A stretch of 64,000 nucleotides of DNA from Leptothoe kymatousa TAU-MAC 1615. GTDB taxonomy: Bacteria > Cyanobacteriota > Cyanobacteriia > Phormidesmidales > Phormidesmidaceae. A program made the position numbers and the translations under genes. Every line of letters begins with the position of its first letter. Within the stretch, counting starts at the first letter, position 1. Below the pieces are notes generated by a model, which saw only the letters and a list, made by a program, of their open reading frames with translations, did not search any database and had not been told where the DNA came from. Shown piece after piece: positions 1-64,000 of this stretch. The DNA is taken from assembly GCF_018739865.1 (NCBI RefSeq), contig NZ_JADOER010000005.1, forward strand, positions 109,431 to 173,430, written 5' to 3'.

Positions 1-356
1 ACCTCATAGACAGTAGATCCAATCATCTGCTGCTGAGGTTCCAACAGCACAGTTATAGCGTTCCCATGGTCCACCGCCTGTTGCCGTAGGTGATCTAACC
101 AATCTGGCAAACTCGATGCGACCTGGGTCAGATCAAACGATAGATGATAATAGCCAGTGTAATGCTCATCACTGAAAGCATCGGCCGCTGGCTGCGGTTC
201 TGGCACCTGCATCAGCTCAATGCGCCCCCCCAGACCTTCCATCCAGCAGGCTAGGGTCACCCCAGCGGTAAACCGTTCAATCACCTCAAACCCTAACAGC
301 TCATAGAACACAATAGCCCGATGGATATCCGCCGTACGGATAGACGCGTGGTGCAT
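1..356 (-). CDS. VOC (glyoxalase/bleomycin-resistance) family protein, partial
   Basis: This gene runs off the left edge, so only its N-terminal ~118 codons are visible. It is not in the ORF track; I translated it from the ATG at 356. The start (MHHASIRTADIHRAIVFYE) is the usual beta-alpha opening of a vicinal-oxygen-chelate domain. His3, a Glu in the strand RIELMQVP and a His in GYYHLSF occupy the positions normally used for metal binding in glyoxalase I. It could be a lactoylglutathione lyase or a related VOC enzyme; the missing C-terminus prevents a choice. It lies 28 bp downstream of the next minus-strand gene, so the two may be co-transcribed. Confidence 0.75.
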   Translation of the reverse strand, partial: MHHASIRTADIHRAIVFYELLGFEVIERFTAGVTLACWMEGLGGRIELMQVPEPQPAADAFSDEHYTGYYHLSFDLTQVASSLPDWLDHLRQQAVDHGNAITVLLEPQQQMIGSTVYE

Positions 357-384
357 AGTGATTTTGAGTTAGTGCAACACCAAT

Positions 385-894
385 CTATTCAAAAAATTTC
401 AAATACCGATAATTATTCGGCACACCAGGTTCTTTTTCCAAATCAAAATTAATCACTTCCCACTGGGGCACCTCGGTGGATGAGGGACTAAACGCAACTG
501 GCAAACCGTAGAGCCGAGGACTGCTAGAATCCACTTGACCTCGCCAGGGCGTGCTGTACTCCAAATAAGACTTCACCAGCGACCGATAACGCTCCGCAAT
601 AATCACCCGCGTTGCCCGATATCCCTCAGTATACAAACGATCCAGGGCCTCATGAATCTCAAACCGAATCCCATCGGGATGGGTATGCTGCCGATACCAT
701 TCCCCTTCCCACTGACGCCAGTGACGCCCCGACTGTACGTGCACCAAATCGCGGGTGTCAAGGCTGACCTCGAAAGCACCATGGCGGGTACAGAGGTAGC
801 TATCTGTCAACGTAAGTGCCGGAATCATTTGCCGACAGTGGGGGCATTTTATCTCTGGCCCATAAAACGGATACTGAGAAGCAGAATTTATCAT
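385..894 (-). CDS. conserved cyanobacterial zinc-ribbon-like protein (TIGR02652-like)
   Basis: 169-residue soluble protein. Near the N-terminus it has a CPHC pair followed by a single Cys (YLCTRHGAFEV), which looks like an incomplete zinc ribbon. The rest is a compact alpha/beta sequence ending in NNYRYLKFFE. From memory it matches the cyanobacteria-restricted family TIGR02652, whose function is unknown. No signal peptide or membrane segment is seen. The plus-strand ORF at 535-915 is its shadow. Confidence 0.65.
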   Translation of the reverse strand: MINSASQYPFYGPEIKCPHCRQMIPALTLTDSYLCTRHGAFEVSLDTRDLVHVQSGRHWRQWEGEWYRQHTHPDGIRFEIHEALDRLYTEGYRATRVIIAERYRSLVKSYLEYSTPWRGQVDSSSPRLYGLPVAFSPSSTEVPQWEVINFDLEKEPGVPNNYRYLKFFE

Positions 895-1259
895 GCGGGT
901 TTATTAAAACACTGATGCCCAAACTTTAACTGGCCGGTCTCAACTGCCCCAATGTTGAACCCAGGAAAACCGTTCTTTTTGGAGCCGCACCATGGTACAC
1001 CCCAGACAACGCCAATCAGGATTGTGCTCGCTTTATTATAACGGGAGAAAAAAGCATGCTTTGCCCTAACCGATATTATTTCAGAGCATTCCATAGGTTG
1101 ATGCGGCTGTAAACGATAAAAACCATCCCCTAGGCCCCGTTATCTGCCGAGACTTTAGAGCGGACCCCATATGGGAAAATCACAACGCCATCTATCCTAC
1201 AGTCAGCCTTCAAAATACAGCTGAAACCCCTGACAACTTAACGATTTTTAAGTAATTCC

Positions 1260-1805
1260 GTGGCACATACCTCCCCCATTTTGACCGTCCCTGGTGGCGT
1301 TTGGCCGGCACCAGACATCTCCCAAAGCGCTTTTGTAGCCCCCAATGCGACCATCCTGGGGCAAGTAGAGATCGAACAAGGTGCCAATATTTGGTACGGA
1401 GCTGTGATCCGAGGCGACGTGGAACGTATCCACATCGGCGCCCATAGTAACGTGCAAGATGGGGCCGTTCTCCATGGCGACCCTGGCCAACCCACCATCC
1501 TCGAAGACTATGTCACCATCGGCCATCGCGCTGTTGTCCACAGTGCCCATATTGAACGCGGCTGCCTGATTGGCATCGGTGCCATTATTCTCAATGGCGT
1601 TCGCGTTGGCACAGGGAGCATAGTTGGCGCCGGCGCTGTGGTGAATAAAGATGTTCCCCCTGGGTCGTTGGTGGTTGGGGTCCCTGGCAAAGTGCTCAAA
1701 CCCCTGGCCCAAGAGCAAATCGACCACCTGATTGACCACGCTAAAAAGTATGAGCAATTAGCGCTGGTCCATGCGGGCAATGGCACCGATCTGGGCTTTG
1801 AATAA
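1260..1805 (+). CDS. gamma-carbonic-anhydrase-like hexapeptide-repeat protein
   Basis: 181-residue left-handed beta-helix protein of the YrdA/PaaY/CcmM-N type, with repeated [IV]-G-x-x hexapeptides throughout. The gamma-class landmarks are present: RGD in the first coil region, NVQD followed by H in AVLHGD, and the paired histidines of GHRAVVH, so the three zinc-ligand histidines are intact. It may hydrate CO2, but many family members are acyltransferase-like or structural. It lacks the RbcS-like repeats of CcmM, so it is not the carboxysome scaffold. The start is a GTG at 1260; no better ATG lies upstream. Confidence 0.8.
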   Translation: MAHTSPILTVPGGVWPAPDISQSAFVAPNATILGQVEIEQGANIWYGAVIRGDVERIHIGAHSNVQDGAVLHGDPGQPTILEDYVTIGHRAVVHSAHIERGCLIGIGAIILNGVRVGTGSIVGAGAVVNKDVPPGSLVVGVPGKVLKPLAQEQIDHLIDHAKKYEQLALVHAGNGTDLGFE

Positions 1806-1868
1806 CGCCCCGCCCTCGGTTCTAGCTCCGTCATGCCCTAGGGCCCAACACGGCCCAACGCTATAGTG

Positions 1869-2870
1869 ATGGGTCCCCTGAGCCCTCTCTCTGAATCACT
1901 TTCACCCCTGTCTACCGCTTTATTGCCAACGATGACCGCTAAATTTTTTCACACCGACGATCGCCTCCAAAAAAAACTGAGCCAGGTGCTCGACCTTACC
2001 TGGGCCAGATTTCCCAACCTGGCTCAAAACCAAATTGCCGTTACGTGGCTCACATACGCGCCCCCCTATAGCGTTAATACCGGCGGCGCACTGAGTCCGG
2101 AGGAATTTTGGAAGCAGCAACCCCAGGGGGCTAGCTACCGTGGGGTGGAACTCATCTACCCGGCCAGTGTAGTCAAGCTGTTTTACTTAGTGGCTATCCA
2201 CGAATGGCTCGAACGGGGCATGACCCAAACCAGCCTAGAGCTAGAACGCGCCGTGAAAGACATGATCGTCGATTCCAGTAACGACGCCACTGGCTATGTC
2301 ATGGATGTCCTCACCGGCACCACTAGCGGCCCCGAGATACCAGCCGGCCCGTTTGAGACTTGGAAACATCAGAGAAACCTGGTAAATCGCTATTTACAAA
2401 GCCTGCATTGGCCAGAACTGACCACCATTAATGCCAACCAAAAAACCTGGTGTGATGGCCCCTACGGTCGCGAGCGTGCATTTTTGGGCGATGGCTACGA
2501 AAACCGCAATATGCTCACCACCGAGGCCTCGGCTCGACTGCTCCATAGCATTGTGGGCGGGGTGGCGGTCAATGCCCAGCGATCGCAAAACATGATGACG
2601 CTGATGAAGCGAGACCTCGACCCTAAAGTACTCGCCGCCGATCCAGAAAATCAGGTGACGGGATTTTTAGGTGCGGGCGTCCCCGTGGCCACACAGGTTT
2701 GGTCCAAAGCAGGACTCACCAGCAAAGTACGCCATGACGCAGCCTACATTGAAGCGGAAGGTAGCCATCCCTATTTGCTAGTCGTCTTCACCGAAGGCAC
2801 AGAGCACAGCACCAACGAAGAGATTTTGCCCTTCGTGTCAGCCCAGATTCTAGAGCTCATGAAAGTTTAG
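1869..2870 (+). CDS. class A beta-lactamase-like serine hydrolase
   Basis: About 333 residues. The penicillin-recognising fold is indicated by SVVK (SxxK nucleophile motif) near residue 103, SSND at the position of the SDN motif, and SKAG in place of the KTG motif. This is the Beta-lactamase2 family. In cyanobacteria such proteins are usually peptidoglycan-related hydrolases or of unknown substrate rather than resistance enzymes. No signal peptide is evident. The ORF track opens at a GTG (1866) directly before the ATG at 1869, which I prefer. It follows the hexapeptide protein by ~60 bp on the same strand. Confidence 0.72.
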   Translation: MGPLSPLSESLSPLSTALLPTMTAKFFHTDDRLQKKLSQVLDLTWARFPNLAQNQIAVTWLTYAPPYSVNTGGALSPEEFWKQQPQGASYRGVELIYPASVVKLFYLVAIHEWLERGMTQTSLELERAVKDMIVDSSNDATGYVMDVLTGTTSGPEIPAGPFETWKHQRNLVNRYLQSLHWPELTTINANQKTWCDGPYGRERAFLGDGYENRNMLTTEASARLLHSIVGGVAVNAQRSQNMMTLMKRDLDPKVLAADPENQVTGFLGAGVPVATQVWSKAGLTSKVRHDAAYIEAEGSHPYLLVVFTEGTEHSTNEEILPFVSAQILELMKV

Positions 2871-2923
2871 AGTTCCCTGACAGTCTGCGAGCAAAGCCCA
2901 GTCCTCAGCCGGGCTCAACACCA

Positions 2924-3088
2924 TCAGCCCCCAAGCCAAAGCCCCTGCCCTCCGATGGATGCATCCACCGGAGGATAAACCTTGCGGCCATTGGTTTCCA
3001 GCCGCTTAGCCCAAGCCCAGCTATGGGTCAGCGGTCCCCAAAAGTAAGCATGGGGAACCCCAAACGCCTGACGCCAGGCCTGGGCCGA
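2924..3088 (-). pseudogene. possible gene remnant, unidentified
   Basis: The intergenic gap 2871-3260 contains a 54-codon minus-strand open frame with no start codon; it is closed upstream by TAA at 3089-3091. Its translation looks protein-like (FGVPHAYFWGPLTHSWAWAK, then GRKVYPPVDASIGGQGLWLG), rich in Trp and Gly and unlike random translation. I read it as the tail of a decayed gene of a family I do not recognise. The rest of the gap holds only the upstream region of the next gene. Confidence 0.3.
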
Positions 3089-3260
3089 TTAAACTTTCAC
3101 CACAGAAATTAAGCCAAACTGCCGTATCAAAGGATTACAAAACTTGATATAAGCAGTATGGAAATGTGTTCGTTATTGGCAACGCTGTAACGGGTGTATC
3201 GGGTAGTGCAATCCACCCGACCAAGCAAGTCAACTGTTTTGGTTAGAGGAGTAAAGAACA

Positions 3261-3887
3261 ATGTCTATCACATATCGGCTAAGACGCCATGCATCAACGC
3301 TGTGCAAGGCATTAGTCATCGGCATAGGGCTAGCAGCCGTTAATAATGAAATCGCGCAGGCTCAAACCCAGAGCGTACAAACACAGACAATAGCCCTAGA
3401 TTCGGAGGTTATTAACCCCGCTAAGCTCAAGGAAACTCCCTTAGAACTTGCTCAACGTCGGGGACGTCGCAGCAGTGATGGCACCACAAGTGACTTTATT
3501 GGCCTTGGCCTTAGCCTTGGCACAGGGGATGGCGATGGTGCCCTAGAGGAGCTGGGTTTAGCCGCCATTAGCAAACTTAGCTTTGCCCCACAGCTATCGG
3601 TTCGCCCCGCCGTCGTTGTCAACGATTCAGCGGCCGTCATTGCCCCTGTCACCTACAACTTTCAGTCACCGGCAACCTTGTTTAATGCCAGTATTTTTCC
3701 CTATGTTGGCGGCGGCATTGCCATTAATGCCACAGAAGATGATGTGGCACCGCTGGTGAGCGCCGGTGTTGATGTGCCCTTTAGCGAAAGGATGACGTTA
3801 AATGGTCAGAGCAATATCACCCTAGCGGATGACATTACCGTCCATTTTATGTTCGGCCTAGGCTACAACATCGATGGCCTATTTTAG
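3261..3887 (+). CDS. exported beta-barrel-like outer-membrane protein
   Basis: 208 residues starting after a good ribosome-binding site (TTAGAGGAGTAAAGAACA). A Sec signal peptide is visible: basic MSITYRLRRH, a hydrophobic stretch and a likely cut after AQA around residue 35. The mature part alternates short glycine-rich strands and ends in LGYNIDGLF, a terminal aromatic typical of outer-membrane barrels. This suggests a small outer-membrane or periplasmic protein of the cyanobacterial envelope. Its function is unknown. A motif shared with the region at 44507 lies ~100 bp upstream of its start. Confidence 0.6.
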   Translation: MSITYRLRRHASTLCKALVIGIGLAAVNNEIAQAQTQSVQTQTIALDSEVINPAKLKETPLELAQRRGRRSSDGTTSDFIGLGLSLGTGDGDGALEELGLAAISKLSFAPQLSVRPAVVVNDSAAVIAPVTYNFQSPATLFNASIFPYVGGGIAINATEDDVAPLVSAGVDVPFSERMTLNGQSNITLADDITVHFMFGLGYNIDGLF

Positions 3888-4052
3888 CCATGGGCTAAGG
3901 CAAAGCTGCCCCAGCACGGTGCAGTAAAACATCCGCTATTGACAAGGCCTCTGCCACTACCCTAGCTCGATCGATCGGACAATCGATGCGAAGGAAGTAG
4001 CGGAGGTTCTTGCTAATCGGGGCACTCTAGCCTAGGTTTTCAGGATGCATTG

Positions 4053-5492
4053 ATGGCTATAGCAACACCTTGGCAGCAGGTAGAGGCCCGATTTAAAGAC
4101 GTTTGGGGATACGACAGTTTTAGACCACCCCAAGATGATGTCATTCGGACACTTTTAGACAAAAAAGATGCGCTGATTGTTATGCCGACAGGCGGCGGCA
4201 AGTCTATTTGTTTTCAGCTACCTGCTTTGTTGCAACGGGGAGTAACGCTGGTCATTTCCCCCCTCGTGGCCCTGATGGAAGATCAGGTGCAAGAGCTCAA
4301 GCAGCGCCATTTAGCAGCAGAGCGTTTGCACAGTGCCCTGACACCTTTTGAGAAACGACAAACGCTACAAAAATTACAACAGAATTGGATTAGGCTGTTA
4401 TATCTCTCCCCAGAAACGTTGCTGAGTCGGCGGGTGTGGGAAACGCTGTGTTTACCAGACGTGCAGATCAATGGGTTAATTTTGGATGAGGCCCATTGTT
4501 TGGTGCAGTGGGGAGATACCTTCCGTCCCAGCTATCGAAGATTGGGCGCGGTCAGAAGCACGTTGCTCAGCCATAAGCCGAGGGGAACCAAACTGCCCAT
4601 TGCAGCATTTACGGCCACGGCTAACCCGGCAGCCCAGCAAACAATTTGCAACGTGTTGCGGTTACAACAGCCCAAAGAAATCAAACTGAGCCCCTATCGA
4701 CCCAATTTAAATTTGGCCGTAAAAGTGGTCTGGACACCCCGGGGACGTCGCCGGACCATGAGACAGTTTATTCAGGCCCATCCAGGGCAAGCGGGGTTGG
4801 TCTATGTACGCACTCGCAAAACAGCTGAAGAGCTAGCCCAGTGGTTAAAGCCCCAAGGGTTTTCGGTGGAGGCTTACCATGCGGGGCTAACCAGTGGAAA
4901 CCGACGACGCATTGAAGCAGACTGGATTGCGGGAGACTGTCAGTTTGTGGTGTGCACCAGTGCTTTTGGCATGGGCATCAACCATCCAAGGGTGCGGTGG
5001 GTCTGCCATTTTCATGCCCCCAGCACCCTGAGTGAATATGTCCAGGAAATTGGTCGCGGTGGTCGTGATGGCAAACCGGCCGATGCCCTCACGTTGGTCA
5101 GTGAGCCCACGGGATGGCTAGATTCGGCAGATAAAAAACGCTGGCAGTTTTTCTCGGAAAGTGAACGTAAACTGAAACAAGAGGCTCAGCAGTTAATCAA
5201 GTCCCTATCTGCCACGGGGCACATTGACCAGGTGTTGCAACAGAATGGCAAAGCCGCTACGGCATTAGCGCTGTTACATAGCCAACAGAAGTTGATTTGG
5301 GAAGATCCATTTCACTATCGGTTAACCGAGGGTACAACGAGTAAACCGGGCAAAATCTACAACAGCATTCAGGAAATTAAAGACTATTTATTTAGTCGCA
5401 AGTGTCGTTGGCAGACGCTATTGGTGCAGTTTGGGTGTACGGCGGAAGCCAACGGCATGCAGTGTGGCCATTGCGACACGTGCAAAAAATAG
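4053..5492 (+). CDS. recQ: RecQ-family ATP-dependent DNA helicase
   Basis: 479 residues from the ATG at 4053; the track uses the TTG just before. An SF2 helicase core is clear: motif I MPTGGGKS near residue 45, motif II DEAH near residue 145, FTATA for motif III, and a QEIGRGGRDG motif VI. The RecQ-C zinc cluster is seen as a CRWQ...CGHCDTC cysteine set at residues ~447-477. The protein stops there, so the HRDC domain of longer RecQ proteins is absent. It unwinds DNA 3'-5' during recombination and fork repair. It stands alone, with a ~160-bp upstream gap. Confidence 0.88.
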   Translation: MAIATPWQQVEARFKDVWGYDSFRPPQDDVIRTLLDKKDALIVMPTGGGKSICFQLPALLQRGVTLVISPLVALMEDQVQELKQRHLAAERLHSALTPFEKRQTLQKLQQNWIRLLYLSPETLLSRRVWETLCLPDVQINGLILDEAHCLVQWGDTFRPSYRRLGAVRSTLLSHKPRGTKLPIAAFTATANPAAQQTICNVLRLQQPKEIKLSPYRPNLNLAVKVVWTPRGRRRTMRQFIQAHPGQAGLVYVRTRKTAEELAQWLKPQGFSVEAYHAGLTSGNRRRIEADWIAGDCQFVVCTSAFGMGINHPRVRWVCHFHAPSTLSEYVQEIGRGGRDGKPADALTLVSEPTGWLDSADKKRWQFFSESERKLKQEAQQLIKSLSATGHIDQVLQQNGKAATALALLHSQQKLIWEDPFHYRLTEGTTSKPGKIYNSIQEIKDYLFSRKCRWQTLLVQFGCTAEANGMQCGHCDTCKK

Positions 5493-5731
5493 CACCACAA
5501 GGCCTGTAGTATTCCCGCCCACCCTACATAATTCACCAATATTTTGGCTCAAAATCTTTTTCATTAAAAAACATTAAGCCAAATCAATCAATGATTTTTG
5601 TTTGGGCATGCTGGGACTCCACCCATGGGGTACGCATTTTTTAGGAGTGTCTAGTGTTCTAGGAATGATATCCGCCCAGACGAATTTATCTGGCAGCAAA
5701 CCATAAAACGACTAATTGGAAGGTTTTACCA

Positions 5732-5950
5732 ATGTCTGTAACAACTCAGAAAAACTTGACCACAATGTTTAGGACTGTGATCGGAGAGTACAGCCCTACT
5801 GATATCTTGATTGCTCTTGATGCCGCGGTCAAAAACCGTCCTGAATATACCCACTTAGCCAATGGCATTTGCGACACGCTGATAAATTTGGATAGTCCTA
5901 AAGCGCAAAGGTGGCGCGATCGCATTATTCTCAGGGACAACTCGTTCTAA
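5732..5950 (+). CDS. small hypothetical protein
   Basis: 72-residue soluble protein with a plausible Shine-Dalgarno (GGAAGG, ~9 bp before ATG). It is largely helical, with no membrane segment or Cys motif. The sequence (TDILIALDAAVKNRPEYTHL) looks like a real folded small protein, and a HIP1 octamer lies inside it. The function is unrecognised. The 240-bp gap in front contains no other coding candidate. Confidence 0.5.
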   Translation: MSVTTQKNLTTMFRTVIGEYSPTDILIALDAAVKNRPEYTHLANGICDTLINLDSPKAQRWRDRIILRDNSF

Positions 5951-6124
5951 AGCCACCAGGGTTTTCAGCCGACAACCAACGGCTGAAAACCCTCTGCCAC
6001 AAACCAATCCATAAATCGTAAGACCGTCACCAGCCACAACAACTTTAGCCATAGCGACAACTTACCCAAGAGACTTTCTTCTCCATCGCTTCAAAGAGAA
6101 TTCTCCTGAGTCCCTGGCAAATCA

Positions 6125-6400
6125 CTAGCTGCGACGAATCAGATCTAACCCAGAAATACCCGCAAACCCCGCAAAGAAATAGGCTGCAAATTTGGCAGGA
6201 TGAGAGTCTATCAGGGAATAGTTCGAGCCAATTAGCCGACCAGAATTGTCACTGGCGACAAAAATCAACAAAAATGCAATCGCACAGAGACCCAGCCCTT
6301 TAATCAGGATATAGCGTCTACCCTGGTTAGTATCGATGGGCTTAATCGGTGTCTTTTGCTGCATAGTTAGCTCTCGACGCTTTAGCTGTTTGCCATTCAT
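6125..6400 (-). CDS. small membrane protein, second gene of a two-gene unit
   Basis: 91 residues: a basic N-terminus (KQLKRRELTMQQ), a transmembrane helix around LGLCAIAFLLIFVAS, then a second hydrophobic stretch (FAAYFFAGFAGISGLDL) near the C-terminus. The start at 6400 is supported by an AAGGAG Shine-Dalgarno that lies inside the last codons of the upstream gene (6405-6575), so the two are probably translationally linked. The function is unknown; both resemble small inner-membrane proteins of cyanobacteria. Confidence 0.5.
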   Translation of the reverse strand: MNGKQLKRRELTMQQKTPIKPIDTNQGRRYILIKGLGLCAIAFLLIFVASDNSGRLIGSNYSLIDSHPAKFAAYFFAGFAGISGLDLIRRS

Positions 6401-6404
6401 GGAT

Positions 6405-6575
6405 CTACTCCTTACAGGGTGCCATTGTAATCAGGCCCACACCGCTTCCCATCAATAGGGCTGCTACACCAGAAACTTCTCGATTGGGAATCAGGCTAAT
6501 GGCCGTAAACAACAAACCGATCCCAAACATGACGCTGCCAAGGATCACGATTGTGCGTTGTGAAAAGTTCATCAT
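6405..6575 (-). CDS. 56-residue membrane protein, below ORF-track cutoff
   Basis: This short gene is not in the track. It opens with tandem ATGs (6575 and 6572) and reads MMNFSQRTIVILGSVMFG, then ISLIPNREVSGVAALLMGSG, ending MAPCKE. Two hydrophobic helices are separated by a short polar loop. The final codons (TGT AAG GAG TAG) supply the Shine-Dalgarno of the next gene, which starts 4 bp after the stop. This tight arrangement is the main evidence that it is real. It is divergent from the helicase at 6707. Confidence 0.5.
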   Translation of the reverse strand: MMNFSQRTIVILGSVMFGIGLLFTAISLIPNREVSGVAALLMGSGVGLITMAPCKE

Positions 6576-6706
6576 AGCCAGTGCAGCCGGTATCTATAGA
6601 TCATTTTAGGGGGTGGGGGACGGAGCGCGGTTGCAGGACGACTATCGATGTTATAGCCATCGGCGAATACAGTACCCTTGGAGCTGTCAGTTCTACGTCA
6701 TTGCCC

Positions 6707-9022
6707 ATGCCTATCCCCGATCGTACTTTACACCTTCAGCTATTGCGGGATAGCCTGCGCCCGGGGCAACGTCGGTTAGCCGACTGGCGCGGTGGCCCCC
6801 TGGCGGTATCGGCGGTGCCTGGGTCCGGAAAATCGACGGGGATGGCGGCAGGCGCTGCGATCGCAATTGCCCACTTTCAACTCCATGGGCGTAAACAGCT
6901 CGTACTGGTTACATTTACCCGCTCCGCCGCCGCCCACATCAAGGCTAAAGTACGGCATCATCTCAAAGCCCTAAAGCTGCCCTACAACAGCTTTATTGTG
7001 CAAACGCTCCACGGTCTTGCCCTCAACATCGCCACCCATACACCCGAAATTTCTGGGATTGATCTAGAGACAACGACGCTTGTTTCCCCGAACCAAAGCA
7101 ACCGCTTAATTCGCACCGCCGTAGAAGCCTGGATCCACGAGGCCCCCGACCTTTATCAGCGTTTACTAGCGGGCCACAGTTTTGACGGAGAAGCCACCGA
7201 ACGCCTGCGCCGCCAGTCAGTTTTACGGACAGAAGTGCTACCCGCTTTAGCCTATACCGCTATCCATGAAGCCAAAAGTTCTGGCCTCCAGCCCGAAAAC
7301 CTGCGCCACATCGGTCAAAACGCGCCCGCTAACCCCTATCAACTCTTGGATGTGGCCGCCGGACTCTATGGTCAATATCAAACCTTACTCAACCAGCGGG
7401 GCCTAATTGACTACGATGACATGATTTTAGCGGCCCTAAGAGCACTAGAAGACCCAGATGTCTGTCACCGCTGGCAAACCCAGTTTTTCGCAGTGTTTGA
7501 AGACGAAGCTCAAGATTCATCGCCGTTACAGACCCAGCTCCTAGAAAAGTTGGCGGCCGCGCCAGCCCCTGCCCCCAGCCACGGCGATGCTACCCCCAGC
7601 CCAGACACACCAACGAAAAATCTCGTCCGCGTTGGGGATCCAAACCAGGCAATTAATTCCACCTTCACCCCCGCCGACCCGGTTTTCTTCAACCAGTTTT
7701 GCGACGCCAATCGCCCGGATCGCCTAGCCACCATCGCCCAGGCTGGCCGTAGTACGGAGGCGATTATGGCGGCAGCAAACCATATGCTCCAGTGGGTCAA
7801 TCAGCGGTTGGCAGAGCCCCCATTTCGCGACCAAGCCATTTTGCCTGTGCCCCCCAACGATCCACAACCCAACGCCAATCCGGCCCCCCTAGGGCAGGGG
7901 GTGGAACTGCTCAAACCCTATGATGTGACTCAATCGGTGCAGCGCCTTGGGCAACGGGTGAAAACCCTGATTAACGATTGGAAACAGCTTAAAGATGAGG
8001 CCCTACCCACCCTAGCGGTGTTAGTGCGAGAGAATCGCCAGGGCCGGTTTCTGCGGGAAATTTTAGAAGATCCACAACGGCTAGGATTTGATTTTATAAA
8101 AGACACCGGCCTAAAAATCTACGATGTGGGCAGTCGCGATCGCAACAACCAAGTGCCCCTAGAAATGTTGCGGCTGATGCAATTTATCGAACGGCCCCAT
8201 TCCCCCGACTATTTAAAGGGGGCCCTACGGGTTCTAGTGGATCGTCAACGCATTCCCACCCAAGATCTCAACCCCCTCACCACCAACCCCGAACAGTTTT
8301 TATATCCAGGCCCCCTCGACCCACCGCTCAAAACAGAGCCCGCCATTAGCGCCCGCCGCTACTGCACCAGCCTCCTCCGGGCCCGGTTTGATCTGCCGCC
8401 TTACCACCTGCTCCCCTTCCTCGGCACCACCCTTAACTACAATCAAAGCGAGCTGGCCACCGCCGATAAGCTCGCCGCTCGCATTGCCCAACAAACCTCC
8501 GAAGACAGCAGCCTTAGCACCATGATTGGCGCCCTGCAGGAAATCGTCAGTGCCGAACGCTTTGATGCCATCGAAGCCGAAGATGCCGAAGCCCAATATA
8601 CCCGCCCCGGCCAGCTCACGATTATCACCATGCACAAGGCCAAGGGGCTAGATTGGGATGCCGTCTTTCTCCCCTTTCTCCACGCCAAACTCATCCCCGG
8701 CCAACCCTGGGTACCGCCCCAAACAGAATTTCTCGGCCCCGCCGCCAATCCCGTCTCGTTACCCGATGTTGTCCGCGCTCAAATTCGCGCCCATGTCCAT
8801 GGCCGGACAACGATCCCCAACATGGCCGCTGCCGGACAGCGGGCAACCCAGCTGAAGCAAGCAGAAGAATACCGTTTACTCTATGTGGCCATGACCCGCG
8901 CCAAACGATTGCTATGGATGAGTGCGGCCCAACAATCTCCCTTTGCCTGGAGCAATCCAGACAATCTACATGCTGGGGAGCCTTGCCCTGTGTTTTCTGA
9001 ATTAGAGCGGTTTATAGAATAA
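6707..9022 (+). CDS. UvrD/Rep-type superfamily 1 DNA helicase
   Basis: About 771 residues from the ATG at 6707. The track extends 42 residues further to a GTG, but that extension overlaps the upstream region of the divergent gene and shows no helicase similarity. The SF1A motifs are visible: Q motif (RPGQRRLADW), Walker A AVPGSGKST near 37, FEDEAQDSS (motif II) near 264, GDPNQAIN (motif III), MHKAKGLDWDAVF (motif V) near 640 and LLYVAMTRAKRLL (motif VI) near 724. Predicted role: 3'-5' DNA unwinding in repair or replication restart. It is more divergent than canonical UvrD/PcrA and has a proline-rich insert after motif II (APAPAPSHGD). Confidence 0.85.
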   Translation: MPIPDRTLHLQLLRDSLRPGQRRLADWRGGPLAVSAVPGSGKSTGMAAGAAIAIAHFQLHGRKQLVLVTFTRSAAAHIKAKVRHHLKALKLPYNSFIVQTLHGLALNIATHTPEISGIDLETTTLVSPNQSNRLIRTAVEAWIHEAPDLYQRLLAGHSFDGEATERLRRQSVLRTEVLPALAYTAIHEAKSSGLQPENLRHIGQNAPANPYQLLDVAAGLYGQYQTLLNQRGLIDYDDMILAALRALEDPDVCHRWQTQFFAVFEDEAQDSSPLQTQLLEKLAAAPAPAPSHGDATPSPDTPTKNLVRVGDPNQAINSTFTPADPVFFNQFCDANRPDRLATIAQAGRSTEAIMAAANHMLQWVNQRLAEPPFRDQAILPVPPNDPQPNANPAPLGQGVELLKPYDVTQSVQRLGQRVKTLINDWKQLKDEALPTLAVLVRENRQGRFLREILEDPQRLGFDFIKDTGLKIYDVGSRDRNNQVPLEMLRLMQFIERPHSPDYLKGALRVLVDRQRIPTQDLNPLTTNPEQFLYPGPLDPPLKTEPAISARRYCTSLLRARFDLPPYHLLPFLGTTLNYNQSELATADKLAARIAQQTSEDSSLSTMIGALQEIVSAERFDAIEAEDAEAQYTRPGQLTIITMHKAKGLDWDAVFLPFLHAKLIPGQPWVPPQTEFLGPAANPVSLPDVVRAQIRAHVHGRTTIPNMAAAGQRATQLKQAEEYRLLYVAMTRAKRLLWMSAAQQSPFAWSNPDNLHAGEPCPVFSELERFIE

Positions 9023-9078
9023 AGCAGGTCTGTGCAGTTTTAGAATGGTTAGGTCAGTTCGTATTAACCAAAGCTCCT

Positions 9079-9387
9079 ATGTCTGCATCCGTGCTGAAAT
9101 TTTCTTCTGAAGACTGCGGTATTTGCCACAAAATGTCGTTTTACGACGCCAAGGTAGCTGATGAACTCGGGCTGAGCTTTGTCGATATAAAAATGCAAGA
9201 TACAGCCACCTACCGCAAATATCGAAAAGTTTTATTGGCCCAATATCCAGACAAGGCCGACATGGGCTGGCCCACTTACATTATTTGTGAAGAACCTGAA
9301 GGAGAATTTCAAATTTTAGGCGAGGTCAAAGGAGGGCACCCCAAGGGAGAGTTTCGGAAACGCCTCCAGGCAGTCATTGCCTCTTAG
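9079..9387 (+). CDS. thioredoxin-fold protein with CGIC motif
   Basis: 102 residues. The N-terminal strand and CGIC active-site pair (SSEDCGICHK, residues ~13-16) plus the cis-proline segment GWPTYII mark a thioredoxin-like fold. The CxxC is non-standard (thioredoxin has CGPC). It probably acts as a small thiol-disulfide protein of the cytosol, since no signal peptide is seen. The last ten codons form the left arm of a long palindrome (9362-9425), which is unusual: the gene's 3' end is duplicated in inverse orientation directly after the stop. Confidence 0.7.
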   Translation: MSASVLKFSSEDCGICHKMSFYDAKVADELGLSFVDIKMQDTATYRKYRKVLLAQYPDKADMGWPTYIICEEPEGEFQILGEVKGGHPKGEFRKRLQAVIAS

Positions 9388-9425
9388 GAGGATCGCCTCT
9401 TAGGAGGCAATGACTGCCTGGAGGC
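9362..9425. repeat. 30-bp inverted duplication spanning the stop codon of the thioredoxin-like gene
   Basis: The left arm 9362-9391 and right arm 9396-9425 are reverse complements over 30 positions (two G-T pairs in RNA), separated by only 4 nt (ATCG). The left arm includes the codons for the C-terminal residues and the TAG stop. A further ATCCTCCTAA at 9427-9436 can pair with TTAGGAGGAT of the left arm as an alternative. The transcript would form a very stable hairpin, either ending transcription or protecting the 3' end. It looks like a snap-back duplication. Confidence 0.9.
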
Positions 9426-9469
9426 AATCCTCCTAAAATTTTCAGAAAATCGAAAAAATAATACTGAAC

Positions 9470-9498
9470 AAAAAAAAGCTGGGGATTAGATCCCCAGC
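9470..9498 (-). terminator. Rho-independent terminator of psaK
   Basis: On the minus strand GCTGGGGA-loop-TCCCCAGC is followed by seven U. The 8-bp GC-rich stem has a 5-nt loop. It sits about 210 bp after the psaK stop. The interval 9499-9705 has no coding candidate. Confidence 0.85.
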
Positions 9499-9705
9499 CC
9501 AATAACAAGACAGTGTTGTTAAACGCGAATGTTATTTGAGAGTAGTGAACTAGGCCACCCGGTAGTAAATACCAGATAGCCCGTTGGATATTTAGCGACG
9601 CCGTTGCCGACCTGGAACGTAAATCAATCGTTAGAAGGTGCTATGGAAAACACCCTCTAGATGACAGCAGACCAAGCAATAACAACGACGCCTATCGGTA
9701 GTTTC

Positions 9706-9969
9706 TTAAAGAACGCCGATGCTAGCTAGGCCAATAATGGCACCGATACCGATCACATGACCGAGGCTAGTGCAGGCCAACATAGCGCCATGCCCCATTC
9801 CACCGAATAGCTCGGAGGAAGGTAGACCTAGACCAACGTTCTTGTGCTTAATACCGTAGTTACCGATTGCGATCGCAAGAATATTGCAAACAATCATGAC
9901 GAAACCCACCTTAGGGCTCCAAGCAACAGTGGCGGGAGTCACTGCCAATAAAGAAGGTAAGTAAAGCAA
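9706..9969 (-). CDS. psaK: photosystem I reaction center subunit PsaK
   Basis: 87-residue thylakoid protein with two transmembrane helices: WSPKVGFVMIVCNILAIAIG and the GHGAMLACTSLGHVIGIGAII region, joined by a stromal loop. It matches PsaK in length, WSP motif and second-helix sequence. PsaK lies at the periphery of PSI and is the docking site for light-harvesting antennae. The start is a TTG at 9969, supported by GAGAGGAGAC ~8 bp upstream; no in-frame ATG exists. It is monocistronic with its own terminator. Confidence 0.9.
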   Translation of the reverse strand: MLYLPSLLAVTPATVAWSPKVGFVMIVCNILAIAIGNYGIKHKNVGLGLPSSELFGGMGHGAMLACTSLGHVIGIGAIIGLASIGVL

Positions 9970-10119
9970 TTTACCGTCTCCTCTCAGAAATAGTATGGTT
10001 TTGAAAACTGTGGGCCGACTCAGCGCAAACTAAGTACAAACCTTGTCATCATCTTTCATCAATGCGATAGATCAACGACCGCCTCGTTGCAAGACTTTAC
10101 AATGGGAGCATAAATACTC

Positions 10120-10554
10120 ATGGTGCACGGCTTACTTTGGCTACCTTTACTCATTTTCTTTTTTTGGATTACTTGGGCCGGTTGGAACGAGTATCAAAAG
10201 GTGGAAACCTACAAGCAATGGGCCAACCAGTTCGAACGTAGCAAATACGACATTTTGGCCGCCCTGGGCCAATCGGAGCGCAACCTCACCTGGGGCCTGC
10301 CCACCCGCCAGGGCATCATCAATACACAAACCATTGATTTCAATCAGGTCCGTAGCATTTCACTGATCGCGAAAGGCGATGCCACCTTTGCTGAAGCCGC
10401 CCAGGACCTTGCCAAGAAAAGTGAAGCGTTTCTCCAGCTCCAGCTAACGGATGATGAGCAGCCCCAAATTCCCTTTACAGATGTAGACATCGCCCAAAAA
10501 TGGTGTAGTTTTTTGACCAAGACCTTGGCAGAAGGTGGGGATCAATTGTCCTAA
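10120..10554 (+). CDS. conserved membrane-anchored protein, unknown
   Basis: 144 residues with one N-terminal transmembrane helix (LLWLPLLIFFFWITWAGW) followed by a soluble domain of mixed helices and strands. It carries no recognisable catalytic motif. The topology suggests a type II anchored protein with the C-domain in the cytosol or lumen. It lies upstream of ftsQ on the same strand, but a 349-bp gap (10555-10903) separates them. I see no coding candidate or clear promoter in that gap, only the ftsQ upstream region. Confidence 0.5.
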   Translation: MVHGLLWLPLLIFFFWITWAGWNEYQKVETYKQWANQFERSKYDILAALGQSERNLTWGLPTRQGIINTQTIDFNQVRSISLIAKGDATFAEAAQDLAKKSEAFLQLQLTDDEQPQIPFTDVDIAQKWCSFLTKTLAEGGDQLS

Positions 10555-10903
10555 AGGGCGACCTATACCAATACAGCGTTGCCGATCCCCAGGATGATTT
10601 GATCGGTCACCTGTGGGCGATGCGCCCATGGGGGCAACCGTTGCTTCCCTACCGTGGCAACAGCAAAAATACTGAGCCCCAGACGCCGCCCCAGGGTGCG
10701 GGTTGGCACCTGCCCATACCGTACGCATACACAGATTGTCCGGGTGACAACTTTTTTACAAAGAAGTGTCAGAATACATGGGCCATTGGGAATTCTGGAT
10801 GCTTAAATAGATTTTCCAACACGGGTCAGCCCTGTATCACTCCTCGTTTCAATGCAGGCGTGGTTTTTCCTACATCGTTTCCTCCCACCGCCCTAGTACA
10901 TCC

Positions 10904-11743
10904 ATGTCGGATATCCCCAAGTACTCCTCAGAAACGCTAACCACCCGTCGCCAAAACCTAAAACGGCGACGGCATACTCTTTTTTGGCAGCAGCTATGGC
11001 GCTACACAGCCATGGTGGGGCTGACGGTGGGCTGCGTTAGCCTAGCCACATCCAATCGCTGGCAGCTCAGCTCTCAAGAGCAAATCAACATCAGTGGCAA
11101 TCGTTTGTTATCCAGTGAAGCGGTGCATGAACTGATCGACATCGACTATCCCCTGTCCCTCTTAAAACTGCATCCCCTAGACCTGGAAAACACACTGATG
11201 ACCGAAGGCCCCATTGCCGATGCCATGGTGCGCCGGCGACTGTTGCCTCCGGGCTTAAACATTCGCATTCAGGAACGCACACCCGTTGCGATCGCTCTAC
11301 CCAATACAGAAGCCGCCATTACGTCTTTAGATAATGATCCCAAAAGCTTTACCCAAATCGGTCTATTAGATGCCAATGGCTATTGGATGCCTTACAACAG
11401 CTTCACGCGACTGGGGGAGCAAGAACCTAAGCTAGAAGTACAGGGTATGCGTCCGGTCTATCAAAAAGATTGGCCACACATTTATCGCAGCTTACAAAAG
11501 ACCCCCGTCCACATCTCCCGGCTAGACTGGCGGGATCCCACTAACTTAATCCTGTCCACGGAACTTGGCACCGTACACATGGGCCCCTATGGCCAAAACT
11601 TTGCTCAACAATTGGCCGCACTCGATAAAATGCGTAACTTAAACGCCAAGATGGATATTGAAGAAATAGCGTTTATTGATCTGAGGAACCCGGACAATCC
11701 GACCTTAGAAATTCTGCAAGCAACGACGACTCCAATTCCTTAA
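10904..11743 (+). CDS. ftsQ: cell division protein FtsQ/DivIB
   Basis: 279 residues: a basic cytoplasmic tail (RRQNLKRRRHT), one transmembrane helix (YTAMVGLTVGCVSLATS) and a POTRA-type domain (EQINISGNRLLSSEAVHELI), then the beta-rich FtsQ domain with IQERTPVAIALP. FtsQ links cytoplasmic FtsZ assembly with septal peptidoglycan synthesis. Its place directly before ftsZ on the same strand supports the call. The start is the ATG at 10904. Confidence 0.88.
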   Translation: MSDIPKYSSETLTTRRQNLKRRRHTLFWQQLWRYTAMVGLTVGCVSLATSNRWQLSSQEQINISGNRLLSSEAVHELIDIDYPLSLLKLHPLDLENTLMTEGPIADAMVRRRLLPPGLNIRIQERTPVAIALPNTEAAITSLDNDPKSFTQIGLLDANGYWMPYNSFTRLGEQEPKLEVQGMRPVYQKDWPHIYRSLQKTPVHISRLDWRDPTNLILSTELGTVHMGPYGQNFAQQLAALDKMRNLNAKMDIEEIAFIDLRNPDNPTLEILQATTTPIP

Positions 11744-12209
11744 GTAGGCTGCTTGCGAACATCAATAGAAGATGGCTGAATGCATTCTGCCTCAATCATC
11801 TCCGGGGTTAGATATTGATATTTATCAAGGTTTTCTTTGATGTTTCATCCAGATAATTAGTTAGCTTTTTTTAAAAGCTTGTTCTTAACCGATCAAATTC
11901 TTGAATTAATCAGTAGGTTTAGTTGGTTTTTTAAGCAAGTTCCCGTATAGTTGACTAGAACATGCGCCAGCATATATTGAAATCATTCTTCAAACTCTCT
12001 GTGAAGGCCTTAGGGAGAGAGTTTCAGGCTGTATCTAATCAGTTTGAGAGTGAACCTTATTTGGCATTTACAGAGAGTTAGGCTGCCTGGTTTGTAATTG
12101 CTATATAGTTAGTTTTTACTTTTTGCAGCAGCCTGTGTGTTCTGTGACTAATTAGGTTAATAGCTCATTAGGTTAATAGCCCGCTGGTACGTCGTTTTAC
12201 ACTCGCCCT
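11744..12209 (+). promoter_or_regulatory. ftsQ-ftsZ intergenic region with repeats
   Basis: A 466-bp AT-rich non-coding stretch before ftsZ. It contains an inverted repeat AAACTCTCT (11992-12000) / AGAGAGTTT (12016-12024), and a perfect 14-bp direct repeat ATTAGGTTAATAGC at 12151-12164 and 12167-12180, ~30 bp before the ftsZ ATG. This is likely the ftsZ promoter and leader region; the direct repeat could be a regulator site. No sigma-70 promoter stands out enough to place a transcription start. Confidence 0.5.
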
Positions 12210-13448
12210 ATGTCTAAATCATCCTCACATAATTCTCACGGAAACTCGGGCCTGGGTCTCAATATGTCTGATATAAGTAATAACCACCGTAATGAAACTG
12301 CATCCAGTAATGCAGCAATGGGGAGCGACATTGTGCCCGGCAGTATGGCGAGGATAAAGGTAATTGGTGTTGGCGGCGGCGGCTGTAATGCTGTTAATCG
12401 CATGATTGACAGTGGTGTGTCAGGCATTGAGTTTTGGTCCCTGAATACCGATGCCCAAGCGTTGATCAAAACTGGTAACTCAAACCATTTACAAATTGGC
12501 CAAAAGCTAACCCGTGGATTGGGTGCAGGTGGGAATCCTGCCATTGGGCAAAAAGCGGCAGAAGAGTCTCGGGATGAGATTTCCACCGCCATTGAAGGCG
12601 CAGATTTAGTATTTATTACGTCTGGCATGGGCGGCGGCACGGGCACCGGCGCAGCCCCCGTTGTTGCAGAAGCCGCCAAAGAAGCCGGTGCCCTAACGGT
12701 GGGTGTTGTTACGCGTCCGTTTACCTTCGAAGGCCGTCGTCGCACGTCCCAGGCCGAAGAAGGGATCATGGCCCTCCAGGAATGTGTCGATACGCTGATC
12801 ATCATTCCTAATGACAAGCTGCTGTCGGTGATTTCAGAGCAAACCCCGGTTCAAGAAGCGTTCCGGTTTGCCGATGACATTTTGCGCCAAGGTGTTCAGG
12901 GTATTTCGGACATCATCACCATTTCTGGTTTGGTGAACGTAGACTTTGCTGACGTTCGCGCCGTGATGGCAGATGCGGGTTCGGCGCTGATGGGTATCGG
13001 TGTGGGCTCAGGCAAGTCCCGCGCGCGGGAAGCTGCGATCGCAGCGATTTCGTCACCCCTGCTGGAAACCTCCATCGATGGTGCCGCTGGTGCCGTATTG
13101 AATATCACAGGTGGCAATGACCTGACGTTGCATGAGGTGAATGCCGCGGCCGAGATCATTTACGAAGCGGTTGATCCCAATGCCAATATCATCTTTGGTG
13201 CGGTGATTGATGAGCGCATGCAGGGCGAGGTGCGCATCACGGTGATTGCCACTGGTTTCAACTCGGACTTTAATGCTGCGGCCAGTGCCCCACCCAGCAC
13301 GTCTCGGATTTCGCCCCTGAAGCGACCCTCCTCCATTGGAAATACGGGACCTAGCGTTCCCCCGGCGGCTCCCCCCAGCGGTCAGCCAAATATTTCCCCA
13401 AACCTAGACATCCCCGATTTCCTACAGCGACGGCGACAGTCTCGCTAG
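12210..13448 (+). CDS. ftsZ: cell division GTPase FtsZ
   Basis: 412 residues. A ~45-residue N-terminal extension rich in Ser and Asn precedes the tubulin-like GTPase ([13 protein letters not shown] near residue 54; signature [13 protein letters not shown] near 141; T7-loop [10 protein letters not shown]). After a Pro/Ser-rich linker the conserved C-terminal peptide IPDFLQRRR is intact, so interaction with membrane anchors such as SepF/Ftn2 should be preserved. FtsZ polymerises into the division ring. thiD follows after 13 bp and may be in the same transcript. Confidence 0.97.
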
Positions 13449-13461
13449 GGTTATTGGTTCT

Positions 13462-14268
13462 ATGGTTGCTCATACTCCACCCGTGGCATTGACCATCGCT
13501 GGGTCAGATAGTGGCGGCGGTGCTGGCATTCAGGCAGACTTGCGCACGTTTTCGTTTCATCGGGTGCATGGCACCAGTGCTTTAACCTGTGTCACCGCCC
13601 AAAATACCCAAGGTGTGACTCGGGTCGATGCCCTAGAACCAGCAGCCGTCGTGGCCCAAATAGAGGCCGTGGTCAACGATATTGGCATCCAGTCGCTAAA
13701 GACAGGCATGCTGCTAAATCAGCCCATCATTGAAGCAGTGGCGGATGCCTTAACCCAGGTAGCCAACACTCGCTGTGTAATTGACCCGGTGATGGTCTCC
13801 CGCACTGGGGCGCAGCTAATTGATGATGGTGCCATCGAAACATTGCGCCAACGGTTGATTCCCTTGGCGACCGTGCTCACCCCCAATCGGTATGAGGCAG
13901 AAATCCTCAGCGGGCAATCGATCCACACCCTAGATGATATGGAAACCGCCGCGCAGGCGATCCATGGCTTGGGTGCCCAGGCGGTGGTCGTCAAGGGTGG
14001 CGGCTTTGAAGGGCCGCTGCGGGGCATTGACCTGTGGTATGACGGCACTAACGTCACCAAGCTAGTGACTACCTGTGTTGAAACGAATGACACCCATGGC
14101 ACCGGTTGCACATTATCAGCTGCGATCGCAGCCAACCTAGCCCTAGGCCAGTCCCCGTTGGACGCCACCCGCCGTGCCAAAGACTATGTCACCCATGCCC
14201 TGCACCACTCGCTGCGCATTGGCCAAGGACAAGGCCCCGTGGGCCACTTCTATCCAATTTTAGAATGA
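13462..14268 (+). CDS. thiD: hydroxymethylpyrimidine / phosphomethylpyrimidine kinase
   Basis: 268 residues of the ribokinase-like ThiD family. Visible motifs are AGSDSGGGAGIQAD at the N-terminus, the MVSRTGAQL loop, and THGTGCTLSAAIAANLA carrying the anion hole and catalytic Cys. It phosphorylates HMP to HMP-PP in thiamine synthesis. It lies 13 bp after ftsZ and is convergent with the gene at 14279, with only 10 bp between the stops. Confidence 0.93.
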   Translation: MVAHTPPVALTIAGSDSGGGAGIQADLRTFSFHRVHGTSALTCVTAQNTQGVTRVDALEPAAVVAQIEAVVNDIGIQSLKTGMLLNQPIIEAVADALTQVANTRCVIDPVMVSRTGAQLIDDGAIETLRQRLIPLATVLTPNRYEAEILSGQSIHTLDDMETAAQAIHGLGAQAVVVKGGGFEGPLRGIDLWYDGTNVTKLVTTCVETNDTHGTGCTLSAAIAANLALGQSPLDATRRAKDYVTHALHHSLRIGQGQGPVGHFYPILE

Positions 14269-14278
14269 ATAATAGCCC

Positions 14279-14734
14279 TTATTTTTCCTCAGGCTGGGGC
14301 CACACACTATCCCAATCGGGACAGACATCATAGTCCTCTGGGCCGGTCGGGTGTAGGGCACACACCAGCATTTCACCGCCATAGCTCTCACCATGGTAGT
14401 AGGAGCAACCCGCACATTTGGGATGGTTTTGTAGCCACGGAGTCAGGGTTTGATGGAGCGGTGCCATGGTTTGCTCGCACCACGTCACAGCCGCCCCTAC
14501 CACAGGATCAATTTGCGCTTCGAAATCATCGAGGGCTTGGGAAATGGGCGGTGCCACATTTTCCATCACCTGGTCCGCCAGCTCATCTGCCAATTCATCG
14601 GCAGCGTCCAACATTGGGCTCACCACCGCCGCCGCCTGTTCAGCCAGCTCGTCAAGAAACTGCTCTGTTTGACCTAGGGTGGCATTTACAGCCGTTTCCA
14701 AATCCTGTTGAAATTGTTTTAGCCAGTCATCCAT
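14279..14734 (-). CDS. conserved acidic helical protein with C-terminal Cys cluster
   Basis: 151 residues from the ATG at 14734 (MDDWLKQFQQ); the track adds 16 residues to an upstream TTG. A long acidic helical region (ELADELADQVMENV) precedes a compact Cys-containing tail: CAGCSYYHGESYGG, then VCALHP and YDVCPDW, four cysteines that could bind a metal. It looks like a cyanobacteria-specific protein. Its function is unknown. Confidence 0.6.
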   Translation of the reverse strand: MDDWLKQFQQDLETAVNATLGQTEQFLDELAEQAAAVVSPMLDAADELADELADQVMENVAPPISQALDDFEAQIDPVVGAAVTWCEQTMAPLHQTLTPWLQNHPKCAGCSYYHGESYGGEMLVCALHPTGPEDYDVCPDWDSVWPQPEEK

Positions 14735-14903
14735 AGTTATGACCTGTGGGAGAAAGTAAGAAGCAAAGCCACCTGGGAGCACGTTCGCCCCAATGGCATA
14801 GCGTTAGGGCTGGTTAAACATTAAATTCATGGTCTTGTGCCTTGAAATCGTTGATTAACTCGCCTTTTCGAATTAAACCGTGAAGCAGTTGCTTCACAGC
14901 TCT

Positions 14904-15278
14904 TTAGTGATTATCTTCGTCTTTTAATCGCTGCAGTTCAGCCTGCAGATTTTCGATTTCCTGACGCAGCGCATCGGCAGCAGCTCGATCTTCGGGCTCG
15001 TCTTCCTCTTCGATAATTTCAATGGTGCGGGGAGCCGTATCTGCGGCGGGTTGTTGAGCCGTTGCGGGGGCTGCACTCTGGGCGCGAGCCACCATATCGT
15101 TGACCATTTTTTGGGCCTCTTCCGCCGTAATCTCACCGCGGTCTACCAGCTCGTCTACTAGTTTTTGTGCCTGCAGGCGTAGGTCGCTAAAGCCCCCCCC
15201 CGCTTTTTCAGACGCGTAGGATGCTAGACCCACCCCTAGATAAAATGCTTTTTGAACGAACTGGCCAAAGTCTGCCAC
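14904..15278 (-). CDS. phasin-like coiled-coil protein
   Basis: 124 residues. The N-terminal ~65 residues (FVQKAFYLGVGLASYASEKA, ELVDRGEITAEEAQKMVNDM) resemble the polyhydroxyalkanoate granule-associated/phasin-type helical domain common in cyanobacteria. An Ala/Pro linker and a C-terminal acidic coiled coil (RQEIENLQAELQRLKDE) follow. A granule or membrane-surface role is possible but not shown. It lies ~170 bp downstream of the previous start, with no shared operon evidence. Confidence 0.55.
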   Translation of the reverse strand: MADFGQFVQKAFYLGVGLASYASEKAGGGFSDLRLQAQKLVDELVDRGEITAEEAQKMVNDMVARAQSAAPATAQQPAADTAPRTIEIIEEEDEPEDRAAADALRQEIENLQAELQRLKDEDNH

Positions 15279-15489
15279 GGCCTATGCTCCTCTAACGCTA
15301 TTAATATCAATTGAATCGAATTAAACCCATAGAAGTTCCCTGGAAAGCAACTTCTATTACTATTACTTTCAGTTTTAACAAGCGATATTGACAGTGTGTA
15401 GCGGGGTAAACTGTCGGATTGCCGTACTTGATGGGGAATACGGTCAAAAAAGAGGGTCTGTAAAACCCTTGCTTTAACCCTAAAAATAG

Positions 15490-15590
15490 AGGAGACCCGG
15501 AGACTACGCCTATCTCAAGCATCCCGTATTGCTGCTACCTTCCGGTCCTGACAAGATTTGGGCGTTGCGATCGCATAGATCCGAGTCAGC
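15490..15590 (-). ncRNA. ffs: signal recognition particle RNA (4.5S type)
   Basis: On the minus strand the SRP RNA tetraloop domain is unmistakable: TTGTCAGGACCGGAAGGTAG followed by CAGCAATACGGG. The flanks form the long stem: GACTCGGA at the 5' side pairs with TCCGGGTC at the 3' side, and CTATGC with GCGTAG. Size is about 95-100 nt; the exact ends are approximate. It partners Ffh in membrane targeting of nascent proteins. A HIP1 octamer lies inside the 5' strand of the stem. The ORFs called here are spurious. Confidence 0.92.
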
Positions 15591-15646
15591 CTTAATCATA
15601 GCATCGTTTATCACCATCAGCCCACTCCAAAATCCCTCCACAATCC

Positions 15647-16492
15647 CTAGGACGACTTTGGCACCTGACGAAAAAGTCCAATCAAATTTCGAAAAAAACT
15701 GGGACTTAACTCTTGAGTTTGCATCGCTTCTCGAGTCAGCAGAGGGTCAGCCACCTCTCCCTCCGAAACCATGGCAGGAATTTCCTGGGCTAGCCCCACA
15801 AAAATCAACCGAAACGCGATCCGCTGCACATCTTCAACCGCTAAGTCTAAACGAGTCGCAATTTCACCCAAGGTAATATTTTCATCAATCAAGCGCCATA
15901 CCGCCCATTCAGCCTGGTTAATGCGCACGTGGGGCTGCCCCCGCACCAAACTCACCAACGCCGATTGAGCCTCGGGTAGCTGATCCGCAAAAGCAGACCA
16001 ATTTTTCAACACCCGCAGCCCAGGCAAAATCACTTCAGTCGCAACAACGCTCAACCCCGTCATTTCCGACTTCGGCAGCGGGGCCGATGGGTCAAAAGCA
16101 AAATACCCATCGGGCAAACGAAACAGTTCGCACACCTGGCCCATTACCTGGGTGGCAAACAAAATTTCTAACTGTTTGGTCGTCAAAACCCCTTGAGCCC
16201 GTAAAAATCGCCCTAACGGCTCATCCGGTGGACACCGGCGAAACAGCCGCCCGGTCATGGTGCTATTGAGATATCGTCGCTTAATAATCAAGTTGGCAAG
16301 ACACCGGCTATCCAAGCGCTTAGTCACCGCCACAATGCGGCCCCGATGTAGCCAAATAAAGTAGTACTGCTCAGACACCTGAGCAGCATGATCAAGCCCC
16401 TGAATCGACAGCAAACCAGTCTTCTTCCCATCCTGAAGAAGCTGACAAAGTTCAGGTAGTGACAAGTCCGAAAAATAACCGTTTAAGGACAT
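15647..16492 (-). CDS. DUF4388 (PATAN-type) domain regulatory protein
   Basis: 281 residues from the ATG at 16492 (MSLNGYFSDLSLPELCQLLQ); the track starts six codons earlier at TTG. The N-terminal ~100 residues match the PATAN/DUF4388 domain that mediates protein interactions in cyanobacterial signalling (motility, phototaxis). The C-terminal part (YLNSTMTGRL...) is helical and resembles the region accompanying PATAN domains. A roadblock/LC7 gene lies ~260 bp upstream on the same strand, suggesting a small-GTPase or polarity-type module. Confidence 0.75.
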   Translation of the reverse strand: MSLNGYFSDLSLPELCQLLQDGKKTGLLSIQGLDHAAQVSEQYYFIWLHRGRIVAVTKRLDSRCLANLIIKRRYLNSTMTGRLFRRCPPDEPLGRFLRAQGVLTTKQLEILFATQVMGQVCELFRLPDGYFAFDPSAPLPKSEMTGLSVVATEVILPGLRVLKNWSAFADQLPEAQSALVSLVRGQPHVRINQAEWAVWRLIDENITLGEIATRLDLAVEDVQRIAFRLIFVGLAQEIPAMVSEGEVADPLLTREAMQTQELSPSFFRNLIGLFRQVPKSS

Positions 16493-16753
16493 ACGGCACA
16501 GTAACGGCAAAAAGCTGGCGCTATTCTAACAGCATATATCAACTGCAATTGTTCTCATTCAGGTGCCCACCCATCATGGCCTAAAACATTGCAAATGGCA
16601 GCATTGCCAACGGCTCAACCCATCCACTGAGAAGGCATCGGATTAATTAGCATGGCAGATTAATTGCCACCCATGGGTGAAGGAATAATAACGATCTGCC
16701 CCCATAGCCAGGATGTCATTAATAACACCTGCCCGAGGCACCAATAACGACGA

Positions 16754-17125
16754 CTAACTTAATAACCCCTGCAAGTGCTTTACAGCACGTTTCACTTCCA
16801 AATTTAAAACCCCCTGCTTCGCCGCAGGAGACGCCAATACTAACAAAATGGCATCTTCACCACAGATAGCCAGCGTGCAATAGCCTTGTTCACCATCTAG
16901 AGCAATTTTACTAATGCGACCTCGCACAAGTTCTAGCCCAATGCGCTCACCTAACGACAGCAGGGCAGCCGTCATCGCCGCAACCTGGTCTTCATCCATA
17001 TAATTCGGCAGCATCGACACCAGAGGTAGCCCATCCAACGTCACCAGAGCAGCCCCCTCTACATCATTGGTGCCACTCACAAACCGATGCAGCACCGCTT
17101 GAATTTTTGCCGTATCAATGGCCAT
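16754..17125 (-). CDS. roadblock/LC7 domain protein
   Basis: 123 residues forming a single roadblock/LC7 domain: VEGAALVTLDGLPLVS, a helix with EDQVAAMTAALLSLGERIG, and the strand ILLVLASPAAK. Such proteins (MglB-like) often regulate small Ras-like GTPases and assemble with PATAN proteins. A ~260-bp gap separates it from the downstream PATAN gene. Confidence 0.8.
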   Translation of the reverse strand: MAIDTAKIQAVLHRFVSGTNDVEGAALVTLDGLPLVSMLPNYMDEDQVAAMTAALLSLGERIGLELVRGRISKIALDGEQGYCTLAICGEDAILLVLASPAAKQGVLNLEVKRAVKHLQGLLS

Positions 17126-17543
17126 TAATTTGCGCCTTTGGAGTCGAAAATGAGTCGATTTAGTCGATTTACAGACTATTTCTGATGTCGATATTGGGCG
17201 GATAAAATCATACCTAGAATCAGAAACGTCCTATCACTATCCTCAGAGATTCCAATATATTTCAATCGATTAGTCAGCAGGTATAGCAAACGTCCCCATG
17301 GCTCAGAAACGTTTTGTGCATTTCCCATGGGCCGAATAGCCTATGCTCACACTTATCCCTACAACCTTATTAGGCTTGTCGACTGGGACATCCCCTAGGT
17401 TCCGCAGCAAACACCACCGAGGCGATACGTCTTGCCACATCAACTAAATAATCAACTAAAATTTAGCGCTGGTTAAAAATTAAAAGCTCAGCCCATGGTT
17501 CAGCAACACCAAACCTGAACGGCTAATGGCACAGAAGCCCCAA
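17126..17543. other. intergenic region, no gene seen
   Basis: This 418-bp stretch lies between the roadblock gene and the comM 3' half. I see no ORF with protein-like composition, no tRNA and no strong terminator. Confidence 0.5.
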
Positions 17544-18175
17544 CTACTGCATACGATCAATCGTTCTATATTGAATAGCTTCAGCAATATGGACGGCATC
17601 TAAATTCTCCACCGCTGCCAAATCTGCAATGGTACGCGCCACCTTCAAAATCCGATCCGTTGCCCGAGCCGATAACCCCAGCTTACGGACCGCCGTCTCC
17701 AGTAACGTCCGCGACGGATCGTCCAACTGGCACCACTGACGCAGATGGCGGCTTTCTAAATCTGCATTGCACTGTAGCTTCGGTTCATTGGTAAAGCGAG
17801 TTTGGGCCCTCTGCCGAGCAGATTCGACCCGCTGCCGCACCTGCTCCGAGGGTTCTCCAGGATTGTGTTCAGTGATTTCTTGTGGCTTCAATCGACTCAC
17901 CACCACCTGCAGGTCAATGCGGTCCATCAGCGGACCAGATAGCTTTGCCCAATACATTTCGCGGGCCCTAGGGGTGCAGGTACAAGGCTGCACCGAATCG
18001 CCAAAGAAACCACAGGGGCAAGGGTTGGTACTGGCCACTAAAGTAAATTGAGCCGGAAATTCGACACTCTGACGTGTTCTGGCGATACTAACGTAGCCAT
18101 CTTCTAAAGGCTGTCTCAAAAATTCCAGCACTTTACGGTTAAATTCCGTCAGCTCATCCAAATAATTCCCCCCTA
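17544..18175 (-). pseudogene. comM: comM/yifB 3' half (disrupted Mg-chelatase-like AAA ATPase)
   Basis: The ORF covers the C-terminal ~205 residues of ComM/YifB: LDELTEFNRKVLEFLRQPLE (Walker B and following helix), the Cys-rich loop NPCPCGFFGD...PCTC, GPLMDRIDL, and the C-terminal lid with GLSARATDRILKVARTIADL. It starts abruptly at the island end. The N-terminal half is at 27932-28594 in the same orientation. ComM is a hexameric helicase that promotes branch migration during natural transformation. Without the N-terminal domain and Walker A this fragment should be inactive. Confidence 0.9.
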
Positions 18176-18198
18176 TGTAGACTCATGAGTATTTATAC
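18176..18198 (+). repeat. left terminal inverted repeat of the island
   Basis: The sequence begins TGTAGACTCATGAGTATTTA. It shares TGTAGAC and a following TATAC-type segment with the reverse complement of the right end (TGTAGACATGTCTATAAAAT). It directly abuts the comM 3' half. The match is short, so the call depends on the comM junction. Confidence 0.5.
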
Positions 18199-18375
18199 TC
18201 GATGATGATTTTGTGTAGTCTGTAGTTCAGTGCGCCAGCTAACCCTTCTGCTCTGGGAATGAACACTCAACGGTGGACCGTCAGGAGCAGGTACTGGTGG
18301 AGGTGTAATCGCTTCTTCAGCTTCGATGTAGATAATGGTGCCGTCTTCGAGCTGGATGGGGGCTAATTGGGCCAT
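18193..18375 (-). pseudogene. truncated Trypco1-like (CU044_2847 family) gene
   Basis: From the ATG at 18375 the product starts MAQLAPIQLEDGTIIYIEAE, the characteristic opening of trypsin-co-occurring domain 1 proteins, which in cyanobacteria sit beside caspase/trypsin-like and STAND conflict genes. Full-length members are ~100-130 residues. Here similarity is lost after ~40 residues and the frame ends 17 bp from the island end, so the gene looks cut by the end of the element. It is divergent from the caspase gene at 18468, its expected partner. Confidence 0.55.
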
Positions 18376-18467
18376 GGGTTGCAATCTTAAAAATTACCTA
18401 TGCGGGTACTGCTATATGAGCAGCCAGATACTATGCTGTCACTAAAATCAGCCATGAGTCGCCATCT

Positions 18468-21395
18468 ATGAGTCGCGATGCCCTGATCGTCGGAATCAAT
18501 AGCTATCAATATTTGAGTCCTTTGAAAGCTCCAGCTAAAGATGCTGAAGCGATCTCACAACGTCTGGAGCAGGATGGGGACTTTAAGGTTTGGCGATTCC
18601 CAGAACAGATTGACCAAGCCAATAGAAATAAGCCAATAGTGTCATCGACACATCAGGTGCCTCAGTCTCAACTGAAGCAGGCTTTAAAGCAACTTTTCTT
18701 GCCAGACAGTAAACAGGCCCCAGAGACCGCACTATTCTACTTTTCGGGCCATGGCATTCCAGATGAAGAGGGCGAAGACGGTTACGACAAAGGATATTTG
18801 GCTACTAGTGACACGCACCCAAGTAATCCCAGCTCAGGCATATCTCTGGGATGGTTGCATTGGTTACTATCGAAGAGCAAAATCAAGCAGCAAGTCATCT
18901 GGCTTGACTGCTGCCATAGTGGTTTTCTGATCGTAAATGTTGGAGCGGCTAACCCAGGTAATAGTGAAAGCCGCGATAGATGTTTTATTGCGTCATCTCG
19001 TGACTTTGAAAGTTCATGGGAAGATCTGAATAGTCAGTACAGTGTGCTAACCAAAGCATTGCTAGAGGGTCTGGAACCATCCCGATTACCAGGACGTTGG
19101 ATTGATACTTTTGCTTTAGTGGACTACGTTAATCAAGCGCTTAAGGATGAATTGCAAACGCCAGTCTGTACCAATTCTGGTGAGGCAATTAAATTAACCC
19201 GGCCTTGGAAAATTGATGACCAGGCAATAAAGCCGCCACCAGCAGATACTGGTATCTGTCCTTATAAAGGTTTATCCTACTTTGACTGCAATGATGAGGA
19301 CTACAAGTACTTTTATGGTCGTGAAACTTTAAGCAAGACCCTAATTGATAAGGTTCTACACGATAATTTTCTTGTCCTTGTAGGGGCATCTGGTAGTGGC
19401 AAGTCATCTGTGCTGCGTGCGGGCCTATTACAACACATTAAAGATAAAGGTGATATTGAGATTCGGATTTTGGTGCCGGGAGAGCACCCCTTACAGAGTT
19501 TGGCAGATGCCTTTGTAGATAAGAATCTAGATCCAGTGAATCGAGCTGATCAACAGGCTAAGGCTGAACTTAGAATTTGCGAGGGGGCAACAGGTCTTCA
19601 GCGTTTAGTGCAAAATTCTGATGCTCGACGAGTAGTTTTGGCTGTTGATCAGTTTGAGGAGACATTCACACTTTGCCAAGACAAAGCTGAAAGGAAAGAT
19701 TTTTTTGATACTCTATTGGGTGCATTGGAGGCAGTTTCATCACGTTTATGTCTTATTTTCGCGATTCGCTCAGACCTCTTAGGACAATGCTTTGAAGAAG
19801 ATTATAAGCATTTAGCTGAGAAGGTAAAACAACATCTTGAGCTCATTATGCCAATGACTCAAGATGAACTCACTCAGTCTATCTTAAAGCCAGCAAAACA
19901 AGTAGATGTTGGTTTTGAGCCTGGGCTTCCTGAGTTGCTTTTACGAGATGTGCAACAGTCCTTATCTGAGTTGCCGCTGCTCCAATACACTTTAAAAGAA
20001 CTGTGGAACTGGCAAAAGTGTAGTCAGCTCAACATCTCTACCTACATGAAGATTGGGGGGGTTTCTGGCGCACTTAAGCGGCGTGCTGACAAAATTTATG
20101 ACGCATTTACACCAGAGCAACAGCGTATCGCAAAGTATATCTTTCTGAGTTTGATATATGTGGGAGAAGATTTTGAACCTACTCGTCGTCGCATTACTCA
20201 GTATAATTTAGTGTCTAATCAATACCCCAATACCCTGGTAGTTGAAGTGTTGACAGTGCTAGTGGATGAGAATCTTTTGGTAACAGATAATCAACAAGTA
20301 TTAGAAATAGGAAATTATTCAAACGCTACTGTAGACATAGTCCACGAGACGCTTATTCGGAATTGGCCTAAGTTACAAGAATGGTTAGATGAAAATAAGC
20401 ATTGTGTAATAGAAAAGCAAAAAATTGAATCTGCCACAAAAGATTGGTATGTGCACAAAAAAAACAAAGATTATTTGCTGCAAGGGCATCGATTACTATA
20501 CGCTAAAAAGTATCTCAAAGAATATAACAAGCAAGTTCCATTGACTACTTTAGAAGTAGAGTTTGTCAAAAAGAGCTTAAAATCGCGCAGCTCTAAATTC
20601 ATAGGTTTAGCAAGTGCTTTTGCATTTTTAACGGGGGGACTACTTTTAGTCTTATTACTCTTAGAGCCAAGCTTAAGGCAAAGTAAGATAAGACAAGCTT
20701 ATGAAACGTTAAAGGCAGAACAAGGGGGAAGTTTTGAGCGACAATCTTTTATTTATTTAACTAGTGGTTGTTCTCAGCTAAATCACTTTAAATGGGCTCC
20801 AAAATTTACTTCCAATTTCCTTAAATTAGTCTTTGGAAATTGTGAAAAACTACATGATGTTTCTCTGACAAATGCAAGTCTTTATAGACTGCATATTGTG
20901 AATGTAGACTTACAAGGTGCTCATCTGAATGCTGCAAATTTAAATTCAACAACACTTGAGAACTCTGATCTAGAATATTCGAAGAATATGGCTGAAATAA
21001 ATTTCTCAGAGTCAGATATGAGGTCTGTTAGTCTGATTCATTCAAATCTACGAGGGGCAGATTTTGGAAACTCAGATTTGCGTTCTGTACGCTTTCGCGA
21101 TGCAAATTTGAATAAGTCAATATTTTATTCAGCATTTTTAAAGAATGTCAGTTTTCGTGATGCCAACCTAGAAAATGCTACTTTCAGTAAAGCATTTCTT
21201 GAAAAAGTTGATTTACGAGACACTATTCTAAACTCAACTGATTTTCGGAACTCGACAATTCTAAATTCAGATCTACATGGCTCAATAGGTCTAAGTGACG
21301 AACAACTTTCCACTACCTATATCTGTAATTCAAAATTACCTACTAATATATCAATTGATCCGAACAGAGACTGCGAAAAGATTAATAGGGAATAA
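18468..21395 (+). CDS. caspase-nSTAND NTPase-pentapeptide repeat protein
   Basis: 975 residues. Residues 1-~240 form a caspase-like (peptidase C14) domain with catalytic His in YFSGHG (~93) and Cys in WLDCCHSG (~147). Residues ~258-700 form an nSTAND1-type NTPase: YKGLSYF entry motif, GASGSGKSS Walker A (~305), VVLAVDQFEE Walker B (~389) and a winged-helix region. A transmembrane helix (FAFLTGGLLLVLLLLE) lies at ~712-732 and pentapeptide repeats (A/D-N-L-x-x) from ~795 to 945. The architecture is that of a signal-activated protease, plausibly an abortive-infection or cell-death effector. The pentapeptides would sense or position. No WD40 or TPR repeats are present. Confidence 0.85.
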   Translation: MSRDALIVGINSYQYLSPLKAPAKDAEAISQRLEQDGDFKVWRFPEQIDQANRNKPIVSSTHQVPQSQLKQALKQLFLPDSKQAPETALFYFSGHGIPDEEGEDGYDKGYLATSDTHPSNPSSGISLGWLHWLLSKSKIKQQVIWLDCCHSGFLIVNVGAANPGNSESRDRCFIASSRDFESSWEDLNSQYSVLTKALLEGLEPSRLPGRWIDTFALVDYVNQALKDELQTPVCTNSGEAIKLTRPWKIDDQAIKPPPADTGICPYKGLSYFDCNDEDYKYFYGRETLSKTLIDKVLHDNFLVLVGASGSGKSSVLRAGLLQHIKDKGDIEIRILVPGEHPLQSLADAFVDKNLDPVNRADQQAKAELRICEGATGLQRLVQNSDARRVVLAVDQFEETFTLCQDKAERKDFFDTLLGALEAVSSRLCLIFAIRSDLLGQCFEEDYKHLAEKVKQHLELIMPMTQDELTQSILKPAKQVDVGFEPGLPELLLRDVQQSLSELPLLQYTLKELWNWQKCSQLNISTYMKIGGVSGALKRRADKIYDAFTPEQQRIAKYIFLSLIYVGEDFEPTRRRITQYNLVSNQYPNTLVVEVLTVLVDENLLVTDNQQVLEIGNYSNATVDIVHETLIRNWPKLQEWLDENKHCVIEKQKIESATKDWYVHKKNKDYLLQGHRLLYAKKYLKEYNKQVPLTTLEVEFVKKSLKSRSSKFIGLASAFAFLTGGLLLVLLLLEPSLRQSKIRQAYETLKAEQGGSFERQSFIYLTSGCSQLNHFKWAPKFTSNFLKLVFGNCEKLHDVSLTNASLYRLHIVNVDLQGAHLNAANLNSTTLENSDLEYSKNMAEINFSESDMRSVSLIHSNLRGADFGNSDLRSVRFRDANLNKSIFYSAFLKNVSFRDANLENATFSKAFLEKVDLRDTILNSTDFRNSTILNSDLHGSIGLSDEQLSTTYICNSKLPTNISIDPNRDCEKINRE

Positions 21396-21434
21396 CTGTT
21401 GTGACAAAATGAATTTATAACGGGGACATCTTCC

Positions 21435-22358
21435 ATGAAAATAAGCTTAATTACTACATTCTTTAGCACGTTAGTAACATCTCTGATTTTGAATGTAACG
21501 CTTGAAAAGCCAGCGTATTCTCAATTTAAACTATGCAATAAGACTTCTGAAACCATTTGGGCTGCAGTAGCTTATGACAAGGCAGCTTACAAACAACACT
21601 TTGAAAAACCTAGAAAACGCGATCGAGATAATACGAAAATTGGTGGTTCTTATACCCATGCTGCTGAGGGATGGTGGAAGATGTATCCAGGCGAGTGTGC
21701 GGTTCCTTTAGAAACATTAGAGCCATTACAGAATATTTGGTATTACGCCAACAGTGAGACTGGAAGAGAGTGGAAGGGATCCCCGAATGAAGCCTGGAAC
21801 AATTTACACCTGGATTATTCTTGGAAAGAAGAAGAGTTTGGTTGGGATGATGCTAGAAACTTTTCGATTCCGATAGAAGAGTATATTAAAAATATTTATA
21901 AAGAAAGAACTGGGATATCGACACCCTTAAGACTTAGGGACGTTGAAATAACTCGTCATTGGTTTAGTTCGCTTTACGGAGCGCCTTTTTCGGGTGAACC
22001 TAGTATAGACAATACAGAATGGTTGGGTCCATGGCCTTGGTGCGTTTCAGACAACGGCTTTGATTTCTCTCAGCGGGAGCCGTTACGGTTGAATTCTAAT
22101 AGTCGTAGGTTTTATGATTCGCGAGATAGAATTCATGTAAGTGTAAATAATTTAATTCTTGAAAAGTGGGGACATCTATCTAATAGGTTCAGATTAAGGC
22201 ACGAGTTGATAACCTGGTTGGCATGTGGAGGACAAGTCTCAGATTCTTTGGGAGGTTATTTGTCTGGCGATCACGAACTTGAAGATTTGTACTTTAGGAC
22301 TTTTAAACACAAAGATGTGTCTGGTACTGACTATAAAGGAATTAACCTGATTGACTGA
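21435..22358 (+). CDS. secreted DUF1036 domain protein
   Basis: 307 residues, starting 39 bp after the caspase gene and probably co-transcribed. A signal peptide is visible (MKISLITTFFSTLVTSLILN, cut near AYSQF). The mature N-terminus FKLCNKTSETIWAAVAY and the AEGWWKMYPGEC segment match DUF1036. The C-terminal ~170 residues are unrecognised, with aromatic-rich loops (WLGPWPWC, DHELEDLYFRTF). DUF1036 proteins are exported and of unknown function. The stop lies at the edge of a transposase remnant, so the C-terminus may have been altered. Confidence 0.65.
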   Translation: MKISLITTFFSTLVTSLILNVTLEKPAYSQFKLCNKTSETIWAAVAYDKAAYKQHFEKPRKRDRDNTKIGGSYTHAAEGWWKMYPGECAVPLETLEPLQNIWYYANSETGREWKGSPNEAWNNLHLDYSWKEEEFGWDDARNFSIPIEEYIKNIYKERTGISTPLRLRDVEITRHWFSSLYGAPFSGEPSIDNTEWLGPWPWCVSDNGFDFSQREPLRLNSNSRRFYDSRDRIHVSVNNLILEKWGHLSNRFRLRHELITWLACGGQVSDSLGGYLSGDHELEDLYFRTFKHKDVSGTDYKGINLID

Positions 22359-22365
22359 CAAAAGT

Positions 22366-23061
22366 TCAGTCCGGCTCAAAGTACGTGGTGAAGACTTGAA
22401 ACTTCAATCGGGAAGAGCGTTTCTCATGTTGCCTTCGAGACGCCATAGCTGGATGAGGGTCTTTGTTGGAGAGGAAGAAAACGTGCATGATCAGCTGCCA
22501 TCCATCCAGCAGAGCAGTCCGAATCCAGTCGAGGCCAATGCGAAAATAGCTGTTGCCACGAAACCAGTGGGTATCAACCCATCGACGTTTGCCTTGCTCG
22601 ACGACAGCCACGCCTTGTGCGGTGACATAAAGTGTCGCTAGCGCCAGAATGAAGCACAGCCTGGAGAGGTCACAGACTGAGCGAATCTCAGAGTTCTGTA
22701 GGTTCCAGCCACTGGACTGCTCGTCCTTGAAAAGTTCTTCAATATCGAAGCGCAGACCGTATTCTCGAAACGTTTGTAGCGTGGTGGGCTCGTCGCTGAC
22801 AACGACCCAGAGATCACCATTGAGATTGTTACGCTCAAAGATGACATGAACCGGGCCATACCACTGCCGCTTATGGAGTTTGACGTTGTGGAAGCAGCGG
22901 ACTTCACCCCGAGCCAGGTGCACCGTATTGGGTCTCCACCCACACCCACACTCCCAACGCCCCTTCACTGGCTGCTCCATCGTCACCTCACGCTCAGGGC
23001 ATCGGCCAGTGAACAGCGGATGCCAGTCAAGTAGGGCTGCTGCTGATCTGGGGGTGGACAT
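22366..23061 (-). pseudogene. IS4-type transposase, 3' remnant
   Basis: The 231-residue ORF corresponds to the C-terminal part of an IS4-family DDE transposase. The Y-x2-R-x3-E-x6-K signature is recognisable in REYGLRFDIEELFKDEQ, but the final K is replaced by Q. The preceding DLWVVVSDEP is the strand before it. The N-terminal domain with the first catalytic Asp residues is missing, so this is a dead fragment. The plus-strand ORFs at 22351-22641 and 22649-23089 are its shadows. Confidence 0.75.
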
Positions 23062-23325
23062 AGAAGTACAGTGCAGATTTTTACATTAATTTGTATCCTG
23101 GCTTTCTTTTGAAATAGGGAATTAATCTAAAATGAACGTGGTTTAAAAAATATTCTACCTCTCAGATAATGCTTAGAAAGCTTTATTTGCAAGGTTTTCC
23201 AAGCATTCCTAGATTAAACGCCTAGAGTCTTTAACTATGACAAAACTCTCATTAACCCCTCATTAGCGCGCCAAAATGTGATTTGATAGATATTGGAATC
23301 ATCTAACCACTCCACAGATGACTCC

Positions 23326-23505
23326 ATGAAAAGCATTCTCCTAGCCGCAATACTCTGCACGACAGCCATCACGTTGGCTGCGATTTTCCTAGACTACGCC
23401 GGAGCAATTGACATGCGTTTCGGTGGTGAGGGGCTTCAGATCAAGATTGAGTCAGGTGATAAGCATTTGCCCCAGACAGGCGATGTTTCTGACGGCACTT
23501 TATAG
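23326..23505 (+). CDS. small single-pass membrane protein
   Basis: From the ATG at 23326: MKSILLAAILCTTAITLAAI, one N-terminal helix, then AIDMRFGGEGLQIKIESGDK. About 59 residues. The layout (one helix followed by ID-x-R-x-G-x-x-IKIE) is shared with the 49-residue gene at 24672-24821, suggesting a small family within the island. The stop codon lies in the repeated palindrome at 23502. Its function is unknown. Confidence 0.45.
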   Translation: MKSILLAAILCTTAITLAAIFLDYAGAIDMRFGGEGLQIKIESGDKHLPQTGDVSDGTL

Positions 23506-23520
23506 ACATGTCTATAGTGT
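23502..23520. repeat. internal copy of the island-end palindrome
   Basis: TTTATAGACATGTCTATAGT: identical to the right island end over TTTATAGACATGTCTA. It supplies the stop codon (TAG) of the small gene at 23326-23505, implying that gene's 3' end was set by the repeat. It may mark the junction of two nested elements, roughly 18.2-23.5 kb and 23.5-27.9 kb. A looser relative (TTTATGAGTATGTCCACA) lies near 26577-26594. Confidence 0.5.
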
Positions 23521-23762
23521 GAAACGGTTGACTGAAAAGCTTTAAAAACCCAATAGCTGTATGTCTGACTTTAAAGAACCAAAGGTAAAGATTAGCCCTA
23601 AACGACCATCGTCGTATTGACGCCTAAGGCATTGGGTGCGAGCTTATGAGAACTGAAACGTTATATTTTTCCACTAGCCCACCCTGAAATTAAAAGCTAA
23701 AATTTAAGTACATATGATCTATAAAATATGTGCCCATAGTTTATTCATTAAGCGGAGGGCTT

Positions 23763-24200
23763 ATGTTTTCTGTAATTGATATCGCTTGCTATTTTCTTTG
23801 TCTACCAGATGAAAATGCTGGTGATTTAATTTCTAACCTCAAGCTACAGAAGCTACTCTATTACGCCCAAGGTTTCCATCTTGCGCTCTATACCAGCAAG
23901 CTATTCCAAGAAGATATCAGGGCATGGGAGCATGGTCCTGTGGTGCCAGATGCTTATCATGAATTTAAAGAATTTGGTTCTAGTGCAATTCCAGCACCAG
24001 AAGTAATGGATTTCGGTATTTTTGACCCAGAGACAGAAGAGCTACTGGATGAAGTTTATGCAGTGTATGGTCAATTTTCGGCCTGGAAGCTGCGAAACAT
24101 GACCCATGAAGAGTCCCCATGGAAGGATACTTCTATTAATGAGGTCATCTCTCCCAAAAAAATGCGGGACTATTTTAAGACACAGCTTGCTTCTGAGTAA
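23763..24200 (+). CDS. Panacea-domain (SocA-like, DUF4065) antitoxin
   Basis: 145 residues from the ATG at 23763, which has a clear GCGGAGGG Shine-Dalgarno; the track start is 11 codons upstream. The Panacea signature is present: KLQKLLYYAQGFHLA, EDIRAWEHGPVVPDAYHEF, and the C-terminal helix SAWKLRNMTHEESPW. Panacea domains are the antitoxin part of diverse toxin-antitoxin pairs and act by direct neutralisation or proteolytic adaptation. The stop overlaps the next start (TAATG), typical of a TA operon. Confidence 0.85.
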   Translation: MFSVIDIACYFLCLPDENAGDLISNLKLQKLLYYAQGFHLALYTSKLFQEDIRAWEHGPVVPDAYHEFKEFGSSAIPAPEVMDFGIFDPETEELLDEVYAVYGQFSAWKLRNMTHEESPWKDTSINEVISPKKMRDYFKTQLASE

Positions 24201-24631
24201 TGGCTAGAAATAGACAAAGAAAACTTGCGGGAAAGCAAGGCTCAAGTAGCGCACGGTTGAAAACTCCTTCGCAAAAAAGAGACATCTCGCCAGAACAGCA
24301 ACCTCCAATTTTTTCTTTGGAATACCTGCAGAAGGACTATTGTGTAACAGTCTGTCAGGTACAAGATCAGGCTAAATTTGCTATTCGCCTTAGAAAGCTA
24401 AGTGAAATGACGTGGAAGGAAATTAAATCTGCTCCCCGTCATGGGCTAGGTCATGAAAAAATCAGTCGAAATTCCATTCAAGAGTCAATCCCCAGTCATA
24501 TTACTGATGATGTCACTTTTTTAGCATTCCGCTTTTCTGGAATGAAGCCTATGGTCGGATACCGAAGCGGCAGAATTTTCTATGTTATTTGGCTGGATAA
24601 AGATTTCACGCTTTATGATCACGGCAGTTAA
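24200..24631 (+). CDS. putative toxin partner of the Panacea antitoxin
   Basis: 143 residues, its ATG overlapping the antitoxin stop by one base. The N-terminus is basic and disordered (ARNRQRKLAGKQGSSSARLK). The folded part runs from ~45: KFAIRLRKLSEMTWKEIKSA, GLGHEKIS, then FLAFRFSGMKPMVGYRSGRI and FYVIWLDKDFTLYDHG at the end. The compact alpha/beta domain with a late Arg/Tyr/His-containing strand set recalls RelE/HigB-like RNases, but I cannot assign it. Operon position is the main evidence for a toxin role. Confidence 0.6.
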   Translation: MARNRQRKLAGKQGSSSARLKTPSQKRDISPEQQPPIFSLEYLQKDYCVTVCQVQDQAKFAIRLRKLSEMTWKEIKSAPRHGLGHEKISRNSIQESIPSHITDDVTFLAFRFSGMKPMVGYRSGRIFYVIWLDKDFTLYDHGS

Positions 24632-24671
24632 AACCCAGCCAGCCCACACAGCTGCCAGGGCCTTTGCACAG

Positions 24672-24821
24672 CTAACGCGCCTCCGCCTTCTCAATCTTGA
24701 TAGTCGTCCCTGGCCTTAGCTGAATATCTACCAAGCCTCCTTGCCAAAGCACAGCAAGCCCAAGCAAAGTTACCCCCAAAACGAGGGTGGGGATTATGAT
24801 ATTGACTGAGTGTAATTTCAT
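24672..24821 (-). CDS. 49-residue single-pass membrane protein
   Basis: This gene is not in the ORF track; the plus-strand ORF at 24787 is its shadow. The product MKLHSVNIIIPTLVLGVTLL has one transmembrane helix, followed by VDIQLRPGTTIKIEKAEAR. It resembles the protein at 23326-23505 in layout. Its function is unknown. Its orientation opposite to the TA pair argues against co-expression. Confidence 0.4.
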   Translation of the reverse strand: MKLHSVNIIIPTLVLGVTLLGLAVLWQGGLVDIQLRPGTTIKIEKAEAR

Positions 24822-25043
24822 GGTTTCGACTCCATTGAATGCACGAACCGAGGCCGCCTGTACCAGAGGTGGCCTTTTGGTTTATTTGATTTCAGATGAC
24901 TCTAATGTTGTGGACTGTCTCAATCGCCCATTCCGACTATGCCCAGTCTCTGAAAAAATTGCTGTAACTTTGCATATATCCGTACAAAAATTAAAAGCTC
25001 TCCGATATCTCTGGGCACCCTAAACCCAGCCACAGGAGCGCCC

Positions 25044-25211
25044 ATGACCACCCCCGAAGGACTGACCGAGGCTGAGTATCAGGAAATCGTGGCTGACGCT
25101 GCTGCGAGTGCGGCGGACGCTAGCAGGGAAAGCCTGATTGGTATAGGTGGGTTGGCTCTAGTCCTGGTAGTGACTGTGGTGGCTCTGCGGGTAAAGCGGC
25201 AGGTGGGTTAG
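25044..25211 (+). CDS. 55-residue membrane protein resembling a filamentous-phage coat protein
   Basis: Short ORF below the track cutoff with a good Shine-Dalgarno (CACAGGAG, 6 bp before ATG). An acidic helical N-terminus (TEAEYQEIVADAAASAADAS) is followed by one transmembrane helix (IGIGGLALVLVVTVVAL) and a basic C-terminus RVKRQVG. This acidic-hydrophobic-basic pattern is that of inovirus major coat proteins (Pf1, Pf3, fd pVIII). No Zot-like ATPase or other inovirus gene is visible nearby, so it may equally be a small membrane toxin or remnant. Confidence 0.4.
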   Translation: MTTPEGLTEAEYQEIVADAAASAADASRESLIGIGGLALVLVVTVVALRVKRQVG

Positions 25212-25410
25212 CCGATCTGGCCCTGGACGGTTGCTGAGCGGGTTAGGCGGAATTTGTATAGTCGGAAGTATCGGCGGTGACTGCTGTACCCCTGGAGCTG
25301 TTGAAGTGTTATCGAGCAAAATATCTAAGATGTAAATCTAGTTTTATTTCAGCTCATAGGTTAAATTTGCAACGATATTCAGCAATAAGCTTGATTCAAT
25401 TGTCAGCAAT

Positions 25411-25686
25411 ATGCCTAAACCTTTCGCTCAAATCATTGGCCATCCAATTTTCCGCTACCTATTGATTTCAGGGCTCTCACTTTTAGCCACTGGATGTATT
25501 AGAGGCCAAAGCGACAATCCGAATGAAATACTCGACGGGACACTCAGACTACTATTATTAGGCTCTTTTGGGTTTGCCTGTTTCTGTGCTCTAATAGCAA
25601 TCTTTAACAGTCAGTATGACGGAACTGCGATGATTTGTGCAGCAGCAGCTGCAGGGTTATGTATTATTTTCCTCTTAGTTGCTTAG
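25411..25686 (+). CDS. small membrane protein with lipobox-like Cys
   Basis: 91 residues. An N-terminal hydrophobic segment ends in SLLATGC, which resembles a lipoprotein signal peptide although the -3 residue is Ala. Two further hydrophobic helices follow (LLLLGSFGFACFCALIAIF; AAAAAGLCIIFLLVA). No known domain is seen. The 200 bp before it contains no coding candidate. Confidence 0.45.
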   Translation: MPKPFAQIIGHPIFRYLLISGLSLLATGCIRGQSDNPNEILDGTLRLLLLGSFGFACFCALIAIFNSQYDGTAMICAAAAAGLCIIFLLVA

Positions 25687-25767
25687 TTAAAGGGTGTGTT
25701 TCTTTTGTAAAGACAAAATTTATTAACCCCCTAGGCCCGTTCTTGAGTAAAAGCCTCTGGCTGCCTT

Positions 25768-26160
25768 CTACTCACTAGCAGCCTGCATCAGAACCTGAGC
25801 AACCACTTCAAGCTTGACTTCAACCCCCATTTCCTTAAGTCGAACCAGGCTATCAACGACCTCTTTTAGCCTTTGGGTTCTCAGCTCATACATAGCCTGC
25901 TGGTGTTCAGCGATAGCCTTATCTCGCTCATCAATGAGCTTTTGCCGTTCCAGTTGTAGAGACCCTAGTTGAGCAAGCGCCTTAGCTTTAATCTCAGCTG
26001 CTTTAGCTGATTCCTGCTCACCTCTACCTTGAACATAATTGGTAGCTCCGGTAAGGCCGCAATCAAAAAGCTCTTCGATGGATTCCCTAAGCTTGTCTAG
26101 TAAGTCTGGAGGGCTGCCAGGTAGCTGGCGCATTCTAATGCGATAGCGCTCTTCGTTCAT
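25768..26160 (-). CDS. coiled-coil protein, last gene of an unknown island cluster
   Basis: 130 residues. A short N-terminal region (YRIRMRQLPGSPPDLLDKLR) is followed by a long charged coiled coil (KALAQLGSLQLERQKLIDER) and a C-terminal helix KEMGVEVKLEVVAQVLMQAA. It starts only 2 bp after the stop of the upstream gene, so the two are surely in one operon. It is soluble and unrecognised. Confidence 0.55.
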   Translation of the reverse strand: MNEERYRIRMRQLPGSPPDLLDKLRESIEELFDCGLTGATNYVQGRGEQESAKAAEIKAKALAQLGSLQLERQKLIDERDKAIAEHQQAMYELRTQRLKEVVDSLVRLKEMGVEVKLEVVAQVLMQAASE

Positions 26161-26162
26161 GG

Positions 26163-26534
26163 CTAAACCCCCGCTAGCTCACGAACAGCGACTAGGGTTT
26201 CCCAGTCGTCGATTTCGAGGCCGTTACCACCACAGGCTATGTGATAAGCATTTAGGGCTTTACATAGTGTTGCTAGTTCAGCTGAAACTTCTTCAGTTGA
26301 GACGTTTTCTGAAATCTCTGTGGTGAGCAATACTTCTTTCTGTTGCTCTTTTTCTCTTACAGAGTTGAGCCGGGCATACTTATCGAGTCTCGCAAATGCC
26401 TTTGACCAACTTGCATAAACCTCGTCAAATCGTCTTTCTAGAGAAGCTATTTTAAGATTTTTTAACCTTGAAATAGCTTCTTCTCGAAATGCCTCTTTTG
26501 AGACTTTATCTTCGTCAGAAGTCGGCTCAACCAT
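26163..26534 (-). CDS. helical protein, unknown, operon partner
   Basis: 123 residues: a helical, charged first two-thirds, then a distinctive tail ALCKALNAYHIACGGNGLEI followed by DDWETLVAVRELAGV. I have the impression this tail recurs in cyanobacterial accessory proteins, but cannot name a family. It precedes the coiled-coil gene by 2 bp. Confidence 0.5.
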   Translation of the reverse strand: MVEPTSDEDKVSKEAFREEAISRLKNLKIASLERRFDEVYASWSKAFARLDKYARLNSVREKEQQKEVLLTTEISENVSTEEVSAELATLCKALNAYHIACGGNGLEIDDWETLVAVRELAGV

Positions 26535-26707
26535 AGATCAATATCGGTAACTTTCCCAAGTATGCCATACACTACTTTATGAGTATGTCCACAAAGTAAA
26601 GGCTATATTTAGAAAAAGCTTTGCCAGTTTAGCTTAAAAAATAAATGGTGGTTGTGCGGGTGGGGAAGCAGGTGGGAGGAGCAGAGTGATTTATATCATC
26701 AATTACC

Positions 26708-27136
26708 TCATGAACCTTGCTTTTCAATTTTTGCTTGAGCCTCCCTTTTAGGAGCAACCTTGATAGACTTATTTTTCATCTCAGACTGAAGGTAGTTTCG
26801 TAGTACTTGCTTTTGAAGAAATTTCGCTTCTTCTAAGCTAATGACTCGCTTTCGCAACGATTCATCAATGGAATCGTACTTTTTTTGCAGATGAAAATCG
26901 AGTTCTTTTTGTCTACTAAATGGCCGAAAGTTAGCAATAAAAACGCACAGGCAGACCCAACCAGCGGCAGAGAAAGAGGAAAAATCCAACCCTGTATGCT
27001 CCAATATTAAAGGCGAAAAAACTGGTACAACACTGGTAAGCGCAACCCCTAAAATAACTGCCTGTGAAGTTCGGCGTGGGCTACTAGCCATCAAACCTTC
27101 TATTATTTGAAGCGTTTTAGCTGTGAGCGTATCCAT
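26708..27136 (-). CDS. two-helix membrane protein, unknown
   Basis: 142 residues with two hydrophobic segments (QAVILGVALTSVVPVFSPLI and FSAAGWVCLCVFIANF) and a basic, helical C-terminal tail (KSIKVAPKREAQAKIEKQ). Its ATG overlaps the stop of the upstream zinc-ribbon gene (TAATG), implying translational coupling and probably a complex of the two proteins in the membrane. Confidence 0.55.
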   Translation of the reverse strand: MDTLTAKTLQIIEGLMASSPRRTSQAVILGVALTSVVPVFSPLILEHTGLDFSSFSAAGWVCLCVFIANFRPFSRQKELDFHLQKKYDSIDESLRKRVISLEEAKFLQKQVLRNYLQSEMKNKSIKVAPKREAQAKIEKQGS

Positions 27137-27828
27137 TACGCAAGCTCCCCAGCTATGCCGCTATCAGTAACTGTTTGGCTTTCTGTTTCAGTTTTTACTT
27201 CTGGAAATACCTCCATATCATCGCCGCCTGAAGGAGGCCCTTGGGCGTCATCGAATGACTGGACAAACTCAATCAACTGCCTTCCTTCATTCAGGTTGTT
27301 ACCAAAATAACCAGCCTTTATTCTGTAGCGTATCAATGCATAGCGAGCGATCATTAATATTGGAAAAGCCAATATGAGTATTACGATATTGAGGCCCTCC
27401 GAAAGCCCAAACTCAGCAAATGTCGAAATGAATAAAAAGGAGGCTATTGCGATTACTGCGATTGCAATGTGTCCAGCAAGATTTCTCCCTTGCTCCTCTA
27501 GAAATAAATCTACAACTAATGCGTCATTATCATTACTTATCGGATCCGAGAAGTCTCGCTCGTTCAGTTCAGGCTGAGGCAATATCGCCTTGTCATAAAC
27601 CTTTTTAGTTCTCTGAAAAACTTGAGTGCGCAGCCACAAAAATGTGTGCTTTATTGGCGCTGAACCTCTTGTTCGCTTCAGAGACTGACTCAAATCCCGC
27701 TTGTAGTCACATAAAATGCATGCAACATGCTCTTTATCAGTAATGACCAGCCCTTGCTTGCCGCAAGATGGGCAAGCAGGCATACCGTAGGACAAAGAAG
27801 GCTTTTTCGATGTAGGCGATTGTTCCAT
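27136..27828 (-). CDS. zinc-ribbon membrane protein, unknown
   Basis: 230 residues. The N-terminal zinc ribbon is CPSCGKQG...CILCDY (residues ~19-42). A basic region follows, then two transmembrane helices (LAGHIAIAVIAIASFLFIST; LNIVILILAFPILMIARYAL) and a C-terminal region with AGYFGNNLNEGRQLIEFVQS and a Pro/Gly/acidic tail. It is the first gene of the minus-strand cluster and overlaps the next. The zinc ribbon facing the cytosol may bind nucleic acid or protein. Confidence 0.55.
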   Translation of the reverse strand: MEQSPTSKKPSLSYGMPACPSCGKQGLVITDKEHVACILCDYKRDLSQSLKRTRGSAPIKHTFLWLRTQVFQRTKKVYDKAILPQPELNERDFSDPISNDNDALVVDLFLEEQGRNLAGHIAIAVIAIASFLFISTFAEFGLSEGLNIVILILAFPILMIARYALIRYRIKAGYFGNNLNEGRQLIEFVQSFDDAQGPPSGGDDMEVFPEVKTETESQTVTDSGIAGELA

Positions 27829-27872
27829 GCCTAATTGATGGGTCTATTCACATTTTGAGTATATGGTAGCCA

Positions 27873-27891
27873 TTTTATAGACATGTCTACA
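27873..27891 (-). repeat. right terminal inverted repeat of the island
   Basis: Read inwards on the minus strand it is TGTAGACATGTCTATAAAAT, with an internal palindrome TAGACATGTCTA. A 16-bp identical stretch (TTTATAGACATGTCTA) recurs at 23502-23517 inside the island, consistent with a second element end or an additional transposase-binding site. Confidence 0.5.
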
Positions 27892-27931
27892 AGCTAAAGC
27901 CTAAGTATGCATGGTATTTTAAGCATCCAGC

Positions 27932-28594
27932 TCAAGATAAGGCCGCATTATGGCCACCCGCCGCTGCAATTTCCAAAGCTCGCCGTGCCTGGGCCTGACC
28001 TTTGACATCTTTTAAGTCCACCGCATGGGGCTGGGCACTGGCAAGGGACTGGCGACCATCAATTGTCAGCGGCTGCCGCTCACCAGGATTATTTAGAAAT
28101 TCCACCACATCGGTAATATTTTCAAAACCATAGACCGATAGGTTGGGCACTACAGCAGCTTCTTGAGCGTTATCCTTAGGCACAATCAATCCTTCAATGC
28201 CTAACTGCTGGGCGGCGGCGGCCATGGCCATGACTCCTGCCACAGGTCTCAGACTACCGTCGAGGGATAATTCACCTAGGAGTAAGTACTTATCCAAGCA
28301 CTCCTGACTGACTAAATCAGAGGCAGCCAAAATACCAATGGCAATGGGTAAATCGTAAATGGGACCTTCCTTGCGCACATCAGCCGGTGTGAGGTTGACC
28401 ACCACCTTGCGCATCGGAAACGGAAATCCGGCATTTTTCAGCGCTGCTTTTACCCGTTCTCGCGATTCTTGTACCGCAGCATCAGGCAGACCAACGACTA
28501 CAACACTCGGCAAGCCGCCGGAGAGATCTACCTCCACGCCCACCTTTAAAGCATCAATACCGATTAAGGATGCACTCCAGATTCTTGCCAGCAT
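27932..28594 (-). pseudogene. comM: comM/yifB 5' half (disrupted)
   Basis: This ORF encodes the N-terminal ~217 residues of ComM: the S5-like/ChlI fold (GLPSVVVVGLPDAAVQESRE), NLTPADVRKEGPIYDLPIAI, LLLGELSLDGSLRPV and ALEIAAAGGHN. In intact proteins GGHN is immediately followed by the Walker A loop GPPGxGKT. Here it reads AALS and stops, so the break lies just before the ATP-binding site. Together with the 3' half about 80 residues are missing, so the gene cannot be restored by simple excision. Confidence 0.9.
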
Positions 28595-28724
28595 GGTGGA
28601 CTCCTAGATGTGCCTGTAGAATGCCCATCAGCACAGAATAGAGGCACGCTCTATCAGAAAAAAATCACCGGAGAGACCCATTTTGACGCCATCAATGGCG
28701 ATATTCACCCTGGAATTACCGATC

Positions 28725-28802
28725 CTCGGGATAATTGTCTTTGGCATATCCAGATAGTGCCCCAGCCTCGCAGCCGCTGCTCTTTAAATCCGCAGCGGCT
28801 GC
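28725..28802 (-). repeat. dispersed repeat with 11-bp inverted repeat
   Basis: The gap 28595-28985 contains GCAGCCGCTGC (28770-28780) and its inverse (28792-28802), flanking TCTTTAAATCC. Next to it, on the minus strand, is a ~50-bp stretch (from GCTGGGGCACTATCTGGATA) that is ~80% identical to the plus strand at 42303-42353. Translated, both read AGxLxGYAKxNxPxD, suggesting either remnants of a common small ORF or a mobile repeat. The ORFs called here (28610, 28716) have no other support. Confidence 0.5.
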
Positions 28803-28985
28803 AAACCAAGCGACCGAATAAAGTAGAGCCATGGGCCTAAGCATTGAAGGATAAGTCACATCATTCAGATTGCTAATATGGTATTTCCTTAGTAGATAAA
28901 CCATCGAACACGGAGCCCTGAATGCGCATCGGTCGATGTGATGGTTGACAGCAATATCACTTAAAATCCCTACTATAAAAGCCTT

Positions 28986-29342
28986 ATGTTGACGACCACA
29001 AACTCCTCGGAAGTGGCTATCACCATACGTGATAAGCAAATTGCAGAGGAGCACATCAAGGATGTGGAACTGCTATTAGAAAATATGTTTAAGCGGGAAG
29101 AAGCCACGCTGAAACTGGTGGTTGACCGACTTTATGACATTGGTTCTAATAATTTGATTAACCAGCGGGTCAAGCCACACCGCCTCAATCGTTTAATGAA
29201 ATGGATTGCCCGATTAACGAAGCCGATGTTTCATCACATGGCAGTGCGCTGGTCTAAAAAAAATTGCCCTAAACTCATTACCGATTGGCTCTATAGCCAG
29301 GTGCAATTCCCGCAGTCACCAATGGGAAATTCGGAATTTTGA
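28986..29342 (+). CDS. conserved hypothetical protein
   Basis: 118 residues, soluble and helical, with a basic central part (KPHRLNRLMKWIARLTKPMF) and a tail of SKKNCPKLITDWLYSQVQ. It resembles cyanobacteria-specific proteins of unknown function. It has its own ~40-bp leader and no operon partners. The following 200-bp gap has two copies of ACAATTCATAG (near 29466 and 29512) and no gene. Confidence 0.5.
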   Translation: MLTTTNSSEVAITIRDKQIAEEHIKDVELLLENMFKREEATLKLVVDRLYDIGSNNLINQRVKPHRLNRLMKWIARLTKPMFHHMAVRWSKKNCPKLITDWLYSQVQFPQSPMGNSEF

Positions 29343-29541
29343 ATTCGAAAGCTATACCAATAAAGCGTTCTGCAGCTATAAGCCCTAAATGATTACAAGG
29401 CGAAACCAAGCCAGGCAGGTGATTAATTCGGCTTTCCGACCTCCTAACTCCGCATTTTATACTCACAATTCATAGAAATTCTTAGCGTCTTCACCACACC
29501 ATACCCCCTACAATTCATAGCGTTGTCACCATCAACGCCCC

Positions 29542-29886
29542 ATGAGTGAAGACACCATTTTTGGCAAAATCATCCGTAAGGAAATTCCAGCGGAAATCGT
29601 CTATGAAGACGATTTCTGTTTAGCCTTTCGGGATATTAGCGCTCAAGCACCCACCCATATCTTGGTAATTCCCAAAAAGCCCATACCGAGGCTGGCTGAC
29701 ACAGTGCCTGAGGACAAGGAATTGCTGGGACATATGTTGCTAACTGTAAACAAAATCGCCCAAGACGAAGGGCTCAAAAATGGGTATCGAGTGGTCATCA
29801 ACACGGACCAAGATGGCGGTCAAACCGTCTTCCACCTTCACATGCACCTGCTTGGTGGACGCTCCATGGCTTGGCCACCAGGCTAG
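29542..29886 (+). CDS. HIT-family nucleotide hydrolase (HinT-like)
   Basis: 114 residues with the full HIT signature: [20 protein letters not shown] at the start, [13 protein letters not shown], and the catalytic HLHMHLLGG near the C-terminus (H-x-H-x-H). It acts on purine nucleoside phosphoramidates and related AMP adducts. It is single-copy and monocistronic, followed by the psbA upstream region. Confidence 0.92.
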
Positions 29887-30078
29887 TGAGCAATCACTCA
29901 TACAACAATGCGAAATGTTTCAATGTGGCAACTTTCGTATCTTGCCCCTACAAATCACTAAGCATATTTACTAATCTTATAAGCGAGTCTCTAGTTACTT
30001 ATTCGCAGACGGGTTAGCTATTTAGTTAACTTGCATGCCTTCACAGTAGAGCCTCTTTATACCTTTTCATTCATCACT

Positions 30079-31161
30079 ATGACTTCTACTTTGCAATCCC
30101 GTGGCAAGGCAAGCCTGTGGGACCGCTATTGTGAGTGGGTCACTAGTACTGACAACCGCATTTATGTTGGTTGGTTCGGTACTCTAATGATCCCTACATT
30201 GGTGGCTGCCACTGCATGCTTCGTCATCGCATTCATCGCTGCTCCTCCCGTTGATATCGATGGTATCCGTGAGCCTGTTGCTGGGTCTTTACTACTTGGC
30301 AACAACATCATCTCCGGTGCTGTTATCCCTTCCTCTAACGCTATTGGCCTTCACTTCTACCCCATCTGGGAAGCTGCTTCCCTAGATGAGTGGTTGTATA
30401 ACGGTGGCCCTTACCAGTTGGTAATTTTCCACTTCCTCATTGGCTGCTTTGCCTATATGGGTCGTCAGTGGGAACTTTCCTACCGTTTGGGTATGCGTCC
30501 TTGGATCTGTGTTGCTTACTCCGCTCCTTTGGCGTCTGCAACTGCAGTATTCTTGATCTACCCCATCGGTCAGGGTTCTTTCTCTGATGGTATGCCCTTG
30601 GGTATTTCCGGTACGTTCAACTTCATGCTTGTATTCCAAGCTGAGCACAATATCCTGATGCATCCTTTCCACATGCTTGGTGTGGCAGGTGTATTCGGTG
30701 GTTCTTTGTTCTCCGCTATGCACGGTTCTCTGGTAACTTCCTCCTTGGTTCGCGAGACCACTGAGGTTGAGTCCCAGAACTATGGTTACAAGTTTGGTCA
30801 GGAAGAAGAGACTTACAACATTGTTGCCGCTCACGGTTACTTTGGCCGTTTGATCTTCCAGTACGCTTCCTTTAACAACAGCCGTTCCTTGCACTTCTTC
30901 TTGGGTGCTTGGCCCGTTGTTTGTATTTGGTTCACCGCACTGGGCATCAGCACCATGGCGTTCAACTTGAATGGTTTCAACTTTAACCAGTCTATTTTGG
31001 ACTCCCAGGGTCGTGTAGTAAGTACTTGGGCTGACGTGATTAACCGCGCCAACCTAGGTATGGAAGTCATGCACGAGCGTAATGCTCACAACTTCCCCCT
31101 CGACCTAGCGTCCGGTGCTGAAACGCCTGTTGCTCTGACTGCTCCTGCAATCAATGGCTAA
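30079..31161 (+). CDS. psbA: photosystem II reaction center protein D1
   Basis: 360 residues from [12 protein letters not shown] (ATG at 30079); the 16-residue extension in the track is leader sequence. All D1 features are present: five membrane helices, His198 and His215-type ligands ([10 protein letters not shown]), Tyr161 region, the QB pocket with [18 protein letters not shown], and the C-terminal cut after NFPLDLA. Residue 130 is Gln (YMGRQWELS), the D1:1 or low-light form; high-light forms have Glu. Codon use is of the highly expressed type. D1 binds the Mn cluster and drives water oxidation. A strong terminator follows. Confidence 0.98.
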
Positions 31162-31200
31162 GCGCTTTCGGTAACGGCTAAGTTGTAAAGGCTTAGTTTG

Positions 31201-31235
31201 AAAAAGGGGCTCCTCGTTTGAGGAGCCCCTTTTTT
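31201..31235 (+). terminator. psbA Rho-independent terminator
   Basis: GGGGCTCCTC, GTTT loop, GAGGAGCCCC, then six T. A perfect 10-bp stem 40 bp after the psbA stop. Confidence 0.95.
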
Positions 31236-31457
31236 CGTGTGTCTTGATCCTTGATTTGTCGTAATTCATTCAGCATCACGACCACTGCAACTAGATGTCT
31301 GTCTAGCTAGAGTAAGACTAATCAAAACTATAAATCTTGATTGTTGCTTGATATATAAGCAGCTTTCTTGAATGCACTGAGAATCAAGAAGTGGTCGTAT
31401 TCTTGTCCTTTTTAGAAGTGTTTATGCAAAGCGTATATCAGAAGCTAATGACTAGAT

Positions 31458-32504
31458 ATGGCTTTGAGATGGGATGACAAATTAATTTTCAAGAAAGTTT
31501 ATAAGGTACTCAAGGGGACATCCCAAAAAAGTTCTGAGGCCCTAAACTTTTTAGGATTGTTGGGCAATATCGGCATTGTTATTGGTGTGGTTACTTACTT
31601 TAGCTTGGAGCCACAGCGTCGATATGAAGTCAGTATTGATGCATGGCAAACGATCAGTAATGCTCACGAACAAGCAGGAGATGGAGGTCGGAAACAAGCC
31701 GTAGAGTTTTTGAACGCTTCCCCCGGTTCACATTGGCGCCGCCGCTCTATATGTTTGTGGATATGTACTTGGCCTAGTGAACCCCTGGATAGCCAAGATT
31801 TTAGTAAGGTTCACTTTGAAAAAGTTGAATTACCAGAAGCTTCACTCAGTCAAACCATATTTACAGAAGCGAATCTCAAACGTGCCAATCTGCAAGGGGC
31901 TACCTTAAAGAATGCTCAGCTTGAGATGGCAAACCTTCAGTCTGCTAATTTGACAAACGCAAATCTCACAAATGCAATACTGACAGATACAAATTTAAAG
32001 CATGCTTGGATGGATGGAGCCTTGCTTGGAGGAGCAAACTTACAGGATGCTTTCCTAGAGGATGTCAGTCTCACCAATGCTTTTCTAGAAGAAGCAAACT
32101 TAACAGATGTAGATCTAGACCTTTCTGAGTTAGCAAGTGCTGACTTAGATTATGCCAATTTAGAGGGAGCTAGCTTAGAGAAGACTAATTTAGAGACTGC
32201 AAGCCTATCAAATGTTAATTTTGCGGACGCTAATTTCAGGCAAGCTAACTTACAAAATGCTGATCTTAGGACTGCTAACTTAGTCAATGCTGATTTATGG
32301 GAGACAAACTTAAAGGGAGCCAATTTATTGCACGCTAATCTACAAGATGCAGTTTTTTCTGGTGTTGATCTTGAAAGTACCAAAGGTTTAAAGCAGTCGC
32401 AGTTGAGTCAGGCTAAAATTTGTCGGGTTAAATTGCCTGCTCACATATCTCTTAATCCAGATCGTGATTGTCAGGAAATAGCTCTCAAAGGCAGGCTACA
32501 TTAA
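31458..32504 (+). CDS. membrane-anchored pentapeptide repeat protein
   Basis: 348 residues. One transmembrane helix near residues 28-50 (FLGLLGNIGIVIGVVTYFSL), then EPQRRYEVSIDAWQTISNA, followed from ~115 by ~35 pentapeptide repeats (ANLxx). The C-terminus SQAKICRVKLPAHISLNPDR-DCQEI closely resembles the end of the island caspase protein (TYICNSKLPTNISIDPNRDC). The repeats form a right-handed quadrilateral beta-helix; the role is unknown. It follows psbA by ~300 bp of AT-rich non-coding DNA. Confidence 0.8.
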   Translation: MALRWDDKLIFKKVYKVLKGTSQKSSEALNFLGLLGNIGIVIGVVTYFSLEPQRRYEVSIDAWQTISNAHEQAGDGGRKQAVEFLNASPGSHWRRRSICLWICTWPSEPLDSQDFSKVHFEKVELPEASLSQTIFTEANLKRANLQGATLKNAQLEMANLQSANLTNANLTNAILTDTNLKHAWMDGALLGGANLQDAFLEDVSLTNAFLEEANLTDVDLDLSELASADLDYANLEGASLEKTNLETASLSNVNFADANFRQANLQNADLRTANLVNADLWETNLKGANLLHANLQDAVFSGVDLESTKGLKQSQLSQAKICRVKLPAHISLNPDRDCQEIALKGRLH

Positions 32505-32596
32505 ATTTCTCGATGCAGGAATAATTTAAGTGAGCAGTAGCCTTTGAACAGCCCATCACCGAAGTTAGACATTGAGCACTGTTGGGCAACCAAGCA

Positions 32597-33457
32597 TTAC
32601 TCCTCGATTCTCTCTAATTGCCAGAATTTTTCTGGGTCGGACTCGCTGCTAATGCAGGAAACTGTCCAGTTACGCCAGGTCCAGTCATCACCGCGTTTGG
32701 CTAGTTCAGCCGCCGACACTCCGGTGAGCACCACCAGCTCAGATGTAGTAATCAAATAGCCCTGTTTAGCTAGCTCATCCGCTGTTTGTAGCAGGGTGAG
32801 CATATTACTAACGCGGTTAATGCGGGTATCGGACATATCGCTGAGGGTAGTGTCAATTTTGGGTAGGGGAATTTCTGTTTGTTGAGGAGATTTTTTCTCT
32901 GGGGTAGCTTTAGGGGCAACTTTGGCCTTGGCCTTAGTGGACGGAGCTTTACTACTGCCATCAATGGATTGGTTTAGGCTGGTGGCACGCTGGTGTGAAA
33001 AGGACCGGGCAATGGTGTCGCAGCGTTCGTTGCCCACATTGCCCGCGTGACCTTTGACGTATTTCCAATCGATATCGACGCTTTGGTCGGCTTTGAGGCT
33101 TTGGGTCAGGTCATCCAAAGTGAGCCACAGGTCTTTGTTGAGGACGGCTTTGCCGGCGGCGGTTTTCCAGCCTTTGCGTTTCCAGCCCCGCATCCATTGG
33201 GTGATGCCCTGGATTAAATACTTGCTATCGGTGTTGAGTTCGATGTCGGCGGCGTAGTCGTGCTGCTGGAGAAATTCTAGGGCCGCGATCGCAGCCTGCA
33301 TTTCCATCCGATTATTGGTCGTCCCCGGCTCATAGCCCCCCAGCTCGTGCACTGAACCATTCTCAAAATAAATGACCGTACCCCAGCCACCTGGACCTGG
33401 GTTGCCTGAACAGGCACCATCCGTATATATCGCCTTAATATCAGGCAAATCAGCCAT
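32597..33457 (-). CDS. rnhA: ribonuclease HI with cyanobacterial C-terminal extension
   Basis: 286 residues. The RNase H fold occupies residues 1-~155, with the catalytic carboxylates visible: YTDGACSGNPGPGGWG, NRMEMQAAI, NTDSKYLIQG and the final GNERCDTIA, plus His in VKGHAGN. A Lys/Pro/Ala linker (TKAKAKVAPKATPEKK) leads to a ~100-residue C-terminal domain (LLQTADELAKQGYLITTSEL) found with RNase HI in cyanobacteria. It removes RNA from RNA-DNA hybrids such as R-loops and lagging-strand primers. Confidence 0.92.
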   Translation of the reverse strand: MADLPDIKAIYTDGACSGNPGPGGWGTVIYFENGSVHELGGYEPGTTNNRMEMQAAIAALEFLQQHDYAADIELNTDSKYLIQGITQWMRGWKRKGWKTAAGKAVLNKDLWLTLDDLTQSLKADQSVDIDWKYVKGHAGNVGNERCDTIARSFSHQRATSLNQSIDGSSKAPSTKAKAKVAPKATPEKKSPQQTEIPLPKIDTTLSDMSDTRINRVSNMLTLLQTADELAKQGYLITTSELVVLTGVSAAELAKRGDDWTWRNWTVSCISSESDPEKFWQLERIEE

Positions 33458-33718
33458 AGAAATTTAGTGTAAAAACAAAAACCCTACGCATCATAGCGAC
33501 GATTTCAACCGTTGATCAAAGCTCCCTAGAAAAATCCTAAATCCGGATATTATTCGCCTCCAACTCCATGGACTAAAAGGCCGAAGTTTGCCCCATGGAG
33601 AGCAATGCCCACCCGACTAATCACACTAATAAGTAAAACTTTGCACTTAGCCCTCTAAAGATATGGGATAACAAACTATAGGCATTGCCCAACCCACAGG
33701 AATTAAGGACGAACGACG

Positions 33719-34441
33719 ATGAAAAAATTAATGCGGGGTCTGCGTCAGTTTCAGGAAAACTATGTTCCTGCCCATAAGAAACTGATGTCTAGTCTGGCCA
33801 AGGGTCAGAGTCCTAACGCCTTGTTCATCACCTGTTCTGATTCCCGAGTCCAGCCGGAACTCATTACCCAGGCCGAACTGGGGGAGCTGTTTGTCATTCG
33901 CAATGCGGGCAACATTGTGCCCCCCTTTGGAGCCACCAACGGTGGAGAAGGGGCCACCATTGAATATGCCGTGAAATCATTGAATGTGGACCACATTATT
34001 GTCTGTGGTCACTCTAGCTGTGGTGCCATGAAGGGGTTGCTGCAAATTGGCAAGCTGGAAGAAAAAATGCCCCTGGTCTACAACTGGCTCATCCATACGG
34101 AAGCCACCCGCCAGCTAGTCGAAGATAACTACAGCGACCTCGAAAAAACCGACAAACTAGACATGCTAGTGGCGGAAAACGTACTGACCCAGATTGAAAA
34201 CCTGCGCACCTACCCAGCCGTCCGCTCCATGCTCCATCGGGGCAACTTATCGCTCCACGGGTGGATCTACAACATCCATGACGGTCGCATTTTGGCCTAC
34301 GATGCCGAGCGCCACGCATTTGTGCCACCGTTTGAAGATCCCGGCAAAGAGTTTAGCCATGGGAATGGGGCCTCCCAAATGCCAGGGGAAGACCGCCTAG
34401 CCCGTCAGCAAGCCCAACGCATTTTCAAGGGATCGTACTAA
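33719..34441 (+). CDS. beta-class carbonic anhydrase
   Basis: 240 residues. Zinc ligands and catalytic dyad are clear: ITCSDSRVQPE (Cys, Asp-Arg) near residue 38 and HIIVCGHSSCGAMKG (His and Cys) near 98. RNAGNIVPP is also conserved. It resembles the carboxysomal IcfA/CcaA family; CcaA has a longer C-terminal extension than the short tail seen here. Reversible CO2 hydration for the CO2-concentrating mechanism is the likely role. A possible -35 (TTGCAC) lies ~80 bp upstream. Confidence 0.92.
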   Translation: MKKLMRGLRQFQENYVPAHKKLMSSLAKGQSPNALFITCSDSRVQPELITQAELGELFVIRNAGNIVPPFGATNGGEGATIEYAVKSLNVDHIIVCGHSSCGAMKGLLQIGKLEEKMPLVYNWLIHTEATRQLVEDNYSDLEKTDKLDMLVAENVLTQIENLRTYPAVRSMLHRGNLSLHGWIYNIHDGRILAYDAERHAFVPPFEDPGKEFSHGNGASQMPGEDRLARQQAQRIFKGSY

Positions 34442-34456
34442 ACAGCAGTTTTTCAC

Positions 34457-34948
34457 CTACTGCTTTTCAGCACCGTCGGCCATTGACCAGGTTTTGAAGG
34501 GCTGTGTCACCAGGTTGGAATTGTAATATCGAGGGTCTCCGGTGACTTCTTGGCCAATCCAGCTCGGTAGCTCAACGACCTGCTCGGGATCGGTCAGTTC
34601 TACTTCGGCCAGTAGCAACCCCTGGTTCTCTCCAGAAAATTCGTCGATCTCCCACACAAACTCGCCCATGGGAATGCGGTAGCGATATTTTTCAATGAAG
34701 GGTTGCTCGCAAAGCTCTGCCAACATTGCCTGGGCATCCGCTAAGGGAATGGGATACTCGAACTCAGAACGGCTAATGCCAACGGTTGGCCCTTTGAGGG
34801 TGAGGTAGCCCTGTTCGCCAATAATGCGCACCCGCACGGTTTGTTTTCCCTGGGTGGGAATATAACCTTGGCAATAGTATCGGCCCGTGGCAAGGGAACG
34901 CCATGCATCGCCCTGCACTAAAAATTTGCGTTCGATTTCTTTGGCCAT
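34457..34948 (-). CDS. CYTH domain protein
   Basis: 163 residues beginning MAKEIERKFLVQGDAWRSLA, the EIERKFLV motif that defines CYTH (CyaB/thiamine triphosphatase) proteins. Further charged strand motifs (VRVRIIGEQGYLTLKGP, EIDEFSGEN...LAEVEL) line the acidic/basic tunnel. Likely substrates are inorganic triphosphate or a nucleotide; bacterial members are often triphosphatases. Convergent with the carbonic anhydrase gene, 15 bp between stops. Confidence 0.88.
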   Translation of the reverse strand: MAKEIERKFLVQGDAWRSLATGRYYCQGYIPTQGKQTVRVRIIGEQGYLTLKGPTVGISRSEFEYPIPLADAQAMLAELCEQPFIEKYRYRIPMGEFVWEIDEFSGENQGLLLAEVELTDPEQVVELPSWIGQEVTGDPRYYNSNLVTQPFKTWSMADGAEKQ

Positions 34949-35022
34949 TAATTTTCAAAGGGATAAACAGAGCCATTGCACTATGGGCAATAGCGTTGCA
35001 CACCATCCCTGGGAGAACAAAC

Positions 35023-35985
35023 CTAATTTCGCAAAAATAAGAACGCGTCGACTTCCCTGGGGGTGGGTTGGCCCGCGATCGCACCGGACCTTGTGGTCGT
35101 TAATGCGCCCACCGCACTGGCATAGCGCACCATTTCATGGGCAGTCTCTTCATCCAAAAGACAATGGCGACCACGGGTACATAGCTGATGCAAAAAACCA
35201 GCCACAAACGCATCCCCCGCCCCAGTGGTATCTTCCACATCCACATCAAATCCAGACACTTCACCGGCGTGGCCCCCTAAAAAGTAACGACAGCCCGCCG
35301 CCCCCGCAGTCACCAAGACCCCATCCAAATGGGGCTGTTGCGCCGCAATTATCATCGGATCGGTGGTATCCAACAACCACTGGGCTTCCGTATCGGAAAG
35401 CTTTAAGAACGAGGCCTGTTTTACCAGATCCTTCACCAAACCTATTGCCTGGGCTGGGTTCTCCCAAAACATGGGTCGCCAGTTCACATCTAGCACCACA
35501 TGGCCATTTTGATCCTTAATCCAATCAATCGCCTGCAAAATAGACTCTCGGGTCTCTGGATAGGCCAAGCCCAGGGTGCCAAGCACCAAATATTTTGCCC
35601 CTTTGAACAGTAGGGGATCAATGCGATCGCAAATCAGATGGGCATCGGCAAACCCAGCCGGATCCGGCAGAGAAAACCCAGCGAACGAACGCTCACCGGC
35701 CCTATCGGTCAGCACATAAACTTCGCGAGTGGGAGCCGTCGGATGCTGCTGCAACCCCCGCGCGCCCACATTCAAATCTTGCAAAAGACGCTTGAGGGCT
35801 TGGCCCCAAGCATCCACACCCACAGCCCCAATAAATTCTGCTGCCGTGCCCAGTTTTGACAACCCGCAGGCCACATTCGCCGGAGCACCACCGGGCAATG
35901 ACAGCTTAGTCTCCTCCCCACCGGGCCAAAAACTATCCACCAAAATTTCGCCCAGACAGATGACTGGATTCACCGGACCGACCAT
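35023..35985 (-). CDS. PfkB-family carbohydrate kinase, probable fructokinase
   Basis: 320 residues. The ribokinase fold is marked by GGAPANVACGLSKLG near residue 31 and DTTGAGDAFVAGFL near 250, with the catalytic Asp in the latter. The opening VICLGEILVDSF is typical of fructokinases. It would phosphorylate a ketose at the expense of ATP. It stands alone; a 34-bp upstream leader and the convergent sds gene offer no operon clue. Confidence 0.82.
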   Translation of the reverse strand: MVGPVNPVICLGEILVDSFWPGGEETKLSLPGGAPANVACGLSKLGTAAEFIGAVGVDAWGQALKRLLQDLNVGARGLQQHPTAPTREVYVLTDRAGERSFAGFSLPDPAGFADAHLICDRIDPLLFKGAKYLVLGTLGLAYPETRESILQAIDWIKDQNGHVVLDVNWRPMFWENPAQAIGLVKDLVKQASFLKLSDTEAQWLLDTTDPMIIAAQQPHLDGVLVTAGAAGCRYFLGGHAGEVSGFDVDVEDTTGAGDAFVAGFLHQLCTRGRHCLLDEETAHEMVRYASAVGALTTTRSGAIAGQPTPREVDAFLFLRN

Positions 35986-36117
35986 ATTTTCCTCCGGACC
36001 ATGCCCCTAGCGACCAAAAACCAACCCAATATACTCCCAGCGGAAAGTATAAAGTGTTTTCCGTCCCAGCACATAGTTGTGACTGGCAAAGGCCGAGTAC
36101 GTTCAGCCCACCTGAAC

Positions 36118-37089
36118 TTAATAAAGGCGACTTAAAACGTAGTTAGAGATGGCCTCCAAAGCACGCTTAGGTTCAGACTGGGGCAGTTCTGCCAAGTTCT
36201 CGATGGCCCGATCAACATGCAGCGATGCCAGCTCCCGAGAGCGCTCAATGCCACGACTGGCCTTTACCAATGCCATCGCCTCATCAAAATCACCCGACTG
36301 GGCAAATTCTCGCTCAATCAGCGTTGTTAGATAGGGGGTTTCCTCCATGGCATAGAGCACGGGAGCCGTTAAATTACCACTGAGCAAATCCGAACCAGCC
36401 GGTTTACCCAAAACCTCTTCAGACCCCGTGAAATCCAAAATGTCATCCACAATTTGGAACGCTAACCCTAAATTGCGACCATATTGATATAGCGCCTCAG
36501 CCAACACATTCGAAGTTCCACTGAGTACGCCCACGGACTTGCAGCTATTAGCAATCAACGACGCTGTCTTGTAATAGCTTTTCATTAAATAGGCATCGAT
36601 AGACAAGGTGGTGTCAAACCGATTGAGACCCTGCTGAATCTCACCTTCCGCCAGGTCCATAATGACCCGAGATAGAAGCTTAACCACCGTTAAATTATCT
36701 AAGTTCGCCAAATGCCAGGAAGACTGGGCAAACAAAAAATCTCCGGCCAGCACAGCCACACGATTAGTAAAACTACTGTGAACCGTCGGCACCCCACGTC
36801 GCAAAGATGACTCATCCACCACATCGTCATGTACGAGGCTGGCCGTATGAATCATTTCAGTAATTTCAGCCAAACGAAAATGCCGGGCCGGAATTTCTGG
36901 CTCCATTACCGTCGCGCGGGATAGCAATAAAACGATGGCCGGTCGAATACGCTTCCCTCCGGCCCCAAATAGATGCTCCGCAGCGGCATAGAGAATAGGA
37001 TGCCGAGCACCGACCAGCTGCTTAAGGTTATCCGTCAGCAGACTGAGATCTGCTTCGACGGGGGCAAACAGCGATGTTGTTGAAGTCAT
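36118..37089 (-). CDS. sds: solanesyl (polyprenyl) diphosphate synthase
   Basis: 323 residues of the trans-isoprenyl diphosphate synthase family. GGKRIRPAIVLL (IPP binding), first Asp-rich motif HDDVVDESSLRRG near residue 86 and second motif FQIVDDILDFTG near 215 are all intact. In cyanobacteria this enzyme makes the C45 side chain of plastoquinone-9. The N-terminal LFAPVEADLSLLTDNLKQLV agrees with cyanobacterial Sds. Confidence 0.9.
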   Translation of the reverse strand: MTSTTSLFAPVEADLSLLTDNLKQLVGARHPILYAAAEHLFGAGGKRIRPAIVLLLSRATVMEPEIPARHFRLAEITEMIHTASLVHDDVVDESSLRRGVPTVHSSFTNRVAVLAGDFLFAQSSWHLANLDNLTVVKLLSRVIMDLAEGEIQQGLNRFDTTLSIDAYLMKSYYKTASLIANSCKSVGVLSGTSNVLAEALYQYGRNLGLAFQIVDDILDFTGSEEVLGKPAGSDLLSGNLTAPVLYAMEETPYLTTLIEREFAQSGDFDEAMALVKASRGIERSRELASLHVDRAIENLAELPQSEPKRALEAISNYVLSRLY

Positions 37090-38089
37090 GGGAGGAAATG
37101 CTCAGACAGCTTGATTACGAAATTTTAAGTAATCCATATTCATTCTAAGCTAACGTCTCAATTGGTGTCGTCAATCCATTCAGAATATCTGGGAACTTCT
37201 TTGCCCAAGGCGATTTACAGATTTTCAGGCGCTCATACACACAAAGGGACGTATCTGGCCAGCATTGATTAGATATTTCTATTTCTTTTTTTAAATAGAC
37301 TCTAGGTAAATAACAAATCCTTATGTTAATCTATACCTAGGAATTGAAAGATTTCATAGCAAGCTCGGTAGTTCGTATTTAGTAGCTTGGTTCTAACTGC
37401 TCTTCGTGACTTTTAGAACTGCTGGAATTATCGGCGACTGTATTGCATTAGCCCAGGCACATACTGCCTACTGTGATTAGCAGCTAAGAAATTGCTCAAC
37501 TATCTGACTTGGTCATTTGTCCAGGTCTTTGTTGCTGTGTTTTTTAGCAGGGCTTGGTAGAAGATTTGTTCAGTGTATGCACGTATTTTTTAGTGCATAG
37601 AGTGACGAGCAATACTGCGATACATATGGCACTAGGTGATTCTAGTACTAGAGCTTTTTTTTAATATTTAGAACTTAATTTGAACCAGCCGTTGAGCTGT
37701 CAGTTCCTCCTGCTTATTTTTTGGCAGGTAGTTATTCCTTGTTCTCCCTCGCACCTCTACCACGTCAATGACCCACCCGTTTACCCCGATGTTGATATTG
37801 CTATTAGCCATCAGCTACCTGCTGCTCGTCTATGTTGCATTTACAGCGATCCAGCACTTTTTAAGGCGTCGAGAGCAAACGTGAAACGTGAACGGTAAAC
37901 TACGGTTCTTTTTGGCCGCAATGAGTTTGCCTATTCATGATTTAGCGCGTTTGATTAGACTCTTTTTCTTATGTTTATTTTCAGCACAATGGCCGAGCGG
38001 ATTCGCTGGGCCATTGTTTTATGGATTGTTTAAAGCAGCTTGATATGTATTCCCGAAAACAACTTGGGGCGTTAGCATAGACAGAAGTT
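37090..38089. other. 1-kb AT-rich intergenic region
   Basis: This is the longest plain gap in the window. It is T-rich, has no convincing long ORF and contains a weak hairpin followed by eight T near 37631-37661 (CTAG palindromes then CTTTTTTTT), which could terminate a small plus-strand RNA. A 38-codon ORF at 37768-37884 is listed separately. The 72-aa ORF at 37680 is not protein-like. Confidence 0.5.
37768..37884 (+). CDS. possible 38-residue membrane peptide
   Basis: The frame reads MTHPFTPMLILLLAISYLLL then VYVAFTAIQHFLRRREQT: one transmembrane helix with a basic C-terminal tail, a plausible thylakoid-type small protein. No good Shine-Dalgarno is visible, so it is tentative. Confidence 0.3.
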   Translation: MTHPFTPMLILLLAISYLLLVYVAFTAIQHFLRRREQT

Positions 38090-39412
38090 TTGCAGTATGC
38101 ACACAGCAATTTGAATTCAGCCCCCAACCCGCCTGTTTCCAATTTATTCGATGGTAGTGGGGGCCCCCTTCCATTCCCGGCCAGTGTTATTCCCCTAGCG
38201 AATGGTCTCACGGTCATTCATCAGGAAATTCCAGCGACGCCCGTGGTAGTTGTGGACGTGTGGATTAGGGCCGGGGCGCGATACGAACCTTTGGCCTGGG
38301 CGGGCATGGCCCATTTTTTGGAGCACATGGTGTTCAAGGGGACTGAAAAAATTTTGCCCGGTATGTTTGATGCGGCAATCGAGAGTCGGGGCGGGTTAAC
38401 CAATGCGGCCACCAGCCACGACTATGCCCATTTTTATATGACCATCGCAGCGGATGATTTGGACCATGCCCTGCCTTACTTAGCCGACTTGTTGCTCCAG
38501 GCGGCTATTCCTGACGATGAATTTATTCGGGAACGCCAGGTGGTGGTGGAAGAGATTCATCAGTCCTGGGATGATCCGGATGCCGTGGGGTTTCAAACGC
38601 TATCGGAAATGCTCTATGGGGAGCATCCCTATGGCCGCTCGGTGCTGGGCACGCCGGAGATTTTGCAAGCACGATCGCCGGAAGAAATGCGGCAGTTTCA
38701 TCGCACCTATTACCAACCTGGCAATATGCGGGTGGTGATTGCGGGTGGGGTATCCCGTGAGCGCGTGGTAGACCTGGTGCAGAAAACGTTTCATACGTTC
38801 CCCCAACCCGATGCTTGCCCGCAGGCCGCCAGTGCCTCCCTGCGACAGTTAGAAAACTACACTCAACAAACCCTCGCCCTCCCTCGTCTAGAGCATGGCC
38901 GATTAATGATGGCTTGGTTAGGGCCTGGCATGGGTGAGCTACAGGCGGCCTGTGGCTTAGATATTTTGGCCACGGTCCTAGCTGAGGGCCGCCTATCGCG
39001 TTTGGTGAGGGAGCTGCGGGAAGATCGTCAGTGGGTGGATGACATTGCTAGCAGCTTTTCCGTACAAGAGGACTGCAGTTTATTTATGTTGTCGTCTTGG
39101 TTGGAGCCCACCTATATAAAAGAAGTAGAACAGGTGATTTGCGATCGCATCGCCTCCCTAGCTACCATACCCATTACAGAGATAGAGCTAGAACGGGCTC
39201 AGCGTGTACTGTGTAACGACTATGCCTTTTCCATGGAAACCCCCGGTCAGTTAGCCGGACTATACGGGTACTATGGAACCCTGGCCACCCCCGAGTTGTC
39301 CCTCGCCTATCCCCACTATGTGCAAGACTACTCCCCCCAAGAGCTACTTCCCCTGGCGCAGCAATACCTCTCTCCAAACCATTGCGCCACACTGGCTCTG
39401 ATTCCACAATAG
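38090..39412 (+). CDS. M16-family zinc peptidase (catalytic)
   Basis: 440 residues. The inverted zinc motif HxxEH is present in MAHFLEHMVFKGT near residue 80, with the distal Glu region downstream (EIHQSWDDPDAVG). The two halves of the clam-shell M16 fold are recognisable. It probably degrades peptides in the cytosol together with the homologue encoded next. The start is an ATG at 38096 (SMHTAI in another frame is not used) or the TTG-type codon at 38090; the first ~30 residues are not conserved, so the exact start is uncertain. Confidence 0.82.
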   Translation: MQYAHSNLNSAPNPPVSNLFDGSGGPLPFPASVIPLANGLTVIHQEIPATPVVVVDVWIRAGARYEPLAWAGMAHFLEHMVFKGTEKILPGMFDAAIESRGGLTNAATSHDYAHFYMTIAADDLDHALPYLADLLLQAAIPDDEFIRERQVVVEEIHQSWDDPDAVGFQTLSEMLYGEHPYGRSVLGTPEILQARSPEEMRQFHRTYYQPGNMRVVIAGGVSRERVVDLVQKTFHTFPQPDACPQAASASLRQLENYTQQTLALPRLEHGRLMMAWLGPGMGELQAACGLDILATVLAEGRLSRLVRELREDRQWVDDIASSFSVQEDCSLFMLSSWLEPTYIKEVEQVICDRIASLATIPITEIELERAQRVLCNDYAFSMETPGQLAGLYGYYGTLATPELSLAYPHYVQDYSPQELLPLAQQYLSPNHCATLALIPQ

Positions 39413-39474
39413 CCCTAGGTTTTTCCTTACCAACAACAAACTTTCCTCTCTGCCGATTCGTAACCACAACACCT

Positions 39475-40746
39475 GTGACTGTATCCACTGCCCCAAAGCA
39501 AAACTCCATCACCACCCATTTGGGCAACGGCCTAAAAGTTATCGCCATCGAAAATCCGGCCGCTGATATCGTCTCAGCCCGTGTGTTTTTACCCGTCGGC
39601 CAGGGGAATGAAACCCCAGAAAATGCAGGGATCTTTAGCCTCCTCACCTCACTGCTAACGCGAGGCACCGCCCACCGTAGTTCCTTAGAAATTGCCGAGG
39701 CCGTCGAATATGTGGGCGCTAGCCTCGGGGCCGACAGCGCCTCCGACTATAGCCTGGTGAGCGTCAAAACCGTTTCCGCCGACTTTGAACAAATTTTCAC
39801 CCTGGCCACCGAAATTCTGCGGGAGCCCAGCTTTCCTAAAAACGAGATCGAGCTAGAACGAAAGCTCACCATCCAAGGGCTACGCTCCATGCAAGAGCAG
39901 CCCTTTAGTGTGGCCTACAAATATTTTCGAGAAGGCATGTACGGCCAACACCCCTACGGCTTCTCCAGCATGGGCACCGAAGAAACCGTCATGTCCATCC
40001 AGCAAGAGCACTTACTCGAAGCCCACCAAAAACATTTTCGCCCAGACAACATGGTGGTGGTGATTGTGGGCCGCATTGCCCCAGAAAAAGCCGTCGCCCT
40101 AGTGGACAAACTCCTGGGGGACTGGTCCACCCCAGACTATCCCGCCCCTGTGGCCAATTTACCCGCAGTGGATTCCCACGCATATCGCATCGTCACCCCC
40201 CAAGAAACCAACCAGGCATTTATCATCATCGGTTACCTAGCCGCCTGCGTTAAGCATCCTGACTTTGCCACCCTAAAGCTCTTGAGCACCCATTTGGGCA
40301 ACGGGTTATCCAGTCGCCTATTTGTGGAACTGCGGGAAAAGCAGGGCTTAGCCTATGATGTGTCGGCGTTTTATCCCACCCGGCTAGGGCCATCCCAGTT
40401 TGTTTCCTATATTGGCACCGCCCCAGAGAACGTATCGGTGGCTCTAGATGGGCTGCAAAGTGAGCTCCGTCGGCTGTGTGAAATCCCCTTGACCGAAAAT
40501 GAGCTGCAGGTGGCCAAGAACAAAATGCTCGGCCAATATGCCCTGGGCAAACAAACCAATGGGCAAATTGCCCAGCTATTTGGCTGGTATGAAATTTTGG
40601 GTCTAGGCACCGAATTTGACACCACATTCCAAGCAGATGTGGCCGCCGTGACCATCGACCAAGCCCAAGACGCCGCAAAACGCTGCTTTGTTGATTCCTA
40701 TATTTCGATTTTGGGACCTGCTACTGCGGTGGAAGCGCTGCGTTAG
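39475..40746 (+). CDS. M16-family peptidase homologue lacking the zinc motif
   Basis: About 423 residues from a GTG at 39475; the track ORF runs back into the previous gene to a TTG. It is homologous to the first M16 protein, but the HxxEH site is replaced by GIFSLLTSLLTRGT, so it cannot bind zinc. The C-terminal R/Y substrate loop (SSRLFVELREKQGLAYDVSA) is conserved. Such active/inactive pairs form heterodimers in bacteria. It overlaps the ankyrin gene tail-to-tail by 26 bp. Confidence 0.8.
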   Translation: MTVSTAPKQNSITTHLGNGLKVIAIENPAADIVSARVFLPVGQGNETPENAGIFSLLTSLLTRGTAHRSSLEIAEAVEYVGASLGADSASDYSLVSVKTVSADFEQIFTLATEILREPSFPKNEIELERKLTIQGLRSMQEQPFSVAYKYFREGMYGQHPYGFSSMGTEETVMSIQQEHLLEAHQKHFRPDNMVVVIVGRIAPEKAVALVDKLLGDWSTPDYPAPVANLPAVDSHAYRIVTPQETNQAFIIIGYLAACVKHPDFATLKLLSTHLGNGLSSRLFVELREKQGLAYDVSAFYPTRLGPSQFVSYIGTAPENVSVALDGLQSELRRLCEIPLTENELQVAKNKMLGQYALGKQTNGQIAQLFGWYEILGLGTEFDTTFQADVAAVTIDQAQDAAKRCFVDSYISILGPATAVEALR

Positions 40747-42187
40747 TTAGCACCTCTAGACAGGCCGCCCGCGACTGTAGGTATGTGTGGTAACTCTGCC
40801 GCTCCTTAGGCGTGGTGTACTCATCGGCCTGGGATTGCAGTTCGGCATATGCCCGACGAGCCATATCCACAGCGGTTTGGCCCGCTGCATCTTGCCGCTG
40901 GGGATTGGCCCCAGCCGCTAACAAATCTCGCAGGGTGTCCGCCGAGGCTGAGATAGCCGCCAACATCAGCGGCGTGCGACCATGGGTGCCGACGGGATCG
41001 GGATCTATCCCATGGCGCAGTAAGCAATGGACCGCTGTGTAGTTGCAACCATCGCTGGAGCCAAAATAGTTCTCATCACTGGGGGGAAAGGCATACTCTA
41101 GGGTGGCATTGTGCAATAGGGTATCGCCCGCCGCATCTTGGGCATGGATATCGGCTCCGGCTGCCACCAGTAAATCGATGGCCCGGGCAATGTCTGGCTC
41201 AAAGTCGGCATTACCATGCCAGGTGATGGCACCTAAACAATCTGCCGTTAGCGTTGCGCCTAGGTGCAATAGTCGCTGGATAGCAAATGGGTTTTGGGCA
41301 AAGGCGGCATAGTAAAGGCGGGACTTGCCGCGCTGGGTGGCGTTGATGTCGGCACCGTGGTGGATGAGAAGTTGGAGCGATCGCACAATCTCCGCTTCCT
41401 CGTCCTCATCTTCCCCATACTGTTCCAAAATCTCCTGAAACGCAGCCCACCCTTGCTTGCGCAGGATGTTCATATCGAGGCCCGCATCGAGCAACATCTG
41501 CACCACTGCCGAATGCCGAGCACACATCAGCGCAGTGGCCCCGTCATTAGAGCGCCCATGAATATCAACGCCAGCATCCATCAGCCGTTGCACACAATCC
41601 ACAGAACCTGAACTCACAGCATTAAAAAACGGAATTTGGTAGGACGACAACGGGCTACAGCCCTCGGCCCAGAACCGCTTATAGTCATCGGCAACAGCAT
41701 CCAATAGGGGCTCCACCGCTGCCCCATATTCCAAAAGTAGGGCCACTCGCCCCGAGTCTCCGGTGCGGCAGGCTTCAATTAATAACGATCGGCCATTGTC
41801 CGCAGTTTCATTTGGGTCTGCCCCCAAGCTCAGCAACAGCCGCAGTCGTGCCCCATGGTCTGCGGGGTCTATGTCGGCTGCCAAATCCATAAAAATACCA
41901 GCCCCGGCAGCGTACCAAGCCGCCGTAATTTTGCCCGTTGCTGGCAATGTGGCATCAGCACCGTGGTCCAGTAACCAACGTAGAGTTTCAACAGTGGCTC
42001 CGTAGGGAGAGCAAGCCGCCACCATCAGCGGTGTCACCCCCAGGTAAAAAATACCCCAGCCTTCCGCCGCATCCAGTCTGGCGTTAATATCTGCACCGGT
42101 GGATAGTAAGTCAGCGATCGCACCCCTATCACCGAGGGCAGCGGCATAGTGTATAGGAGATTGATCGAGTTTCAGGAAATCTTTCAT
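40721..42187 (-). CDS. ankyrin repeat protein
   Basis: 488 residues from MKDFLKLDQSPIHYAAALGD; the 38-residue extension in the track lies over a terminator. It consists almost wholly of ankyrin repeats (GADINARL, LLDHGADATLP, GRTPLMLAAISASADTLRDL, LLAAGANPQRQDAAGQTAVD), about twelve by eye. It is soluble, with no catalytic domain seen. It is a protein-interaction scaffold of unknown partner. Confidence 0.85.
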   Translation of the reverse strand: MKDFLKLDQSPIHYAAALGDRGAIADLLSTGADINARLDAAEGWGIFYLGVTPLMVAACSPYGATVETLRWLLDHGADATLPATGKITAAWYAAGAGIFMDLAADIDPADHGARLRLLLSLGADPNETADNGRSLLIEACRTGDSGRVALLLEYGAAVEPLLDAVADDYKRFWAEGCSPLSSYQIPFFNAVSSGSVDCVQRLMDAGVDIHGRSNDGATALMCARHSAVVQMLLDAGLDMNILRKQGWAAFQEILEQYGEDEDEEAEIVRSLQLLIHHGADINATQRGKSRLYYAAFAQNPFAIQRLLHLGATLTADCLGAITWHGNADFEPDIARAIDLLVAAGADIHAQDAAGDTLLHNATLEYAFPPSDENYFGSSDGCNYTAVHCLLRHGIDPDPVGTHGRTPLMLAAISASADTLRDLLAAGANPQRQDAAGQTAVDMARRAYAELQSQADEYTTPKERQSYHTYLQSRAACLEVLTNAALPPQ

Positions 42188-42242
42188 AGTCAACACTCCA
42201 CAACGGGGCGCCTCAATTTCGCAAGGCGTGGTGCCCATAAAA

Positions 42243-42274
42243 AGAAAAAACGGACAGCGTTTGCCATCCGTTTT
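42243..42274 (-). terminator. Rho-independent terminator downstream of the haloperoxidase gene
   Basis: Minus strand AAAACGGA ... TCCGTTTT followed by a T-rich run (TTTTTTCTTT). It lies ~190 bp after the haloperoxidase stop and before the ankyrin start. It could also be a leader attenuator of the ankyrin gene. Confidence 0.6.
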
Positions 42275-42302
42275 ACCGTTGCTAATCACGAAATAATTCA
42301 AC

Positions 42303-42356
42303 AGGCTGGCCCACTATGTGGATATGCCAAACAAAATCATCCCAAAGATCAGCAAC
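42303..42356 (+). repeat. second copy of the GYAK-type dispersed repeat
   Basis: The plus strand GGCCCACTATGTGGATATGC and following bases match the minus strand near 28725-28770 at about 80%. It lies in the gap between the haloperoxidase and ankyrin genes. In both copies the translation preserves AGxLxGYAKxNxPxD. Confidence 0.45.
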
Positions 42357-42464
42357 GCCTACGTTTTTAATTACCAATCTCTCTATTTCACTGGTAGATG
42401 CCGGGCAGTGGCCTCCAGCTTGTCAGAGCAGGCACAAGTACCCGCCCTGACATAACCGCAGACT

Positions 42465-44144
42465 CTAAACCTGGATAGTGTTACCACCGATGCCCTGGAA
42501 CTGGAACTGGCCCACCTCTTCAGCGTAGGTCGCCTTACTATCCCGCAGCATGCTCACTGCCAGCTTTTCACCCAGCAGGTTGCCACCGGTCTCCACAATT
42601 GTCTTAGAACCAAAGGTGGTACCATCCGTGCGCCAGTGCATCCCAGCACCGTCGCGGAATAGGGTCACATTGGCAATTAGCTTATTCAGCTCACCGTGGA
42701 TAGTGAGGGAATCGTAGCAATCACCCAGGTGCTCCCCCCCATCCACCGGCACCTTCGGACAAGGGAAGGGACCATCCTTAAAGAACGCCTTAGCCACAGT
42801 TGCAGCCGCTGCAATAAAGACAGAGTGGCCACCGGGATAGGCAGGGTGGGTGGGAGAACCTTCGGGAAAGCCCATGGGCAGTAGCCAAGTGCCCGCCTGA
42901 TCGCCCCGTTTTTGGGCAATATTTTGCTGTTTGTTATGCTCCAGCACATAGTCCAGAACAGTTGTAGTACGCCACACATCGGCCCCTGCACCAAACAGAG
43001 AAACAAATTTCTCATCGCTAAAGGGGGTATTGGGAGAACTCCCCAAAATGCCACGGCGGAAAAGTTCCAAACGCTGGGCATAGACCTCAGGACGCAGGCG
43101 ACGGTGCACACACCACTTCTGGAACCAGGCATGCTTCAAGCCATACACACCAGCCAAACCAGACTGAATCGTAATATCTGGACCACCCAAACTACCAAAC
43201 GCGTAGGATGTTTTGATGTCACCATTGGCATAGGGGCTAGCATCAGTGATCGCTGCATTCTGACTTAGCAGCATAATGGTAGACCACAGACCAGACTGGT
43301 GGGGAAAGTCCAGATGCACCCACTGGCCCGCATCCCGCAGGGTGGAAATATAACGCTCCCCTTCCAGAATATCGGAACCAGAAGGATTACTGTCGCCATT
43401 GTTCACCTGGTTCCAGGTGTCCAGATCGGTCATATAGTCCAAGCCGGCCTTAGGATAGCGCTGTCGCTGGCGAATTGTCTGGTTGCCAAACTGTACATCC
43501 TGCAACAGAAACTGGGAAACATGGGGACCATCTGCACATCCAGCATAGGGACCACGGAAAATGGTCTGGGGTGTGCAAGCAAAGCCAAACTCTTGCTCAA
43601 AGCCCAAGTTGTTGAGGTCTGCGCAGGCCGCTTTGATCAATTCACTATTCTCATATTGATCAAAGCGAATGTCGCGGCATAGGGCCATCCAGTAACGCTC
43701 GACCATATCAACCGCCGTATTACGGCTATCAAAGCGAGGTGCCGCCGCCATACGCGCACCGTTGGAGTCGTTACCAATAAGCTGAAAAGACTCGGCATTT
43801 AAGGGGTTGGCAAGCAAGCGCTCGCCGCCGCCCAGCTTCACATTGTTAAACTCAGCCTGGGTGCCCTCATCAATGGCTTTTAGTAGCGACTTAAATGAAT
43901 AGGGTTCTACAAAGCCATTGGTTGCATTATGTTTTAGCGCTTTTGTAAACGAGGCAAAGCCAGTAAAGCCAATGTCTTCGTAGCGTTTTTCATCACCATT
44001 ATCAGGTGGCACAGTAACAATAAATTCATCCGATGCACTTTTACCAACTTCTCGGCGAATTTCATTTGCAGCGCGCCGACGCTCTCGAAGATCTCTGCGA
44101 TCTTTTGAGTTGGATGTATGCATAGTGGGTGAAGTATCTTCCAT
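42465..44144 (-). CDS. vanadium-dependent haloperoxidase (bromoperoxidase type)
   Basis: 559 residues with a strong Shine-Dalgarno (TAGGAGATC) before ATG 44144. Vanadate-binding motifs are in order: KWCVHRRLRPE (Lys and Arg), PAYPGGHSVFIAAA (Gly-His of the P-S/G-G-H motif) and FRDGAGMHWRTD (Arg and vanadate-linked His). It oxidises bromide with H2O2 to form reactive halogen species; iodide or chloride specificity cannot be judged here. No signal peptide is seen; the N-terminus is charged. Similar enzymes occur in marine cyanobacteria and red algae. A long non-coding region of 0.95 kb precedes it. Confidence 0.9.
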   Translation of the reverse strand: MEDTSPTMHTSNSKDRRDLRERRRAANEIRREVGKSASDEFIVTVPPDNGDEKRYEDIGFTGFASFTKALKHNATNGFVEPYSFKSLLKAIDEGTQAEFNNVKLGGGERLLANPLNAESFQLIGNDSNGARMAAAPRFDSRNTAVDMVERYWMALCRDIRFDQYENSELIKAACADLNNLGFEQEFGFACTPQTIFRGPYAGCADGPHVSQFLLQDVQFGNQTIRQRQRYPKAGLDYMTDLDTWNQVNNGDSNPSGSDILEGERYISTLRDAGQWVHLDFPHQSGLWSTIMLLSQNAAITDASPYANGDIKTSYAFGSLGGPDITIQSGLAGVYGLKHAWFQKWCVHRRLRPEVYAQRLELFRRGILGSSPNTPFSDEKFVSLFGAGADVWRTTTVLDYVLEHNKQQNIAQKRGDQAGTWLLPMGFPEGSPTHPAYPGGHSVFIAAAATVAKAFFKDGPFPCPKVPVDGGEHLGDCYDSLTIHGELNKLIANVTLFRDGAGMHWRTDGTTFGSKTIVETGGNLLGEKLAVSMLRDSKATYAEEVGQFQFQGIGGNTIQV

Positions 44145-44506
44145 TAAAAGATCTCCTAAAGAAGTATGGTTGAATAAGTGAGATTAGAAAGTTGGTTTAT
44201 CTGTTGCCAAAGCCCGATCGAAAGCCGCAAGGCACCCATGGGAAACCTTGAACGCCTGGCTAACTAACAAAACAATCGAAACCCTTGTACTACTGTAGGT
44301 TAGCGCTAGCGTAATCCAACAAACCCGTTTCAGGCGTTGGGGTTCACTGCGTTCTATCCAATCTCCACAAGGAATTTTGGTCAGTCAGCCTTTAACGCTT
44401 TTCAACTGGGATTTTTAGCACAAATAAAGTAGATTTTGAGACCTTGACCGGCTCTATAAAGTAAGTGATCTTGACAATATTTTTGTGACCTTTACTTTTT
44501 TGAGCG

Positions 44507-44526
44507 TTGATATAAACAGTATGGAA
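44507..44526 (+). repeat. short motif shared with the region upstream of 3261
   Basis: TTGATATAAACAGTATGGAA here and TTGATATAAGCAGTATGGAA at 3144-3163 are identical at 19 of 20 positions. Each lies in a non-coding stretch. It may be a promoter or a regulator site. Only two copies are seen. Confidence 0.4.
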
Positions 44527-44546
44527 TTAGAGTTTCTGGATCCGAC

Positions 44547-44711
44547 AGTACCCACCAGGGTACTTATGGGAAAAGTTGTTTTATAGTAAGGACAAAGTCA
44601 CCGTAACCTCGCTCCTAGGCTCTGCCTAGAGCGAAGACCTGTGGCTCTGCCACCACCAGATACAGGCAGAGGCTAGAGCCTCATAGAAAATGTGATCAAG
44701 CAGAGCCTAGG
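44547..44711. repeat. cluster of inverted repeats upstream of the haloperoxidase gene
   Basis: Several nested palindromes are visible: AGTACCC-ACCA-GGGTACT (44547-44564), TCGCTC-CTAGGC-TCT-GCCTAG-AGCGA (44609-44634), GAGGCT-AG-AGCCTC near 44671, and CCTAGGCTCTGC whose inverse GCAGAGCCTAGG recurs near 44698-44710. The region could encode a structured RNA or be a palindromic (REP-like) element. The rest of the gap 44145-45090 has no convincing gene. Confidence 0.6.
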
Positions 44712-45090
44712 CACTAGAAAAAAACCGTCCCGCCATGGTCATCGGGCAAAGACTTGTATCGCTATGCTAAACGGGGACAACAGATTAGGCTAACCCGCCT
44801 TGACTATTCGGCAACCCTGTCTCCTGGTTTTGTCTGAAACAGACAGATAGAGATCTATGGTTCATGGTTATCGCTGAGTATGCAAGAAAGCCTCGTTTTG
44901 CACAGCAATTCTCTTGCGATTAATCCAGACTTCGCAAACACAATAAACCAACAACAGAATCCAAACAAAACAACTATTCCTCAACAGCCCAACCAAGACT
45001 AACCACGAGAATCTTAACCACCCCACCTCACAGTACGCAATAATCAAAACAGCAATAAAAAATCTACCCACCCACAGCCCTGCCCAATCA

Positions 45091-45984
45091 ATGACTCAAC
45101 CAGCTACCCCCCAAACCCATTTCTGGACCTGGCAAGGCTTTTCCATCCGCTACCAAACCGCAGGTACCCAGGGCCCACCACTACTCCTCATCCATGGCTT
45201 TGGGGCCCACAGCGACCACTGGCGCAAAAACCTACCCGAGCTCGGGCAAACCAACCGTGTCTACGCCATTGACCTCATCGGCTATGGCCAGTCGGCTAAG
45301 CCTGCACCGGGGCACCCCATAGACTACACCTTCGAAACCTGGGGACAGCAGGTACTGGACTTTTGCCAGGAAATCATTGGTGAGCCTGTTTATCTGGTGG
45401 GTAACTCCATCGGCTGCATCGTTGCCATGCAAGCCGCCACCATGGCTCCAGCCCAGGTACTCGGTCTTATCGTTCTAGACTGCTCCCTCAGGCTACTGCA
45501 CGATCGCAAGCGGTCCACCCTGCCCTGGTATCGCAGTGCCCCCACCCCACTTATTCAGGCCATCCTTAACTACAAGCCCATCGGCAAATTTTTCTTTGCC
45601 CGTTTGGCGAAGCCCCGCACACTCAAAAATATTTTGCGCCAGGCCTATGGTCGCAAAGCAGCGGTGAATGACGAACTGATTGAGCTGTTGTTAGCGCCTG
45701 CCCGCGATCCAGCAGCGGTGGATGTATTTGTAGCATTTATTAGTTATTCCCAAGGCCCGTTGCCTGAAGACTTGCTGCCCCAGCTCACTTGTCCAGTGTT
45801 AATGCTGTGGGGAGAAGACGACCCGTGGGAACCTATTGCCCTAGGTCGGGAACTCAGTACATATGAGAGCGTCGAACAATTTATACCACTCGAAGGAGTG
45901 GGCCATTGCCCCCAGGATGAAGCACCCGAATTGGTTAATCCATTGATTAGCGAATGGGTGCAGCGGAAGGCGGCAGTTGTTTAA
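45091..45984 (+). CDS. alpha/beta-fold hydrolase
   Basis: 297 residues. Oxyanion/strand motif LLLIHGFGAHSDHWRKN, nucleophile elbow VGNSIGCIVAM (Ser), acid LWGEDDPWEP (Asp) and GVGHCPQDEAPE (His) form a complete catalytic triad. The cyanobacterial sequence is close to the family often annotated as 2-hydroxy-6-oxohepta-dienoate hydrolase-like or chlorophyll-related esterase; the substrate is unknown. Confidence 0.85.
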   Translation: MTQPATPQTHFWTWQGFSIRYQTAGTQGPPLLLIHGFGAHSDHWRKNLPELGQTNRVYAIDLIGYGQSAKPAPGHPIDYTFETWGQQVLDFCQEIIGEPVYLVGNSIGCIVAMQAATMAPAQVLGLIVLDCSLRLLHDRKRSTLPWYRSAPTPLIQAILNYKPIGKFFFARLAKPRTLKNILRQAYGRKAAVNDELIELLLAPARDPAAVDVFVAFISYSQGPLPEDLLPQLTCPVLMLWGEDDPWEPIALGRELSTYESVEQFIPLEGVGHCPQDEAPELVNPLISEWVQRKAAVV

Positions 45985-46163
45985 TCCCATTGGATACAAC
46001 AGCTAACCGCTTTCCACCTTGCAACGAGCAGATGTTGACACCAACATCTCTCCGCTTTCAACGTCCATCGCAAAAAGGGTGTAATTTCTTTGTAGCAGGT
46101 TGATCTGTTGCATTAAGTATTTGCCGCTTTGGCCAAGTAGTGAATTCTTACGAGAAATAACAG

Positions 46164-46290
46164 CCAAAAAAGTACCCTGGAAGCTTATGCAACGCAGGGT
46201 AGGGGCAACAGTTAAACGCTTGTGCTGTCAATACAATGACTTAGGCCAAATTCTAAAATAGGTCATTTGTGCCGATTCCTAGAGTGTCCA
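46164..46290 (-). ncRNA. candidate small-RNA gene, copy A of four
   Basis: Read on the minus strand, the unit has a conserved upstream box (GGACACTCTAGGAATCGGCA), a -10-like TGTATT, then the RNA body starting near CAGCACAAGCGTTTAACTGT, a C-rich TTGCCCCTACCC, and a hairpin TACCCTG...CAGGGTA followed by CTTTTTT, a canonical intrinsic terminator. The body would be ~60-70 nt. Copy A has a different hairpin interior (GCATAAGC) but keeps the outer stem. The identity of the core to the other copies is near complete. No known RNA family is recognised. Confidence 0.7.
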
Positions 46291-46645
46291 TCGTTCCACT
46301 TGAGCCTATATTTCAGTCGTAAAGCCGAACAGCTTTATGGCTGTTTTTATTATTTAGGTCGGTTGCCCCAATTAGCTATCAGATATTGAGTTCATCCACT
46401 TAGAAGCCATCTATGGCAAAGCACGCAGCCTTGCACAGGATAGGTTGTAGCGTACAGAAAGATCTGCTACATACGTTTGCTAGAGTGCTTTTACGTTGGT
46501 CGGGCACGAGCGTGTATGTTCGACAGTAGGGGACAGCCCACCAATAAACATTCAGGGAACAGCATGGGGAGATTGCACCTACTCCCCATCCCCAGGGATG
46601 CCAGGGGTTAGGCCCAAAACAAACATAATGCCTCACTTTTCCCTG

Positions 46646-46773
46646 CCCAAAAAAGTACCCTGTGACCAAATGGTCCAACAGGGTAGGGGCAACAGTTAAA
46701 CGCTTGTGCTGTTATTAGAATCGCTTAAATATCGGGGCATGCGATTTGTCCTATGCCGGTTTTTAGAACGTCC
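46646..46773 (-). ncRNA. candidate small-RNA gene, copy B of four
   Basis: Same architecture as copy A: upstream box GGACGTTCTAAAAACCGGCA then CATAGGACAAAT, -10-like TCTAAT (plus-strand 46714-46719), core CAGCACAAGCGTTTAACTGT, terminator hairpin UACCCUGU-UGGACC-AUUU-GGUC-ACAGGGUA with six U. The inner stem GACC/GGUC differs from other copies yet still pairs, which is evidence for selection on RNA structure. Confidence 0.75.
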
Positions 46774-46905
46774 TGACTTTATTAACATCAACGAACAAAA
46801 TGTAAGCCAGGATACTTAACTGATTCAAAAGACTCTTTTGTAATCGCCGCAACATCTTCAACGGTCTACGGTACAGATGTTGCAATGGGCATCCAATTAA
46901 AAATT

Positions 46906-47034
46906 GCCAAAAAAGTACCCTGCGACCGAATGGTGCGACAGGGTAGGGGCAACAGTTAAACGCTTGTGCTGTTATTAGAATCGCGCAATCCCATTGCCTA
47001 AGCTATTTGTCCTATGCCGATTTCTAGAGTGTCC
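46906..47034 (-). ncRNA. candidate small-RNA gene, copy C of four
   Basis: Upstream box GGACACTCTAGAAATCGGCA then TAGGACAAAT, -10-like TCTAAT in GCGATTCTAATAACAG, core CAGCACAAGCGTTTAACTGT, TTGCCCCTACCCTG, and terminator hairpin with GCACC-AUUC-GGUCG and CAGGGTACTTTTTT. Downstream on the minus strand, a further inverted repeat GCAACATCT/AGATGTTGC (near 46852-46884) lies between this copy and copy B; copy A is followed by a similar AGATGTTG/CAACATCT hairpin near 46031. Confidence 0.78.
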
Positions 47035-47345
47035 ATAATCCACATAGGGCCTTGCTTTCAGACATGTGAGCCAAGACACTTGATGTTGTGATCTAGGTCA
47101 CTTTCTAGATGGCCAACAACAAATCGATATTGCCGTTTCAAAGGCTGCATCCATTTGTGAGATCTCCTAGCCCCAGATAGTTGGCCAAGGCTTGGGCGAT
47201 TAAGTAATTCTAATTTAGCCAGACTCACTCCGAGGGAGGCGCTGCACGCACGACACTGCTAAGTGCCTTGGAAATTAAATTTATTGCCATATTGCAGATG
47301 GGTTCGATAGGCTGAATTAACGTCCCTCCTTCTCTCAATAGGCCA

Positions 47346-47768
47346 ATGAACAAGCGTCATCTTGAGTTAACCGCTACTGACCGCAGGGAGCTAGAAGCCC
47401 TTTTGAGCAAAGGTCAACTGAGCGCACGGCAATTCAAACGAGCGACTGGTCTGCTGGAATTGGACCGTGGCAAGACCATTCAATCCGTCTGCGAAACCTT
47501 GGGGATTAACCGGGTCACGGTCAGAAAGTGGCGTGACCGCTATCAACAGGAGGGACTCGCCATGCTGACGGATAAGCCTCGTCCCGGTCGTCCCATTGAA
47601 ATCGATGGCGGCCAACGAGCAAAGGTCACTGCCCTAGCCTGCAGTGATGCTCCAACGGGGCATGCGCGCTGGACGTTACGGCTGTTAGCAAACAGAGCCG
47701 TTGACTTGAACTACTGTAAGCATCTTTCCCACACTCAGGTGCGTGAGATTCTTAAAAAAATGCCTTAA
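47346..47768 (+). CDS. IS630 transposase, N-terminal frame
   Basis: 140 residues with a helix-turn-helix DNA-binding domain (GKTIQSVCETLGINRVTVRK, RWRDRYQQEGL) and a second HTH (TGHARWTLRLLANRAVDLNY). It ends at a stop after an A7 run (47754-47760). Slipping back one base on this run continues as NALKPHLKKTWCIGALTSVF into the next frame, so full-length transposase is probably made by programmed -1 frameshifting, as in other IS630 elements. Confidence 0.85.
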   Translation: MNKRHLELTATDRRELEALLSKGQLSARQFKRATGLLELDRGKTIQSVCETLGINRVTVRKWRDRYQQEGLAMLTDKPRPGRPIEIDGGQRAKVTALACSDAPTGHARWTLRLLANRAVDLNYCKHLSHTQVREILKKMP

Positions 47769-47827
47769 AACCTCATCTCAAAAAGACGTGGTGTATTGGG
47801 GCGCTCACCAGTGTCTTTATTGCCAAA

Positions 47828-48463
47828 ATGGAACATCTATTAGCGCTATATGCTCGCCCCTATACTCCACGCTATCCAGTGGTGTGTTTTGATGAACGCC
47901 CGTGCTTTTTGATTGGTGAGGTCATGAAGCCATTCCCCATCAAAGCTGGGCAGGCTAAAAAAGAGCATTATGCCTATGCAAAAAATGGCTCTTGTTCATT
48001 ACTTGCGGCGATTGAGCCGCTGACTGGTGAGCGGTTGGCTCAGGTGCATACGCGACGAACCAAACGAGAATACACCCTGTTTTTTCAAGCCTTAGCTGCT
48101 CGCTATCCCAATGCTGCCAAAATCCAGGTGGTGCAGGATAATCTCAACACCCATAATGCCAGTTCTTTCTATGAATACCTGACCCCTGAGGAGGCCTTTG
48201 CTTTAGCCCAACGGTTTGAGTTTCACTACACCCCAAAGTCAGCCAGTTGGCTCAATATGATTGAAATCGAGTTTTCTGCACTGGCTAGAGGCTGTTTGCA
48301 TCAGCGCATTCCCACACAAGACCAATTAGAGCAAGAGGTGCTCGCCTTGGTGCAAGAACGGCATGACCAGCGTATCCGCATCAATTGGCAATTTTCGCTG
48401 GAGGCTGCACGCGATAAATTTCAGAAGCATTATCTCAAAATTCGAGAAGATAAGACTCTCTAA
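47828..48463 (+). CDS. IS630 transposase, C-terminal DDE frame
   Basis: 211-residue ORF covering the catalytic domain: VVCFDERPCFLI (first Asp), IQVVQDNLNTHNA (second Asp) and SWLNMIEIEFSAL (Glu), the DDE triad. The true protein begins upstream by frameshift from the A7 run; the internal ATG at 47828 is unlikely to be a natural start. All catalytic residues are intact, so the element may be active. Confidence 0.85.
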   Translation: MEHLLALYARPYTPRYPVVCFDERPCFLIGEVMKPFPIKAGQAKKEHYAYAKNGSCSLLAAIEPLTGERLAQVHTRRTKREYTLFFQALAARYPNAAKIQVVQDNLNTHNASSFYEYLTPEEAFALAQRFEFHYTPKSASWLNMIEIEFSALARGCLHQRIPTQDQLEQEVLALVQERHDQRIRINWQFSLEAARDKFQKHYLKIREDKTL

Positions 48464-48545
48464 AATGGCAGAAAACTTATTTTCCAAAGTACTAAGGGGA
48501 ATGCACATAAATAAAATCCCCATCACAGAATATGCCGTAGGACCT

Positions 48546-48643
48546 CCTCCCCTTAAGAAGGGGAGGTGCCGTAGGCGGAGGGGTCTGGACCGATAGCGCT
48601 AACTGTCGATAACCCCCTGTAAGTCCCCCTTCGTAAGGGGGAC
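48546..48643. repeat. pair of GC-rich palindromes (cyanobacterial REP-like)
   Basis: CCTCCCCTT-AAG-AAGGGGAGG (48546-48566) and GTCCCCCTT-CGT-AAGGGGGAC (48623-48643). Each is a perfect 9-bp stem with a 3-nt loop. Such CCCCTT/AAGGGG repeats with adjacent GCCGTAGGCGGAGGGG are common interspersed elements in cyanobacterial genomes. The gap 48494-48882 has no gene. Confidence 0.75.
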
Positions 48644-48882
48644 AGCACACCTCAAACATGTCTCAAAGAGGTAGATTATTTTCATGCAGACGCCTAAGTT
48701 CTTGATGCCTAGTGCAGCGTCAACGCTAAAAGTTGGAATTGAGTCGGTGAATCGTGATGAGGTGCAGCCACGTTGTAAGCGATTCTCATCGCTCCCAAAT
48801 CTGAGTCTTGACCGCTCACCAGCTTGAAAAGCTGTGTATTGATTTCTCTTGCCTAAGACGAGTCTATGAAGACTGTAAAATG

Positions 48883-49013
48883 CCCAAAAAAGTACCCTGC
48901 GACCGAATGGTGCAACAGGGTAGGGGCAACAGTTAAACGCTTGTGCTTGTTATTAGAATCGCTTAACCATGGCCTAGATGTAGGGTGTTCTATGCCGATT
49001 TCTAAAACGTCTA
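48883..49013 (-). ncRNA. candidate small-RNA gene, copy D of four
   Basis: Most upstream copy when read on the minus strand, separated from copy C by the IS630 element. Box GACGTTTTAGAAATCGGCAT, -10-like TCTAAT, core with a one-base insertion (AACAAGCACAAGCG), TTGCCCCTACCCTG and terminator GCACC-AUUC-GGUCG-CAGGGTAC-TTTTTT. The spacing between the upstream box and the -10 differs slightly from the other copies. Confidence 0.75.
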
Positions 49014-49078
49014 CATTTCAGGACGACACAACAGAGTGGCCGCAACCACAGGCCCCATAGTCATGACCATCGGGGCAT

Positions 49079-49510
49079 TCAGTGCAAACTATAAATCGGT
49101 AGCTCCGTCGCTAGCCGGCTTAGCCCTAAACCAATGACAGAAATGAACAGCAGCGTCACAAAGGACAAACTGTTGCCAATATTGCGAATTAACAGCTCCA
49201 CCCGCAGTAATAGAGCTGCGGCCAACATCACCAGAAAATAGATAAAAATCTGAATCCAGGACACAATCACGACCGCTAAGGAAGCCATGACTAGAGCCAT
49301 GACGGTATAGCCCACGTCGGACTGAAACCCCAGTAAGAAAAAGTTGCGCAGAGGTTTCCACATCACCGTCAGCAAAGCAGATTCGATGGCAGCGTGGCCC
49401 AGGGCTAACCACCACACTAGGTCAGAGCTATGGCGGGAGTGCAAAAACGCACCAAACCCCATATAGGCCAACACAAGCAACAGGGACGATAGCCAGGGCA
49501 GTTTTTTCAT
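49079..49510 (-). CDS. conserved membrane protein (four to five helices)
   Basis: 143 residues from MKKLPWLSSLLLVLAYMGFG (ATG 49510); the track's extension overlaps the ferredoxin gene. Hydrophobic segments cover most of the length, including ALVMASLAVVIVSWIQIFIY and FVTLLFISVIGLGLSRLATE. It starts 9 bp after the ferredoxin stop, so the two form an operon. The function is unknown; similar paired genes occur in cyanobacteria. Confidence 0.65.
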   Translation of the reverse strand: MKKLPWLSSLLLVLAYMGFGAFLHSRHSSDLVWWLALGHAAIESALLTVMWKPLRNFFLLGFQSDVGYTVMALVMASLAVVIVSWIQIFIYFLVMLAAALLLRVELLIRNIGNSLSFVTLLFISVIGLGLSRLATELPIYSLH

Positions 49511-49518
49511 GATTGCCC

Positions 49519-49923
49519 TCACAGATTGGTGGAAATTGCTTGCACTGGGCAGGTGGGAATACATTGCTCGCACACAATGCACTGGGCCCGATTAAAGACG
49601 AGTTTGAAACTGTCTGGATCTAGTCTGAGGGCTCCTGTGGGGCAAACCCCTGTACATAAGCCGCAGTGCACACAGAGGTCTTCATCAATTAGAATTTCGC
49701 GGCTCGATAGGGATACGCCAATGCCCTGGTTGCGCATCCATTCGATGGCTTCATCGAGCTGGTCGATATCGCCCGATAGTTCGATAACTCCTTTGCCCAC
49801 CTGGTTGGGGGCAACCTGGGCCCGAATAATATTGGCAGCCACATTGAAGTCCTTTGCCAGCCGATAGGTGATGGGCATATTCACCGTCTGTTTTGGAAAT
49901 GTGAGGGTGACGCGCTTTTTCAT
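49519..49923 (-). CDS. NIL domain plus 2[4Fe-4S] ferredoxin
   Basis: 134 residues. The N-terminal ~75 residues form a NIL (ACT-like) domain with VNMPITYRLAKDFNVAANII and GVIELSGDIDQLDEAIEWMR. The C-terminal part has two CxxCxxCxxxCP clusters (CVHCGLCTGVCPTG; CIVCEQCIPTCPVQ). It is a cytosolic electron carrier, found in cyanobacteria and possibly linked with sulfur metabolism or homocysteine formation, where NIL ferredoxins have been implicated in other bacteria. Confidence 0.9.
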   Translation of the reverse strand: MKKRVTLTFPKQTVNMPITYRLAKDFNVAANIIRAQVAPNQVGKGVIELSGDIDQLDEAIEWMRNQGIGVSLSSREILIDEDLCVHCGLCTGVCPTGALRLDPDSFKLVFNRAQCIVCEQCIPTCPVQAISTNL

Positions 49924-49978
49924 TCCGCTAGACTAATAGGAAAGGCTGTAAGGACGCCCATGGGCGCTTTTTTATTCT

Positions 49979-50551
49979 ATGTCGGTTAACTCCCCTGAAT
50001 CTGGTGGTATGGCACAACAAGTGCGAAATTTTGTGGTTGTCTTGGTGGCGGTGCTGCTGAGTGTGGCGGTTGTGTTGGGGCTGCAAACCCGCACCCCATC
50101 GGCATCTTTGTCGGATATGGCGGAAGCTGCGGTACCGTTTGATCAGGCGATCGCAAATGGAAAACCCACTTTAGTAGAGTTTTATGCCAACTGGTGCACT
50201 AGCTGCCAGGCCATGGCTGGGGACCTGGAACAGCTGAAAGGTGACTATCAGCAGGACGTAAACTTCGTCATGCTGAACGTGGACAATTCTAAGTGGCTAC
50301 CAGAAATGCTGCACTATCGAGTAGATGGGATTCCCCACTTTGTGTTTCTCGATAACCAAGGCAATGATGCCGGTGCAGCCATTGGTGAAATTCCCCGAGC
50401 CGTCCTGGCCAGTAACCTGACCTCCCTGATGGCAGGGGAAAAGCTGCCCTATGCCCAAGCGGAAGGCCAAGCATCGGAAGTGGAGTCAGCCTTAGATATG
50501 TCGGGGTCAGCGGATGATCCACGTAGCCATGGGGCCCAGGTAGTGCAGTAA
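49979..50551 (+). CDS. txlA: thylakoid thioredoxin-like protein TxlA/HCF164 type
   Basis: 190 residues. One N-terminal membrane helix (NFVVVLVAVLLSVAVVLGL) anchors a thioredoxin domain facing the lumen: LVEFYANWCTSCQAMAGDLE with a CTSC active site and cis-Pro in GIPHFVFLD. The Gln-rich C-terminal tail is unstructured. HCF164/TxlA delivers reducing equivalents from CcdA for cytochrome assembly and redox balance in the thylakoid lumen. The terminator at 50572 ends the transcript. Confidence 0.88.
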   Translation: MSVNSPESGGMAQQVRNFVVVLVAVLLSVAVVLGLQTRTPSASLSDMAEAAVPFDQAIANGKPTLVEFYANWCTSCQAMAGDLEQLKGDYQQDVNFVMLNVDNSKWLPEMLHYRVDGIPHFVFLDNQGNDAGAAIGEIPRAVLASNLTSLMAGEKLPYAQAEGQASEVESALDMSGSADDPRSHGAQVVQ

Positions 50552-50567
50552 TCGGTATATGTGGCAT

Positions 50568-50608
50568 AAAAAATCCCCCGAAGAGTTCAGACCACGGGGG
50601 ATTTTTTG
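50568..50608. terminator. bidirectional terminator between txlA and the epimerase gene
   Basis: AATCCCCCG (50572-50580), 14-nt loop, CGGGGGATT (50595-50603) flanked by A and T runs on both sides. It serves both convergent genes. Confidence 0.92.
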
Positions 50609-50627
50609 TATTTTCTAGGGGCCAGGG

Positions 50628-51551
50628 TTATTCCACCACAATCTCTCGCAGAGCGGGTTCTACCTTGGGATAGGCATAGGAAAATCCGGTGGACTGGGTG
50701 CGCTCGGGCAATACCTTCTGCCCTTCAAGCACCACAATGGCTCCGTCTCCTAGCAAGGTTTCGATAACGAAGTCGGGCACCGGCAGCCAAGACGGACGAT
50801 TCATGACTTTGCCCAGGGCATCGCACAGCTCAGACATGCGCACCGGGTTAGGGGCCGTGCCATTGTAGGTGCCATCCATGGTGCCGTCCGTCAGCCCTTT
50901 GATAAATAGGCTCACCAGGTCATCGCGATGTACCCAGGAAAACCATTGTTTGCCGCTACCGATGGGGCCGCCGGCATAGAGCCTAAAGGGTGTGAGCATT
51001 TTTGAGATCGCACCCCCCATGCCTAGCACAATGCCAATGCGAATGGTTACCAAACGAGTGCCATAGCTAGTCACCTTATCTGCCGCCGCTTCCCAGCCTT
51101 GGCATACCTCGGCTAAAAAATCTTGTTTGATCGGCTCACTGGTTTCATAAAATTCTGCCGTGTCGCTGGTGCCGTAGAAACCAATGGCTGAAGCACTCAC
51201 CAGCACCTTCGGCTTCACCTCAGCCTTGCCAATGGCTTCCACCAATTTCTCCGTACCCACCACGCGGCTGTTCATAATTTCCTGCTTCCGTTCAGGGGTC
51301 CAGCGCTCCGCAATGGGCTCCCCGGCTAGGTTAATCACCCCATCACAGCCAGACACTTCCCCCTGCCAATCGCCAGATTCCTGGGGACTGTAGCCAACTA
51401 CTTCCACATTTTGGAATGCAGAGGGTGGAAACACTTTTCTGGCCCGCTCCGGGTTCCGGGCCAACACCTTAATCTGGTGACCCTGCTCATGAAGTCGCTG
51501 CACCAGGCGCGATCCCACAAATCCCGTTGCCCCAGTTACTGCCACTTTCAT
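50628..51551 (-). CDS. TIGR01777-family NAD(P)-dependent epimerase
   Basis: 307 residues. Rossmann motif TGATGFVGSRLVQRL at the N-terminus, VINLAGEPIAERWTPERKQE, and VSASAIGFYG (catalytic Tyr region). C-terminal TIGR01777 features are FSWVHRDDLV and NGTAPNPVRM. It belongs to the SDR39U1 family, related to GC1/ARC6-associated GIANT CHLOROPLAST 1 of plants, whose cyanobacterial homologue SulA-like protein affects cell division. I infer that role only from homology. Confidence 0.85.
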   Translation of the reverse strand: MKVAVTGATGFVGSRLVQRLHEQGHQIKVLARNPERARKVFPPSAFQNVEVVGYSPQESGDWQGEVSGCDGVINLAGEPIAERWTPERKQEIMNSRVVGTEKLVEAIGKAEVKPKVLVSASAIGFYGTSDTAEFYETSEPIKQDFLAEVCQGWEAAADKVTSYGTRLVTIRIGIVLGMGGAISKMLTPFRLYAGGPIGSGKQWFSWVHRDDLVSLFIKGLTDGTMDGTYNGTAPNPVRMSELCDALGKVMNRPSWLPVPDFVIETLLGDGAIVVLEGQKVLPERTQSTGFSYAYPKVEPALREIVVE

Positions 51552-51879
51552 CGTTTATTACTCCCTGGATCGGCTACACAGCTATTTTTTCTTTAATGGT
51601 AGCAGTAGAGCCGCAAACTTCGCACCAAACTCTTATGAATCAAGGTTTTCAGTGGTTTTTCGCCGACTTCCTAAGGGTAGATCCCAACGCTACGAATCCT
51701 GGCACGAGTACGTTCCAAGCTGGCCCAGCATTTCCATTATTGTGCCCCCTGACAAATCCCCAGAAAATGCATGAATCTTGGTGGATTGTGACGGGCACTC
51801 TACGTTAAATAAGTGTAGAACTGGCCCGGTAGCGACGCGCAACGCCAGAACTCCTAAATCGCTGAGTATTTGCCATCAG
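51552..51879. other. intergenic region, no gene seen
   Basis: This 328-bp stretch between the divergent epimerase and histidine kinase genes presumably carries both promoters. No ORF of protein-like quality, no tRNA and no clear terminator is found. The track's N-terminal extension of the kinase (51778 onward) is not conserved-looking. Confidence 0.5.
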
Positions 51880-54399
51880 ATGTCTTCTGTTGTTCTCGAT
51901 CTAAAATCTGCCATTACCCGCAACCCAAAAGTCGTGACGCCACAGACAACGATTGAAGAGGCAATCGCATATTTAGAAAATCCCCACAAGCCCGGTCAAG
52001 TTCCCCCAGAAAAACTGAATACCTATCGGGTAGATTTTGTCACACGCGAGCTCCACGACGAACTGAGATGGCGCTATCTAGTCGTGATGACGCCCACCAA
52101 AATCCTGGGTGTGCTAACGGTCCAAGACCTGCTTGCCTACAGCCGCCAACGGTCAGCTCAATCCACCATTGCCGATCTTGTTCTCCAGCCCTTTGCATCC
52201 TTGGCGGAGTCGGCGCTCACCGAACTCCATACCCCTCTAAATTTACTGCGGCAACACCGCATGCGGCCCATTGTGATTCTCAATGGGCACGATCAGCTAG
52301 CAGGGCTGCTCACCTATGAAGAAGTTCATGCTGCTGCCTTGGCGAGCCAAATTCGGCCTGCAACAGCCATGGTGCCTGACCCAGAATTTTCTGAATCGAC
52401 ATCTAAACCTACCCCCAAGTACCCCAGAAGCCTAATGCAGCGAGAGCAGGTGATGAATAAAATCATCGCTCAAGTGCATTCATCCTTGGATGTGCAAACT
52501 GTGTTAGATACAACGGTGACCGAATTGCACAAGGTGCTGGAATGCGATCGCGTCATTACCTATCGCCTCAACCCAGATCTAACCGGCAAGGTCATTGCCG
52601 AATCGGTAGATCATCCAGAGCGCTCCGTACTCCACAGTGAAGTGCACGACCCCTGCGTCACCCCCGAATGGCTAGAACCCTACCGCCAAGGGAAAGTTCG
52701 CATCGTCAATGACATTTATGAAATGGAACTGACGGTGTGCCACCAGGCGATGCTATCTGGTTTTGGCATTCGCTCTAAGATGATGGTGCCCATTGTGGTC
52801 AAAGGGGAAATTTGGGGCCTGTTGCTGACCAGCGAACAGGACATCCCACGGCAATGGCAGCCAGAAGAAATCGAATTGGTACGTCAGCTTGGGGTGCAAG
52901 TTGCGATCGCAGTGCAACAAGCCCAGGCCTATGAACGGGCCCAGCTAGAACTAGAAGAACGGCGCAAAGCAGAACAACAACTGCAAAAAACCCTCGATGT
53001 CACCGCCACAAAAACAGGCGCGGAGTTTTTTCCCACATCCGTTAAGTTGCTAGTAGAGTCGTTAGGGGTGGCCCATGCTCTGCTGACCGAGCGCCATGGG
53101 GACAAGCTACGCACCCTAGCATTTATCATCGACAAGTCTCTACAGCCCCCTTTCGAATATCCCATAGCCGGCACCCCCTGCGAACCCGTAGTACAAATGG
53201 GAAAATTTTACTGTCGAGAGTCTCTTCAAGAATTATTTCCGGAAGATGCCGACTTGGTACAACTAGGTGCAGAAAGCTACCTTGGGTTTGCCATGCAAGA
53301 TTCCAAAGGCGAAGTGATCGGCCATTTGTGTGTCCTAGACCGTAAACCACTAGAGCATTCCGAACGGGCAGAAAAGCTGATGAGAGCCTTTGCCGCCCGT
53401 GCCTCAGCTGAACTAGAACGGCAAAAAGCAATTAACGCCATTGAGACCCTAAACCAGGAACTAGAATTTAAAGTAGCCGCCCGCACCGCCGACCTAGCAG
53501 CCTCCTATCAACAGCTCAAAGACGCCCAGCTACAGCTAGTACAGTCAGAAAAAATGTCGAGCCTCGGCCACCTTGTCGCGGGTGTGGCCCACGAAATCAA
53601 CAATCCCGTCAGCTTTATCTATGGCAATTTAGCACCCTGCCTAGAATATGTGGATGATTTATCTCACTTAATCTCTCTCTACCAAAAACATTACTCCACA
53701 CCCAATTCAGAAATCACGGACTTTATTAAAACCGCCGACATTTCCTATACACTGCAAGACTTCCCCAAATTGATCGAGTCAATACACACTGGCGCCACCC
53801 GGATTCAAGCAATCGTACAATCATTGCGGACGTTCTCCCATGCCCAGCAAGAAGGCTATAAAGCCATCAATTTGCACGAAAATCTTGATAATACGCTCGT
53901 AATTTTACAAAATCGCTTAAACGGTCGCGCTGGCACCCCAGCGATTGAAGTAACCAAAAACTATGGCGAACTCCCACTCGTTGAATGCTACGGCGGCCTA
54001 CTAAACCAGGTATTTATGAACCTATTAGTCAATGGCATTGACGCCATCGAACAACGGCAAGAAAAGGAATCACCTGACTACCATGGGCGTCTCACCATCA
54101 CAACAACGGTGCTATCACCAGAGACTATCACCATTGCCATCCAAGACAACGGCATTGGCATGACAACAGAAACAAAGGATAAAATCTTTAACCCCTTCTT
54201 TACCACGAAGCCCGTAGGCATTGGCACCGGCATGGGCCTATCGATGAGCTACAAGATTGTGACCGATGACCATCACGGCAAAGTTGATTGTGCTTCAACC
54301 CTAGGAGAAGGCACCACCTTTATTGTGGAACTCCCCTGCCAGCACCATAGTCTCATCCAAGAGACCCTACTCTCCGACACAGGCAACAATACCGAATAA
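51880..54399 (+). CDS. CBS-GAF-GAF sensor histidine kinase, possible cyanobacteriochrome
   Basis: 839 residues from MSSVVLDLKSAITRNPKVVT (ATG 51880). Order: CBS pair (1-~170), GAF1 (~190-370), GAF2 (~385-520), coiled coil, HisKA with GVAHEINNP (~569) and HATPase (QVFMNLLVNGIDAIEQ ~710; DNGIGM ~757; GTGMGLSMS). GAF1 carries ELTVCHQAMLSGFGIRSKMM (Cys287-His) followed by IWGLLLTSEQ, the pattern used for bilin attachment in cyanobacteriochromes. A cytosolic light or nucleotide sensor is therefore plausible. No response regulator gene is adjacent. Confidence 0.85.
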   Translation: MSSVVLDLKSAITRNPKVVTPQTTIEEAIAYLENPHKPGQVPPEKLNTYRVDFVTRELHDELRWRYLVVMTPTKILGVLTVQDLLAYSRQRSAQSTIADLVLQPFASLAESALTELHTPLNLLRQHRMRPIVILNGHDQLAGLLTYEEVHAAALASQIRPATAMVPDPEFSESTSKPTPKYPRSLMQREQVMNKIIAQVHSSLDVQTVLDTTVTELHKVLECDRVITYRLNPDLTGKVIAESVDHPERSVLHSEVHDPCVTPEWLEPYRQGKVRIVNDIYEMELTVCHQAMLSGFGIRSKMMVPIVVKGEIWGLLLTSEQDIPRQWQPEEIELVRQLGVQVAIAVQQAQAYERAQLELEERRKAEQQLQKTLDVTATKTGAEFFPTSVKLLVESLGVAHALLTERHGDKLRTLAFIIDKSLQPPFEYPIAGTPCEPVVQMGKFYCRESLQELFPEDADLVQLGAESYLGFAMQDSKGEVIGHLCVLDRKPLEHSERAEKLMRAFAARASAELERQKAINAIETLNQELEFKVAARTADLAASYQQLKDAQLQLVQSEKMSSLGHLVAGVAHEINNPVSFIYGNLAPCLEYVDDLSHLISLYQKHYSTPNSEITDFIKTADISYTLQDFPKLIESIHTGATRIQAIVQSLRTFSHAQQEGYKAINLHENLDNTLVILQNRLNGRAGTPAIEVTKNYGELPLVECYGGLLNQVFMNLLVNGIDAIEQRQEKESPDYHGRLTITTTVLSPETITIAIQDNGIGMTTETKDKIFNPFFTTKPVGIGTGMGLSMSYKIVTDDHHGKVDCASTLGEGTTFIVELPCQHHSLIQETLLSDTGNNTE

Positions 54400-54490
54400 G
54401 CCATCCGAAACTTTATTCCAGCGGATGAGCTAAGCATTTAAGTAGGATCACCTACTTAAATTTCAGATATCATCGAGGCCCCCTCTTCCA

Positions 54491-54527
54491 AATTCTGGGG
54501 GAAGCCAGACTCAAAGCCCCCAGAATT
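54491..54527. repeat. inverted repeat of a common cyanobacterial type
   Basis: AATTCTGGGGG (54491-54501) and CCCCCAGAATT (54517-54527), 15-nt loop, preceded by CCCCCTC and followed by GGGGGTTTGGGGGC. This pattern is an interspersed repeat in many cyanobacterial genomes. It lies in the 240-bp gap after the kinase gene. Confidence 0.75.
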
Positions 54528-54639
54528 GGGGGTTTGGGGGCAGAACCCAAGTAGCTTAAAAACTCGTTTATATCCTACAAAAGATTGAGTTCACCTACTA
54601 AGTAGGGGCAATCCCTTGGCCGTCAATGAGCCCGCCTGT

Positions 54640-55356
54640 TTAAGCAGCATTCGGTCCCGGTTCAAACCGGGGGGCAATCCAATCAAAATCAATTTCGTTG
54701 AGATAATCCACCGCCCACGTCGCACAGCGCTGAATCATGTGATACGGATAGATCTGTGCCACCCCGACCACCGGAATCCCTGCGGACTTGGCCGCCGCAA
54801 TGCCGGCAAAGGAGGCCTCTACTGCTAAACAATTTTCTGGGGCGATGCTCAAGTCTGGATTCTGGAGATTAAGCTGATCAATGGCGGCTAAATAGCTATC
54901 GGGGGCTGGTTTACTAGCCGCCACCGTCATATCACTCGCCGAAACCACCAATGCAAACTGCTCTGACAATTTAGCCGTATCTAAAACTCGCTCAACATCC
55001 AATCGCTGGGCACCAGTCACAATGGCCGTAGCATATTGCTTCACCCGCACTCGATATAGCAGATCGTCTAGCCCCGCATAGAGGGCGAGCTTGGATTGGG
55101 CTTCGAGCCATGCACCATAGGCAACTGACTTTTTCCGCAATAGATCATTCAAATAGCTATCTTTAACAAAGCGACCCCGCTGCTGCAAAATCGCCGTCAG
55201 ACGGGCGCGATCGCTACCGCCAAGACAGACTTCGTTATATTCCGCCGGATCAAACCGCAGATTTTCAGCCAATAGCAAATCTGCAATGAGATGGGGGTGA
55301 ATCTCATCGTCGTTAATGATGACGCCGTGGAATCCAAAGAATACTGCCTTAAGCAT
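54640..55356 (-). CDS. HAD-superfamily protein lacking the catalytic Asp
   Basis: About 238 residues from MLKAVFFGFHGVIINDDEIH (ATG 55356); the track start is 38 residues upstream. Family members normally read FDFNGVIIND; here the nucleophile Asp is Gly and the next catalytic position is His. Motif II (AIVTGAQ) and motif III Lys (ASKPAPDSY) remain, but the acidic motif IV reads VEASFAG instead of EDS. The fold is beta-phosphoglucomutase/phosphatase-like, but it should not catalyse phosphate transfer. It may be a regulatory pseudoenzyme. Confidence 0.8.
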   Translation of the reverse strand: MLKAVFFGFHGVIINDDEIHPHLIADLLLAENLRFDPAEYNEVCLGGSDRARLTAILQQRGRFVKDSYLNDLLRKKSVAYGAWLEAQSKLALYAGLDDLLYRVRVKQYATAIVTGAQRLDVERVLDTAKLSEQFALVVSASDMTVAASKPAPDSYLAAIDQLNLQNPDLSIAPENCLAVEASFAGIAAAKSAGIPVVGVAQIYPYHMIQRCATWAVDYLNEIDFDWIAPRFEPGPNAA

Positions 55357-55584
55357 GGTGCCAAATAACGAGAGTAGAAGTCGGTATATCCCCCTTAAAA
55401 AAGAGGAGTGTGGTGTCTTACAAATGACAACACGCAAACATTCGTGAAAACGTCCGTAGTTCAGACACACACTTTGTCAATAACGCCTTAGTATTAAATA
55501 TTACCCCTTTAGGAATTCGAGAAATCGTAAATTCTCCAGGGGGTAGGCACTCATAAGTCTGGTTCATCCATCAGGTTTGTAACT

Positions 55585-56022
55585 ATGCATCTGCTTTCTG
55601 AAAAAAGCCTCATTAGCGAGACGTCCATCCCTGTCATTTTGCAGTGGTGGCAGCGACGGAAACGTCGGGCTACCTCAGGGGACGTGCTCAGTAACCCGGT
55701 AGTGAAAGATGTCGACTCTAAGTATCTAGACAAATATCAACGGCTAATGAACGTATATGCCGTTGTGAAGTCGGGGGGGGCGGCGGCCCAAATTCAAGCG
55801 GCTCACGACCATTGGGATCGTGAACGTGAGGCCATTGACCAACGCATGGGTCAAATTAACAACCAACCCGAAACCAACGACGAATATCTACAACTGTTGC
55901 AAGAAGCCCAAGAGCTAGAACGCTCCGCTCGCTGGCGCATCAATAACCTGCAAGATATTCAACCTGAAGAGGAAAGCGCTGTGCGCGAATATCTGCCCCA
56001 GATCGAAGATGTTTTGGTTTAG
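55585..56022 (+). CDS. conserved hypothetical protein
   Basis: 145 residues, soluble and helical, with a basic N-terminal part (LQWWQRRKRRATSGD) and a charged coiled region (AQELERSARWRINNLQDIQP). The family is cyanobacteria-typical and of unknown role. It lies ~75 bp upstream of the CrtISO-like gene on the same strand, possibly in the same transcript. Confidence 0.5.
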   Translation: MHLLSEKSLISETSIPVILQWWQRRKRRATSGDVLSNPVVKDVDSKYLDKYQRLMNVYAVVKSGGAAAQIQAAHDHWDREREAIDQRMGQINNQPETNDEYLQLLQEAQELERSARWRINNLQDIQPEEESAVREYLPQIEDVLV

Positions 56023-56097
56023 GCACTGAGCCAAGATTTTTCGGTCAGGGTTGGGCTAGAACTCTAAAATAAGGGCTGTCTATTCTCAGATGGTCCT

Positions 56098-57627
56098 ATG
56101 GATTCCTATGACGTTGTAGTAATTGGGAGCGGCATTGGTGGTTTGGTGGCTGCAGGGCTACTGGCCCGCTATGGTCGCCGGGTTTTGGTGTGCGAAAGCC
56201 ACAGCCTCCCCGGTGGTGCGGCCCATGCCTTTCAGCGCCAAGGTTTCACGTTCGATTCTGGCCCTTCGTTTTATTGCGGCCTCGCCGATCCCACCTCCTG
56301 CAATCCCCTACGGGAGGTGCTCCATGCCCTAGGGGAGTCCGTTGAAGCCATCCCCTACGATCCCCTAGGACACTACCATTTTCCCGACAGAACCCTGGCA
56401 ATTTATGGCGATGCAGAACGCTATCAGGCGTCGTTAGCCGAATTTAGCCCCCAAGCGGCCCAGGAGCTCAAGGCATTAACTCAAAAAATGCTGGCAATTT
56501 ATCGCCCCCTCGGGTCTATTCCCACCCTGGCACTGCGGGCGGATGGCTGGCTATTGCCCACATTGCTACAACGTTTTCCGAAAGCCATGGTGCAGCTACT
56601 GCCCCAACTGCGGGGCCTGGGCCGCTCCATGGGAGATTTTGTGGATGCCACGGTTCAAGATCCGTGGCTGCGTCAATTGATTGACCTAGAGTGCTTTTTG
56701 TTGTCTGGGATGAAGGCCCACCAAACCGTGGCACCGGAAATGGCCTTTATGTTTGGCGAGCGCTCAGAATCGGTGATTGACTATCCCATCGGTGGCAGCG
56801 GTGCCATTGTGGACGCCTTAGTGCGGGGACTCAAACGCTGGGGCGGCCAGCTACGCCTGGGCACCCACGTAGAAAAAATTTGGGTAGACGGTGGCATGGC
56901 AAAGGGCGTACGCCTCAAAAATGGTGAGCGGATCCAGGCGGCGAAAGTTATTTCCAATGCCACCCTGTGGGATACCTGCAACCATTTGCTGAGGGCTGAA
57001 GATTTACCAGCTAGCTATGGGCAACAGGCCTTGAAAACGCCCGCCGTGGATAGCTTTATGCACCTACACCTGGGTATTCGCTCCGAGGGCTTAGAAAATC
57101 TCACCATTCACCATGTGGTGGTGAACGATCAAAATCAAGACATTACGACGCCGGGCAATACCTGCATGATTTCCATTCCGTCGGTGTTGGATCCATCCCT
57201 GGCACCGGACGGACACCATGTGATCCACACCTACACCCTGGAACCCTGGGCAGGATGGCAGCGGGATGCAGGGTATGGGGCCAAGAAAGAGGCCAAGGTA
57301 CAGCCACTGATACGAGCTTTGCAAAGGGTGATTCCAGATATTTGCGATCGCATCACCCTCAAACTCATCGGCACCCCACTCACCCACCAACGTTTTCTGC
57401 GGCGCCACCAGGGCACCTACGGGCCAGCCATTGCCGCTGGCCAAGGCCTGTTTCCAGGCTGTAAAACACCGATCAAAGGTCTGTACCGAGTGGGCGACAG
57501 CACCCTGCCAGGCATTGGCGTCCCAGCCGTGGCCGCCTCTGGCATTTTATGTGCCAACAGTTTGGTCAGCCCCAGGGAAACAGCCGCCCTGTTGGATCTA
57601 CAAACTCACACCGGAACACAACACTAG
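56098..57627 (+). CDS. CrtISO/phytoene-desaturase-like FAD oxidoreductase
   Basis: 509 residues. FAD-binding Rossmann motif VVVIGSGIGGLVAAGLLARY at residues 7-26, ESHSLPGGAAHAF, and C-terminal FAD motif GLYRVGDSTLPGIGVPAVAA. It belongs to the carotenoid isomerase/desaturase superfamily (CrtISO, RetSat, CruE-like). Predicted substrates are carotenoids or other polyisoprenoids in thylakoid or envelope membranes. It is divergent from textbook CrtISO, so I do not assign a symbol. Confidence 0.8.
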   Translation: MDSYDVVVIGSGIGGLVAAGLLARYGRRVLVCESHSLPGGAAHAFQRQGFTFDSGPSFYCGLADPTSCNPLREVLHALGESVEAIPYDPLGHYHFPDRTLAIYGDAERYQASLAEFSPQAAQELKALTQKMLAIYRPLGSIPTLALRADGWLLPTLLQRFPKAMVQLLPQLRGLGRSMGDFVDATVQDPWLRQLIDLECFLLSGMKAHQTVAPEMAFMFGERSESVIDYPIGGSGAIVDALVRGLKRWGGQLRLGTHVEKIWVDGGMAKGVRLKNGERIQAAKVISNATLWDTCNHLLRAEDLPASYGQQALKTPAVDSFMHLHLGIRSEGLENLTIHHVVVNDQNQDITTPGNTCMISIPSVLDPSLAPDGHHVIHTYTLEPWAGWQRDAGYGAKKEAKVQPLIRALQRVIPDICDRITLKLIGTPLTHQRFLRRHQGTYGPAIAAGQGLFPGCKTPIKGLYRVGDSTLPGIGVPAVAASGILCANSLVSPRETAALLDLQTHTGTQH

Positions 57628-57711
57628 AGAAACATTGCAAATTGTGCGATCCCAAAGGAATCCCATACCTGCAAAGGATAAAATACCTCGGTAGAAAATT
57701 GGCAATATCCA

Positions 57712-58281
57712 TTGCAGTCCTTACTCTCCATCGCCCGTAGGATCGATGCCTTTACCCACCAAGTCGGGAAATTTGCCTACTGGCTGGTGCTAGCCATGAT
57801 TGGTGTGGGTACCTGGAACGTCATCGGTCGCTACCTCGGCAACATCGTGGGGCAAAACCTCAGCTCCAATGCCCTGATCGAAGCCCAGTGGTATCTCTTC
57901 GATGTGGTCTTTCTCTTGGGGGCCGCCTACACCCTACAGCAGGGCGGCCATGTGCGCGTTGACGTCTTTTATGACCGCTGGTCGCGCCGGCAGAAAGCCC
58001 TTGCCGACTTCATTGGCACCGTCTTATTTCTCATTCCCTTTTCCGCCCTGGTGCTCTATTTCTCCTGGGGCGCTGTGATCAAATCCTGGCAGATTTGGGA
58101 AATGTCGCCAGACCCCAACGGCCTCCCCCGATATCCCATCAAAGCGATGATTTTGGTGAGCTTTGGCCTGTTAATTTTGCAAGGGATTTCCGAGGCAATT
58201 AAAAACTGGGCAATTTTTTCAGGGCACCTGCCCAGCCCAGAGGACCACCGCCTAAACCAGGAGGCTACCGATGCTGATTGA
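57712..58281 (+). CDS. TRAP transporter small permease (DctQ-type)
   Basis: 189 residues with four hydrophobic helices: FAYWLVLAMIGVGTWNVIGR, LFDVVFLLGAAYTLQQGGHV (conserved DctQ loop HVRVDVFYDR), FIGTVLFLIPFSALVLYFSW and AMILVSFGLLILQGISEAIK. The start is probably a TTG at 57712, as no ATG fits. Its stop overlaps the DctM start by 11 bp. It forms the membrane part of a solute-sodium symporter. Confidence 0.85.
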   Translation: MQSLLSIARRIDAFTHQVGKFAYWLVLAMIGVGTWNVIGRYLGNIVGQNLSSNALIEAQWYLFDVVFLLGAAYTLQQGGHVRVDVFYDRWSRRQKALADFIGTVLFLIPFSALVLYFSWGAVIKSWQIWEMSPDPNGLPRYPIKAMILVSFGLLILQGISEAIKNWAIFSGHLPSPEDHRLNQEATDAD

Positions 58282-59602
58282 TTGGTTAGGTCCGCTCATG
58301 TTTGCGGGTGCCCTGGTACTCCTATCCCTAGGGTATCCAGTCGCCTTTTCCCTAGGCGGGGTGGCCATTTTATTTGGCATGGTTGGCATTGCCTTGGATG
58401 TGTTTGACCCCATTTTCATGACCGCCATGCCCCAGCGCATCTTTGGCATCATGAATAACTTCACCCTGTTAGCCATCCCCTATTTCATTTTTATGGGGGC
58501 CATGTTAGAGAAATCTGGCATTGCCGAAAATCTCCTGGAAACCATGGGCAGTCTCTTTGGCAGGCTCCGGGGTGGTTTAGCGATCGCAGTCGTCGTCGTC
58601 GGAGCATTACTGGCAGCCACCACCGGAGTCGTAGCTGCCACCGTGGTCACCATGGGCCTCATCTCCCTACCCACCATGCTGCGCTACGGGTACAACAAAG
58701 ACGTAGCCACCGGGGTGATTGCCGCCTCGGGCACCCTGGGGCAAATTATCCCGCCCAGCATTGTCCTGGTGGTGTTGGCAGACCAGCTCGGGGTTTCCGT
58801 TGGCGATTTATTTTTAGGCTCTTTTATTCCTGGGCTGCTGATGGCCGGGGCCTTTGTCGTCCATGTGGCGATCATGGCTTTTTTCCGCCCCGATCTACTC
58901 CCCGCCCTGCCCCCGGAGCTCTTAAAAACACGGGGCAAAGCGCTGGCCCTGAAAGTGATCAAAGTCATGGTGCCGCCCCTGGTACTCATTTTGTTAGTCC
59001 TCGGCAGCATTTTCTTTGGTGTGGCCACCCCCACAGAAGCCGGTGCCCTCGGTGCCGTTGGCGCCATAGTGCTAGCCGCATTCAACCGGCAGCTCTCCCT
59101 ACGCAGCCTGCAGGAAGTCTGCGACAGCACCCTAAAAACCACCACCATGGTGATTTTTATTCTGTTGGGCTCCACCGCCTTTAGCCTAGTCTTCCGAGGG
59201 TTACGGGGCGACAGCTTTATTTTCGACGTGCTCACCAACTTGCCTGGGGGCACCTTTGGCTTTTTAGTGGTCAGCATGCTGACGGTCTTTTTCCTCGGGT
59301 TCTTTATCGACTTCTTCGAAATTGCCTTTATCGTCATTCCCCTGTTTGCCCCGGTGGCCCAAGAGCTGGGCTTAGACCTCGTGTGGTACGGCGTAATTAT
59401 TGGGGCTAATATGCAAACCTCATTTTTGACTCCCCCATTTGGGTTTGCCCTGTTTTATCTCAGGGGTGTTGCCCCCAAAGAAGTCTCCACGGGCAATATC
59501 TATCGGGGTGCCGTGCCATTTATTGCCCTACAGCTGCTAGTGCTCGTGGCGATTATCGCGTTTCCTGGGTTAGTCAATTGGCTCCCCTCGTTAAGCGGTT
59601 AA
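58271..59602 (+). CDS. TRAP transporter large permease (DctM-type)
   Basis: 443 residues, about twelve membrane helices, with the conserved NFTLLAIPYFIFMGAMLEKS, ATTGVVAATVVTMGLISLP, GTLGQIIPPSIVLVVLADQ and TPTEAGALGAVGAI segments. It is the ion-coupled channel subunit. The periplasmic binding protein (DctP) gene is not in this window, so it must be elsewhere or the substrate is recognised differently. It is translationally coupled to DctQ. Confidence 0.92.
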   Translation: MLIDWLGPLMFAGALVLLSLGYPVAFSLGGVAILFGMVGIALDVFDPIFMTAMPQRIFGIMNNFTLLAIPYFIFMGAMLEKSGIAENLLETMGSLFGRLRGGLAIAVVVVGALLAATTGVVAATVVTMGLISLPTMLRYGYNKDVATGVIAASGTLGQIIPPSIVLVVLADQLGVSVGDLFLGSFIPGLLMAGAFVVHVAIMAFFRPDLLPALPPELLKTRGKALALKVIKVMVPPLVLILLVLGSIFFGVATPTEAGALGAVGAIVLAAFNRQLSLRSLQEVCDSTLKTTTMVIFILLGSTAFSLVFRGLRGDSFIFDVLTNLPGGTFGFLVVSMLTVFFLGFFIDFFEIAFIVIPLFAPVAQELGLDLVWYGVIIGANMQTSFLTPPFGFALFYLRGVAPKEVSTGNIYRGAVPFIALQLLVLVAIIAFPGLVNWLPSLSG

Positions 59603-59773
59603 GGCCCAGGCCGCATCGGCCCGTTGCAATGGTAAAGAAGATCTAAAATGCGCGTATCTCGGCATAAGTCTGCTGTATGAGGGATAGATAGGATAGATAA
59701 CTGTGGAGTGTATCAACCCCAGTTGGGTTAGTTGGTACCCCTGTGTGTTGTTTCAGTGCCTTGGGAAGTGTCT

Positions 59774-60940
59774 ATGAACAATTCAATGGTGGGACGACGG
59801 GTTCTTTGGCTACAGGTCTTTGGCCTGGCAGCAGTGCAGGGTGCGATCGCACTTACCTGGATTATTTACAACCTATACCTGGAAGATTTGCTAGTCACCC
59901 TGGGCTTTTCCGCCGCCCTGGCCACCACATTGTTGGTGATTGAAAACGCCATGGGGGCAGTGATGGAACCCCTGATGGGTAACTTTTCCGACCAGCGACA
60001 ACATTGGGTGGGTAGCCGATTTCCCCAAGTTGCCCTGGGCATGATTCTGGCTGCATTATTTTTCCTAGGCATTCCCCTAATATTTTTTGTAGGCTCATCG
60101 GTCAGCGCCCTGCTGCCTGCCACCATGGTGGCCTGGGCCTTAGCCATGACTGTCTTCCGCAGCCCGGCCCTCTCGCTTTTGGGTCGCTATGCCTTTGAAT
60201 CGGATTTACCCCAAGCGGCCAGTGTGTTAACCATGGTCGGGGGCGTTACCGGGGCCATGGCCCCCCTGGCTGGTGATTTTATTTTGAGTTTAGGACCCCT
60301 AGCCGCGTTTTCCATTGGCACCACCGTGTTGTTGTTAGCGGCGCTTGTACTACGCCAGGTCCATCCCAATCAAACGGTTGCAAACTCAGCCACAGCGGCT
60401 AGAAGCCCTGCCCCCATCCCCTGGGCCAATCTTCCCTGGATTGTGGGCACCGGCGCAGGGGTGGCCCTGGGCTTGCGTTTGCTGTTGCAGAACTTTCCCT
60501 CGGCTGTGGCTGCCACCGGGTTTAGCCAGCCGAAGCTGATTATGGCGGCATTATTTATCACGGTGGCCCTGAGTGCGTTGCCCTGTGGGCAGATCGCCAC
60601 GCGCTTAGGCAATCGGAAGACGATGCTGCTGGGGCTCGGGGGAATGGTAGTCGCCGCAGGCATCACTAATATTTTGCCAACACCGGGCATGGCTATTTTT
60701 GTTGCGATCGCCATCGGCATTGCCTTTAGCCTGATCGGCAACGGCACCCTGCCCTACGCCCTATCCATGGTGCCCCCCAATAAGGCGGGCTTAGGTACCG
60801 GACTCTACTTTAGCGGTGGTGCCATCGCCATGAGCTTGCTCGGTAGCCTCGGGAAAAACCTCACCATGGGCCCAGCCCTGGCCGTGGCCGCCATCGGCTT
60901 TGTCGGCGCCGCAGGCTGTGTCCTAGCGAAGCGTCCCTAG
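59774..60940 (+). CDS. MFS transporter
   Basis: 388 residues from MNNSMVGRRVLWLQVFGLAA (ATG 59774). Twelve hydrophobic helices are evident. The motif-A-like loop is GNFSDQRQHWVGSRFPQVAL. Substrate unknown; the form is closest to sugar or glycoside-type or drug MFS carriers. An extended Pro/Ser linker (AARSPAPIPW) separates the two halves. Confidence 0.8.
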   Translation: MNNSMVGRRVLWLQVFGLAAVQGAIALTWIIYNLYLEDLLVTLGFSAALATTLLVIENAMGAVMEPLMGNFSDQRQHWVGSRFPQVALGMILAALFFLGIPLIFFVGSSVSALLPATMVAWALAMTVFRSPALSLLGRYAFESDLPQAASVLTMVGGVTGAMAPLAGDFILSLGPLAAFSIGTTVLLLAALVLRQVHPNQTVANSATAARSPAPIPWANLPWIVGTGAGVALGLRLLLQNFPSAVAATGFSQPKLIMAALFITVALSALPCGQIATRLGNRKTMLLGLGGMVVAAGITNILPTPGMAIFVAIAIGIAFSLIGNGTLPYALSMVPPNKAGLGTGLYFSGGAIAMSLLGSLGKNLTMGPALAVAAIGFVGAAGCVLAKRP

Positions 60941-60959
60941 CAAGGCTGGCGAAAACTGC

Positions 60960-62033
60960 CTAGGTCCACTGGGTTGGGGCCATATCGGACGGCACCAGGT
61001 TGGGGAAAGGTTCAGGCTCGGGGATTTCCTCTTTGGGTGCGGTTTCCTCTAGCAAGTCCCAAATCACCTGGAGCAGTTCATTCAACCCTCGACGGCTAAC
61101 GGCAGAAATACCAAAGATGCGATCGCAGCCGCTTCTGGCCATCAGTTCTTCGGTCACAATTTCCAGCTCATCCTCAGGCACCGCATCCACCTTATTCAGG
61201 GCCAGCAGCTGGGGACGATCCGCCAACCCATGGCCATAGGCCACTAGCTCCTGCTGAATCGTGTGATAGTGCTCAATCGGATCCAGGGTAGTGATGTCGA
61301 TGACATGGAGCAACAGTCGGGTACGCTCAATGTGACGCAGAAATTCATGGCCTAGGCCCGCCCCTGCATGGGCCCCTTCAATCAGTCCTGGAATATCAGC
61401 AAATACGGTGCCGTCGCCATTGGGACGACGCACCACCCCCAAATTGGGCACCAGGGTGGTGAAGGGATAGTCGGCCACCTTAGGTTTTGCCGCCGACAGG
61501 GCAGAAATCAGCGTAGATTTTCCCGCATTGGGTAGGCCAATGATGCCCACCTCAGCCAACAGCTTTAGCTCCAGGCGAATGCGGCGCTCCTCACCGGGAA
61601 GACCAGGCAAACAGGCCTCCGGTGCCCGATTGCGATTACTCAAAAAATGCTCATTGCCGACGCCCCCTTTGCCCCCGGCTGCCACCCGCAGAGTGTCGCC
61701 TTCTTTAATTAAGTCCCCTAGCAATTCATCGGTGTCGGCATCGTAAATCATGGTGCCGCAGGGGACTTCCACAATCAGGTCCTTACCCGTGGCACCGGTC
61801 ATACTCTTAGGGCCACCCCGAGCACCATGATCGGCCCGAAACCGGTGGGCGTAGCGAAAGTCCAGCAGGGTTTGTAGATTGGTAACCGCCTTCAGCACCA
61901 CCGACCCACCATGGCCACCATTACCGCCGGAAGGACCGCCCGTGGGCACATACTTCTCTCGCCGAAAGGCCACCAGACCGTCGCCACCGTCCCCCCCGTG
62001 CACATTAACTTCTGCTTGATCGATAAATTGCAT
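60960..62033 (-). CDS. obg: GTPase Obg/CgtA
   Basis: 357 residues. The N-terminal Obg fold is glycine-rich ([20 protein letters not shown] and [16 protein letters not shown]). GTPase motifs follow: GLPNAGKST (G1, ~168), [12 protein letters not shown] (G3) and [10 protein letters not shown] (G4). It works in late 50S ribosome assembly and stress control. The C-terminal extension is short. Convergent with the MFS gene. Confidence 0.97.
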
Positions 62034-62198
62034 GGGAGGGGATCGGCTAACAAATGAAACAGCTCAGGGCAGTAAAGAGGTGGGGTAATCGGGTGTGGGG
62101 ATAAACGGCACTCTCTTTATCTGGGAATCTCTATTTCAGCACAGAACGGTCTACCGGTGGTTAACACCCGCTAACACGGTCCACACCTGGGCAAGTCC

Positions 62199-62669
62199 CT
62201 AAAGCTGTCTGGCTATCTCTGATTGTATCTGTTCAGCTAATGCCTGATCGTCGCGATGGTTCTTGGTGATGACGTTAAATTTTTCTGTGGTCAGGCCACT
62301 GTTTTCGACGATCTGCTTCGCATCGTTGCAATAGTTGATCACCAGACGACGCACCTGGGAGCGCACCGTGCGGGGCAGGGTCTTCAAATTCAAACCATCG
62401 GCATTAAAACAGCGCAGATCGTGGCGGGTGACATCTTCCTTCGCAATGGTCATCAGGTCGCTCACATCCTCATAAGCCTGAATGCGAATTTCTTCGATGG
62501 CCAACACAGCCATGGCATAGCTGCCAATTTCTTCATCGGTAAAGTTTTGGGCATGGCCGCTTTGCCATAGGCTCGACAGGGGCAGCCATATACTTGTCAA
62601 AAGCGTGACACCGAGTAGCCAACGCCGTTGACGAGGCCAGTTATAACTAGAGCGACGAAAAAGCATCAT
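62199..62669 (-). CDS. DUF4168 secreted protein
   Basis: 156 residues with a signal peptide: basic RRSSYNWPRQRRW, then LLGVTLLTSIWLPLSSLW and cut near GHAQN. The mature part, FTDEEIGSYAMAVLAIEEIR..., is the DUF4168 domain, found in periplasmic helical proteins of cyanobacteria. Function unknown. The interval 62034-62198 is non-coding. Confidence 0.8.
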   Translation of the reverse strand: MMLFRRSSYNWPRQRRWLLGVTLLTSIWLPLSSLWQSGHAQNFTDEEIGSYAMAVLAIEEIRIQAYEDVSDLMTIAKEDVTRHDLRCFNADGLNLKTLPRTVRSQVRRLVINYCNDAKQIVENSGLTTEKFNVITKNHRDDQALAEQIQSEIARQL

Positions 62670-62733
62670 GGCAATACTCAGTAAAACCTGACCAATTTTG
62701 CCTTAGAAATGCAAGAAACGGCAGGGTGCACCC

Positions 62734-63720
62734 TTAAATTGGCCTAAAACAATCCGCCAATTGCATGACTTTAGTATGTAGAGTCACGGTCTCTGGAGCC
62801 CCTCGTTTAAGCTCATATTCTAGTGCCAACAGTAGTTTCAGGGCACTTTTCAACTGGGGCAGTGAGACATTACGGATTTCTTTTTGCAAAAAATAAATCC
62901 GTTTGGGGTTACCGACATCGGCCGCCTGGGCAATGGTGCGGGTATCCCGTTCGCCACTGTCGGTCATGAGTTTGACCCAAAGCCAGGTGCGAAATTGCCC
63001 GACCAAGGTGGCCACAATGCGCAGGGCGGGTTCATTCCGCTCTAAGAGTTCGGTAATCAGGGTGAGGGCCCGATCGGTTTGGCCCTGGCGCAGGGCGGCA
63101 GCCAGCTGCAAACTACTTTGGGTGCTCGTGGCAACCAGGTCAGTCACAGCATCCGGCGGGAGGGCCACTTTGGGTTCGACCCAATAGGTTTTCAGTTTTT
63201 CCAACTCGTTGTAGAGACGACGGGTATCGGCCCCGATGGCTTCTGCTAACAGGGAAGCGGCGGCAGGGGTGAGCTGCAGCCCAACATCCTTAGCAACCTG
63301 GTAAACCTGATGCTCAATTTGCTCGATCTTCCAAGGGGGAATGGTGGCAAACTCACGAATATCGGCGTGTTTTTTGAGCAGTTTCGTGGATTTGAGCCGA
63401 CCGTCGGGCTTGTTACCACTGGTGAATAACAGAATGGAACTATCGGGAATGTTGGGCAGTGTGCGCTCTAATTCGGCCAGCAGCGCGGCAGAACAACGCT
63501 GACACACGGAGGTATCCGCCAACCAGACCACCCGCTTTCCCATGCCAAATGGGGGGGTCATGGCCTGGTTTAGCCCCTGCATAACGGCATCGGATTGCTC
63601 GGGGGGAATCTTTTCGTAGTTGAAGCTAGACCAGTCGGCATCAAGGTTGCGATCGCACAGCGTTTTCACCGCCTTTTTCATCCGAAACTCATCGGCTCCC
63701 CAAAAGAAATAAACCGGCAT
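62734..63720 (-). CDS. holA: DNA polymerase III delta subunit
   Basis: 328 residues beginning MPVYFFWGADEFRMKKAVKT, the usual HolA opening. An AAA-like fold (ILLFTSGNKPDGRLKSTKLL; EAIGADTRRLYNELEKL) and C-terminal collar domain (PALRIVATLVGQFRTWLWVK, LKSALKLLLALEYELKRG) are present. It opens the beta clamp in the clamp loader. It is followed across 80 bp by ftsY on the same strand. Confidence 0.9.
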   Translation of the reverse strand: MPVYFFWGADEFRMKKAVKTLCDRNLDADWSSFNYEKIPPEQSDAVMQGLNQAMTPPFGMGKRVVWLADTSVCQRCSAALLAELERTLPNIPDSSILLFTSGNKPDGRLKSTKLLKKHADIREFATIPPWKIEQIEHQVYQVAKDVGLQLTPAAASLLAEAIGADTRRLYNELEKLKTYWVEPKVALPPDAVTDLVATSTQSSLQLAAALRQGQTDRALTLITELLERNEPALRIVATLVGQFRTWLWVKLMTDSGERDTRTIAQAADVGNPKRIYFLQKEIRNVSLPQLKSALKLLLALEYELKRGAPETVTLHTKVMQLADCFRPI

Positions 63721-63800
63721 TTACATTCCCATCACCCATAGTCACAACAGACTTGCACCACCCATAGCGATCGCTTGCTGGGTTGCCCCATGGCCCCAAG

Positions 63801-64000
63801 CTATCCGTCTAGCAAGGCTTCGACAAATTCGTAGCTAGAGAAGGGGCGCAGGTCTTCGATGCCTTCCCCGGCACCGATAAACCGAATCGGTAGGCCCAGC
63901 TGTTGCACCACCGCCAGGGCCACACCGCCCTTGGCCGTACCATCCAGCTTGGTCAGCACCACACCGCTGAGGTTGGCCGCTTCCGAAAACACCTTGGCCT
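63801..64000 (-). CDS. ftsY: signal recognition particle receptor FtsY, 3' end
   Basis: Only the last ~66 codons are visible; the gene continues past the window. LTKLDGTAKGGVALAVVQQL (GTPase G4 TKxD) and GAGEGIEDLRPFSSYEFVEA (closing loop) are diagnostic for SRP-type GTPases; the short C-terminus after EALLDG and GAGEGIEDL favour FtsY over Ffh. It docks the SRP with its membrane receptor. Confidence 0.9.
   Translation of the reverse strand, partial: AKVFSEAANLSGVVLTKLDGTAKGGVALAVVQQLGLPIRFIGAGEGIEDLRPFSSYEFVEALLDG

Follow-up and report, generated by a model that had tools for sequence, protein, structure and literature searches.

Several described small RNAs (sRNAs) offer the closest comparisons for the locus studied here. 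Yfr1 is an RNA of approximately 55 nt found across the phylum, in which a short invariant unpaired motif is combined with a terminator, and it is likewise tied to the cell wall in Nostoc (PMC4734099, PMC6974561). Qrr and NsiR1 are each encoded by several near-identical copies that possess their own promoter and terminator, while NsiR4, NsrR1, IsaR1, and PsrR1 act in trans, depend on a dedicated transcription factor, and pair near ribosome-binding sites. Regarding the predicted target, the relevant comparison is DipM/NlpD, with which it shares the same domain plan of LysM and LytM/M23 (PMC4015805). DipM splits septal peptidoglycan in Caulobacter, and the protein of S. elongatus was assayed as a peptidoglycan hydrolase, full depletion not being achieved (PMC4015805). 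No sRNA control of DipM is described in the papers found. Against this background, the element described here adds a further family of sRNAs, for which a target is predicted, but no new mechanism. Very probably, it is an activator-driven sRNA acting in trans, the 5' seed of which would pair with the leader of a hydrolase mRNA and lower synthesis of the hydrolase, and which has been amplified in one genus.

The locus lies in the window, the whole stretch of 64,000 nucleotides from Leptothoe kymatousa TAU-MAC 1615 that was analysed. An earlier sequence-only reading had described four units (A–D) on the minus strand, and all are present as described, in an array that exceeds chance. The 78-nt repeat family has a copy number of exactly four, and the 19-nt core has four near-exact matches in the whole genome assembly, all the rest carrying at least 3 mismatches. 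The segment AGCACAAGCGTTTAACTGTTGCCCCTACCCTG displays no difference among the four copies, which are near-identical between AGCACAAGCG and the base of the terminator. The claim that each unit has its own promoter and terminator is also supported, with a predicted length of about 62 nt. Copy A (46166–46226, minus strand, 61 nt predicted) would start with AGCACAAGCGUUUAACUGUUG and end at an intrinsic terminator, while copies B (46649–46710), C (46909–46970), and D (48886–48947), each of 62 nt predicted, lie on the same strand. Structure prediction folds each unit into a weakly paired 5' part followed by the terminator, and the units are probably transcribed. By synteny, the array is flanked on one side by a conserved membrane protein of about 150 aa (49079–49582, minus strand), the downstream spacer of which houses the sRNA gene in many families, and on the opposite flank, in the window's family, by an alpha/beta hydrolase (45091–45984, plus strand). 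An IS630-type transposase (47346–48463, plus strand), split into an HTH_32/HTH_29 ORF and a DDE_3 ORF, is inserted between copies C and D, which are approximately 1980 nt apart, compared with 200–375 nt between adjacent copies in relatives. At 48530–48660, a short GC-rich stretch resembling inverted repeats (CCTCCCCTTAAGAAGGGGAGG and CCCCCTTCGTAAGGGGGA) is similar to a miniature repeat element.

In comparison with the described systems, several differences can be observed. Here, unlike in Yfr1, it is the 5' end that does not vary, the promoter box is different, and the Yfr1 motif CACUCCUCACACC is missing from all homologues listed here. The view of the sequence-only reading that no existing family could be recognised has held, as the RNA gave no Rfam match above the gathering threshold in the window or among homologues of other families, and none in the region at a relaxed threshold. 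Elsewhere in the window, the bacterial small SRP RNA (Rfam RF00169, 58.9 bits) is located at 15491–15587 on the minus strand. The analogy with Qrr and NsiR1 arrays stands in part: near-identical copies under their own promoters are characteristic of the genus, whereas most relatives possess a single copy. Moreover, there is neither a heterocyst link nor a LuxO/HetR setting here, the sequence is unrelated, and the promoter is not seen to have the sigma-54 architecture of the LuxO-controlled Qrr genes, because a sigma-70-like -10 sits at a fixed spacing from the box. In contrast with the NsiR4/PsrR1 type, the NtcA site GTAN8TAC and the RpaB-type HLR1 motif are each present upstream of 0/98 promoters, and NsrR1 differs in its length of approximately 110 nt and its other locus in Nostoc (PMC6166021). 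No paper describing this RNA was found, but the tables of a survey that predicted 627 sRNAs in Nostoc (PMC4734099) may list a Nostoc homologue without function. Nothing relevant was found in the literature on the core sequence or on an sRNA adjoining hemB.

Analysis of 97 promoters demonstrates a 21-bp box that is conserved everywhere, with the consensus GACAcTnnnnAAAnCG(T/G)CACA and, in the form GACAcTnnnnAAAnCGtCACA, a position of about -63 to -42. In the window this putative activating box is found on the minus strand at 46268–46288 (copy A, GACACTCTAGGAATCGGCACA), 46752–46772 (B, GACGTTCTAAAAACCGGCATA), 47013–47033 (C, GACACTCTAGAAATCGGCATA), and 48991–49011 (D, GACGTTTTAGAAATCGGCATA). The box ends 29–33 bp before the -10 in most of the 97 promoters, the spread being wider when the -10 is called automatically as a hexamer. 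The -10-like element reported earlier, TCTAAT (TGTATT in A), does point to a -10, but one better placed three bases upstream, at GATTCT (CATTGT in A), which is preferred because its distance to the box stays constant across families. By this spacing, the -10 is located on the minus strand at 46717–46722 in B, 46977–46982 in C, and 48954–48959 in D, and the divergent CATTGT of copy A is assigned to 46233–46238. The distance from the -10 to the core is 6 to 12 in the 97 promoters. A start 7 nt past the -10 would place the first base of the RNA at the core itself in most families, and would lengthen it by six bases (AGCACA) in the family of the window. All exact matches to the box in 30 genomes (12/12) lie at the sRNA gene. 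A CRP-type site, TGTGAN6TCACA, occurs with at most 1 mismatch in 4/98 promoters and with at most 2 in 24/98 (shuffles 4), only the TCACA half being conserved. In four relatives of the genus (L009, L010, L011, L014), the ending of the box varies within the array (GGCATA, GTCACA/GGCACA, GACACA), and the order of the endings along the array recurs between these genomes. Such differences hint at a different promoter strength for each copy.

The 5' end of the RNA, AGCGUUUAACUGUCC, is conserved everywhere among homologues, and the seed reads AGCGUUUAACUGUUG in the window's family. Conversely, the letters of the hairpin vary, and pairing is kept by compensation. The inner stems noted from the sequence alone, GACC/GGUC in copy B and GC/GC in copy A, were confirmed to pair, and the covariation test proposed with them was passed: nine of the 11 terminator pairs change on both sides, with 60 two-sided cells compared with 17.9 in shuffles, also far above slid controls. 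Copy A carries a terminator type, ...UUCCAGGG, common to the copy nearest the alpha/beta hydrolase in other genomes of the genus, and because this copy has its own type across the genus, as judged by eye, the array appears older than the present species. The proposal that the C-rich segment pairs with Shine-Dalgarno regions fails, since this segment is lost in many homologues, being absent in G063, G008, and G048/G051 and outside the family. It is the 5' end that is conserved, and the site it matches lies upstream of a Shine-Dalgarno sequence and does not coincide with it.

A pattern search of 65 genomes of the window's family recovered 2–4 copies in every searched genome of the same genus (some contigs being cut), including Leptolyngbya sp. 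PCC 7375, L. Heron Island J, Adonisia turfae, L. cf. ectocarpi, and several MAGs, and a single copy in genera outside it, Phormidesmis and Vasconcelosia among them. The multi-copy array occupies one locus common to relatives. The idea of a multicopy regulator is therefore apt for the genus, but the array does not define the family of RNAs, most homologues being single copies. Gene order is fixed in the window's family: thioredoxin-like protein, NIL-ferredoxin, the membrane protein, sRNA, and alpha/beta hydrolase. In other families, homologues in the spacer after the membrane-protein gene have diverged: they share the box and core but have a different terminator stem. A covariance model built from 29 sequences and run on 390 cyanobacterial genomes gave matches with E below 1e-5 in f1, f4, f7, f8, f15, f17, f18, f24, f25, f28, f32, and f34, and nearly all of the 40 matched loci that were read displayed box, -10, core, and terminator. 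By this model, the same gene is spread over at least ten cyanobacterial families. In f32 it lies between a hemB-like gene and DUF4870/prfC, names that derive from sequence recognition rather than a profile search. Tandem sRNA pairs, 94 nt and approximately 500 nt apart, are present in two f24 genomes (L248 in G221, L249 in G256), a duplication independent of that in the window's genus. A likeness of the core to the rplK-rplA spacer of genus g7 (genes named by eye) is in the sense orientation and was taken as chance.

The predicted target emerged when 24 genomes were searched blind, using exact 12-mers, for the complement of the core, CAGTTAAACGCT. Besides the sRNA genes, the leader of the same gene was matched in ten of the 24, in three families. 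This gene starts UUG-AAACGAGC..., with the site just 5' of AGGAGG, and its product has two LysM domains and a C-terminal peptidase M23. In the window's own genome it is located at C3:176344-178275, with the leader GAACAGUUGAACGCUGGUCACUUAGGAGG. Orthologues are present in 53/53 further genomes, nearly all of which have the pairing site; none was recognised in the leader in G056. The site is 20–24 nt upstream of the UUG start, with a gap of 7–10 nt to the Shine-Dalgarno and a further 6–8 nt from there to UUG. In about 55 genomes, the window's included, the RNA 5' end is complementary to this site over 12–18 nt, and the first 15 letters of the RNA match and co-evolve with it. Two traits expected of a trans-acting base-pairing sRNA are thus seen: a free-standing promoter and intrinsic terminator (97 promoters), and a conserved seed that can pair with a likewise conserved site in an mRNA encoded elsewhere. 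The leader itself has no Rfam match. Repeated antisense matches inside an ORF (L288, L376, L385, L388) were discarded, as they cannot pair with that mRNA. In L392-L397, a conserved motif TGTGAT...TCATTGAC lies 40–60 nt upstream of the target site and is perhaps the LysM-M23 promoter or a CRP-like site.

Conservation, anatomy, complementarity, and covariation can all be read from the sequences, and several comparisons, none of them corrected for relatedness, suggest that pairing is under selection. The mean energy of cognate duplexes is -23.0 kcal/mol, compared with -11.9 for shuffled leaders, and cognate pairs outperform permuted partners in 20000/20000 trials (-20.6 versus -19.0), relatedness being uncorrected. 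At seed position 5, U-A is replaced by C-G in site and sRNA together (31 and 10 genomes), and the window's family has U-A in place of C-G at position 14 (29 and 7). In 11 genomes with a readable ribosome-binding site and no detected sRNA, the ribosome-binding site is kept and pairing is mostly lost, the mean being -10.7 and, when the most favourable of all seeds is taken, -13.3 (p = 3e-5, relatedness uncorrected). In genus g7, three genomes in which no sRNA was detected (L450, L451, L458) keep a partial site, (G/C)(C/T)TGTTAAGCGCT, and a diverged sRNA with AGCGCUUAACAGC may be present there.

The same complementarity could be a by-product of a shared DNA operator, at which one transcription factor binds both the sRNA start and the hydrolase leader. 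A regulator site could likewise covary between two loci, and the core is partly palindromic in the window's family (CAAnnGTTnAACnnTTG, 6/8 pairs), but this symmetry is lost elsewhere, mostly to 2–5 of 8. Among 39 distinct seed/leader combinations, transition-type departures at positions 1–13 comprise 30 G·U and 6 A·C (relatedness uncorrected), an excess expected from RNA pairing but not from a site shared at the DNA level. Furthermore, the leader site tolerates one-base insertions and deletions while keeping a fixed distance from the Shine-Dalgarno, and a covarying terminator stands directly 3' of the core, so that an operator is judged improbable. Still more remote, to the point of being scarcely credible, is a non-functional array of REP-like or mobile remnants, or a chain of attenuators: the IS630-type element does sit within the array, but single-copy homologues with the same promoter, core, terminator, and place are found in other genera and families. 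A third alternative, that the RNA acts chiefly on other mRNAs or on a protein, the hydrolase leader being a minor target, is unlikely, if less markedly so. The target search covered exact 12-mers in 24 genomes and 17-mers with at most 2 mismatches in 65, a scope in which shorter seeds are missed, and in some f32 genomes (G320, G248, G289, G195) the duplex is weak, at -13 to -18 kcal/mol. On the other side, one gene alone recurred with a leader site, and the conserved stretch of the RNA is just long enough for it.

In the proposed mechanism, each unit would be a gene for a trans-acting sRNA of about 50–65 nt with a 5'-terminal seed and an intrinsic terminator. Its transcription would be driven by an activator bound to the dedicated 21-bp box, the seed would pair with the 5' leader of the mRNA for the DipM-like LysM-LysM-M23 peptidoglycan hydrolase, and pairing would most likely hinder 30S loading, such that less hydrolase is made. 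In the window's genus, amplification would have raised the number of genes to as many as four, with boxes that differ. The direction of control was considered separately. With the same sRNA and target, pairing could instead activate or stabilise the mRNA, for instance if it protected the leader against RNase E. The site is upstream of the Shine-Dalgarno and not over it, where a 30S footprint has its upstream limit, which counts against steric repression, and when it is blocked in silico the start region becomes slightly more open in 13/39 leaders. However, the mean Shine-Dalgarno accessibility is flat (0.33 to 0.33), and a conserved inhibitory hairpin was not found. Unmasking of the leader by the sRNA is not supported, and activation or stabilisation is considered rather unlikely. 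Since blocking barely alters the predicted accessibility of the Shine-Dalgarno and start, repression would need to be steric, and steric hindrance of initiation is probably to be preferred to stabilisation or activation.

A role in cell separation, and hence in division, would follow from the domain plan that the target shares with DipM, and the findings suggest that cell-wall splitting is under an old control not described before. Only a small number of cyanobacterial sRNAs are known to be shared by many families, and those with a target backed by sRNA-mRNA covariation are rarer still. Because promoter box, seed, single predicted target, and natural losses come together here, function is directly testable. 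The family would provide a handle on septal peptidoglycan splitting in cyanobacteria, a poorly understood process that matters both for the integrity of filaments and for chloroplast division, since plastid DipM is a descendant of the cyanobacterial protein (PMC4015805). More tentatively, and as a possibility we would not yet call probable, the system may be an ancient circuit with nearly a single target, in which a dedicated activator has its sole strong genomic site here, the main partner is the septal hydrolase mRNA, and dosage has been raised by amplification in one marine Leptolyngbya-like genus. If true, such a circuit would link a signal to peptidoglycan splitting, and hence to filament and cell separation, across much of the phylum.
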